Source: Antedon mediterranea (lineage: Eukaryota; Echinodermata; Crinoidea; Comatulida; Antedonidae). From it: a stretch of 64,000 nt of DNA. Made by a program: the position numbers and the translations under genes. Positions 1-64,000 of this stretch are shown here, piece by piece. Below the pieces are notes generated by a model that saw only the letters and a program-made list of their open reading frames with translations, searched no databases and had not been told where the DNA came from. The stretch's first letter is position 1. The number at the start of each line of letters is the position of its first letter. The stretch is from positions 3,444,312 through 3,508,311 of the forward strand of contig NC_092675.1 in assembly GCF_964355755.1 (NCBI RefSeq), given 5' to 3'.

Positions 1-433
1 AATACAGGTACAGTAAATTATTCAGGAGTTGAATTAAAAATAAATCAGAAACTAATTCCTCGATTATGACTCATCATGGAATAAAATTACAGGAGTTCAT
101 GGAAGTACAGTTAACATTGTTCAACCTTCTATGGCAATGGGCGTGGAAGATTAAATAATGTTCTCTTATTTTTACTTTTAAAAGAAAAAAAAAGAAAACA
201 TGAGGTGTCACTTTAAAATGTAAAATTTAAGTGTTTAAGATGCACAATACACAAATTTAAAATAGAGATTACCTTGGCTATTCATATTGAACTTGGAAGA
301 AAGGAATCTCTATGTATGCTGGTGTTTATGTGTATAATATGTAATGTATTTAACATTTCTTGTTGAATTAATTAAATTGTATCTAGCATAAATTTGTTCA
401 AAGTTATCTAAAACAGTTATTACATCCTATTAA

Positions 434-598
434 CCTCTGTCTACACTATCAAATAGTTTGACGAAAAAAGTATGACGTGTCCAAATATTGTAGTAATATG
501 CCCAAATATGGTAGCAATATGACATCATCATGTCCATATATAGGCACATCACATTTTTGTGTCACATACAAAAAGTTTGATAGTGTAGACATAGCTTT
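434..598. mobile_element. F2 MITE, complete
   Basis: The ends are inverted copies of CTCTGTCTACACTATCAAA and TTTGATAGTGTAGAC. Inside are two units of the AAATATGGTAGTGATATG-type repeat and the TGACATCATCATGTCCATAT core shared by every F2 copy in the window. No coding capacity. Confidence 0.85.
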
Positions 599-1189
599 AA
601 ATCAATAATTCTTCGAAAAGTACAAGTACTGTGCTTTCAGTATTTGAATAAAGATTGTAAAGCCTACACTGATTTTGTAATGTGCCTGTAGTACTGTATG
701 CATTGAAGATTGACGACCCAAACCTTATAATTGTTTTATGGTTTTGTCACTACTACTGGTCCACATACTTCTTTATCATTGCCAAGGTAAATAATACTAA
801 TTAATCCAGTTTTTAAATAGCCAATCCTGGTACGGTCAATTGAATCTAGAGGTAAAAAACAATTGGAAATACACTTTCGCACTATTTTTAAGGTTAGGGT
901 CACATTTGAAATTGTTTTAATCAGTGTCGTTATTGTCAAACATGACCTTAAGCCTTACAGTATGACCTTAAATTACTATAGGTGCAAATGTCACTGGTAG
1001 ACTGTGTGCCTTCTTTTGTAAAATATTAGATTCTTATATTATTTTTTTGATTATTAAAAACTAAAGGTTTAGTGGGTAAACAGAACGATATTTGGTGTGG
1101 ATTAAGGCGAAGCTTTTAGGCCTTCCTCCCCTAAAATTTAACAGCCCTGTTTTTTTACCTCTTTTTAAACAAATAAAATGTTGACTAGG

Positions 1190-1720
1190 CTTATGCATTG
1201 AATGAAAATCAAAAACAAAACACAGTATAAACTATATCTGTGTGTGAAAAACGAAAAAATAATCGACGGTTCCTCAAACAACAACAAATCACTGATTCCA
1301 GCAGCAAAATATGATCGTTTGGCGATTGCTGTGCGCGATACATGGGAGAGTGTCATTTCCAGGCAGATTAGACTAGTGGGAGGTGCCATTTTATTATGAA
1401 TGGTGTGTTGTCATTTGCCTAAATTCGCTTCGTCCCAGGGCCGCCTGTGGCTAAAATGTGTAATTAATGCACTTGTGCATCATCATGGGTGCGTCATTTA
1501 CAAATAATTACTGATGCAGGGGCAGCGTAAAAAAACCTAGAAGGTACGTCACATCAATGAACGATGGTGTGTCAATGTCCATCACTTTACCACTCAAATT
1601 ATCATAAACAACATAACATGGTCAAATGACGCACCTCTCCCGGGGTCGTATAGTGGGTCATACAATTGACAAGTGCATAAAGTGTTTTAGTATTTATACC
1701 CCCACCCCTGCCCTGGATCC
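1190..1720. mobile_element. Diverged hAT-like non-autonomous remnant
   Basis: Stretches such as AGGTGCCATTTTATTAT, the GGAAATGACACT-type motif and a GCCACAGGC-like segment near 1440-1460 run in the same order as in the hAT-type elements at 40774-41691 and 57737-59235. Ends were not identified, so this is a remnant defined by internal similarity only. Confidence 0.4.
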
Positions 1721-3421
1721 GCCCTGAAAAAAATAATTAAATTCATATAAGATAAAAGTAAATATGTAATGATATTGAAAACACACAGTAATTTTTCCAA
1801 ATTAAGCTAATACAATTTAGTATCTATAAATCAGAGAAAACTCCACTGTATTATGTATTTACTGTTAACCTGGCTATTTAATCTAGGCTAGGCCTAGCCT
1901 GACTGTGAGACGACTTGTCGGCCACGAGAAACACCTTCATCAGCTTGTTGAGATAATCACCAATCTGTTTCTGAACTGACTGACTGACCGACCTATCGGC
2001 TGTGTGTGATCATTGAAATATTACATTCACAAATAATAATTTCTATCGTGTTTTTCAGAAAGGATGTACTGACATGCATTTTAAAATGTACACTTACTGT
2101 TCTGTGGTTAAAATTTGCCTGGGATTAACAGAAAAGTAATGATGAGTTAGAAATATGCTTTTAGCCTTTTCGGCCTATTTCTGTTTGATCTTCGTCGATG
2201 TGTGTGTAATAAAGTTGTTTCCCTTTTTTTGCAGCAGCGTAAAAAAACATACAGGAAGTTTATAATCAAGTTACTTCCGCGTTCCATCAAAAGGCTAGGA
2301 GCTGTCGGTTTCAATGGAAATAAATTCAGAAACATCAAATCATTCACAAAAAATATATTTTTGTTAATTTTTTTCTATATTATAATAATCTCTATTGGCA
2401 TATGATGATCGAATTTATAGTTAATTTACCTCTTATACCTAACGAAGTAGGTAAATATGCATAATAATCATTATTTTGAATCCGGGAACCAGAATACAGT
2501 ATAGGCCTCGCGCTATGCTATTTTTTCTTTTTAATAACAAAACTTACAGTTACACCACCACCACCAGGCAGAGGCTGCAGCCTAGCTAGCTGAAACGAAA
2601 TCAGGAAGTAGTTGTCTGCAAAGAAGAATTACGAAAGTGTAATTACTGATTGTAGACTATTGAATTAAATAGATTTGTAACAATTGATTATTTAATAATA
2701 TAGCTTCAGCAGGTATAATTTGTGAGTTGAATCTTATTATAGATTTAAAATAACTAACTGTTTAGGCTAGGCTAGGCCTAGGCCTCCATGTTGAATGACA
2801 TGCTCATTGACACTGCATGCTTGCTCGGGGATATTCCCCTTCAGCAGTACATGAATGTCCTAACCTGTTCAGTTGTGGTTGTACCACCCTAGGCCTAGCT
2901 AGGTCGAATCGGATGAATCAATGGTATTCACTTTACTTTACTCAGTAACAATGTGAACCTTCTATTAAGCCTAGGCTATAGAATAGTATTTCCATCAACT
3001 TAATAATATCAACTTGATAATCGTATTCTTATTAAATCATTTAATTTAAAATAAAAGTAAATAAAAAATCATGTGATTGTTTGAAGGTTTGCATGGACAT
3101 GGAGAAATCCATGTGTTTTGATATAAAGTTTCGAGTACACAACTGAAAAAACAAACTGGTATTTATTATCTCAACACTCCTAATAATGAGCTTGCTGTGT
3201 GAATACTACTGAACTTTTATATTTTAAGAATGTCTTTAATTTAAATTTACCACTTGGTTAGTTGGATTTTAACTATGATTTTATGAATATTATAAAAATG
3301 GTTATACAGTATAAGTAAATGTTATTCTTTAAACTTTTTTTATAATATTACAGCATACAACTTCTTTCTGATGTCATTTGCATAAAAGAGTAGAAGAAGA
3401 TCACCACTGTATTTCATCAGA

Positions 3422-9821
<6,400 letters not shown>

Positions 9822-10275
9822 AACTCTAGTCTAAAGAGTTTAACCACACTGCACACATTTTTTTGCATTTCGTTTTATTCCAAAAATACAATTTCCATTA
9901 AGCAAGCATTCTTTGTCTATGAAAAAAATATTAACAATGTTGTTGGTATTTCCAGCTTAAATGCCCAAAACGTTAATTTAGGTACGCTAACGATTTACAA
10001 ATGTTCTGAGTTTTGAACATTACTTTTGCTTGCAGTAGTGCTGATGAATGAATTTTACTCGACCCTACACAGTGGCATATGTATGTTACTGAAACTAGCA
10101 ATTTTCATTATTTGTTGCTACATATTTAGGGCTATGATAATAAACAGCTTGACTGTATATGTGAAATAAGCATCACAAGTTTTAGGTTGGAATTTGAATT
10201 TGTACGCATAAATTAAACTAAATGTTTATCTTAATTCCAATTGAGATATCAATTTTATAGGTACTGTAAATAATC

Positions 10276-10281
10276 AATAAA
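10276..10281 (+). other. Poly(A) signal, probable CSK 3' end
   Basis: AATAAA is the first canonical hexamer downstream of the CSK stop codon in sense orientation. Another lies near 13223, so longer transcripts are possible. Confidence 0.45.
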
Positions 10282-10408
10282 ATATGTGAATATATTTTGA
10301 AGGACCTTCGTATGTTGATGATGTTTAATATTACAATGCTATTGTACTGAGAATTTAACTATAGAATCTGTCTGGCTTTAAAAAAAATTCAGTGCTTGTT
10401 ACTGTTAA

Positions 10409-10586
10409 AGCGTGGTTCCCACTAGCGACGCAATACAAGGACGTAACGCAACGCAAGTGAATTGACCAATCACAAGCGATGGCTATTCGCTTGTGATTGC
10501 TAACTGTCTATAACTTTGCTTGTCATTGGTTAAAACGTTTGCATTGCGTTTACGTCTTTGCGTTACGTTCTAGTGGGAACTAAGCT
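10409..10586. mobile_element. F1 MITE, complete, TAA target duplication
   Basis: Starts AGCGTGGTTCCCACTAG and ends CTAGTGGGAACTAAGCT. It is flanked by TAA at 10406-10408 and TAA at 10587-10589. The 178-bp body is close to a perfect long palindrome (CGTAACGCAACGCAAG ... CTTTGCGTTACG). TWA-type 3-bp duplications point to the PIF/Harbinger superfamily. Confidence 0.88.
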
Positions 10587-12173
10587 TAAAGGTCCACCAG
10601 GGTGATGTGAGCCAGTGGTCCTGATCACCATTAACACATAGGCTAAGGAAAACACTTTTAAAGTTCACAAATTCTCCTAAAGTGAACACCACTTAAAATC
10701 CTTAAATATTTATTATACTTAAGTTAAAAACTTAAAGAAATATCTCACTTAAATGTGATTAGTGCGCACAGAAAACAAATAAAATTAATTTAATATTTTT
10801 CAATTCCTTTTTTTTTGTGGATTAAATTGTTTTAGTTTTAACCTTTGAAGACAACTATTTTACGAATTCGGGTGAATTAAATCAGTAATTTTTCAGGGTT
10901 TTTAAAGTTGTGATGCAAATGTATCCGTTTTCGTGATCTTCCAATGTTCCCCTAGAAACACAACACAATGCAATTTCCAGGTTGTTGTGTTTGTTCATGT
11001 CGGATGTTTTTCATATCTCCACTGTATAGTGAACAATTTTTTTTCTTCAAAAATGTACAAACTCATAAACAGTACTTGTATAAACAAAGATATGGATTTG
11101 TGAAAGTAATGTATTGTCTTGTTTGTGAAAAGTGAAAAAAAAATGCTATGATGTAACCTTTGTGGTAGATTAGGAAAATCAATTAAAGAATTTAGATTTA
11201 TACAATTTCTAAGTAAATAAGCTACCAATTGTAGCATTAATAATAGTAATATTAATAAGTATAAAGTGTACATATATTTGCCAAATCTTAATAATATTGT
11301 TAAAATTGCCTCAGTAAATATAATTTAAACGAATCATGAATTATTAATTTCTTAAATATTTTCTTTTAATGGTGCTAAAAAGGACTTTAGTAGTCCAAAT
11401 AAGGAATGAAGAATGATACAGATACTCATTGTCTCTCACTCATTACATTTCAAATTGGTGCAAGCCCCACCCATTCAATTTAGACCACTTAACGGTTTAC
11501 CCACTCGACGCCCACGTTTTTGCATTCCTTTTTTACACAACTTACAACAATCGACACACAACAGTATTTAAAAAGAGCACCTACTTTTTATGTTTTTGAA
11601 TTGTTTTTGCTTGTATAAGTTCAGCTATATATTATTTGACCAAAATATGCTTTTACTTACATTGAATTTTATGATAACTTGTAAACTTTCAATTATAAAT
11701 GTATATTTCCAATATAATATTATTTATTTCAATTTCAGAAGCATTTCCAATGTTTATAGCTATTTATTCCATAAGATTATGAAAGCATGTGTAATTATTT
11801 TATATAAACATGTTCACAAATTAATAATCATGAATTAGATTTATTTTAGCCTATTCTCGAGACTGTGTGTATAATGTATCATAGGGAACTTCTGTAATAC
11901 AGTGTCATACAGTATATCACATGTGTAGGTGGCACCTGTGTCGTAGGTCATAAGCCTAACTTAACCTTAACATAAATTAATACAGATGCCACATATGATA
12001 CATATGTGACATGATACTGGGCAAATTATATCATTTGTTTGTTGAAAGTAAACAGTGCTAGAAATTCACTCATTGAGTCGTCCAACAAATTAAGAATTGT
12101 CAACCTTGCCAGCTGCTGCCTGATTGGTGGTAGACGAGGGAATGTTGGGAATGGCGATAGGGTCTTTTATTTA

Positions 12174-12353
12174 AGCTTGGTTCCCACTAGCGACGCAACG
12201 CAAGGACGTAACGCAACGCAAGTGAATTGACCAATCACAAGCGATGGCTTATTCGCTTGTGATTGCTAACTGTCTATAACTTCGCTTGTCATTAGGTTAA
12301 AACGCTTGCGTTGCGTATACGTCCTTGCGTTACGTTCTAGTGGGAACCAAGCT
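12174..12353. mobile_element. F1 MITE, complete
   Basis: Same structure as the copy at 10409 (AGCTTGGTTCCCACTAG ... CTAGTGGGAACCAAGCT). Flanks are TTA on the left and TCA on the right, so the duplication has decayed by one base or the boundary is shifted. Confidence 0.87.
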
Positions 12354-12742
12354 TCAGGGTTGTTTATGTTTATATTAACTACTAAATAGGATTTTAAAGC
12401 AGGGTTAAAGTTGAACCATTTCAAATGTCAATTAGTAGGAATGATATTTAAAAGTTGTTATACTTCAAAATATAGTATATAATAAAAATTAGTATTACAT
12501 CTCGTACTACTGTGCTGGTTTCACAGTATTATCTTTTATTTAACATTAACTTTATATTCTACAATAAGTTTTAAGTGTTTATTTTCAATTTTGGAATCGA
12601 TAGTTTTTGTTTTCATCTTTCAATGCAATATATTCTTATAGATCAATTATTCCATAGATTAAAGTTGATGGACTTTGATAATAATAAATGCACCCCAAGT
12701 TGTGTTTAGACTATTCGGACAAATTAAATGTTGCCATTTCTT

Positions 12743-12884
12743 AAGCTCTGGTCTACACTATCAAATTTTATGTGACAAAAAAATTTTATATGCCCATATG
12801 GACATAATGATGTTATATTACTACCATATTTGGGCACATCACACTTTTTTTGTCAAACTAGATTGATAGTGTAGACAGAGCTTT
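12743..12884. mobile_element. F2 MITE, complete
   Basis: Left end AAGCTCTGGTCTACACTATC, right end TTGATAGTGTAGACAGAGCT, core TGGACATAATGATGTTATAT and a single ACTACCATATTTGGGC unit. Confidence 0.85.
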
Positions 12885-13643
12885 GAATCTTACAGAAAAA
12901 GTGTCAAACAAGAGTAATCTCATACAATTATGTCCAAAGTAAACATGTAGTGGATATATATCCTCTGCGGTGCTCATTGAACTGTGCTGCTTAGCACAAC
13001 CCAAGAACTTCACTACTCCATTAGGACAGCCCCTATCCAGTGGACATCTGTTAGGGCACATTTATACAAAGGAAAAATAGGGTGAAATTCACTTTTATAG
13101 CCAATATGAACAAATCTGTACAATCTGTATTTAATCACCGATTAAAATTATTTTATATACTGTTTTTTTCCCAAAAAATAAAGGTTGTTTTATCTTGTAT
13201 GTTTATATTGTTATGTATTGCAAATAAAGTAGCCTGAAAAAAAGAAATAGTGTGTATTTTTTTTTTTCATTTTAATTAATATACAAGTACGTATCCCTCG
13301 CAATCATCTTTTGACAGCGCGCGCGTCGTGAGCATCTCATCCTCTTCAACCTCACGCTGTCAACTGATTACCACGCCAGTTTTTGAGTAAAATAATTTTA
13401 ACTTTTACATTTTACCAGTCCCTTTTATCCTCCTACACTGATAGGCTTTGACTGGAATTTATCTCACACCTTATCTTACCAAACATTTTGACAAATTTTC
13501 GTACTTTATTGTAATTATGTTGTCTGGTTGTGTCCTCTAGCCTACTAGGCCACTGATTCGTTTCCGGTGTGAGCGACAGCCTCGCTTTCCATCATCTTGT
13601 GTAATTCGTCCGGCTCCATACTTGGTCCACTGCACATCGACCT

Positions 13644-14995
13644 TTGACTTTCGAAACTTTCAATCATCATCACTATGATAATACTGTTCTTTTGGGGGTG
13701 CCCGGCCTAAAGAAGATAAACGGCCTAGGCCTAACTAATTTTGGAAATCGATTGGCAACATTCAAGCCAGATATTTTGATAATCGACCTCAGATCGAATG
13801 ACCTTGTTGATTCGGATGCTTGGTCGGTGGCAAACTATACTATCTCTTCAAAATTCTATTTATATATTCCATATCCATCCCGGTTTCCGGGCAAACCCCA
13901 TTTCTCTGTGGTCAAATGCAAATGATGGTCTTCCAATGGCTTTTGAATGGCTAGGGAGTACACACTTTGCTCCTGGTCATCGGTTCGAGCCTCCATAAAC
14001 TAGACTCAACGAGCTCACCACAAACCTCTAACCCATCCAACCATGGAGCGTCCACTCGGTTTTGGAACAATTTTCGTGTCCCACTCGGCTTCTGTATCTC
14101 CTACCATAACAGATTCACTAGATGTGTCCAGACAAACTGTCAATATCGCCACTCCTGTTTTCAGTACTCGGGATCTCATCCAATCCACAAACCTAACCGA
14201 ACACCATCGCACCAAAACAACTTCACCCAACAACAAGCATACGGTCACCAAACTAACCAACAAACCTAACAAAACAGTTTTCAAAAACCTATACGCGGCA
14301 AAAACCGCCCACACACTCAGTCCCATCCACCACTCCAAACTCGCCAATCATCCCCACAAAAAAATGTTCTGCCTTCTCCAATAATTCCCTCAAGATTAAG
14401 CACACTTCTACCTGGTTACAAACACCACGCTTACTTAACACAAGGTTTCGCTCTGGTTTCTACCTTTAATTTAACGGACCTGAGGCTGCTTTTACAGCAA
14501 CCACCTCCCCAGCTATCATCAACAACCCCGAAACCTTCTCCAAAAAACTTACAAAAGAGGGGACGCATAGCTGGACCATTTATCCACCCACCATTTGAAC
14601 ATTTTAAAGCCCTAAAGCCACCTCTTAACCTTTGAGAAAAATCCGTACCTGGAAAATTTTCTATCCTCCACAACCTTTCCTATTCCTACAACACAAACTC
14701 TGTCAATTACAACATCCCTGAGTTTTCAAAAACAGTTATTACGAAAAAATTGGCAACGCAAACGCAATTGACATGCTAAACAAATGCAATCACCCGGCAT
14801 TCATGGCTAAGACGGACATCAGTGACGCATACAGACTAATACCTACAGTATACAGACTAATACCTTTACATCCCACTCAATACCAGCTCACAGGTTTGGC
14901 CAGGCTGCAGATCTTCGTGTCAAATATTCAACAAGTTTTCTGACGGAGTGAAATATATCCTTACAAAAAGGTTACAACGGCCCAATAACGTGAAA
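13644..14995 (+). mobile_element. Decayed retroelement: SGNH-hydrolase-like piece and reverse transcriptase
   Basis: Two coding relics lie on the same strand. At about 13650-13920 a frame reads FKPDILIIDLRSNDLVD, matching the 'PDILIIDLGSNDL' block of SGNH/GDSL hydrolases with the glycine changed to arginine. At about 14440-14990 broken frames read LNTRFRSGFYL, FNGPEAAFTATTSPAIINNP, MLNKCNHPAFMAKTDISDAY and RLIPLHPTQYQLTGLA. This resembles the reverse transcriptase of DIRS/Ngaro-type tyrosine-recombinase elements, whose catalytic region contains the KTDISDAYR block. A 14-nt repeat (CAGACTAATACCT twice) duplicates the YRLIP stretch. Multiple stops and frame changes show it is dead, and no recombinase domain or terminal repeats were found. 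The middle (14043-14384) is an open 113-codon frame of unknown identity. Confidence 0.65.
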
Positions 14996-15747
14996 ATAAC
15001 AACTTCCTTCATATCGCATGTATGACAGTAATTTTATTATACATAATGATAAACACAGCCACTGTTTATGCATACAGCTATAGTCCTTTATTACAATTGA
15101 GCATATTTTCAATACATTATTTGTACATTCAATCTATTCTTTATAAACCTGAATAAATCTTGTAAATAAATATCTCGTCAGCACCGTTCGAAAAAATACC
15201 AGGCACTATCCAAGCATGGCATAAGCTGATGTGCGTTGAAGAAAATACAACGGTAACACATTTTTCAGCTTACTTATACAGAATGCTAAAGTATTCTATA
15301 TCCAGATTGGTCCAATCCTGGTGTTTTGTATCCTTGACTTTTGTTCATACATTACTGGTAGTTGATTTATACGGTTGGTAAAGGAGATTTATTTAACCAA
15401 AAAAGGCCTATTAATTGAGCCTAATTAAATAGTAAATGTATGCAATACTGTAATATTTTAATTAACATAGTATAAAAACCTATTCCAAATAACGAGAGGC
15501 AAACCATGATTCGTTTTGATCTTTATATGACCATCATCAGGAATGAACAATGACTCCAACTGCAGACAATTATAACTGCAGTCTATTCATAAGTATGTAA
15601 GTAAATGAGATATTTATTTATTTACCCATACAGGGTGTTACAAAAAAAATGTAATGTGTTTTTGTAAATCTATAGCAATAAAAAATGTTGCATTTTAGCG
15701 GGAAACTCTAACAGTTATCAGGTCTGACACCGCACTTGCTTACAAAA

Positions 15748-17846
15748 TTAATTTTCTTTATCTGATTGAACTTGTAAAACTTCAGCAAAGTCATTTCCAA
15801 ACCATGCAGTCACATGAATGTTATCCACAGTGAAGTAGTACAACTTGTCTTGGCATGCTTTACGACGGTAGCTTGATCGAGGATCTGCTGCTAAGATCGC
15901 TGCTATTGCTTGCTTAGCTTCTTCTGCACTTGTAAAATATTCGAAAAAATCTGATAAATAAAATAAATGCAGTTAGTACCAATTAATATTTTTTACAAAT
16001 ATTTGCAAAATTCTAACTATGAATAAACACTACATAACTACTTGTGATCAGCGATGCAAAACAATGCTTTTTCTGTAATAAGTAATTGCGTCTCTAGTGG
16101 GAACCAAGCATTAATAAATTAACATATACGTCTACCATCCTAATAGTTTACCTTTAGACTGCGTGAAATGTTCTAACTGCATGTCCGCACTGTGCGTAAA
16201 CCGTACTTTAAGCTCTTGAATTGGCGGGGCAGCAATCCAGTCTGCTACTTTAACATCATCAACCAATCCTTCTGGCTTTCCACCAGGTAACTCAATTTCT
16301 TCTGGTTTGACATTCTCTAACTTGGTTCCATCTGGTATGCGTCCCTCTAAGCTTAATTCTTCAGGTCTGGTTCTTTCAATATTTGATGAGGTTGTACCTT
16401 CCATACTGGACGTTGCTAAATGTCCATCATAGCAAGAATCTGTGGATAACACTCTCTGAGGTACCTCTTGGCTAGGATCAGTTCTAAAAGCCTGATCGGG
16501 TCTATCATACATTGGTACATATGGTTTGATGTCATATATTGGTGTGTTATCAATGATATCTATACCAGATACGTATATAGTATCACCTATTGAAAACATA
16601 AATAGATTAACATTTTATTCCAATGCATGTGAAGAGCATGAATACACATTTTAATATCAATCACAGGCTAGATAATATATATCCTTACCCTGTATTTTAT
16701 CTAGCTTTGCCAGTGACAAGCCAATGGGGTTTGGCCTGTGTGGACTCCTTGTTGAAAATAGACCAATTTTTTCTCCATCCAGCCGAGGTGGTTTTACCTT
16801 TGATTTTGTAAAATTTGTTCGTGGTCCATTGTCATGAAATGCAAATAAAATCCTGACAAAAAAATAAAAATTACTATTTATATCTTTATTTGTTCCAATG
16901 CAAAAAATTGAGAAAATATTGACCACTATCTATGGTGCAGGGCAGTCAAAGAAAAATAGATGATGATTCTGAAATATTAATTATTAATTAAAATTTGTTT
17001 AATTTTATATTCTTTCATGAATGAGTAAATATTTATTTAAAATTGAAATTAAGGTACTATTACCATACATGAGAGAAGCTTGCCAAACCTTGTAAGCTGT
17101 GTTCAGGTTGGTCAAAGACTGACTTTGATATCTGAAGACATCCTTTTGCAAAACTACAAATTGATGGTTGTCTTGGTGTACCATTCTTACTTTTGAAACA
17201 GGACCGAAGGTAACCAATCGGTTTCATTGATGGTAACTCAGGTGAAGAACGTTTTGGTAAAGTTATCATTTCTTCTTTTTGTTGTTCATTTTGCACTTCA
17301 ATTTTTATTTTCTTGGAAAAATTTGATTCTTTTTCTGAGAATTTTATTAAGTTGTTTATTGCTGCAACATCTTTGTGGTAAACTCGTTTCAGTGTTTCCA
17401 TTTGCTGGCTGAAAATAACATAACAATATATTTTTAATTTATAAATCATTCACTCCAGTCCTCGAATTAGAATTATTTGAATTTTTAATTTAAGAACATT
17501 TTACAGTAAATTTTGTTCTCAATAAGACCCATGCCCACAACAGAGAGTTACGATTTTTTAACATTGTGTTACATCACCATGTTATTTTTGTTGGTTACGC
17601 TTCGATGCACAGCATTGCCATCGGTTTGTCATATCGACCGAGGTCCTAGCTAGAGGGTATTGTCAAAGAACTTATAACACTTTGGTATTGTTAATACAGT
17701 AGTTTTAAATTATTATGATCAAATAAACTAGACTACACTGTACTGTCTGATGAGTAGATGAATAAATTATTATTATCAAGTTACCGGATGTTTTTAAGCT
17801 CTTTACGAGCAATCTGTATCTGCTCCACCCAGCTGGAGGCTGCCAT
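15748..17846 (-). CDS. TRMO: tRNA (adenine(37)-N6)-methyltransferase, TsaA/VirR-type, 402 aa
   Basis: TRMO N6-methylates the t6A37 base next to the anticodon of ACY-decoding tRNA-Thr, using SAM. Coding exons on the minus strand, in order: 17846-17785, 17408-17064, 16852-16689, 16586-16152, 15950-15748. They total 1209 nt, all in frame with GT-AG junctions. The N-terminus is a charged coiled-coil-like segment. The TsaA barrel follows: GYLRSCFKSKNGTPRQPSIC, PEHSLQGLASFSHVWILFAF, KPPRLDGEKIGLFSTRSPHR, PNPIGLSLAKL, then DTIYVSGIDIIDNTPIYDIK. The RSPHRPNPIG block is the family signature of the cofactor pocket. A low-complexity linker rich in PEE/PEG repeats (around residues 255-295) leads to the conserved C-terminal domain ending SADPRS-like AADPRSSYRRK and FTVDNIHVTAWF. 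Length is close to the vertebrate protein (about 440). The gene is convergent with CSK and divergent from the CREB3-like gene. Confidence 0.95.
16084..16112. mobile_element. F1 MITE end fragment (TRMO intron 4)
   Basis: GCGTCTCTAGTGGGAACCAA followed by GCATTAAT matches the F1 right terminus. The rest of the element is not recognisable. Confidence 0.6.
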
Positions 17847-18978
17847 TTTGAATACCCATGTTTATGCTGTTCAAAATGTTTTAAAATATGATGTATAAAT
17901 CAACACAAATATTTAAAATGTATAGCTAAATATTATAATAAAATATCAGTAGTCTACAATGGAAATACATAATAATTTAGATCTAATAAACTAATTATAC
18001 TATAACAAATAGTATGTTAATATTTCAATGTTATATTACTATGGGCCACGTCAACGATATGGACGTATCTGAAATGCTGTCATAATCTAAAAATAGATTT
18101 CCACCCACTGTTTACACATCACCAGCAACACATAAGAACAGATTCTGAGGGAAGCAAGTCTTGTTTTTGTATTATTAAGAAAATTAGACGTCTTTTTTTG
18201 CAAACCAATCTGCCAGATTTTTTTAAAAGGCTGAGGTAAACCTTGGTTATTATTTTGTAGAAAATAGTAGTTAAAATCGTTATATATTATAATGTATAAA
18301 GTAAAGCAATGCAAAAACAGGAACAGGAGGGACAGAAAAGAGACAGGCTAGCCTAGCTAGAGGGCAGTGGTGGTGTGTATATATAGGCTTTAGTCCTCTG
18401 TTCTGTTGCATAGGACTACTTGGTCCAGAGAGGCCTAGGACTATTTGGTCCAGAGAGGCATTTGTTCAGTTATGTAGACCTTGCCCTAGACTACTAGTTA
18501 CTACCTAGTACTAGAGAGGAAGTGATGATTACAGAAATAAAGATAATTCATTCATTAAAATAACATACAGTATTTATTACTTTATTAATTAGCCTTTTAT
18601 TTTATTTGAGTAACTTGAAAACAAGTAATTTGTAAACAGATATCTAGCTATGCTTTATATGGAGTTATATAGACCTAGATGTCCAGGGTGATGTAAAATA
18701 AAAAGAGCATCCTCATTTAAAGTTAATAATACTGAACCATATAATTGTCACTACCTCCAAATTGAATCTACATTACTAAACTATGCCATCCCTACATGTT
18801 TGTAATAATGATTTAATTTCATAAATTATAAAGTCCTATTGCATGTTCTTAATTCCATGAACTCTATATAACTGAAACAGATTTAAATACTTTATAAACG
18901 AAAGGAAAGAATTGTAGATCGAAATTTACAAATGTATAATAAATATTGTTGGCAGGAATCCAAAGGCAGAAATCTAAG
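17847..18978. promoter_or_regulatory. Divergent spacer between TRMO and CREB3-like gene
   Basis: About 1.1 kb separates two start codons pointing apart, so promoters for both genes should lie here. TTGGCAG immediately before the CREB3-like ATG may be a splice acceptor, implying a non-coding first exon further left. A 24-bp direct repeat (AGGACTA(C/T)TTGGTCCAGAGAGGC) occurs twice at about 18413-18460. No clear TATA box could be assigned. Confidence 0.4.
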
Positions 18979-21900
18979 ATGTCTTCAGAAGAGGTAGTGG
19001 CAGCAACTAGACTGTTGTCAACAGCAGATGAACTGGACCTGTTATTTGATATCAACACAGGCATTCTGGTGGATGATGATATGATATCTCCCAGTAATCC
19101 AGACTTTTTTCAGCTGGTATGTAAGAATTCTTAAAAAACTTGTTATGTTGGAGTCACCTTGAAATGCATGGAAAGCAAGGACCCACTCTTTGCTACACAC
19201 TTGGAAAAAGTGATATCTAAGTCTTTATTATTGAAATGATGTGTTTACCAATACCCGACAATAATAATGTATAGCTGATAGCTGGTGGTTTATGGGTTCA
19301 AACTTCCACCTTATATAATGAACTTTTTTAAAGAAAAAAAAACCTCAATTTAAATCTTTAATCTGTACCTGTGTATTAATTGAGTGTTTTAACATTTTCT
19401 TTGTTTATTCTTAATATTTAAATCAAAAACATCAAACCTGTTTTTGTATGAGTCTTCTAATCAAATACATTTCTGCAGGATTGTAAGACTGGTTTAACCG
19501 ATGATGTCTTCAACGAGTTGTTACAACTACCAAATGCAGAAATTCAAGATCATTCAGATATCTTATACACAACTGAAGTATGCTCACCAGTAAGCAGCGA
19601 CAGTGGAATATCAGACGATCAAAAATCACCGTATCACAGCACATCAGAAGCTAGTCCCGTCGGTATTGAAGACATCCCACTTATGGATTCCTACCAATCA
19701 AATGCTAGTCCTCTCGGGGTTGATGAAATCCCAGCGTCAGAATCGTACCTGGATACGTTTGATTTAAGTAGTATCTTGACTGGATCTGATGCCATGTTGA
19801 TTGATGGAGATCTGATCACTGTGACAACATCGGATGGAAAATCTACTGACATGGCTATTCAGTTTTCAGGTAAATTAATTTGCTTACTCTGTTTAAAATT
19901 TATTATATCACTGTAAATAAATTTGATATTGATATAAAATAAAATGTCATGGTGGAATTTACAAAACGTTCCAGCTTAGTATCATCATTAGCTTCATCAT
20001 TAGCTTCTTTAATTGATTTCATTAATTTTTTCATTGGAGAATAACAACTCCACAACAAACCTACTGGTATTTTGTAGGTCATCCTGGTATTTAATCAATC
20101 CTATTTGGTTGGTACAGTGGGTCATTCTGGTATTTAATAAATCCTATTTGGTTGGTACAATGAGTCATTCTGGTATTTAATAAATCCTATTTGGTTAGTA
20201 CAGTAGGTCATTCTGGTATAATATATTGTCTTGTCAATCAATATATCACCTAGTAGTCGGTATATCGTCCTGGTATTCAGTATCCCCTTGGTTGTGTCAC
20301 CAATCATTAAATCCTCTTGGTAGTTGGTGGGTTCTATACTTCTGGTATTCGGTGCTCTCCTGATGGTCTGTATATTCTACTGGCAGTTGACATGTTTTCC
20401 TTGTATTCAGTGTCCTTTCTTGGTAGTTAATAGTCTCCTGGTAGTCAGTATATCATTCTGGTGTATCCTAAGATATCCTGAGATTTGCCAAGTGACTTTA
20501 CTTGTATTGTTCAGCACTATGTAATGATTATTATCACTACTCTTTCAGCAGAACCTAAAGAGCCAGCAGTGAAGTATGTTAAGATGGCTACAGACTCTCT
20601 ACCATTGTTTATCAAAGAAGACACATCTTCATTTGAAAACATTATCAGCACAGACAGTAAAGTAAGTACTACTGTACAATTTCTTTCTGTTTTCTCTCAG
20701 AGCGTTGGGACAATCTTTTGATTGTATAAGCGCTTTATAAATCGAACAACATTACATTGCATTTAGTATGTTTTAACCGATTTCTCATTATTATTATTAT
20801 TATTATTATTATTTGTAACACATCATTTATATTTTTTTATTCAGAAGTTTCCAGCTTTGACATTAACAGATGAGGAGAAGAAGTTGTTAGATGATGCGAA
20901 CGTTGCACTCCCATCTCACTATCCATTGACAAAGGTAAAGTTTTTACGTTCCGTTTCCACTGCGATAGAGAATACAAATTTAAATACCGTATTTTGAAAG
21001 AATGGTATTTTCTTGCCAACAGGAATGGGTCCACATGAGGAGAACCAATAATAAATATGTTTTAAAAAAACTTCAATTGATTATGGCTTTGATTGTTAAA
21101 TACTGGTGTTAAACATGGTTTTTTTTTTAAATTTAAACTAATAATCACAGATAATAATTAATTAAATTTAGCTGTTTTAGTGTCATTTGGTCATGGATTA
21201 AGATTATTTTGCTATAGATGATACCAGATCTAAAAAATTATTATTCTTTTTAAAGCTGCAATTGGAGAGACATATAAATGTTTTTCTATTTTTTTAACTG
21301 TAGTATTGCATTTCTTTTTAGGATGAAGAGAAATCACTGAAAGCAGTCAGAAGAAAAATTAGAAACAAGGTAAATACATATTTTAAATATAGTATAATTT
21401 GGATGATTGTTAACCCTGTAATCAATCTCAATCTTGCTGACCTATATCTATGGATAAGTACACCCATCACTTGCACAGTGCACAGTAAATGTCAATTGTT
21501 AATTTTGGTAAAAACTATTTTTTAGATATCAGCACAAGACAGTCGCAAACGAAAGAAGGAATACGTTGATGGACTAGAACAGCGTGTGCAGAACTGTACG
21601 AGACAAAATATTGAACTTAGGAGAAAGATGGACAGAATTGAGAAGGAAAATAAGTAAGTTTACCATATATCTTTGCTATAGGGAGAGTGTTATTTTTGTC
21701 AATTCCATTGCTCTGAGCTAAATGAATTCACCTTTATTTTACTAGAACATTGTTAGAACAGTTAAAAGATCTTAAGTCATCGGTTTCAAGGGCAACATCT
21801 AAGGCAGTCAGTGCTAGCACATGTGTTATGGTAAGTATACAAATTTAAATTTTAATATTGTTCTCATGCACATGACCAGTTATTAGGGACTTTACGAAAC

Positions 21901-23066
21901 ATGACCTTATATGGGCATATCACATTTTTTGTAAAGTTTTATAGTGTAGACAGAGATTTTTAATAAAATGGGGAAGTACCCAAATAAACGTCCTTGGATA
22001 AAAAAAAACAAGGCCATATACATGGCTGCAGTCGCTTGCTCAAGTTATTGTTTACCGTTGCACGTGACTAAACACACAAATTGTTTTGATTAAAATCCAA
22101 GTTCAAGACAATTCTTGACAAATTACTTTTAAGCATGAAGCCATAACCAAAGTTTTATTTCACTTTCATGGTTCTGTTGACATTACATCTGCAGAAGTCT
22201 ATTTTAATAAATGACCTATCGAACAACACTGTTACAGCCAGAAACACTGTATTTTTTGTAAAATGTGTTGTTGTTTGTTTTGCAGGTCTTTCTATTTTCA
22301 TTTTCATTGTTAGTGGCACCAAGTTTTAATTTGTTCAAGTCATCCCCAATGCCCAACGGTGGCAAACAGAGTGTGGGAGGTAAGTTCAGAAAAAATCGTA
22401 TGTCGTACAATAGTGTAATTTTTATTAAATGAAGTTGCTGAAATCTATACGCTTGTAATCATTTGATTAAAAGAGATTCAGTGTGGCACAACCTCAAATT
22501 TAGTGTGGTCACTTAGCAGTTTATCTTATTTATATAGTTTATATGGTCAGAAACTGTTGGATTTAAAACAACAAAGAGGAAATAGACTACAATAGAATTC
22601 CCCTTTATTTATGAACCAATGGAGGGGAATATGTCTTAACACAAGGCCAACCGCTATTACAAGGACACATTGACGTTGGGTTTCGAAGATGTTTCATTCC
22701 ATAATACAGGGTTATAATGTATTGTTATTGTAGACATTAATTGTACTTTTCTTTACAGTGGTTTCGAGGACATTACTTGGGGTTGATGAGACCGATGTTA
22801 GTTACACGACTGTTTCCCCCGGAACAGTTGAAACAGATGACGACCAACAGATCTTTTGGCGAAAGAATAACATCATAAATAAAAACGTTGAAAATACTGA
22901 CGATTTAGAAGTTATTGATGCTGAACCAGAGATAGAAAAGATGGCAGAGATTCCAACACCAAATGCGCAGTCAGTAAATAAACAAAACATAACTAATTCA
23001 CATAAACAAAAACCAGTTGTGAAAGCTAAAATGGCAGAAGGTCATATTCTTAATGATGACCTATAG
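18979..23066 (+). CDS. CREB3L: CREB3/CREB3L-type membrane-bound bZIP transcription factor, 464 aa
   Basis: Members of this family sit in the ER membrane and are released by S1P/S2P cleavage to activate genes of secretion and stress. Coding exons: 18979-19116, 19479-19869, 20549-20661, 20845-20934, 21322-21369, 21526-21653, 21746-21830, 22286-22379, 22759-23066 (1395 nt, all in frame). An acidic N-terminal region (1-235) carries a near-repeat [11 protein letters not shown] / [11 protein letters not shown] and a degron-like DSGIS motif. The basic region is [20 protein letters not shown] (253-272), typical of CREB3, followed by the zipper ([19 protein letters not shown] onward). A membrane segment [17 protein letters not shown] (332-348) is followed about 17 residues later by RTLL (366-369), a fitting S1P site in the lumen. 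The ATG at 18979 gives MSSEEVVAA. An upstream ATG at 18946 is probably intronic. Which vertebrate paralogue is closest cannot be told by eye. Confidence 0.93.
20078..20480. repeat. 43-bp tandem repeat and decayed extension in CREB3L intron 2
   Basis: GTCATTCTGGTATTTAATAA-type units start at 20078, 20121, 20164 and 20207, an exact 43-bp period. From about 20220 to 20480 the sequence goes on as degenerate CTGGTA(T/G)T(C/T)AG fragments, probably older copies of the same minisatellite. Confidence 0.85.
21886..21960. mobile_element. F2 MITE fragment (CREB3L intron 7)
   Basis: ATGGGCATATCACATTTTTT followed by TATAGTGTAGACAGAG is the right third of an F2 element; the left end is lost. Confidence 0.65.
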
Positions 23067-23887
23067 CCTATGACATGTATTGTAATTTATTTTTTTTATT
23101 GTAAATAATTTGTAGATATTTTTCAACACAATGGACTAGAAATAGAAATATCTTTAAAAAGCTGTACATATTTAAGATTACTATTAAAACAGACAAATTT
23201 GTTATGTTTTAGAGATGAAGATATTTTAATATATTTTATTTGTTTGACATTGTACATGTTTGAATCTCAGTGTTAATTATATATTTCAATAGATGTTTAT
23301 GTTGAATGAGAGGAAGAAATCTAAAAGACATTTAAATGCGACTAAAATTGGGGGAAAATACATCTCTAACTTAATGTAATAACAGGAATACCACCTGTCA
23401 TAACTAGCTAAAATAATAAAAATAATATGATATTCCATAGTTTGTTTTCTATCATTTGATAGAGTGCCCTCCATTGAACCAATAAATCACTTAAGATGCC
23501 GCCATATACGTAGAACCATGATATAAAGAAATATTCTTTATACTCCGTGGTATAACATTACTTAGTGGAATATAAGGCATTGATAATTTAATTAAAGATT
23601 ATAGTAAAATACCTGCTTACCTACTGTGAGCAAAGTAATTACAAGAAATAATGCTGTTTAGTATTTTCATACCTGGTTAAGATTACATTATAAATTGCTT
23701 TGATATTTTTATTACAAAATTATGACAAGCAAATTGATGTTATTATTTTGTAAAATTTGCGAATTAATTTACTGTTACTAGGGATAGTATGCATTACCAT
23801 GACATTATTTGGTTGTCAATTGTCAGCTCCTAGTATTTCTCGGAGTATCTTAGTTGACATTTTGATTTTTACACATTCATTTGTGAA

Positions 23888-23893
23888 AATAAA
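23888..23893 (+). other. Poly(A) signal, probable CREB3L 3' end
   Basis: AATAAA lies about 820 bp after the stop codon in sense orientation. A second candidate lies near 24067. Confidence 0.45.
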
Positions 23894-24245
23894 GAAAATA
23901 TTTTAATAACATTTATAGAATTGTTTATGATTATGTTTTTATTGCAATAGAGTAGGGGGTTAATTATTTCAGTTTGATTGGTAAAAGTTTTAGACATATT
24001 ACATGTACAGTATTAGTTTTAGAGAAAATCTTTATTATATCATCATAATGTCTACATAAAATGTGCAAATAAAATAATATAAAATATAACAATATTCTAT
24101 CTATGTTTTTTTTTATTGCAATATGTTTACTAACTCATTACTCATTAATAACATTACATATATATTTTACAAACAATTTGTTTATCTTTTCAAGACATGC
24201 AACTATTTAGTTGTGTAGTAGAAATATAGCACAGAATGACTGTAA

Positions 24246-24382
24246 AGCTCTGTCTACACTATCAAACTTATGTGACAAAAAAATGTGATGTGTCCATACA
24301 GTAAATGCCATATGATGTCATATCACTACCATATTTGGGTATATCACTACCATATTTGGGTATATCACTACCATATTTAGGC
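24246..24382. mobile_element. F2 MITE, right end lost
   Basis: Left end AGCTCTGTCTACACTATCAA, ATGTCATATCAC core and three ACTACCATATTTGGGTATAT units. The sequence then departs from the family before the right inverted repeat. Confidence 0.8.
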
Positions 24383-25092
24383 TCAGTACATATGTAGTTG
24401 TGCGACTCGTGGTCAGTACCTAAGCATTTGTGTGGCACTGTTGTTCTTAGTACCTACATAATTGCATGGCGCATTGTGAAACACTAATAGTGAACATTTA
24501 CATTGTTTTAGGATGAATTACTGTATACGTTTTGGAGAATTGGAAAAATGTACTTATCAACCTCATTAACTATCAGTACAAATTATCTAAAGTGTATAAA
24601 AATTACATAATTCAATCTGAATTACTTTATCTTGCATCTAAATCTTTTTCCACAATAAATACAATAGCTACACATAATGAATCTCAGTATATCATTACTC
24701 CATTATGAAAATACAAAATACAGACCTATATTACTTTTTACTTTGATAAATGGCACAAATACATAATTGACATTACCTAATATATATTATCTTTATTTAA
24801 AAATCTCGACTGGTTAATGGACAGGAATATTTTGCGAATATCTTCATTGAAAGACCACTTACTTTACAACAAACACGCTATTCTAAATGTTTACTTGTTT
24901 TTTTTTAACATTGTGTACTGTGAATTTTACTTTACTGGCATTCAATACTTTAGGACCAGAAATAAAATAGTTTTTAAAATTTCAAAAATTTTAATTCATG
25001 TACAACATAAACGATCTGTACAGAAGCAGTTAACGGTGCTAGATGTTAAAGAATAATATTTTACATATGCTTACTGGAAATGGGGACCATAT

Positions 25093-25277
25093 CAAAATTA
25101 TTCTACTGCAGTCACTGCAGTAACTACATTTTATTTACTCTTAACCTCTCTTTTTTGGGGTACAGAAATCAACCCTTCTATTGTAGTGACTGCTTCATGA
25201 ATTTCCATACATAAAACAAAGCCATTTCATACATTACTGCAGTAAAAAATGTAGCTACTGCAGTAGAATAATTTTAA
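25093..25277. mobile_element. Fold-back element with CTGCAGT arms
   Basis: AAAATTATTCTACTGCAGT on the left pairs with ACTGCAGTAGAATAATTTT on the right, and the inner AACTACATTTTA pairs with AAAAATGTAGCT. It is about 185 bp, non-coding and MITE-like. Confidence 0.7.
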
Positions 25278-26444
25278 CATGAACCCTAACATGTACTGTA
25301 GAAAGACATTATAAAGAATGTGAGACTACATCATAAACAAACGATCACGTTGTTACGTGATATTCTACACTAAGAAAACAATATTTTCAATCAATACTGT
25401 TAAACCTAAAGTGGACATTAAAGGATCTATTTCAAAATGGCCTTCCTTCCCTCGGTAAGGACAAATAGGTTATTTCCATGGCAAGTTTACAAGAGGGCAC
25501 CAAAGGAAAGTGGACACACATATTCAGGGGACATTCCTTTTAAGGGGACACTTTCCCCATAAAATAAACGGAGGGCAATATAATTGGTTTTTTTTGTATC
25601 TGAAAAAAAACACATTCTGTATGTGTCAGTGGCGTAACAGCCCATAGCTTAAAGGGCCTCACATCATGTGCATACAATGCAACTATAAAGTGTTAGAGGC
25701 CCCCTTAGGAGTGCTAAACCAGGGGGGCCTTTCCCCCTGCATTACACCACTGGTATGTGAATAATGGGCCAGTTTTGTTGAGAAGGAAAGGCTGCAATAG
25801 ACAAACTACTAAAACCATTCTTTAGGGTCGAGTGTTTCAATGCAATTAAACCAATCGCAAAATCAATACTTTCTGCTCATGCTTAAATAACTTTTTGCAT
25901 TAATGTTGAAATTAATTCATCAAATTAGTTGCTTATGCTTCTATTATAGATGCAAATTTGACATTTACTATCATTATGAAGATTAAAAATACCATAGCAA
26001 CCTGATAACACAATATTAGTATGGAAATAACAAATGTGTGTTGCTATGGTAAATACTGAAGTGCTTTGAATATTACTAATAATACGACCTGTATACGACC
26101 TGTATACGACCTCAATAAAATGACCTGTAAATGTCTCTAATAATGTGATTTTTTGATGTTATTCAGCAATATCTTAAAAGATGATACAAAAGGAAGGTAT
26201 TTAAACAACGTACAAGTTTTAAATAAAATGGATTAAAAATATTTTAATATTTTTGAAAAAATGGCAAGTCAAGCCCAGCCTCAAAATAATATAAATTCAA
26301 AAGACATATTTTTACCTCAAAGAAGTGAAAACAGAACATATCTGCCATTTTTTTCATAAAAGGATACAAATATTAACAAAAAAAAAGGTGTTTCATGATC
26401 AGCACCCTGTTTCTCCACCCTAAATACGCCAAAGATATAATACG

Positions 26445-26803
26445 TTAAAGATAATATCCAATATATTGTCCCCTGAAAAAATAATTTTTAAAAATGTTTA
26501 TGCTGAATATGCCATTTTGATGTCCCATATTTAAATAGTTATTCACTTTGACAAAAAATTAGATTAAAAAAAACAAATTATTTAACTGAAAAAAAAACGT
26601 AATTTAAAGAGAAAAAAAAGTCAAATTGACTTGAAGTCAATGAGGTTTTGGTTGAATTTAAAGGTTTATTTCATCTTTTAAGTAAAAATATTTTTTGTAG
26701 CTTTTTTTTTCTATGTGATGAATTTTATTAAAACTGTAAAATTCTATTCATTTTTTTATATTAATCTACATTTTTCATGTTTTGGGGGAACAATGCACCT
26801 TAA
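26445..26803. mobile_element. F3 MITE reaching the dehydrogenase stop codon
   Basis: The element is diverged but collinear with the F3 copies at 45106, 54162 and 55038. It has TTAAAGAT at the left, a region matching AGTTATTCACTTTGACAAAAA, and right end TTTTTCATGTTTTGGGGGAA followed by CAATGCACCTTAA. The terminal TTAA (26800-26803) contains the stop codon of the minus-strand dehydrogenase gene. Confidence 0.7.
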
Positions 26804-29800
26804 CAATCACTTTCTAAGCCAATTCGTAAGAATCTTTTATTTGTTGCTTCCTTCATAGCTTTGTCAAAATCACTTAACTTAAAAACAGGTCCCACAAGAC
26901 TCTCAAATGGATACTTGTTGCTGTACTTTACAATGAAGTCAATGCCTTCTTGAAGATGTTCTGGTTTGTAGCTGTCAACACCTGCAAAATAAATTATGCA
27001 AAATTAAAAGCATGGGCTTGTTTGTTTTTTATTTGTTGCTTATTCATCAAATACAAACTTACAAATACATATACCATATATCCTTGGTAATAATCCCACT
27101 TCAGTTCTAATCCCACCACAATCACTTTATGTCTGATTTCACAAACAGGCATATCCCCAGGTATAGTCCCATTATTGACTTTTGATCCGGATGTAGGCCT
27201 CTCTCTAGCCAGTTCAGATGCCTGAATCAGGATTTCCCCGACCCACCCCTAAAGTCAGCCCAATTTCGTGTACTAGTTGAGTGGGATTATAATATACCGT
27301 ACGGTATACAAATCACAGGATGAGAGCAAGAGAATAAACCTATAAGCTCTATAGCATGTCCATAGGGGTTGCACAGACCAAGCAGCCTATATTTGAAAAT
27401 AAAAAATAATATATCAACTGCATTTCTGCTACGTCTGTGCTAAAAAAAATGTGGTGTTCAACGAAAAACATTAAAATTTAGCCAAATTAAGCCAGATGGA
27501 AATGGTCAAGATGCTACAGTAGTTGACTCAAGGTCAACTTCGGTCTATCAATCAATCATTTTATATGTTGCACACAGATTAGGTTCCAATACCCAATCAA
27601 ATGTCTATCCAACATTTAAACGAGGTACAGTAGTTCAAATTTGTCCTGTTTTTGCATATCCCAAACAATAAAGATAATTTATGCACATTATTCATTGTCT
27701 CAATATATATTTAATGAGTTACATACACATTTGTATTGTGTCTAATACCTGGTTGAATGTACAGTACAGAGAACACCATTGTTGAATTCTTATTTATCAG
27801 TATAATTTTAATAATTCAAGTACAAAAGCCATCTATATTCATAGATTTTTTTCTTTTTCTGAATTGACGTCAAGTATTAAAAATATCAAGATCATTGTTG
27901 TAATGGGGAATATATTATGTGGATACTGGCAATCAATGACAACTTGTTTATAACTGATTGTATTGACATTTTCAAAATACATTTTGCATTCATTTACATA
28001 TCTTCATCTTCAATTTGCTAATGCCATGATGTGTTTTAACATACTTAATTTCATTTTCATATTTGATGGTTTTTAAATTTGCCAATATCATAATTTAGAG
28101 TATATTTATTTAAATAAAAAAAAAATTACACTTCATTAATATTTGCTGATATATAATTTGTTGTGATAGTATAATTTAGAATACAATTACAATTCGTATA
28201 AACATCGCGCTTTGAATAAACGCTGCGGGGCCATTTTCTCGAATAAATGCCCCACCACATGTATACACAATATTGTATTACAACACATTTCTATTTGTAG
28301 TAGAATTCATTGATTGACATGATATTACCAAGCATTTTGATACAATTTTTACTGTATTTTTAATTATGTTGTACTGTATTTTTTCATATCTAAGGGGTAT
28401 TATATATGTTACCATATATTTACACCCTAAAAAAAACCTCCCCCAAATAAATGCCTCTCCCGAATAAACACCTCCCTCAAATAAACGCCCCCTAAAAACA
28501 TACCTGAACAATAAAAACCCTGGGGCATTTATTCGAAATAAATACAGTATTTCAATTTCAAAACACAGTCTATACATTCGACTGGCTTTTAAATTGTCAA
28601 TATCATAACATTTGTCTAATAACAAATTGATTCAATTCAAAAATGTAGTCTACACTTCATTTACATTACATAATATCATGACTTTAAATTATAGTAGAAT
28701 CTCTCCTTTGGAACCTCTATTAAAGGGACACTTTCCCATGAAACAAACTAGAAATATATATTTCAACACAAGGGCCTACTCCTATTCAGGGGACACCTCT
28801 AATACATTTTCTTAGGTCCAGAATTTAAAATTGGATTTTCTTAATGGTAAGATGGAAAGAGTGTAAATGTATAGTGGTAATCGATGACTGCATATATTAC
28901 ATAATTACCAAAGTGGGCATTTGATTGTTGTACGGTCATACCACACTTAAGCAGCGACACATCCAAACAATATGCCTATTCCTGCAGTGAATATGGACGT
29001 ATATCCACTCAACACATGCAAGGCTATAAACATATTAACATCCCTCAAGTGCCATCATGTATTGTTGATTTTTATCTCATCCATTGTGTTCAATGACAGC
29101 AGGGAAAAATATACTGATCAAAACAACTATTATATTTTATTTCATGAATAATTCATGGTCATAGAAATTATTATTAGACATTGGATTCACAAAAGTACCA
29201 TGTACATAGATTTAATCATATTCGTTTCTATACAGCGACAGGGAGGTGGTGGATGGTTGACCCTCTGGAGTTTTGCATTTTCTTTTGTCTGTGTGGAAAT
29301 TTGCTATTTTGATTATGTAAAAATATAAAATAATAAAAATTGATATATGTAGACCTGCAGAATAATACTGTGTAATGATTACATATGTTATGACCAAGCA
29401 GCACTCAATGATCTTTCTTTAGACACTTTATCTGCGTAATCTATGCTATAAGTTTGCTCTGAATTGTTCAAAAAGTATTCATTTTGGAAAATGGTTTCCA
29501 GTGAAGAATGTAAGTAACATGAAACTAAGATGTGTAAAGTATCAACAACCCAAATGCAGAGTTGAAAGATATAGAAAAAATGCAATACCATACCTTATCT
29601 CGCTTCTAAATGAATAATCATTATGTATCACTCAATATTCAGCGCTGTACAGCTATGTTATTCTTATTGGTCCTTTTTAGTGGTTTTTTCAATTTTCTAA
29701 TTTTACTATTTTAAGCTAAACTTTTTAAATGGTCCTGTATAGTATTTTTGGTATCAATTGAATCCTTTTTGATATATAACTACTATTGATTTTATACTTT

Positions 29801-32800
29801 TATACAAATTTTAATATTGGGAAAATGTAAATATCTTTGTAATTCAGCTAAGGCTGCGATGATGATATTGAAATAAATGAAATGAAAAAAAAATGTATAG
29901 ATGTAATTATTGGCCGTGATAACCTATGATCACGGTCAACTTTGAGCACTTCTTGTGGATATGTGCGATTTATAAATTATTATTACTATTATTATTATTA
30001 TTACAGAATATAAAAGCAATTGTACCAAAATAAAACTTTTACAGAATAGGTCTATAGATAATAATAAATTTATTAATTTAACTAAAAAAATGTAATGATA
30101 GAAAAATATTTTGATTTGCAACATTTTGCAAAGTCAACAATTTTTAGATAATTTCTTATCTTTATAATAATGTGGTTGAATTATTCTTTGAATAGACACA
30201 CCTCTGAATGTATGGTTTCCTGTGGGAAAGAGGGTTAAACAGTTCTGCAGCAGTATGGTATAACATTTACAAAAATACAATTTGATACAATTGAGACATA
30301 CATTTGAATGTAAATATTAGTAAGGGCGTGTGGCGCATTATGTTGGATGTTCGACTACTAATCGTGAGATTGAGGTTCGAATCAAACTCTCGCCGCATTG
30401 CTTGTATCCTTAGTCAAGATACTTTACTTACGTTTGCCTCTCTCTACCCGGGTGTATAAATAGGAACCCTGTTAGATCAAGACACAACTTTGCGCTGATT
30501 ACTAGCAGCATTATGGGAGTATGTATCCATATGTGTTTGATCCAAAAAAATGACTAGGATAATAATGTTCAGCGCTTAGAAGTTTCACAACATTAGGCGC
30601 TATATAAATCCAGGATATTATTATTGTTAAACAAAATTTGAAGCTACAGTAGAACTCCTCATTTGGGTATGCTTATTAAGGGGACACACCCCTATTAAGG
30701 GTACACACCCCTATTAAAGGGACACACCCCTTTTAAGGGGACACACCCCCATTATGGAGACAGTTACTACCTTTACCTTTTTTATAAACTTTCCCATGAA
30801 AAAGGGGTATGTTTTATATGGCCAATTCCTATTGAAACACTCGCTACACTCGTATTAAGGGGACACTTTTTTGGTGTCCCCTTAATAGGGTTTTACCATA
30901 TTACTAGCAAGTACTGTAGGATGTTAGTGGCTGGGAAATAGACGCTTGGTATTAACAAATATTTCATTTTACGGTCTTGAAAATCATAAGATTAATAAAA
31001 TATTATCTACCTTTGATGGTGAGACATTTATTGACCAGCTGGTTCACTGTGACATTTAAACTTGGGTTGTTTTGGTTACGACCAACCAATACATATACAC
31101 CACCTGGCCGAAGAAGTTGGATGCCCTCTGGTATCACTGATGAATCGCCACACACCTGTATGCAAATTAGATATATTTCTATTCAAATGACTTGGAAATA
31201 CTAAATTAAGGTTGATCTGGTTGATTCTATCATATGAATAAGGTTATATTAAATTTAGATTAATACTTCACTTGATATTAAGTTCATTGAGTATGGCATG
31301 GATTTACAACAATGGATAATAAATAATGGATTCAAATATATGTGTGAGCTTTTAAAAATACAATGACTGTCTCAAAGTACAGTGGATGAGGTGTAACAAA
31401 CACATCACCTTTCATTACCCCCTAATAAAAATAATATCCTTGATTTATATAGCGCCTATTGTTGTGAAATCTCTAAAAGCGCTGAACATCATCACTATAG
31501 TTCACATGGCTGGCTTGATCATGATCAGTAAGCTTGATCAGTAAGCATGATCAATTGTCAATGTAAACCTAACTAATGATTGCGATGATGATATATAATA
31601 TTAATTCTATTTTAGGTACGGATATTATTGAAGATGATAACAATGATACTGATTGACAAAAAATAAATTATTACCTCAATAACAATATCGACTGATTCAT
31701 CAGTAGGGTAATCACTTTTAATTCCTAAATATAAATAAAATATATAACAATTAATTAAATTTATTTAGCTAAGATGAGAATAAAAACCAAGATCAACCAA
31801 GATTCGGACCAAGGATCCTCTCCTTGACATGCAGGCATCTTACCATTAAACCACTGTTTATTACAAACAATATAAAGATACATATTTTGACGCTTCTAAC
31901 ATTAACATAAATTATTGTAACAAAGAGCGTTCAAATTTTTAAACTAAAGCTTTGTCTACACTATTAAACTATTGTAGTTTGACAAAAATGGTGTGATGTG
32001 CCCAAATATGGTAGTTTTATGACATCATCATGTATGGGCACATCACACATTTTTTTGTCACATAAAGTTTGATAGTGTAGACAGAGATTTAGGACCTCAA
32101 AACGGCACTTTAATTTGATGTGGTAATTAGAAGAGAACGAAGAGAATTTTATTGATATGCAATCCCAAAGAATTTATTTTTAAATGTGTGGAATTTATTT
32201 GATTGCTCCATGATACCACTCATCTGTCAGTATTTACCTTAAACCACTACCTTCCAATTCACTTTCATCTCGATTTATTGGCATGTCATAGAAGTAATGT
32301 TAGCCAAATTTAAATGAGATACTAAAACTTGTTTATTACGGAAATTATAGAAATATATAAAACAGTATTCCTCAACTGCATACATCAAAATTTGGCCTCG
32401 TGTCAAAAAGTTACTGTATTTTTAAGAATTAAATTTACCAATTATAATATTGAAAAATAAAAATCTCGTTATTATTAAAAAAATCAAGAATTTCCAATTC
32501 AATTCAATATTTATTTCGCCCAAAATCAGAAAACATTAAAATATGTATAAAAAGTATCATTTGGTCGAGGGACGAAATAAAGACTCAAATAAGTCTGTCA
32601 CTGTCGCCCCTTCTCATAACACATAATAATTATATAATGTATGTAAACATAAAAACAATTTGTACAACAAACAGTTTGTAAGGTTTAGGCCTACTTAAGG
32701 GTCTTTCACAACTGTTCCGGTGCGGTTCTGGTCCGGTGCCGACAAATGCAATAAAACGCCAATTTTTTGTTGTTACGCGGCCACACGCATATCGATTGTC

Positions 32801-35437
32801 GCGTGGAGCATCGTGAAAACACAATATTGGCAATCAAATCGCCGAACCGGAACTATGCTGGAACAGGTGTAAAAGGCCCTTTAAACATGAATAGCTAGAC
32901 TGCTGCATACTTAAGTCAACCTTGAGTTGAGTTGATGTGATGTGTTTGCACGATCAATATAAGTGCAGTGATGAAATATGAAAGTTTACCTGAGACTTGG
33001 CACCAAAATTTGGAGAGGTGCGGACGAAAAACTTTATAATGAACCTTGGACAAGTACGGATTACTTACGCATATCAATTGGTACTCCTCCAAACCAATTT
33101 ACTAATTTTAACCGTTCTGAAATATAATCTGTACAATAAACTTTACTATAGCCTGCTTGATGTAGTATAGCACAACCATATATGCCAAATAACCCTGCAC
33201 CCTGCAAACAAATATATTTTCATCAAATTAAATTAATACTGTAATTGTAGGTTGGAAAGTTTCTTCAAGCTCTGTGTACACAAACTTTTTGTGACAAAAA
33301 AATGTGTTGTGCCCATATATAGACATGATGATGTCATATCACTACCATATATGCATATCACTACCATATGTGGGCACATCACACTTCTTACAGTTTAAAA
33401 ACTACAAGTGTAAAATATTACAAAAAAGAGAATGCTGAGATTGGGGGGTGATGTATCAAAATGTTCAGAATTGTACTGGGAAGGCTTTAAACTACATGTA
33501 AAATACGGTACAATTTATATATTTATTTTATTTCATCAAAACCAACAGCAACAAATGTTGCCACTTAAAGGTATAAAACAGAAAACAGATACAATAAAAT
33601 TTGTAAAATTTGTAAAATATACTTGAGATTATTCCATTTAATTTACCTGTATTAAAACTTTCATATTTTTAATACCATCTTTAGGTAACGTAGACAAAAC
33701 ATGCATCATCGTAGCGATTGCAGAATTTAACGGAGCGGCCATTTTGTCTGTAACGCTATCTGGTATTTTGACAAGCCTTGTACCCTTTGTTAAAATGATG
33801 TGAGATGCAAAACATCCGCTGAAACTCTGACTACAGTTCAACATTCCTTGGCCATACTGCAGAAAAAACAGTTGTGTTGCTGTCAGAACAAATTCCCATT
33901 GTGTATACAATGTTTTAAACATTTACATCAATGGATAATAAATAATGGATTCAAATATTTGTGAGCATTTAAAAATACAATGACTGTCTCAAAGTACAGT
34001 GGATGAGGTGTAACAAACACATCACCTTTCATTACTATTGTTGTGAAATCTCTAAAAGCGCTGAACATTATTATTACCAGTCAGTATGGAAACATAGGCC
34101 CCTACTCCCATACTGCAGCTAGTAATCAGCACAAAGTTGTGTCTTGATCTAAGGGTCCCTTCACGTCACCAAGCGGCATTCATTTTGTTCAAATTGATAC
34201 TTTTTTAACCCACTTTTTACTAGCAAATGCACATGTCTCGTCAATTTCGTACAGAGCCTCATTTTCATTAAATGTGACGCGAATATTACATACCATAAAT
34301 TTGTTATAACATCTTTGTTGGAAACCATGTTGACAACATTGACACTTTGAACAAGCATCGTACATACAGAACGAGACACGGTCACCTGACTTGATACCCT
34401 CCAAATCCAGACTGCTGCCTACTTTGACCACTTCACCAACAGCTTCATGACCCAGTACACTATACAATTGATCAGAAAAAAAAATGTTTAAATAGTTTAA
34501 ATATTGGTGACTATACTACGAGCAAAGTGGTCTTGCTTCTAAGAAAATTTTTTAGTTTTCTCTCTAATCCATTATTATGGACTGGGCATTAATAATGGCC
34601 ACTTACCTTCACCGCCGCGCAGCTGGTTTATTTACTTTTTTTAATTGGGTAACCAAGCTACATAGAGATTGAGGTGCAAAAGTGCAGTATCTTAAATTGA
34701 GCTTGGTTCGACCCTTCCCCAGGCCTTTCCCACTTGCATTGTGACTAACAACGTCCACTAACAAGTGGAATAATGTTTTGACAGTCATAGCGTGATCATT
34801 TGTAGAAATAAAGTGTGAGAGAATTATGACAGCGATTCCTTTTTTATGTGCGTTCCATGTTATTTTGTGTTAAAACTTCTCAGGGCGATGTCATCAGAAA
34901 TTGTGCAAAAGCGTTTCTTGCACAATTTGCAATTAAACTGCACTGCACTTAAAATAAGTTATACCTGCACAATTTGAAATAAACAAGAAAACCTTAGCAG
35001 AATTTACAATTGCGCAAAGAAATCCTTGCGGGATTTGGAATTGCAATCGCACATACTAAATAAACAGTGTTAAAGAAAAGAACGGATTGTAGATACAACA
35101 AGATTACTAGTTTTGATACAGGCCGGTTGTACTTAAATATGTAGTAGCCTTGGCAGTCCATATTTAGTACAGTAGGCCTACTTTTAAACACACAGCTACT
35201 TGTTGAGTCTGTGGCCAGTCAGATGGTCTTGATTGATGAGGCTTACCTCGGAGTTTTAGCTTTCGAAAGCCCCTGTAGAATTCTCAAATCATATCCGCAT
35301 ATTGTGGCAAGCTTGATTTTGACAAGAACCTCGTCTGGTCCAATGTTTCCTAGATTTATCTGTGTGTTTTCGGTCATAAAGCAAGGGGTTCGATCAGTTC
35401 CAAAAAACACTACTCTCTGTGCTGGTACGGAAGCCAT
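26800..35437 (-). CDS. Zinc-dependent medium-chain alcohol dehydrogenase family protein, 358 aa
   Basis: Coding exons on the minus strand, in order: 35437-35247, 34459-34294, 33856-33647, 33201-33069, 31724-31675, 31155-31011, 26981-26800. They total 1077 nt, with all junctions GT-AG and in frame. The catalytic-zinc region has ATICGYD (C47) and GHEAVGEV (H68, E69). The structural-zinc lobe has Cys 100, 103, 106 and 114 (CxxCxxCx7C). The Rossmann fold starts VLIQGAGLFGIYGC (GxGxxG at 190-195). The acidic residue after the second strand (CTDY) suggests NAD. Residues SGCFASHIILTKGTRLVKIP and DKMAAPLNSAIATMMHVL resemble, from memory, bacterial dehydrogenases annotated 'phosphonate catabolism associated' more than classical ADH or sorbitol dehydrogenase. 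The substrate is unknown. Start: an upstream in-frame stop leaves the ATG at 35437 as first Met. The introns are long (up to 4.0 kb) and full of SINEs and MITEs. Confidence 0.9.
28690..28800. repeat. Fragment of a GGGGACAC-rich dispersed repeat
   Basis: AGTAGAATCTCTCCTTTGGA ... CTATTAAAGGGACACTTTCC ... TTCAGGGGACACCTC matches the better copy at 30650-30890 and pieces near 22590 and 25400. Lies in the last intron of the dehydrogenase gene. Confidence 0.5.
30322..30630 (+). mobile_element. tRNA-derived SINE, near full length
   Basis: The head GGGCGTGTGGCGCATT ... GTTGGATGTTCGAC resembles a pol III box A region, and GAGGTTCGAATCAAAC is a good box B. The body runs to CAACATTAGGCGC, TATATAAATCCAGG and an ATTATTATT tail. 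Truncated relatives sharing the GCGCTATATAAATCCAGG end are at 37021-37091 and, reversed, at about 31440 and 34040-34160. Confidence 0.75.
30650..30890. repeat. GGGGACACACCCC tandem repeat within a dispersed element
   Basis: Four units of about 19 bp (TATTAAGGGGACACACCCC-type) lie at 30685-30752 inside a longer element. It begins AGTAGAACTCCTCATTTGGG and closes with TATTAAGGGGACAC / GTGTCCCCTTAATA, a short inverted repeat at 30853-30888. Confidence 0.7.
31317..31493. repeat. Duplicated intron segment, copy 1
   Basis: About 100 bp (ATAATAAATAATGGATTCAA through AACAAACACATCACCTTTCA) plus a reversed SINE end (TTGTTGTGAAATCTCTAAAA, GCGCTGAACA). It recurs almost base for base at 33926-34070 in another intron of the same gene. 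This copy has an extra 40-odd bases (AATAATATCCTTGATTTATA region) missing from the other. Confidence 0.85.
31947..32091. mobile_element. F2 MITE, complete (dehydrogenase intron 4)
   Basis: AGCTTTGTCTACACTATTAA at the left, TTTGATAGTGTAGACAGAG at the right, and one CCCAAATATGGTAG unit followed by TGACATCATCATGT. Confidence 0.85.
32694..32882. mobile_element. Fold-back element with GTTCCGGT-containing TIRs
   Basis: AAGGGTCTTTCACAACTGTT at the left and the inverted form AACAGGTGTAAAAGGCCCTT at the right, with CGGTTCTGGTCCGG pairing imperfectly with CCGAACCGGAAC. The GC-rich interior (GCGGCCACACGC ... GTCGCGTGGAGC) forms a second stem. A MITE by structure. Confidence 0.75.
33269..33387. mobile_element. 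F2 MITE, right end lost (dehydrogenase intron 3)
   Basis: AAGCTCTGTGTACACAAACT, GACATGATGATGTCATATCA core, two ACTACCATAT units, then CACATCACACTT without the terminal inverted repeat. Confidence 0.7.
33926..34160 (-). repeat. Duplicated intron segment, copy 2, joined to reversed SINE
   Basis: 33926-34070 repeats the segment at 31317-31493. The following bases to 34160 (CTACTCCCATACTGCAGCTA, GTAATCAGCACAAAGTTGTG) are the reverse complement of the 30480-30530 part of the SINE. The unit is therefore a 5'-truncated SINE in reverse orientation with its 3' flank. Confidence 0.8.
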
Positions 35438-36422
35438 TTCATCTGCTGTGCAGCTCCAATCTCCTGCTGGCTTGTTGTTGTTGTGTCTTCCACTTCCGCC
35501 GGCCGTCGTCGGCAAATTGTTTATTTACGTTTTTGATGGAAAAAAAGTTTCATCAAAACAGCCGCCGCCCATGGTTTGGTGATTTGGCTGGAGAGGGCGC
35601 AACGCTAAATTTATGCTTGGTATATCAAGTTGCGACCATCATTCATTCAACTATTAACCAACCATAAATATAAGCCTACTGACACGTCGATAACTGTCCA
35701 GATTAACTAAATAAGAAAATAGTGGTTATTAATCCACCTTAGACGTACAGTACAACATTATCTTGTAGCCTACATTATAATTATTATTTATTTTATTAAT
35801 CAGTCCTGTACTGAAACTTGTATCACAAACTTTCTTCTCTCAACACAATTTAAAGTACAGAAACATTAAAAAAATGCAGATATAAAAGGATAAATCTTAT
35901 CAAAGAGTTGCAACGTTATAAGCAATCAAAAGTTCAGTAGAGGGTGACCATTAAAAAAAATTACTTTCTAAAAAATGACATACTACTGTGTCAATGTAAT
36001 ATCGTCATCTAAAATATTCGGCATTTAAATAGTTCTATCTTATACATACTGTACCATATTTTATTATTTCATATGAATTATGTGAACTAAAAGAATGAAT
36101 TTGTTATTGAATAAACCAGACCTAAAATTATATTCGTTTGTAAAAAAAAATATGTTTATATTTTATCGTCCATCGTTATCGTCCTAGTGTGTGAGGCCTA
36201 GCAGCCTTTATACCTCATGCTCACTTTGCGTCATTTAACCCATCTTTATTTTCCGGTCAAAGCTTTTTGTTATAGGTAAATGTCGCTATTAAATAATTTT
36301 TTTAATTTGATTTGTACGTAATAATAGACAATTGCTTTGACTGTAATTCGTTCGAATTGAATTTCTCCGCCATTTTGATGTAAGATGTCGAGATAGGTGG
36401 TCGACGTCAAACTTCTGATACA
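35438..36422. promoter_or_regulatory. Divergent spacer between dehydrogenase and lectin genes
   Basis: About 1 kb between two outward-pointing start codons. The part next to the dehydrogenase (35440-35600) is comparatively GC-rich (GCCGGCCGTCGTCGG, CCGCCGCCCATGG), as expected near a housekeeping-type start. No element with defined ends was recognised. Confidence 0.4.
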
Positions 36423-39400
36423 ATGTTAGGCATACGGACGATAATGTGTATGTTGTCTATTGGAATGCACCGAGTATATTGTAAGTTGTTTTCACAAATT
36501 ATTTTCAAAAAAATCAACAAATATCCATTGCCTTTATTTCAAAACACTAAATTGTTCATCAAACGTGTGGAAACATTATTTGTTTTTTAATTTTAATCTT
36601 GTAGGCATAAATTTATACTAAAACTAAACTTAAAACTACTAAACCAAATCATTAGCATTACATAGCTACCAGTAACTTGAAAAGTAAATTTGAAAGATTT
36701 ATTCTTTTTAAATTATCATTATTTATTTAAATGATTATTTATAATCATGATGATTTGTAATTGTTTGAATTTTAACGAAATCATTTATACGGTGAATTTT
36801 GCCAAACGGATAGGAATAACATAATTTTGGTTTACCTTAAATATCTGATTAGTTTAAGCATGGATATATAATTTATAGATCCATGGTCCTAGCCGGCTTC
36901 CAATTTTCAATTTGACTACAGTACAATTGTATTTTTATTTTATTTGTCTATAAATTGCGTTACATTTTCACTGATACATGTGACATTCTATCACGCAATT
37001 TGTCATGTGGCGTAATCTAGAGTCTGGACACAACTTTGCGTAAATAAATAAAACATTAAGCGCTATATAAATCCAGGAAATTATTATTACAATTGTGTAT
37101 ACAGTGTCACAATGCTTAACATATTGTGAAACACATGTGTAAGCCTAACTTAATCTCAACCTTAACTTATAGTTACAAGCACCACATGTGAAACATAGTC
37201 AGTAATGCCATGTGATACCGTATAGATAGGTTATCTGGGGTGTTCTAGTTCTCAAACCAAGAGTATTCAATTGAAGCTTAAAATAGATAATCAGATAAAA
37301 AACATCTTGCCATCTAACAAATGTCTTCTGAAAGATGCAGCAGACATGACAAGCTTGTAATCTGATTGTATAGGCTTTTAACTCTTCTGAAGGGTTGATG
37401 AATCTGGTAATTCTTCTTAACAAAAATAAAAAACGATTAGGCCTACATGATTCGGTACTCTTCTGCAGTATGTCGACTTGGTACGGCTTATGATCACGTA
37501 ATCTCATCATTCTAAAGCATGTAGATGGCATGTTTATTATCTAGATATCTTGATGGTTATTTTTAACTTCCGTAAAAATGTCAAGTCATGTTGTTATGTT
37601 GGTCACTCCACTGCATTCTGTAACGTTCTATAATTTGTGTACATTAAGGTATTTCGAAATTTCAATATAAGTTATCAGAGTACACTGTCCATCTGCTGGA
37701 GAACGATCGACAAACTTGGTTGGAAGTCAAGATTAATTGTGAGACTGGTGGTGGTTATCTGGCCTGCCTTACCAGTACCGATGAAGTGGATGCAGTCATT
37801 GAGTACGTGAATATGAACCATCCGACTGGAAATTACGCAATCGGGTTATCTCGCGAAGCAAGTCTCGATAAACACATGTTTGCAAATTGGAAGTGGGAAA
37901 CAGGAGAGGCTTTTAATGGATCCATACCATGGCATGTATACACAGGCAATACTGCTGACGAACCAAATACAGCTACTTTCTTTCAGTGTGGAGTTAGAAT
38001 CAGTATCAGCGATCGTACACTGAAGGATATTCAAACAGCCATTAGTCTTAGATATTGGTATGGACGAACAGAAACACAAGGATATATTTGTGAACGTCGT
38101 GGTACGTAGCTCGGTATTAATATTACTACTATTTCCATTCTCATTTTATTAAACCTGTTGAAATGCATAATTATATTTATATATTGGCAGGCAGGTTAGT
38201 TTTGTATGACTATTTGTATGCATGTTTGTATGTATGTTTGTTTACACTATAATGGTAAACAATTTTCAGATTGTCTTTCTGAATTTCTTTAGCAAATAGC
38301 TCTATGTACATACCTATTGATTTTCAGGAAAATCGATGTATTGCTGACGTTAGAAAGGTTGATTGAAATCTCGAGTTATCTTAACTTCAACATGAACATA
38401 GATATTAAATAGCATGCCCTCTGTTGTTTCTTGTTTCACTTTTAAATTATGTTTCGTTTTTCTTTGTATTCACATATCAAATCTAAAGTACAAACCTTTA
38501 ATGACAATGTAGACTTATTTAATATAATAATTAGTACCTTTCAATTAGTGTCTACTTAATTTACGCAATATTGAACAGTTAACTTACTTCAATTAAATTT
38601 ACGCTAACATTTTGTTCATATCAATCAAATCAATCAATTAAATAAAACAACAATAGCTTGCTTGTCAGTTTCAAGTTTGATTTCGAGAATACTCCATGTC
38701 ATAAATGTTCTCCAAGTGTTTTTGACAGTGTGCCTTTTGTATTTGTATAGAGTAATTTTTATGCTATTGTATACACAGTGTTTGAAAATCAATTCATTTT
38801 TTATGTACGATAAATTGAAAGTAATTATTAACCAAAATGTTTCTCCATATATATATATATATATATATATAAACATATTAGGCACAGAACATTAATTCTA
38901 AACCGCCCGGTGATATACTGAAATTTAATTAATTAATTTGAAACGATAAAGATGAGGAAATCTGTGAGAATGAGAAAAAGTCGCCCCAACCGAGACTCGA
39001 ACTCGGACCGCCTGCTTGATATGCAGATGTCCTAACCATTAGACCACTGGGGCTTTCATGGCATTGTTCGAACTCGATTGGATAGCGACTCTTTAACATT
39101 CTCGACGTGGTACGGCGGAACAGCACTAGTCCTTAAGTTGTACGCACGCGCACCAGAGATCAAATTGATACGCCCTCATCTTACATGGAATGGGGTGGAT
39201 GAAGACATTAATTGCTGCTGTTTAATTACAACAATGAGTATGGTGATGTCTGTGATAATGACGTCAACAATCAGAATGATCATGACGACATGAACACAAA
39301 ATTACTTTTGTTTTTTCTTTACATTTAATCTATTTAACTTAATATAATTGTCTTTTAATTTGGTAAGGTTCACATTTCCAGTACATGTGGTCTGAATACA

Positions 39401-40080
39401 CTGTCAATATTCTATACGGGAACGATCAACAAACTTGGCTAGATGTCAAGGTTAATTGTGAGACATCTGGTGGTTATCTGGCCTGCCTCACCAGTACCGA
39501 TGAATTGGATGCAGTCATTGAGTATGTCAATATAAACCATCCGACTGAAAATTACGCAATCGGGTTATCTCGTGAAGCAGGTCTAAACAAAAAGGTGAAC
39601 GAAAACTGGAAGTGGGAAACAGGAGAGGTCTTTGATGGCTCCATACAGTGGTTGGATCACAGATCATCCTCTACTGCTCCTATTTTTGGGAAAGGCCAGC
39701 AGTGTGGTGTTGCTATTAGTATCAGCGAGCGTGCAATACGCGATATCAAGACAAGTACAAGGCTTATCAACGGACAAACAGTGGGATACATTTGTGAACG
39801 AGGTACATCATCATATTATCAAACTATACTATTACTATTATTATTACTATTGTATCTCTATTGTTATTATTTTATTTTTTTAGGAGTAAGAAAAACTCGT
39901 GGACTGTATCGTTTTCACAACCATTCAAGAATTTCTATGGATGTTGGGTATTTACGATGCGCGCTACAATGCTTGAAACTAGAGGCGTGTCATGGTTTCT
40001 ATTTGGATGTTGCTGGCTGTCAGATCAAGCAAACGCATGAGTATCTGCATAAAGGAACCTATTTCATACTCGTTGAATAG
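36423..40080 (+). CDS. Secreted protein with two C-type lectin domains and a PAN/apple-like domain, 380 aa
   Basis: Coding exons 36423-36480, 37649-38101, 39368-39802 and 39884-40080 total 1143 nt in frame. All introns are phase 1, so each domain is a movable symmetric exon. Exon 1 encodes a hydrophobic leader (MLGIRTIMCMLSIGMHRVYC) fit for a signal peptide. Exons 2 and 3 are tandem duplicates of a divergent CTLD (SEYTV ... WL.VK.NCET.GGYLACLTS, NYAIGLSREA, NWKWETGE, QCG, GYICER). Domain 1 keeps an EPN tripeptide (ADEPNTATFFQCG), the mannose-type Ca2+/sugar motif, but no WND. Domain 2 has lost EPN, so it probably does not bind sugar the same way. Exon 4 (TRGLYRFHNHSRI ... YLRCALQCLKLEACHGFYLD) has the C..C...C pattern of apple/PAN domains but is short. 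A role in recognition or immunity is inference. Confidence 0.85.
37021..37091 (+). mobile_element. 5'-truncated SINE (lectin intron 1)
   Basis: GGACACAACTTTGCGTAAAT followed by TTAAGCGCTATATAAATCC and ATTATTATT is the 3' end of the SINE at 30322-30630 with an internal deletion. Confidence 0.65.
38847..38871. repeat. (TA)n microsatellite
   Basis: About twelve uninterrupted TA dinucleotides in lectin intron 2. Confidence 0.95.
38982..39053 (-). tRNA. tRNA-like sequence with ATC in the anticodon position
   Basis: Read on the minus strand, a 72-nt cloverleaf folds. The acceptor stem is GCCCCAG/TTGGGGC (six Watson-Crick pairs plus one G-T), and the D arm is GTC...GAC around TAATGGTTAG. The anticodon stem is TCTGC/GCAGG with loop ATATCAA, and the T arm CCGAG-TTCGAGT-CTCGG is perfect. 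A T-run follows. ATC at 34-36 would read GAT, normally served by a GTC tRNA-Asp, so this may be a pseudogene or the head of a tRNA-derived SINE rather than a working tRNA. It lies in lectin intron 2. Confidence 0.55.
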
Positions 40081-40773
40081 TCAACAATATTATAGAACGT
40101 CAATTATTATGAAACTGAAGCATGGTATTTAGGACATGTCCTTGTCAAAATCCTGATATAGCACCAGAAAGCTTGTTTTATTAATAATTACAAAATAAAT
40201 AAGATAATTGGTATAGCATGCACCAAGATATTTTATTTATAAAGCATGTTTACGAATACGATACGAATCATTTTTATTGCAATTTAAAATCATAAATTGA
40301 AGTTTAACAGTTCAATTAGAAAAATAAGTTGTTATGTTTATAAGAGAATTTGTATATACAATTATTGTTTAATTGTCGTCTTAGGCTTATGTTTATAAAT
40401 AACGACGGTTAATATTGCGATATTTTTATCAATGTTGAAACATAATATAAACTTATATTCATTACAATGAATAAACATATTACAATGGTGACATTTACAA
40501 CATTAGCTTCATCAAACTGAAATGACCATTGCTCCTGATGGGCTAAGATTATCCAATTCAATTCAGTGATAAATTGAACAAGTGACATGATATCGTAGTA
40601 TCCGTCGTCTCAGAGGTCCTTTCATAAGCCATACTGTGTAGCGGCCTGGCATTTACCCGATAGTTTATTGAAAGTTGTGTGAGTAAAGTTAGAACCAAAT
40701 AATACCAACAATAAACTCATTTCGCTTATTACAGTAACATTTTCTTTAAAATGTCATTTACCACACTCTAAAC
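40081..40773. other. Lectin 3' region; no gene seen
   Basis: AATAAA at 40194-40199, 114 bp after the stop codon, is a good poly(A) signal for the lectin gene. The rest is unique AT-rich DNA. Confidence 0.5.
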
Positions 40774-41691
40774 CAGCGTTCCGCAACCTTTTTTTTTACC
40801 GCGACACCATGATCCTATTTTGTGAATTTTCGCGACCCAACATTGCGTATTTGATCTTACAGAAACACCTAACCTTTCTAGCGTCATATTAATACATAGT
40901 CATGATGCATACATAATCATCATCGTTATAGTAATCTCTATTAATGGGACGCCATAGGCATTTTGCCACCCGCAGTCACAAATTACCCATGGTGGGGCCT
41001 GTGGCAAAGCGAATTTTGTTAAATGACACCCCTGGCTGGAAATGGTACTCTCGCACGTAAAAATTATGATAAATGGCACCTCTAGTTGGCCGGAAATGAC
41101 ACTGTAATAATATCGCGCTCGCAATTGGGTAAACGATCGTAGCCAGCTACTTTTTCCGCCGGTAAACACATTTGCGTTCAATGCTAACGTCAAGGGGTTC
41201 TCCCGAACCATAAAGGCCTGAACAACATCGATATGAGTGTAATTTGGGATGGACCTGTTTATATTGTTCTTTCTATAGTATTATTCTAAATTGTTCATTG
41301 TAAAAGTTCCCACCACCGGTACATTACAGTTCGCAGTTTTTCAGTTAAGTTACACACTCCTTTACAAACTACAGAAAAATAGCGTCGTAGAACCAGTTGG
41401 TAGTTAATTAAATCCACGTCACCGGGGATTGATCCCCACTTGTATATTAACAACAAACTATGCGTCAAAAGCGTCCATCCCGTCGTCGATTCCCCAATTG
41501 TTTGTACGCTACGGACTCGACGCACGTCAACATAGGGAAAATCTGTATATGTAAAATGTAATCAGTGTTGTAGATTCTACAAAACTGAGAACATTTCACA
41601 TATATCAGTGTATAATTGATAAAAAGTTTCAGTATCGGAAACAATTTCGCGAGCCATTCATTTTTTCGTGACCCAAACATTGGGTACGGCG
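40774..41691. mobile_element. Non-autonomous hAT-type element with 8-bp target duplication
   Basis: The element starts CAGCGTTCCGCAACC and ends with a terminus that reads inward CGCCGTACCCAATG, with GCGAC/GTCGC-type motifs just inside. The octamer CTCTAAAC flanks both sides (40766-40773 and 41692-41699). An 8-bp duplication and a CAG-initial TIR are diagnostic of hAT transposons. The 918-bp body has no transposase. A related, longer copy lies inverted at 57737-59235. It sits between the lectin gene and receptor A. Confidence 0.88.
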
Positions 41692-41963
41692 CTCTAAACC
41701 ATGGTCGGTAATTTAAGTTGTCAATTAATGTCAAGGGCCTTTTATTAATTCATTTTCACGTAAATTAACTCGTTACGATTAGAGGTAAATTGAAAAATTA
41801 TTACCTCAAATTAAATGTTAAAAATCGATATCATCGTCTGTATTCATTTTCCGAAGACTTAATGAACGATATGAGTCTGGTTTGGTTGAAATAAAGATTA
41901 GAGACTTTGAAGTTATTTTCTTTTCTACTCGGACATCACTCCATTTGGTGCGGTTATAATATC

Positions 41964-44900
41964 ATGGAGCGGCGTATACTTGTCAACTCATTAATATTAC
42001 ATATGTGTGGTAAGTCAACTTATAACTTTTTGTTTGCTGAATTCAGCCATGCACGTACATACTGTAACTATATCATATAGCGACAAACAGCCTGTGGTAT
42101 CGTGTCTTCAACAGAAACCTACATCCCATGGTAATACTGTCTCCTGATACAAACTGATTTGATTTTCCCGTAGCGATGTTTGTAAAATGTAACACTATAG
42201 TGCTGAAAACGTCGTAGGTTCGATTTAACGCAGTTGGGGGCAACCACAATTATTAGAAGGGCATTTGCTTACGTTGCGTAGATTGCGTTACGTGCGTCGT
42301 TAGTGAGAACCAATCTTGAGTAATAGGACACACTGACTCTTATATCTGGCTTCAGAGATATGATAACTGTTTTTTACTCGAACATCAGTATTATACACTT
42401 AGTCAAACCTAGAGTAAAGTAAAATTCTTTTTTTTAGTTACTGTTTTTGGACTGAATGCTATGATGGAGTCAGAAGGAACGGAACATCGTTTGATTGTTA
42501 ATTTGATGAAACGTTATAGTTCATATGTGCGACCCGTGTACAACGAATCATCGCTTGTTATCATTGACTATCATATGGAACTATCAATGATACTTAATAT
42601 TGTGAGTCACGTCTCGCTAATATGGTAGAAGAGTAGTATGAATACAGAAAGATAACAAAATCAAAACATATTTTGCTCTCATTACATTAAAGTCTAAATA
42701 TTTTAGTTCAGATCGTTACTTGGCTAAATAGTATGAGCTGAGTTCCCACACTTAAGCGTAGTTCCCACTAGAGACGCAACGCAAGGACGTACGCGCAACG
42801 AAGACGAGTTGACCAATGACAAGCCACTGTTCGAATAATCCATCGCTTGTAATTAATCAAATCGTTTACGTTGCATTACGTCCTTGCGTTACGTCTCTAG
42901 TGGGAACCAAAAATACTGGTATCATTTTTAGACTGTCTTTCTTTCTTCCCAAAAACATTCTTCATACCTTGTATTGTACTCTTATTTTACCATATTTAAA
43001 CTATTGCAATGTAGTTTGGTGCAACACGTATGAGTCCAACACTAGCAGATTATTTATCAAACAGAAGAAAGTAGTTCGAATAATATCAGGTGCACCACCA
43101 CTAGCTCACTCAGATCCCTCATTTTCCTCCCTAAACCTTTTAAAGTTGAAAGATCTTAACTATCATCAACAGTGTACTTTTCTCTACTCATCGATTAACT
43201 CCCTAAACCCACCTCAATTTACAAATTTATTCCAACCAAACGCATCTTTTCACAATTATAGAACTCGAATTGTACAGGATATGCATATCCCTCTTCATAA
43301 AAAAAACTTCATTTCAATATAACATAAGATTTAGTGGACCTAAACTATGGAATAAACTACCTTCAAATATTAAAGTTGCTGTATCTAAGAAAAGCTTTTC
43401 ATTTAAACTTAAAAGATATATCACATCCAAGTATTAATTTTTATTATATTACATTTTATGATAATAATTTTAATGATGAGTAACAAGAAGAAGACGAACC
43501 AATTCTTTATTTATACCAAAATTGTTTTTTTTTTTTTTGTTATTTTACTTATTTAGTTTAACCCATGTTATGTAAATTGTTAATATTGTTATTTATTTAT
43601 TTTTTTAATTTATTTATTTATTTATTTATTTTCTTTTTCCGTGTTGTTTTTATCTAATCTTTGTTTAGGCATGTCTGTCACAAGCTTTTTGCTTTTTTGA
43701 TCATGCCTTTTTCAATCATATTACCTTTCTTTACACCATTTGGTTGACTGTTTTATTTTGAAGAAAATAAATGTTACTTTGAATTGGAAAAAAAAAATTG
43801 AAGCTATACTTAATTGCTTACCACTTACTTACTCCGCCTTCGGTATAACTAATCAACATACTTCCCTCAATTTTATCTTGTCCATTGCTGTTGCCTCCAA
43901 TAACTACAATGTCCACCGCTTCTGAAGGTGTTTTGGTTTTGTGATACTTGTTGGCGGTTTCCATGCTGTATGATAGCCATCCCCACCTACTAATTTTACA
44001 CTTCTGACTTTTTATTTGCTAATTTTGCTTTATAGGACGAAAAAAATCAAATATTGACGACAGCTTGGTCGCTTGAACAGGTAAGTATTTATTTTTAAAT
44101 CATAAACTCATGCTGTTTCAATTACATTATAAATATTCAATTATTGAAAAATACATTAATCAACGCAGCTGATTCTTAATAGTGTCATGTCTAGAGACAG
44201 AATATATTAACAGTAACCCATGTGGGAGAAATATTGTCGTCAGCCACACGATTCTGCAGATGTCGCTATCTGACTAACTTGCGATCGTCAGTTATACAAT
44301 ATCTAGTGACAAGTTAAGAATCGGATGAGTCAACGGACGGTTTTTTATTGTGTCTATAGCATCCGTACGAGAATCTGATGACCAATGTATTTTTACATTT
44401 AAAATCAACTTGTATCAATATTGAATTGAATGTAAATTGATCACTTTATTTCAGGATATATATTCCATATATACAACAAAAATTAATACAAAACGGAAAA
44501 TAGGATTTTCCCCACCTAGTGAAGAGATAGTGAACTGTACATCTTTTCAAATACATTTACATAATAAACTCAACCGGACCCTGGACCTTGTTATACATTC
44601 CCTGAACATTGGCTATACATTCCCTGAACATTGGCTATATACACTTGAACATTGGTTGTATACACTTGAACATTGGCTATATACACTTGCAATTTTGAAT
44701 CTCGTCTTAGAAATGGTTTGATGAGTTTTTGACATGGGATCCATCTGAGTATGACAACTTATCTGTCGTCAACATACCAGCTAATACGATATGGCTTCCC
44801 GATACCGTTCTTTATAACAGGTATAGTGTCGTCTATGAATGTATTATTCACAACTTAAAAAGGTTAGGCCGTGCACTTTCTTGACAAACTGCTTTCTAGC

Positions 44901-47429
44901 TTTGTGTACTCAATGAATCAAATAACAGTCTCTGCATACTTTGCAGTCATTGTGATCCTCCAGGTAGGACAAAAATGACAACCTCCAGTAATATAAACTA
45001 GCCTAGACAGACACTACCAACAGACATAAAGACATCAGAGTCAACACCTTCAAAATACGACCAAAAACCCACTTGTAAACAAAATCATTTCCTGTTTAAA
45101 GATGTATTGTCCCTTAAAAACATGAAAAATGAAGAATAATTAAATCAGACTTTGAATATATTTTGTAGTTTTAATAACGTTATTCACTTAATAAAAAAAA
45201 ACAGAAAAAAATAATGTTTCACTTATAAAAGAACAAAATAAATGGTTAAATTCAACCAAAAACACATTAGCTGGCAGCCAATTTGACCATTTTTTGCTAT
45301 AAACTACATTTTTTCAGGTAAATACATTTTCTTTCGATCCAATTTTTAGTCAAAGTGGATAACTATTATGTTACATTAAAATGACATACTCAACAAAAAA
45401 ATGTGTTAATAATTATTTTTTCATCTTTAACTTTGTCAAGCGCCTTTGAAGATTATTGTTATGAATACCGGCGCTATATAAGCCTGATTGAATGATTGAT
45501 TGATTGACATAATTCACGGAGCAAACTCAGAGTTTCAAGTGTTCGATAAGGTTTGCTAGTGTAGACTGGGCTTAGATGTCTTATTTTCCCCCTTTTTTTG
45601 CAGTGCTGACGTGGACGGAACACCAGGCAATGGAGTATCTTCAACGTACGCTATCGTTAGAAGTGATGGACTAGTTTACTGGCCTGCTCCTGCTATTTTT
45701 AAAAGTTCATGTAAAATGGACATCACATACTTTCCATTTGACCATCAGTATTGTACTTTAAAGTTTGGACCATGGGTATACTTGGCCAATGCTGTTAGAA
45801 TGAAAAAAATCAGCGGTATGTAAAAACCCAGTTAATAATGTTATTGTTATTATTCAAATTACATCAGTAATTGGTTATTCTTGACTTACAATTTCTCAAT
45901 TACCGGGAACCATTAGACAAGACCACAATGCAAAACAGGTTTTCTTTTACCTGATTGTGTAATCATGTATAAAGATGTTAAATATATCAATAAACCTGTT
46001 TTTTTATTATTATAAAATGCTATTCACATGAATGACTGCTTGCGCATTTTCTGCGTGTCCCCCAGAAAAGGAAACATTAATACACATGCGCATAAATCAG
46101 CAGATTCGATTCATGGATAAATTCCACTGAAAAAAACTTTACATGAACAATCACTAAAGGATGATCACATACACAAGAGCGGTCGTCAGCACAAATATAA
46201 TGTACTACTATATAATATCTTTTTTATTTCTTTTTTAAAAGATGGTGACCATGAACACGCTTCTCCTAATGGCCAATGGACATTACTGGACATGCATAGT
46301 GAAGAGCATCTGGTGAAGTATGGATGCTGTCCTGAACCGTTCTCTGACATCACGTTCTACCTACACTTACGACGAAAGTCATTGTTCTACATGCTAAATC
46401 TCCTATATCCCACCATTTTCGTGGGATGGATGTCACTCATTGTGTTCTTTTTACCACCGCAGTCTGGTGAAAAGGTTGGCCTCAACATCACCATTATGCT
46501 ATCGCTTGTGTTCTTTCTGCTCCTTGGGGCGACGTTTCTTCCACCGACGTCACTCTCTGTTTCATTTCTAGGTAAATATATTGTTTCTTGTGTAAATGGC
46601 CGTAGTGCTTTTGATATTTACTACACTATGACATTAACCTATGCAAATCCGAGCATGTCCAGTAATTTGTTGTCCAAATGTCTTTATATAATAAACACTT
46701 TATTAAAGAAATAAGTTAGATTTAATGAAGATAAGGACAATAACAGCGGATACACAGTCTTGCGTTGTAACAAAGTATGATATATAGGCCTATTAATCTC
46801 ATTATTATTGTATAAAAATAATGCAAATGTTACCACCATTTACAGTTCATATATTATTTTTATTAGGTAAACTCTTCGCGTGCTTTATCATCGTAATGTC
46901 ACTAGAAACCGCGATGTCTGTTATCATAATCCGTCTGTCTCTGCATGCTCCAAACAAGTTACCTCCAGCCTGGTCACGCTACCTTATTCTGGACAAACTA
47001 GCGAAGGTAATGTGCCTTAATAACTACCGCCACGAATACAACCCTAACGATACCATTGAAAACATCAACGAACAGTCTGACGAACATGATGAGTTAGACA
47101 CGGTTACCGATGACGACATGATCTATGAAGTCATTGGTAACTCTCTTCTCAATCATCTTGATATGGAACCGGCCAATCAGAATAATGTACCGAATGATGT
47201 AATCGATGAGGAAAATGACGTTCACGTTGGAGCAAACATTTTGCGTATTGGTCGATACCTGAAGCTGATTGGTAGAAAGTTGAAGACACGTGACAAGTTA
47301 TCGGCTGTTCAGCGGATTTGGGTTGATATGTGTATTATAATCGATCGGCTGTTGTTAGTATGTTTTGTTCCAGGTTTAAATGTCTCAGCAATAATAATTC
47401 TTTACAAATTAATGACTGATTCCTTGTAA
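41964..47429 (+). CDS. Nicotinic acetylcholine receptor-like subunit A, alpha-type, 489 aa
   Basis: Pentameric ligand-gated cation channel subunit. Coding exons: 41964-42009, 42438-42601, 44036-44080, 44711-44820, 45604-45815, 46242-46571, 46867-47429 (1470 nt, all in frame). Leader [15 protein letters not shown], then the N-terminal helix/beta region. WSLEQ and [20 protein letters not shown] precede the Cys loop [15 protein letters not shown] (13 residues between cysteines). Vicinal Cys in YGCCPEPF marks an alpha-type subunit. M1 has LLYPTIF. M2 is [20 protein letters not shown], with E at -1' (cation selective), but 2' is Gly, 4' Asn and 20' Thr instead of the usual Glu. M4 ends [20 protein letters not shown]. 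The Cys-loop-to-C-loop region ([13 protein letters not shown]) lacks the usual DIS..I.NGEW form. One extra intron splits the exon that is single in B and C. The stop codon coincides with an F1 insertion site. Confidence 0.92.
42240..42318. mobile_element. F1-related fragment (receptor A intron 1)
   Basis: GGGCATTTGCTTACGTTGCG, TAGATTGCGTTACG and TTAGTGAGAACCAATCTT match, inverted, the unusual left part of the F1 variant at 47430-47638. Confidence 0.6.
42755..42911. mobile_element. F1 MITE (receptor A intron 2)
   Basis: AGCGTAGTTCCCACTAGAGA at the left and TCTCTAGTGGGAACCAA at the right, with TTGACCAATGACAAG inside. About 157 bp. The LINE relic starts within a few bases of its right end. Confidence 0.82.
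42916..43437 (+). pseudogene. LINE reverse-transcriptase C-terminal fragment, frameshifted (receptor A intron 2)
   Basis: One frame reads [20 protein letters not shown], then [33 protein letters not shown] and FHNYRTR. The frame shifts after about 43318 and resumes as [17 protein letters not shown] ... [12 protein letters not shown] and a stop at 43435-43437. The [14 protein letters not shown] and G..LWN.LP blocks are those of the C-terminal region of Jockey/CR1-like LINEs. AT-rich 3' UTR with TTTA repeats follows to about 43640. Confidence 0.8.
44588..44690. repeat. 22-bp tandem repeat (receptor A intron 3)
   Basis: Five imperfect units of CTTGAACATTGGCTATATAC type; the first two have CCCTGAACATTGGCTATA. 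It lies just 20 bp upstream of exon 4. Confidence 0.85.
45106..45430. mobile_element. F3 MITE (receptor A intron 4)
   Basis: Starts TTTAAAGATGTATTGTCCC and ends TTTTTTCATCTTTAA, with GGCAGCCAATTTGACCATTT inside. Collinear with the copies at 54162-54490 and (inverted) 55038-55376. Confidence 0.85.
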
Positions 47430-47822
47430 AGCTTGGTTCTCACTAGCGACGCAACGTAACGCAATCTACGCAACGTAAGAAAATGCCCCACCAATCATTG
47501 TGTTTGCCCCCCCGCCTGCGTGAAATCAAACCTATGATATTTGCAGCACTATTGCGTCGTCGCTTCCCACTTGTGATTACGCAGTACAGCACTTTGCGTC
47601 AATACGTCGCTGCGTTGCGTTCTAGTGGGAACCACGCTATAAGCTTGGTTCCCACTCTAGAACGTAACGCAAGGACGCCAACGCAACGCAAGCGTTTTAA
47701 CCAATGACAAGCGAAGTTATAGACAGTTAGCAATCACAAGCGAATAAGCCATCGCTTGTGATTGGTCAATTCATTTGCGTTGCGTTACGTCCTTGCGTTG
47801 CGTCTCTAGTGGGAACCACGCT
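47430..47822. mobile_element. Two tandem F1 MITEs starting at the receptor A stop codon
   Basis: The first element (47430-47638) begins AGCTTGGTTCTCACTAGCG on the base after the TAA stop codon. The second (47642-47822) begins AGCTTGGTTCCCACT and ends AGTGGGAACCACGCT. ATA separates them. The pair is flanked by TAA at 47427-47429 (the stop codon) and TAA at 47823-47825. The first has a distinct interior (GCCCCACCAATCATTGTG), so it is a subfamily variant. Confidence 0.87.
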
Positions 47823-47825
47823 TAA

Positions 47826-48664
47826 TGCTCAGATCTTTATACAAGCGCCCAAATTAAACCTTATTATTTCAGGACTACGAAATAAATGTGTGTTGTGTTT
47901 AGCCAGTTGAAACAAGTCATAGAACATTGTCAGCTTAGGGCAACATTTCAATGTGAACGTTTAAACTGGGAAATATAGTGTAGGAACTGTATAGTAGCAT
48001 TTAGTTTAGAATTATGATTAATTTTATTAATGATATTAATATATGCTTGTTTTTGTTTTGGCAATAAAAATGTTTAAAATATGGTTATGCGAATTTCCCT
48101 TCTTTGTACTATTTTGTGTGTGTTTTGTTTATGCTTAAATGTTTGACTTGTGTAATCTTCAGAATAGGGCTAAATAAATAATGAAAACTTTTTTAATAAA
48201 ATAACTATAGGCCTACATTTAATAACTTCACATTATAATTATTAATCAATCATAAATTTTTGTGATTTTAATAGCTCTACTACAATACAACATCTTTGTG
48301 GTTATTCTATTCATATTATAGGTGATATTTAATTATCTTCATGTACCCATTCTATCATAATGGTAACACTTGTAATGAAGTATTGATGTAGGCCTAGGCC
48401 TAATGCTTAGAATATCGAAACCAATCCGTCAATTAATATTCAATCATAAAACTTGATTAAAAGTTATTTACATTAGACAACCGACTAAATATTTCAATCA
48501 AAAGTTGATTAACTTCGTCTTCACACTAGATTACAACTCGTTACGAAAATATTAACAAAACCTGAACGTCAGAAATAATTTAAGTACGTACAACATCATT
48601 AATTAACTTATTTTTCATTATTAATCTTAAGTGACCTCATTCGATCAACGAGATGAGGCTATAA
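47826..48664. other. Between receptor genes A and B; no gene seen
   Basis: AATAAA at 48063-48068 could end the receptor A transcript. The rest is AT-rich and non-coding. Confidence 0.45.
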
Positions 48665-48796
48665 AGCCTGGTTCCCAATCACACGCGACTGTTGACCAAT
48701 CACACGCGACTGTTCGAATAATCCATTGCTTGTGATTGGTCAAATCACTATGCGTTGCGTTACGTCCTTGCGTTGCGTCCTAGTGGGAACCAAGCT
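48665..48796. mobile_element. F1 MITE, internally deleted
   Basis: AGCCTGGTTCCCAATCACAC at the left joins early to GACCAATCACACGCGACTG. The right end CTAGTGGGAACCAAGCT is intact. Flanks TAA and TCA. Confidence 0.8.
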
Positions 48797-48905
48797 TCAG
48801 TGCTATTATATCAAGAATACAAAATGGAAATGTAATTTCATATAAAAATATCCCTGAATTGTGTTGGCCTGTGGATGTTTGATAATGCACCACATCTTCC
48901 TAATG

Positions 48906-49064
48906 ATTGGTTCCCACTAGACGCAAAAACACAAGCACGTAGACGCAAAGCAAGCGAGTTGACCAATGATAAGCGACAGTTTAAATAATCTAACGTTTGT
49001 GATTGGTCAAATCATTTACGTTGCGAGTACGTCCATGTGCTGCGTCTCTAGTTTGGAAACCAAA
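48906..49064. mobile_element. F1 MITE immediately 3' of receptor B
   Basis: ATTGGTTCCCACTAGACGC ... GCGTCTCTAGTTTGGAAACC, with GTTGACCAATGATAAGC and GTGATTGGTCAAATCA inside. It ends about 25 bp from the receptor B stop codon (49089-49091, minus strand). Confidence 0.82.
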
Positions 49065-49088
49065 TTCTAAAAAGTACACTTCACTGTT

Positions 49089-52000
49089 CTACAGAGAGTC
49101 CGTATATGGCTTATTTTGCAATAAAATGCCAGTGGTACAAGAAATCGCACATATTAAAAATATCCAAAGAAATAATCTATCAACAACCATTGCTAAGATC
49201 TTCCATTCCGCCAATACATCCTCTTCTTTATCTTTGTGATCATTAATGTCTCTTATATGTTTTAATTCGTGAACAATGCTTTCCAGAGAACTTTCAAATC
49301 CTTTGCAAGGAAGTGAAGTCTGATTATTATCGATTTTCATGGTATGTTCGGTCATTTCTTGTTGGGTTTGCTTGTTTATAAAGTTATTTTCAACAACTAT
49401 ACTTTCTACGCTGGGCCCGTCAGTTTCTGAGACTAACTTGAAGTCCTTTTTTAAACAAAGTAAACGTCCCAATCGACCTATTATCCAGACTCGCATCCAG
49501 CGAGGTACCGGGCGAGTACCTGGCAACCGGAAGTGTATATGTAAAACGTACACTGTCATGACTGTTGACATGGACACCAGAATAATACAAGCGGCAAAGT
49601 ACTGACCTAAAGTAATATTTCAAAGAAAAACAGAATTTTAATCTTATTGTTGAAAGTGATTAGTATAATAATATGTTAAACTCTTTTCATTATATTTTAT
49701 GTATTTTTTTTATGTAGGCCTATAATTTGCATATTTAAATTTTTTTAATAGTGTCTTAGTTGATAGGAGCTGGTTCGAGTTCATGCTGCGACAGGAGTGC
49801 GACAGGAGTAAGACGTGTTTGTGTGAAGCTCCTGGATTACACTGCTGTATATGCTAATTTTCAGTGAATAAGTGAAGCAGAAACAAAAGACTTTCCTCTA
49901 CATCCCTTATATTTGTAATTATCTATAATTATCATAAGAAAGTTTGAAAAAAACAATAATGGCAGTATTCAGAAGTAAAGACAATTACCTATAAGTGGAA
50001 CAGTTTCAGATGTTGGCGGCATCGTCTCAGCTACCAAGAGCAGGAATACAGTTAAAGCCAGAAGAATAGTGATAGCCAGTGTAACTTTTTCACCCGCATC
50101 AGCAGGCAAATAGAAGTCAAGTAACGTCAGAAGGCTTATAAGCATGCACGGAATCAACAAGTTGAACATGTAGAACAATGGCCTACGTCTGATGATGATC
50201 GTAAACTCTAGTGTTGGAAAAGGTTCCGGACAACAATTGTAATAAGCAACGTTTCTTCGTACAGGCATGCCTATAAGATCCCATTCACCGTTATCAATAT
50301 ATGACGAGATGTCCCCGCTGTCTGTTCGGTTGATTATATCTAGTTGAAGCCCATGATACGCCCATGATCCGAATTTTAAATGACATCTTTGCTCATCAAA
50401 TGGAAAATATGACACGTCAATTTTACAAGTGCTCTTGTAGATTGCAGGAGTATTCCAAGCTACAACACCGTTTGAGAATACAGAAACACTTGTTTCCATC
50501 ATACCATTAAAATCTGAGTCAACGCTGTAAAGAAAATGGAATGATGGGCGTAAACAAGATTTCATTGCTTCAGACAGGGATTAATGAATAAATCCATGAG
50601 AAAGTGGATAAAATGAGACAACGAAAGATTAAAAATGGAAAGAAATGCAATGTTGTCAAGCTCTGAGTATGATGTGATATAGTTTTTGACAATGGGAATA
50701 ATGATGTAAGTAGGCCTAAAGTGTATTTGGAGTCAATTGAAACGACTGAGTCTGTACATCAAAGACTGATGGCTAGGCTACAGTAGTATAAAATGAATAA
50801 TAATAGTTGTGTTTTAACTGCCATTGTTGACATAAACCATTGTCTGTACATTAACCAAAACATTACAATTGAACTCTGACCTGACATTGACCTAATCGAT
50901 AATATTGTGCCGATCGATTCACAGTAGATTGTTCAAAGTAGTAGATAAATCACTAAAGAATATTGTAATTGAAGGACAGTTTTTTAAGATTATAGGCCTA
51001 CATATTATGACCAGGCATTATAACCAAAATGTAGCAATGTTGTAAAGGACTAATTGGTTTCAATACAGGAGGAAATGTGAAAGCTACAAAGTTAATTAAT
51101 CAACAAAAATAACACTTTAACTTTTGATCGTCTGAAATGAATTATAAAAATTGTGAGGTCAACCACGACGGAAATACTAATAAGATCATCCATGGATTAA
51201 TCAATATTAATATTCATTAATCCATGATCAGATTAAAGCCTAGTCTGCACTAGCAAACTTTACCAAATTTGTGTTTGTAAATTCTGAGTTTGCTCGAGTT
51301 TGGAACTACAGTTTGCTAGCGCAGTATACATTTGAAAACTTTTCTGGAGTCTATCAACTGGAAAACGTTTATTGAGATAAATGAACAGTTTGCTCAAGTT
51401 TGCAAACAACATCTTCCAAACTGGGATTAAGAATAATGACAATATTGTGGTGGTTATAAGTAATTACTTTGTGTATAAAAGAATGTCTGGCCTCCAAACT
51501 GTATCCGGGGGCAAGATCAACACGTCACTACCACCATACTCGGATTCATTCCAGTAGAAGTTAACGTCTGTCCATTGCTGTTGGGATAAGACATTGAAAT
51601 TATGTTTGTTACTGGTGGAAACATTCTGAAAGTGGGTCCCCAACGTCTTAAAGGGGAGCTCCGGGTATAAATTTTAAATAAATTCTGTCTATACACTATC
51701 AACTAGTTCGACAAAAAAGTGTGATGTGCGCAAATATGGTAGTGATATGCCCATGTTTAGTAGGAATATTACATCATTGTGTCCATACATGGGCATATCA
51801 CATTCTTTTTGTCACATTAAGTTTGATAGTGTAGACCGAGCTTATAAAAATAAACCATTGAAACAACATTCATTTATGACCTCAGTGTTACGTAAAGCAG
51901 TATGGTGAAATAAGCCCGGATATTCAATCACTTACAAACACTACTATTCATAATATATAGTTCTTTCCTCTAGAAAATTGATTGTTCTTTCGATTTTTCG

Positions 52001-55000
52001 AAGAAAACTGCCTTACTATGATGTATTTGTAGATGTAATTAGTTAGTTTTGTGGGCGGATGAACGTTTTTTGTAACACTACAACTACGAGAACAGTAAAT
52101 GCAAACAATCAAGATAACTTACCATCCGAATCCAAACATTTAATGAAATTACTTGGTTCCTTTCATCCTATAAAAGATGAAAATGTAGTTACAAGATTAC
52201 ATTGTCTCAAGGAAATAAGTAGATCATATAATGTGTACTAGTTGGGGCTCCAGACCGAGTTTTGTCTTAATATTGGTAAAAAGATAAATATTTTTGCACA
52301 TATGGCATTTCATACGTGTATTACTTGAGTTTGGATACAGACAAAAATCAAAACGACGACGTGTGGAATAACATGAAAAAAAATAAATAAATAATGAGTT
52401 GGAGCAAGTCTAAGTGTGTACATACACTCACGTGACATACACCCAAATAAATAATTATTTCATGAATGTGATAGACAAAAATTAATTTATCGAATACATC
52501 TGAGTCGAATTCTGAAAATATGCTCGTCTCTTTATCTGGAGTTGCTTATCTGAAATTATTCGGTGGCTTTTCTGGTATTATAAAAATGTATGCATTTTCA
52601 AAATGTAAGGCGTGTGTGTCGTTTTGATCAAACTATGGACATGATTTGATTGTTTGTCGATGATAAATCTTACCATGTCGATGATTTGCTGTAGAGCCGT
52701 CCCTAATATCACGGTGACCGTATCTGTAGGGTGATCTACAGGGCGTATTATTGAGCTGTAGTTTGTCATCATATCTTGTAGTAACTGTACCTCTTCCTTT
52801 GATCCTAAACACACTGAACAGAATGAAGTTTTGATAAATCTAAAATATTGGTACTAGTTAGCTATGATGCCGTTTTGTGGTCCTTGGTAAAAAAATATTA
52901 GGTATAAAATGTGGCCCAACATAATAAAGAAATTTATTAAAAAAAATTTAGTAATGCCATAAATAATACTGGATTAATGTAATTGTAAATAAAATATTAT
53001 TATTTCAAGACAGAAAGTATTGATAAGGATATTATTAATCTGATTTATTAATCAAAATATGTACGTAGGCTTAACTAAACATATGCCTTCCTATTTCACT
53101 CTTCTTATAAAATGCTGACTAAAAAACTACAGAATACAGACAGAATACTATTTCAAAGATACTTCAATTGTTTAGAGACAGAATATTGTAACATTCACCG
53201 CTCAACCCAACTCCCCCACCCCTCCTCCCCCTAATTTTGGAAGTCACGTGTCTCGTTTTCGTTCACTCATTTATTCTGAGTTACAGCAAATTTTGCATAA
53301 GCTGCCCCTGCTCAACAGTTTTCAATTTTATTTTGTATATTATATGTTGGCATGGTGTCGATGTTATAGCTGCTGGTCGAATAAATAAACGAGACGAAAC
53401 GAGTATTGCGTTACTGCCATGGCAATTAAATACAAACAGTAAACTACCGCGATTTTTAGTCTACACGTTAACTAGTTTGCCGTATCAAAATTTCATTTAA
53501 GAGTAAACGTCTCTAAAAACGAGAAGAAACGAGTATTGCGTTACTGCCATGGCAATGAAATACAAACAGTAAACTACCGCGATTTTTTGTCCACACGTTA
53601 AGTAGTTTGCCGTATCAAAATTTCATTTAAGAGTAAACGTCTCTAAAAACGAGAAGAAACGAGTATTGCGTTACTGCCATGGCAATGAAATACAAACAGT
53701 AAACTACCACGATTTTTTGTCTATACGTTAACTAGTTTGCCGTATCCGAATTTCATTTAAGAGTCAACGTCTCTAAAAACGAGAAGAAACGAGTATTGCG
53801 TTACTGCCATGGCAATTAGATACAAATACAGTAGGCCTAAACCACCGTAATTTCTTGTCTACACGTTAATCAGTGTGCCGTATCCGATTTCATGAGAGTC
53901 AACGTCTCTGAATTGCTGTAGTATACAATCAGGGGTTCAAAAATCATCAACATATTCAGAGCAATTAAAATTATATCAATCACCTCGGCTTACTGATTGT
54001 TCCCTTTGTAACTCTCTTTGTATGTATGATTATGCTACCGCTTAAATAATCGAAGTTATATTAAAGAGTAGTCATAGGGATACAAACAACAATTCGGTTT
54101 ATACCATTCTTCAAATTGATTTGACAAAGTGACCTCTGAAACAGGTAGGCCTATAACATATTTAAAAATGTATTGTCCCCCAAAAAATGAAAAATGAAGA
54201 TTAATTAAATCAGACTTTGAATATCTTGTTTTGTAGTTTTAATAAAGTTAATCATTTCCATAGAAAAAAAAACAAAAAAAATAATGTTTCACTTGTAAAA
54301 TGACAACATAAATGGGTAAATTCAACCAAAAATCCATTGGCTGGCAGCCAATTTGACAATTTTTTGCTTTAAATGACATTTTTTTAGATCCAATTTTTGG
54401 TTAAAGTGGATAACGTTAAGTTACATTAAAATGGAATATTAAACAAAAATTTGTAAGAATTATTTTTTCAGGGGTCAATACATCTTTAATGTTTAAATTA
54501 GGGTACATGAACGTCAATATGAAAGAAATTGCAGAATAGATTTCCCAGGAGGATAGCCCCAAAACAGTAGTAGCTTAATTCCATTTGGGTCCTTTATAAT
54601 CTAAAATAAATTAAAAAAATAAGAAGTACTGTATTTTAAATAAATATTTTATTAGAAAATATTCTATTTGAAACATTTAGAAATCACATTTCTTAAATAT
54701 CGAGATCTCGTTTGACCATTAGAATCGAATTACTTTTTTTCATACTTTCTTCTGTCAATATTAATTAGGAAATAATCAATCTAACGCAAACAAAACGTAT
54801 GGAATGGGAAAGAATAACAAACGAATGAGTTAGTTCTAAAGATCACTATAGAACGGATATTATCTATCGATTTAATTAAAGAAAAACATTTCCATCACAA
54901 ATAATTGTGTTAAAATTAGGCATTATGGTATTTATCCAGAGTTCAATCAATGGAAGATCAGATGTTAAAAACGTTGCCTAGGCTCCTCTGTGTACATCAA

Positions 55001-56686
55001 AACAAACGTGGAAAGAAGACGTATCTGGTGATGGTATTTTTAAAGATGAAAAAATAATTTAATTCTTAACAAAATGTTTGTAGAAAATAGGCCTATGCCA
55101 TTTTAATGTAACATAATAGTTATCCACTTTGACCAAAAATTGAATCCCAAAAAAAAATATTTACCTGAAAAAACTGTAATTTGAAGCAAAAAATTGTCAA
55201 ATTGGCTGCCAGCCAATGAGTTTTTGTTTAAATGTCATTTTATAAGTTAAACATTATTTTTTTCGTTTTTTTTTCTACGGAAGTGATTAACTTTATTAAA
55301 ACTACAAAATAACATATTCAAAGTCTGATTTAATTAATCTTAATTTTTCATGTTTTTGGGGGACAATACATCTTTAAGCATTACGGTATTTCAGAGTTGA
55401 ATCAGATCAGATGTTAAAAACGTTGCCTAGGCTCCTCATGTACACGTCACCAAAACAAAAGTGGAAAGAAGATGTATCTGGTGATGGTGTTTTTAATGAT
55501 TAAATATTGCAGCATTCTACCATGCACGTATCAACAAAATAAACAAGAAACTCAAATGTCGAAACTTTCCGATGACATGTGGGGATTAGAGTGGGGTGGG
55601 TTTTCGAAAGGGGTGTGTTCTGTTAGAGGTGTTTCTCAGAAGGGTGTGTCCTGGGAGGGGTAATTTCTGGGAGGGATGCGTTGTGAGAGATTGTAATGAA
55701 ACTATTTTTTATGTAATCACTCTTATGTATTATTTATTAATATTATTATGGTTATGTTTCGACGCACTTTTTATTGATTTGAGTTCCGTGGATTTAAAAT
55801 AATAATAATGTATAATTAATGTCAAATAAAAACTGAATACGTAACTAGAAAAAAAGATATAAGATCATTGTTATATAATTATATTATTATTGACATTTTT
55901 CACTTTGAAAGTCAATGAGTAAAAGTCCGTGTTAAGAATACTAAGTACATAGTACACATTACTTCCCTAGCCACTACTTGACTGTATTACTTTCTATAAA
56001 CATTTCAATTATTCAAAACATTGTTTCTAAACATCTGCCGTAACCATAGATATGTATGTTAAAAGCGTCTATTATTCTGTTTGTTTACACAAAAGTCTCA
56101 ATTGCTACATATGCTATTCAACAATCTATTTACAGGAAAATTCACACTTCCCCTCTGCTAAATACCAATACAGTAAAATTATCCTAGCAACGTTGATATA
56201 AGTGAATGTTATAGGCTATATTAAATGTCAATACATACGTAGGTCTATCGAAAAGAAATCGGAACATCGCCATTGTTTGGATGTACAGTAATTTCTTTAT
56301 GTTTAACACTTATCGTAAAAAGAGTTTAGCATTATAAGTAGAAGTTGATGATAATTCCGTCATTTCTTTTGTTAGAGAATCTTACACCAATGTCAAAACC
56401 CTCCACCTTCACATAGGCCCAGTAGCTTCGAAGCTTCGGGACCTGGTCTATGCATACTATAATACGGCCTACTCAACTAATAGCGAAATTGTCAAGGAAT
56501 TCCAGTTCTCTTCGTGAACAGTCAGTATTTGTTTTGCAGCAGGTAATTTATACGTTAAAAGAATGCTCAGGCTACTATATAAGAAATCAATGAACAGGCT
56601 CAGACAACAGTTTTCTTACCTTTGATAGGATACTCCAGAAGAATTAACAGGGCTGGGTAGCATATCCAATTTCGAAATCCCGCCAT
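49089..56686 (-). CDS. Nicotinic acetylcholine receptor-like subunit B, alpha-type, 468 aa
   Basis: Coding exons on the minus strand, in order: 56686-56620, 52804-52674, 52167-52123, 51577-51468, 50524-49989, 49606-49089 (1407 nt, in frame). The 45-nt exon 3 reads DERNQVISLNVWIRM. The leader is MAGFRNWICYPALLILLEYP. Features: LGTALQQIIDM, QWTDVNFYWNESEYGG, Cys loop CKIDVSYFPFDEQRC, FGSWAYHG, DISSYIDNGEWDLIG, vicinal Cys in YYNCCPEPF, and M1 FYMFNLLIPCMLISLL. M2 is GEKVTLAITILLALTVFLLL followed by VAETMPPTSE, with the canonical -1' and 20' Glu. M4 is near ILAMVVDRLFLWIFLICAIS. The pore is fully conventional. Exon lengths 45, 110 and 536 are identical to those of gene C. The 3.8-kb first intron holds a 4 x 130-bp repeat and two F3 elements. 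Confidence 0.93.
51236..51425. mobile_element. Fold-back element with GTTTGCTAG/CTAGCAAAC motifs
   Basis: AAGCCTAGTCTGCACTAGCA, with TTTGCTCGAGTTTG, GTTTGCTAGCGCAGTATAC and GTTTGCTCAAGTTTGC inside. A related end (GTTTGCTAGTGTAGACTGGG) occurs at 45551-45571. Boundaries are approximate. Confidence 0.5.
51685..51843. mobile_element. F2 MITE, complete (receptor B intron 3)
   Basis: TTCTGTCTATACACTATCAA ... TTTGATAGTGTAGACCGAGC, with two repeat units and the TGTCCATACATGGGCATATC core. Confidence 0.82.
53389..53911. repeat. 130-bp tandem repeat, four copies (receptor B intron 1)
   Basis: Units begin ACGAGA(C/A)GAAACGAGTATTG at 53389, 53519, 53649 and 53779, an exact 130-bp spacing. Each contains GCGTTACTGCCATGGCAAT and GTAGTTTGCCGTATC-type blocks. 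The fourth copy is the most diverged. An array this regular is recent. Confidence 0.93.
54162..54490. mobile_element. F3 MITE (receptor B intron 1)
   Basis: TTTAAAAATGTATTGTCCCC at the left and GGGGTCAATACATCTTTAA at the right. The interior is collinear with 45106-45430. Confidence 0.87.
55038..55376. mobile_element. F3 MITE, inverted (receptor B intron 1)
   Basis: TTTTAAAGATGAAAAAATAA at the left and TTTTTGGGGGACAATACATC at the right. Reverse complement of the neighbouring copy at 54162-54490, forming a large inverted repeat with about 550 bp between. Confidence 0.87.
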
Positions 56687-57736
56687 ACCGTCGATATAAA
56701 AAATAAAAATGATGTTTTATACAGTATTCCAGTTATTGGAACTTTTCGAATTATATGGAATAATTATTATGCAATGGCTGGAAGACTAAGTCCACTTAAG
56801 CACCTGTGACGTAAACTAATGTTGGCCAATAGTACAATAGTGAAGAGTATAATAAGTATTGTTAGTGACTTAATCGATCTTAATTATAGAAGTCACCGTT
56901 CTAATGAATATTCATGAATGAATACCATGTTACCAATATAACGGGAGTAGGGACGCACCCATACTCAAATAAATTAATGAAGGACACGCTAATATTTTTA
57001 ATTTAACTTTTTAATTTTCTAAAATGTTCCATTAGAGTAAATATAAATGTCTATATTATGAACATTTTGAGACCAAATATAAGTTTCTATCATTATTGGT
57101 TGCCGAGATATATGAGAATGTGTTGCTATTGGCGGCCATTTTGAAAAATTTCTGCCAAAACATTTCCCCTAGGAGTTGAGTTGGAACTAATTGATATATG
57201 TTAGTATACATTTTTCTGAACACTAGATTTGTGAAAATGTTTCTAACAAGCTTCAATAAATGTTGAAGTCTGATTATAAGCCTGTTCTACGACAAGTCAC
57301 TGTTCACACTGTGCTTTCGTTAGTACGATGAGTGTAATGCTAAGATGATTGAAATTGAAAACAATCCTCATCCCTTATTGTGTTATCAATACTAAAATAG
57401 TCCTCATGCAATACCTCTAAACTAAACTAAGATTTAACCTTTAATAAAGTAATAAACTTTTTTCAATCAGATCCTTTTCCAGGCTACTTAAAATTTCTTA
57501 AAATATTTATTAAATTCTTTCTACATTTACATCATCTAAATGAAATACCTAATATTTTGTTTGTTTCTGTTTTTACCTCTGTATATATTGTTGACTTGTT
57601 TTATGATAAAAAAAAAAAGAAATTTACTTTTGTATTCCCAAAATTGACGATGAATATATCTTCAAGAGACTCGAGCATTTATTTCATCATTATTAGCATT
57701 GTTTCATCAATTATGATTTTTACATTTTTAATACAT
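56687..57736. promoter_or_regulatory. Upstream of receptor B; no gene seen
   Basis: Start of the 3.4-kb divergent spacer between receptor genes B and C; the receptor B promoter should lie here. The DNA is AT-rich with low-complexity open frames only. Confidence 0.4.
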
Positions 57737-59235
57737 CGGCAACCTATCAGTCGCGAAAAAAAATGATGGGTCGTCGCGAAATTGTTTTCGATACTGAAAT
57801 TATACACTGATCTATATGTGAAATGTTCTCAGTTTTGTAGAATCTACTGAATACATTTTACATCTACAGTTTTTTCCTATGTTGACCTGCGGCGAGTCCG
57901 TAGCGTACGCACAATTGGGAATCGACGACGGGGCGATGCACGCTTTTGACGCATAGTCGTTGTTGTTGTTGTTGTTAAGACAAGTGGGGAATCCCCTTTT
58001 AGGACGTGGATTTAATAACCTACCAACTGGTTCTACGACGCTATTTTTCTGTAGTTTGCAAATGTGTAATTTGGACTGAAAAACTGCGAACTTTGATGTA
58101 CCAGCGGGTGGGGTGGGGGGGGGGGGGTGGACATTTACAATGAACATTAATAATAGAAAGAACAATATAAACAGGTCTATCCCAAATTACACTCATATCG
58201 ATGTTGTTCAGGCCTTTATGGTTCGGGAGAACCCCTTGACGTTAGCATTGAAAGCAAATGTGTTTACCGGCGAAAAAAGTAGCTGGCTACGATCGTTTTG
58301 CCAATTGCGAGCGCGCTATTAGAGTGTCGTTTCCGGCCAACTTGAGGTGCCATTTATCATAATTTTTTTTTACGTGCGAGAGTACCATTTCCAGCCAGGG
58401 CTGTCATTAAAAAAATTCGCTTTGCCACAGGCCCCATCATGGGTAATTTGTGCATGTTTGATGTGCTGGCAACAGACTGCGTGTGGCAAAATGACTATGA
58501 GCCTATTAATAGAAATTACTATAACGATAGTGATTATGTATGCATAATGACTATGTATTAATATGACGGTAGAAATCGCAAAGATAGCTTACCTATTTCC
58601 TAAATCTCAATATATTTCAAAATAAAATAAAAACAATATTTATTTCATTTTAAAAATTCGCAGAGTTTCGTACCCAAGCTAGCGCAGCGCTTAGAGTATT
58701 CAACAGAGCATTACCCGTTACGCTACAAAAGTACATGACTGAGAAGCTGACAATAGTTTATATATACGTACTTCATATTACGTAATTCATCGTTACGTCA
58801 TAATTCATGGCCGTCAAAGCTGGTATTAACCTGTTTATATCCAAGATGACCGGTTAGCTCAAACGACTGAGCAGCGTCGTGTTAACAACACGGATGTCAT
58901 GGGTTCGAACCCCATGCTAGTCGTGGTGGTAAAGAGTTAAAGCTTTCGAGCTACTGTATTTTGGGTTCACATAATAATACGTTCCCCGTTCCACCACACA
59001 AGCAAGTCAATGCATCTGGTGATGCCTTGGAAACGACACAATGTTTCCACGACCTTACCAGATGTAGGGAGAAGACAATAATAATTGGTCACTTAAATTT
59101 TGGTTCAGTGGTTTTTTTGTGGATACTATCTCGTATGTTATGCTTAGTGCTCTTAATTTTAAGAACACAAATACATGTCAGCAATGTAGAACATAGGATC
59201 ATAAGGTCGCGGTCAAAAAAGGTTGCGGAACGCTG
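57737..59235. mobile_element. Longer hAT-type element, inverted relative to 40774-41691
   Basis: Ends GGTTGCGGAACGCTG (the inverted CAGCGTTCCGCAACC terminus). The left part (TCGCGAAATTGTTTTCGATA) and the middle (GGCCTTTATGGTTCGGGAGA, CTGGCTACGATCGTTTTGC) match the reverse complement of the short copy. About 600 bp near 58580-59200 are extra, including a tRNA-like sequence. The left boundary is approximate and no matching 8-bp duplication was found. A poly-G run lies at about 58107-58129. Confidence 0.7.
58848..58922 (+). ncRNA. tRNA-like sequence, AAC in the anticodon loop, probably SINE-derived
   Basis: GACCGGTTAGCTC ... GAGC forms a D arm. TCGTG-TTAACAA-CACGG forms an anticodon arm (AAC would read Val codon GTT). 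ATGGG-TTCGAAC-CCCAT is a perfect T arm, and GCTAGTC can pair with the 5' end at six of seven positions. Three extra bases between the D and anticodon arms break the standard layout, so a functional tRNA is unlikely. Confidence 0.45.
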
Positions 59236-59510
59236 ATCATGCATAACTAACATAACTAGGCCTACAGTATTTGGTTTGCAGATCTACAAAGCATAACCAA
59301 CCCATTTACAGTTGTATAGACATGTAGAAACATTGTATTAATACAAAATACATTAATACATGCACACACCCATATTCCTATACAACATACATAAACATCA
59401 GATGTTAGTTTACAATGATTCGTCACACACGTGTAAGCATAACCAAAACCATTTACAGTATAAAATGTAGAAACATCTATGTATTAATATAACATAGCAT
59501 ACGTATCATG

Positions 59511-59528
59511 CACACACACACACACACA
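59511..59528. repeat. (CA)n microsatellite
   Basis: Nine uninterrupted CA dinucleotides. Confidence 0.9.
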
Positions 59529-59586
59529 TTTACATAAACATCAGATGTTGTATGATTCGTCACACACGTATTCCGAATTGCCTTAA

Positions 59587-59765
59587 AGCGTGGTTCCCAC
59601 TAGCGACGCAACGCAAGGACGTAACGCAACGCAAGTGAACTGACCAATCACAAGCGATGGCTTATTCGCTTGTGATTGCTAACTGTCTATAACTTCGCTT
59701 GTCATTGGTTAAAACGCTTGCGTTGCGTTTACGTCCTTGCGTTACGTTCTAGTGGGAACCAAGCT
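59587..59765. mobile_element. F1 MITE, complete, 0.3 kb upstream of receptor C
   Basis: AGCGTGGTTCCCACTAGCG ... CTAGTGGGAACCAAGCT, 179 bp, flanked by TAA on the left and TTA on the right. Nearly identical in the body to the copies at 12174 and 63593. Confidence 0.88.
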
Positions 59766-60081
59766 TTATTGACAATAATACACACTATCTAAATAATATT
59801 AGTACACTAATATGATTTATAATACAAAGCAATCATCTTGGACCTTCACTAACTAAAGAAGTCACTAATTCGTCGCTAAGTCGATTATTATTATTAAGTA
59901 AAACCACGCGACAGTCTTGATTGAAAATTATCTGTGATGGGCTTTAGATTTAATTAAATGAATACACACTTCAATACACTGTTAGTTGTTAGCACAATTT
60001 GGACTTTGAAAATTTGAAATAGATGACCTGCCGTTTCACACTTGTAAAATACCAAGTTGAGTTGGAGGATCGCAACCAAAT

Positions 60082-63000
60082 ATGAAGGTATCCAGTATGT
60101 TTGTATTCTTGACTTTTATGACATTCGCTAAAGGTATGTTCACATTTTTTCAATTTAATTGTCGTTTACACACAAATATTAGGACTAATAGATTCTTAAC
60201 CATAAGTCTTGAAATTAAATCAGAGAGAAGGACGAGATGCTATACTAATGGCAACGTAATATCTATTCATGGAAAGACATATTATATATGACAAATAAAT
60301 AATTGTGAATAAAATATGACTGTTTGTGAGTATATAGTATGTTGGGTTATGTCAAATAAATAAATTAATCAATCGCAATAAATGTACAATGAGTCGCTTT
60401 TCAAATGTTTCAAATAATATATAATATATAAAAAGACATTTTTTAAATTGAAATTGAGCGTCATCGGCGTCACGACCACGCGTACGCGATTCATCCAATC
60501 AGACATAATACAATCCAACAAATCTATAATTCAATTCTATGTATATGAACTAAGTATCATTAAATCATTATAGAAGTGATATCGACCAGCAGAATGTTAG
60601 ATTTGATTACTGATCTTACGTCATCATACGAAATGTCTGTTAGGCCGTCTCTAACACCAACCACGACCATTGACGTACGTTACGGAATCGCACTCCAACA
60701 AATCATTGACATGGTAAAGTCTAATTACAGATTATTACAGATATTTAGCCTATCTCTGGATTTTGGGTTATTTTATATTTTGTTTTTTTAAGCTCTGTCT
60801 ACACTATCAAACTAGTTTGACAAAAAAGTGTGATGTGCCCAAATATGGTAGTGATATGCCCAAATATGGTAGTGATATGCCCAAATATGGTAGTGATATG
60901 CCCAAATATGGTAGTGATATGCCCAAATATGGTAGTGATATGACATCATCATGTCCATATATGGGCACATAACAATAATGTATACCTCCCTGGTTTGATA
61001 GTGTACTGTAGACAGATCTTTAAATCAAAACCAAAAAATGCGAAATGTCCACTCTATCTATGGCATATATTTAGTAAATGGAATCTAAACAATATTAAAG
61101 AAAACATAGATTAAACATACACAGCATTGATCATCCTCTTATGTACGGTGTTTAAATAGAAGCCTAGAAATTATTGACGATCGACGGGTCGTTTTAAAGC
61201 TTGTGATAATATGTTATTATAATTGAAACGATGTTCTAGACTTACAGTTAGGCCTATTAAGCCTATTTTGTAATTTTTTTAATTTAAACCACATTTTATA
61301 TGTTCTAATTTAATTATATAGGATGAGCGTAACCAAATTCTAACTACAAATGTATGGCTACGTCAGGTAAGCTAACAAATTTTGAAGTGACTACTAATTT
61401 TATTTATGGTGTATTGTTGGTTCTTTGTTTGTTACAGCAATAAAAGAGTATATTGCTAAAGCGTGGTTCCCACTAGAGACGCAACACAAGGACGTACACG
61501 CAACGTAAGTTAGTTGACCAATCGTAGGTGATTGATTATTCGAACTGTCGCTTGTCATTGGTCAACACGCTGGCGTTGCGTTTACGTCCTTGAGTTACGT
61601 CTTAGTAACCAAGCTTAATAAACATTAACCAATGTTTATAACGAAAACGTGGCGGCTGTAGGCCTACCTCTTTCTATCATGGTCCGTTAAGAGTGGGGGA
61701 TGTGGGGTTTAACCACCCACGCCTGTAGGCTCATAATTCATCAACGTATCTATCTTTCTATAATTGAAACAGTATTGGGAAGACGTTCATTTACAATGGG
61801 ATCCTGATGACTATGATGGTATTAGTACTGTAAATCTACCGGCCTCTAGCGTGTGGAAACCAGATGTCATTCTATACAATACGTAAGTTGTTAATTTATT
61901 GACAATGCTTGCATATATATATTAAAACACTAATACAAAACGCATTACTGTAATGTAGGAAGATAATTATTTGAAAGGAAATTGGAAACATAAAATAATC
62001 AGCATGCCAACTGCAAATCGAAATAATATGGAGGGGAGGGGGGATAAGGCAAATGAGATCCATTATCTTCAAGAATAAAATTGACGTGTGTTTATATCTC
62101 TAGTGCCGATGACGCAATGAAAGGCATCACAGAGACCGACGTAGAAATCCAATACAATGGCAACGTGTCTTGGTACGCTCCAGCAGTTTTCAAAAGTTCC
62201 TGCAAAATAAACATCCTCTACTTCCCAGTGGATGAGCAACATTGTCTGATGCAATTCGGATCCTGGTCGTATGCCAAATCATCTATGAGGCTCACCAACA
62301 GCTCTTCTGCCGGCGACATCAGCAGTTTCATTGACAACGGTGAATGGGAGCTCCGAGGCATGCCAGTGCAGCTTATTGAAAAGAAGTATACGTGTTGCGA
62401 TGACCTCTTTCCAGTCTTAGAGTTTACAGTAATAATCGGCAGGCGCTCTTTCTTTTATATATTTAATTTGATTCTTCCGTGCATTGTCGTTACAGCGATG
62501 ACAATTCTGACGTTTTATTTGCCTGCACATGCGTACGAGAAGTTGACTCTTTGTATTACGATTCTCTTGTCTTTGGCTGTGTTTCTGTTGATGGTTGCTG
62601 AAACAATGCCACCAACTTCAGAAGTTGTACCAATTCTAAGTAAGTTTCTTCCTGCAAGATGTTCTTCTATTAACTATTTTTAATCTACACAGATCAACTA
62701 CAGATATCGTTTGTGTCCTTTGCTTACTTAAACTTAAAACCATTAGTCGGTTAATATAACCAAACCGATATTACATACTGCTCATTCTTTAACGGAACTT
62801 TTAGAGTTACAATTGTTGAAGAGAAATTCTAAATCAATCTGAGCAGTGTTTCTAAAAGACTTTCTTTTTTTTAAACGACGTCAGTCATGTAGTTACATGT
62901 ACTGTAATCCTAACATAACATATTTGTCTTTTTCAATAGGCCAGTATTTCCTAGTGACCATGATCATAGTCTTTCTATCAATTCTGGTGTCTGTGATAGT

Positions 63001-63463
63001 TCTCTGTATACACCATTGTGGTACTCACAGAGGACGTGTCCCAGAGTGGCTGCGCAGACTGGCATTCGAAAAGTTAGAGCCTATTCTATGCCTCACCCGC
63101 TGTTCCAAAGGAGAAAGCCTTGATACGAATAACCAAACACCGTTTAGAAATTACCTAGGCGACAGGCATAACGGAGGTACACATTCGATGAAGTTGTATG
63201 AACGGAAACTTACCAATCAGACAACTTCGAGAAAATACAAACTATACGGCCTACTTGAGACGGTCGGTGACTTGACAAAGAATATCGTCGATGCGTATGA
63301 CAAACAGGATGTTGAAAGACAGATTGAATCTGAATGGATACGTGTTGGTTATGTGCTTGACAGAATTGCTCTGTGGGCTTTCAGTTTGATTACAATAATA
63401 TATTCCTGTCTTTTCTTTGGTAAAATGTATGTTATGTCTTACAGTTCAGGAAATAATGAATAG
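60082..63463 (+). CDS. Nicotinic acetylcholine receptor-like subunit C, alpha-type, 468 aa
   Basis: Coding exons 60082-60133, 60574-60713, 61322-61366, 61773-61882, 62104-62639, 62940-63463 (1407 nt, in frame). The leader is MKVSSMFVFLTFMTFAK. Conserved blocks: YGIALQQIIDM, DERNQILTTNVWLRQ, YWEDVHLQWDPDDYDG, Cys loop CKINILYFPVDEQHC, FGSWSYAKSS, DISSFIDNGEWELRGMPVQL, and vicinal Cys in KKYTCCDDLF. M1 is FFYIFNLILPCIVVTAM. M2 is AYEKLTLCITILLSLAVFLL followed by MVAETMPPTSE. The -1' and 20' Glu are kept, but the usual Gly before the -1' Glu is Tyr and position 4' is Cys. M3 and M4 (VGYVLDRIALWAFSLITIIY) are complete. An alternative first Met for the last exon at 62846 is intronic. The gene shares exon sizes 45, 110 and 536 with B. 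Introns hold F2 and F1 elements. Confidence 0.93.
60791..61022. mobile_element. F2 MITE with five internal 21-bp repeats (receptor C intron 2)
   Basis: AAGCTCTGTCTACACTATCA at the left and TTTGATAGTGTACTGTAGAC at the right. Five consecutive, essentially identical units containing CCAAATATGGTAGTGATATG fill 60838-60942, the highest count among the F2 copies here. The array is a multiple of three and leaves an open frame reading YGSDMPK repeatedly, which is not a gene. Confidence 0.92.
61460..61615. mobile_element. F1 MITE with TAA target duplication (receptor C intron 3)
   Basis: AGCGTGGTTCCCACTAGAGA ... CTTAGTAACCAAGCT, flanked by TAA at 61457-61459 and TAA at 61616-61618. Confidence 0.87.
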
Positions 63464-63479
63464 AACTATTACAAACTAA

Positions 63480-63819
63480 AGCTTGGTTCCCACTAGGACG
63501 CAACGCAAGGATGTAAACGCAACGCAAACGCGTTGACCAATGACAAGCGACATTTCGAATAACCTATCACTTGTGATTGGTCAACTCACTTAAGCGTGGC
63601 TCCCACTAGCGACGCAACACAAGGACGTAACGCAACGCAAGTGAATTGACCAATCACAAGCGATGGCTTATTCGCTTGTGATTGCTAACTGTCTATAACT
63701 TCGCTTGTCATTGGTTAAAACGCTTGCGTTGCGTTTACGTCCTTGCGTTACGTTCTAGTGGGAACCAAGCTTTACGTTGCGTCCACGTCCTTGCGTTGCG
63801 TCCTAGTGGGAACCAAGCT
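63480..63819. mobile_element. F1 MITE nested inside another F1 MITE, 3' of receptor C
   Basis: The outer element starts AGCTTGGTTCCCACTAGGA at 63480, 16 bp after the receptor C stop codon, and ends CCTAGTGGGAACCAAGCT at 63819. A complete second element (63593-63771, AGCGTGGCTCCCACTAG ... CTAGTGGGAACCAAGCT) interrupts it and is flanked by TTA at 63590-63592 and TTA at 63772-63774. This defines the insertion precisely. Confidence 0.92.
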
Positions 63820-64000
63820 TCACAGAATGTTCTCATAGTCTGAGCGAGGTTTCTTTCCGTGTTTTGTGTAAATGGTCATCATTTTCCCGCTTTCCGTTAC
63901 GTGCCGCTAGTTTGTGTAAATTGGTCCATGTAAATTTTCAAATTCAATCTAGTAACTTTTTAAATAATGAGCATATTGTAACAATTGTTGCAAAAATAGA
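63820..64000. other. Window end; nothing recognised
   Basis: No coding or repeat signature seen beyond the F1 element. Confidence 0.5.

Follow-up and report, generated by a model that had tools for sequence, protein, structure and literature searches.

Receptor genes and F1 copies at the locus

The window, meaning the whole stretch of 64,000 nucleotides that was analysed, corresponds to C6:3444312-3508311 in a genome of 354 Mb represented by 11 large contigs. Genes A, B and C in this window are Cys-loop receptors, or pentameric ligand-gated ion channels, as the domains Neur_chan_LBD (PF02931) and Neur_chan_memb (PF02932) were matched by domain search in exons of each of them. The last exon of gene A (46866..47429, plus strand; M3-loop-M4) is an open reading frame with the C-terminal end ...TDSL followed by TAA, and resembles 5-HT3A in sequence. 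PF02932 (Neur_chan_memb) was matched in it with E=4e-6, slightly below the curated cut-off for this exon alone, and the upstream exons of the gene score higher for PF02931/PF02932. The last exon of gene B (49089..49613, minus strand) is an open reading frame with the C-terminal end ...YTDSL followed by TAG (PF02932, E=2e-22), and that of gene C (62939..63463, plus strand) is an open reading frame with the stop TAG at 63461-63463 (PF02932, E=3e-19). The identity of the receptors' last exons is 17-33%. The TDSL terminus is common to A (47415-47429) and B (49089-49103), whose last exons are 27% identical, and is encoded by ACT GAT TCC TTG in A and ACG GAC TCT CTG in B; it is possibly a conserved C-terminal signal, for example a PDZ-type ligand. 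Genes A (plus strand) and B (minus strand) are convergent and are separated by a common spacer of 1.66 kb, in which four F1 copies make up approximately 40% of the length.

The positions of F1 relative to the stop codons were read directly off the sequence and checked with a profile scan. According to the preliminary description, all three receptor genes end in F1 elements placed 0 to about 25 bp past the stop codon, and the distances were found to be +0 for A, 22 nt for B and 16 nt for C. The stop codon of gene A (TAA, 47427-47429, plus strand) is abutted directly by copy A1 (47430..47638), which starts with AGCTTGG and belongs to a separate subfamily of about 215 bp. Copy A2 (47642..47822), of the subfamily of about 180 bp, stands at the right flank of A1, so that the tandem pair claimed for gene A is indeed seen from 47430 to 47822. 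The pair is ended by a second TAA (47823-47825), and TAA on both sides is as expected of a target-site duplication. Beyond the stop codon of gene B (TAG, 49089-49091, minus strand) lie the older copy B1 (48904..49066) at 22 nt and, roughly 104 bp further 3' of the gene, a second, internally shortened copy B2 (~48664..48800), values close to the +25 and 110 bp given earlier. The nested arrangement described at +16 of gene C was likewise recovered: an outer F1 begins 16 nt past the stop codon with its left part (63480..63592), is interrupted by a complete, young inner copy (about 63589..63774) inserted at a TTA within it, and continues with its right part (63772..63826). Two further copies are associated with gene C, one of the type of about 180 bp located approximately 300 bp before the start of the gene (59582..59772) and one of the type of about 155 bp located in an intron (61455..61622).

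The three stops represent fewer than three separate neighbourhoods, since those of A and B face one common spacer. F1 is also unevenly distributed along the window: the first 47 kb has 6 pieces (1.5% of bases; 0.13 per kb), the last 17 kb has 9 (8.5% of bases; about 0.5 per kb). The contrast that had been drawn with the dehydrogenase, lectin, CSK, TRMO and CREB3L genes, described as having no F1 there, is accordingly weak, given how few pieces the first 47 kb contains.

Other repeats were observed as well. The extensive 5' intron region of gene B contains an inverted-repeat element of about 1.2 kb (54162-55377), whose long arms are complementary at 92% over 129 bp and at 89% over 66 bp. At 53390-53900, in an intron of the same gene, a unit of about 120 bp (ACGAGAAGAAACGAGTATTGCGTTACTGCCATGGCAAT...) is directly repeated about four times, apparently as a minisatellite. 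Related elements around GTGATATGCCCAAATATGGTA are present at 60820-61020 and 51690-51840, and the gene C copy carries about five tandem 20-bp repeats of this sequence.

Identity of the F1 family

The exact F1 end TWAAGCKTGGTTCCCACTAG occurs at 6,508 sites genome-wide with balanced strands, and the reversed control occurs at none. Exact ends are kept by some copies only (8 for about 14 copies in the window and 5 for 26 pieces at the receptor-paralog loci), so the family probably numbers, by extrapolation from the exact ends, roughly ten thousand copies or more. Matches are dispersed over C1-C11. F1 copies are mostly 150-215 bp long, with inverted-repeat arms that are 72-89% complementary within copies and with conserved ends GGTTCCCACTAG and CTAGTGGGAACC, and they fall into subfamilies of about 180 bp (59582, 47642 and the inner copy at gene C), about 155 bp (61455) and about 215 bp (47430). 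Of the 57 complete copies, 39 have TTA or TAA next to each of their ends. A strict 3-bp TWA duplication of the PIF/Harbinger kind would require the same triplet on either side, which only 22 of these 39 show, a proportion close to independence; a TA duplication fits more copies. Tandem F1 pairs are present elsewhere in the genome as well.

On these sequence characters, F1 is a MITE, namely a non-autonomous, near-palindromic DNA transposon in which no coding capacity was seen. It is like the MITEs with TA or TWA targets (Stowaway/Tc1-mariner-like and Tourist/PIF-Harbinger-like) in its short length, terminal inverted repeats and near-palindromic structure, and like Stowaway- and Tourist-like MITEs in its thousands of copies, several subfamilies, TTA/TAA flanks, and nested and tandem insertions. 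Its target duplication may be either 2-bp TA or 3-bp TWA. The end sequence GGTTCCCACTAG had no match in the text of the papers searched.

Origin of the F1 copies past the three stops

Two origins had been put forward for the arrangement, namely duplication of an ancestral receptor gene already carrying F1 in its 3' UTR, and repeated targeting of these 3' ends by F1. That gene and element were duplicated together would agree with A, B and C all being receptor paralogs with F1 near the stop, and with the TDSL terminus common to A and B. The age of the genes is at odds with it: last exons that are only 17-33% identical mean that the genes were duplicated long before F1 inserted here, whereas the F1 copies come from different subfamilies and match copies elsewhere at up to 99% identity. 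It had been proposed to ask whether the F1 elements next to the three receptor genes resemble one another more than they resemble random genomic F1, and they do not, their nearest relatives being found elsewhere. Those of A1 are 89-94% identical and lie on other chromosomes, relatives being present on all chromosomes, while its identity to all other F1 copies of the window is only 58-68%. B1 is 80-86% identical to its nearest relatives, on other chromosomes, against 73-79% to the window copies except A1, and the inner copy at gene C has its nearest relatives, at 97-99%, on other chromosomes too. A2 and the inner copy at gene C, 97% identical, are members of the same young subfamily, of which dozens more copies are present on every chromosome, many at 98-99%. 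A maximum-likelihood tree was constructed from 83 F1 copies, with A1 omitted as too divergent, and the copies of the window did not group in it (10 changes for 10 rows, with a mean of 9.6 for shuffled labels). Moreover, about 22 other receptor paralogs are without F1 at the stop. Exon divergence, the F1 relatives elsewhere and the tree thus rule out joint duplication of gene and F1, for which the chance that is left is vanishingly small.

As to targeting, F1 transposition might prefer sequence or chromatin right past stop codons or transcription ends, and this could be argued from the favoured T(T/A)A site, which includes the TAA stop, and from three neighbouring genes carrying F1. About 82 control stops were taken for comparison, that is, 60 unrelated stops (from cytochrome P450, sulfotransferase and fibrinogen-domain genes, several of them tandem relatives) and about 22 other receptor terminal exons of the genome. 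F1 was found within 25 bp past the stop at none of the 60 unrelated stops, a sample that an enrichment of a few percent would escape, and within about 150 bp at only two of them, as partial F1 at 63-66 bp; none of the roughly 22 receptor terminal exons had F1 within 200 bp of the stop. Few open reading frames end beside F1 at F1-centred loci, several of these look internal, and no convincing terminal coding exon ending at F1 was found there. Accordingly, with 0/60 unrelated and 0/~22 receptor stops, there is no sign of a general F1 preference for gene 3' ends or of receptors being special. The earlier suggestion of repeated targeting stands as far as independent insertion is concerned and fails as regards a 3'-end preference (0/~82 control stops within 25 bp), to which we would concede a slight chance at most.

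Some individual loci may be recorded here. The two closest control F1 copies, at 63-66 bp, belong to sulfotransferase-like genes (loci L104 and L107). A 244-aa open reading frame at locus L026, the longest of those at the F1-centred loci and ending 5 bp before F1, was considered as a stop-F1 junction and rejected, since the splice donor GTAAGT precedes the stop; to judge from this motif, the exon most likely ends at the donor and not at a stop. In the receptor paralog at locus L033 (2094-3493; C5:1.888 Mb), the intron beside the M1-M3 exon is rich in F1, holding four pieces or more, which shows that F1 clusters in receptor genes away from the 3' end.

The density of F1 is 0.33 pieces per kb at the receptor-paralog loci and 0.64 near other F1 copies. 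Six local insertions were simulated at random positions in non-coding DNA in 400,000 trials: all three stops were struck in 0/400,000, and two or more in approximately 1-4 per 10,000. Fisher's test against the 82 control stops gave P = 1e-5. Both calculations are post hoc, the genes, the distance and the repeat family having been chosen after the pattern was seen, and both ignore the spacer common to A and B and the clustering of insertions. The point against chance is that all three stops were hit, which would be improbable if insertion were uniform, even with the local density taken into account; a chance reading depends on the pattern having been picked post hoc and on a presumed local hotspot. 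The coincidence is unusual and is not evidence of a mechanism.

The F1 elements past the three stops are therefore best regarded, with a probability of about 0.85, as independent insertions of a common MITE in an F1-rich local stretch, with no inherited or targeted feature. F1 uses T(T/A)A sites for insertion, and these often lie within or beside earlier F1 copies; the copies at A, B and C, which differ in subfamily and age, would be separate insertions within a local F1 hotspot. Coding exons are presumably intolerant of insertions, and exon ends would then bound the stretches where F1 copies survive. The TAA stop of gene A is a suitable target in its own right, duplicated on insertion so as to leave the protein unchanged; with a TAA at either end of the F1 pair, the stop is preserved. 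The tandem and nested arrays reflect insertion of F1 into F1. If transcribed, F1 would open each 3' UTR with a long hairpin, and the copies would most likely be tolerated, neutral passengers.

Predicted hairpins and significance for the receptor genes

Strong hairpins had been expected at the start of each 3' UTR, and as predicted folds they are borne out, with -178 kcal/mol (z = -14) for A, -65 kcal/mol (z = -6) for B and -208 kcal/mol (z = -20) for C. Between stop and F1, no canonical poly(A) signal was found in A, B or C, and hence the F1 copies probably sit in the 3' UTRs of the three genes. The first AATAAA/ATTAAA past the stop occurs at +424 in A, +759 in B and +602 in C, in all cases beyond the F1 copies.

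An effect of F1 on the receptor mRNAs is possible by analogy, because in rice the presence of a MITE in the 3' UTR can lead to repressed translation by way of the plant Dicer-like protein OsDCL3a (PMC5338036). The Stowaway-like MITE of rice Ghd2 (PMC5338036) is alike in being a MITE hairpin within the 3' UTR of a gene; its effect was measured and is OsDCL3a-dependent, whereas F1 belongs to an animal genome and its transcription and effect are presumptive. The F1 hairpins might be kept by selection to regulate the receptor mRNAs, acting on their translation or stability, on dsRNA processing, or through sense-antisense pairing between the convergent A and B mRNAs. The very stable predicted folds, the first poly(A) signals past the F1 copies in all three genes and the rice precedent speak for such a role. 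Any F1 copy, however, folds strongly as a matter of course, those at A, B and C vary in subfamily and age with B1 decayed, other receptors are without F1 at the stop, and the precedent depends on a plant Dicer-like protein, which leaves selected hairpins with a very slight chance. Slighter still is the chance that the hairpins were recruited or kept as common 3'-UTR control elements of the receptor cluster, for example for joint RNA-binding or dsRNA action. Were the hairpins to regulate the receptors, a single transposon family would have been recruited in parallel by genes lying close together.

Independent insertion, as preferred here, is a caution that an arrangement may stand out within one window and yet reflect neither inheritance nor targeting. 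For the family itself, it indicates that a palindromic MITE using T(T/A)A can occupy a TAA stop exactly with the protein unaltered, and that tandem and nested MITE insertions can occupy much of a convergent intergenic spacer.
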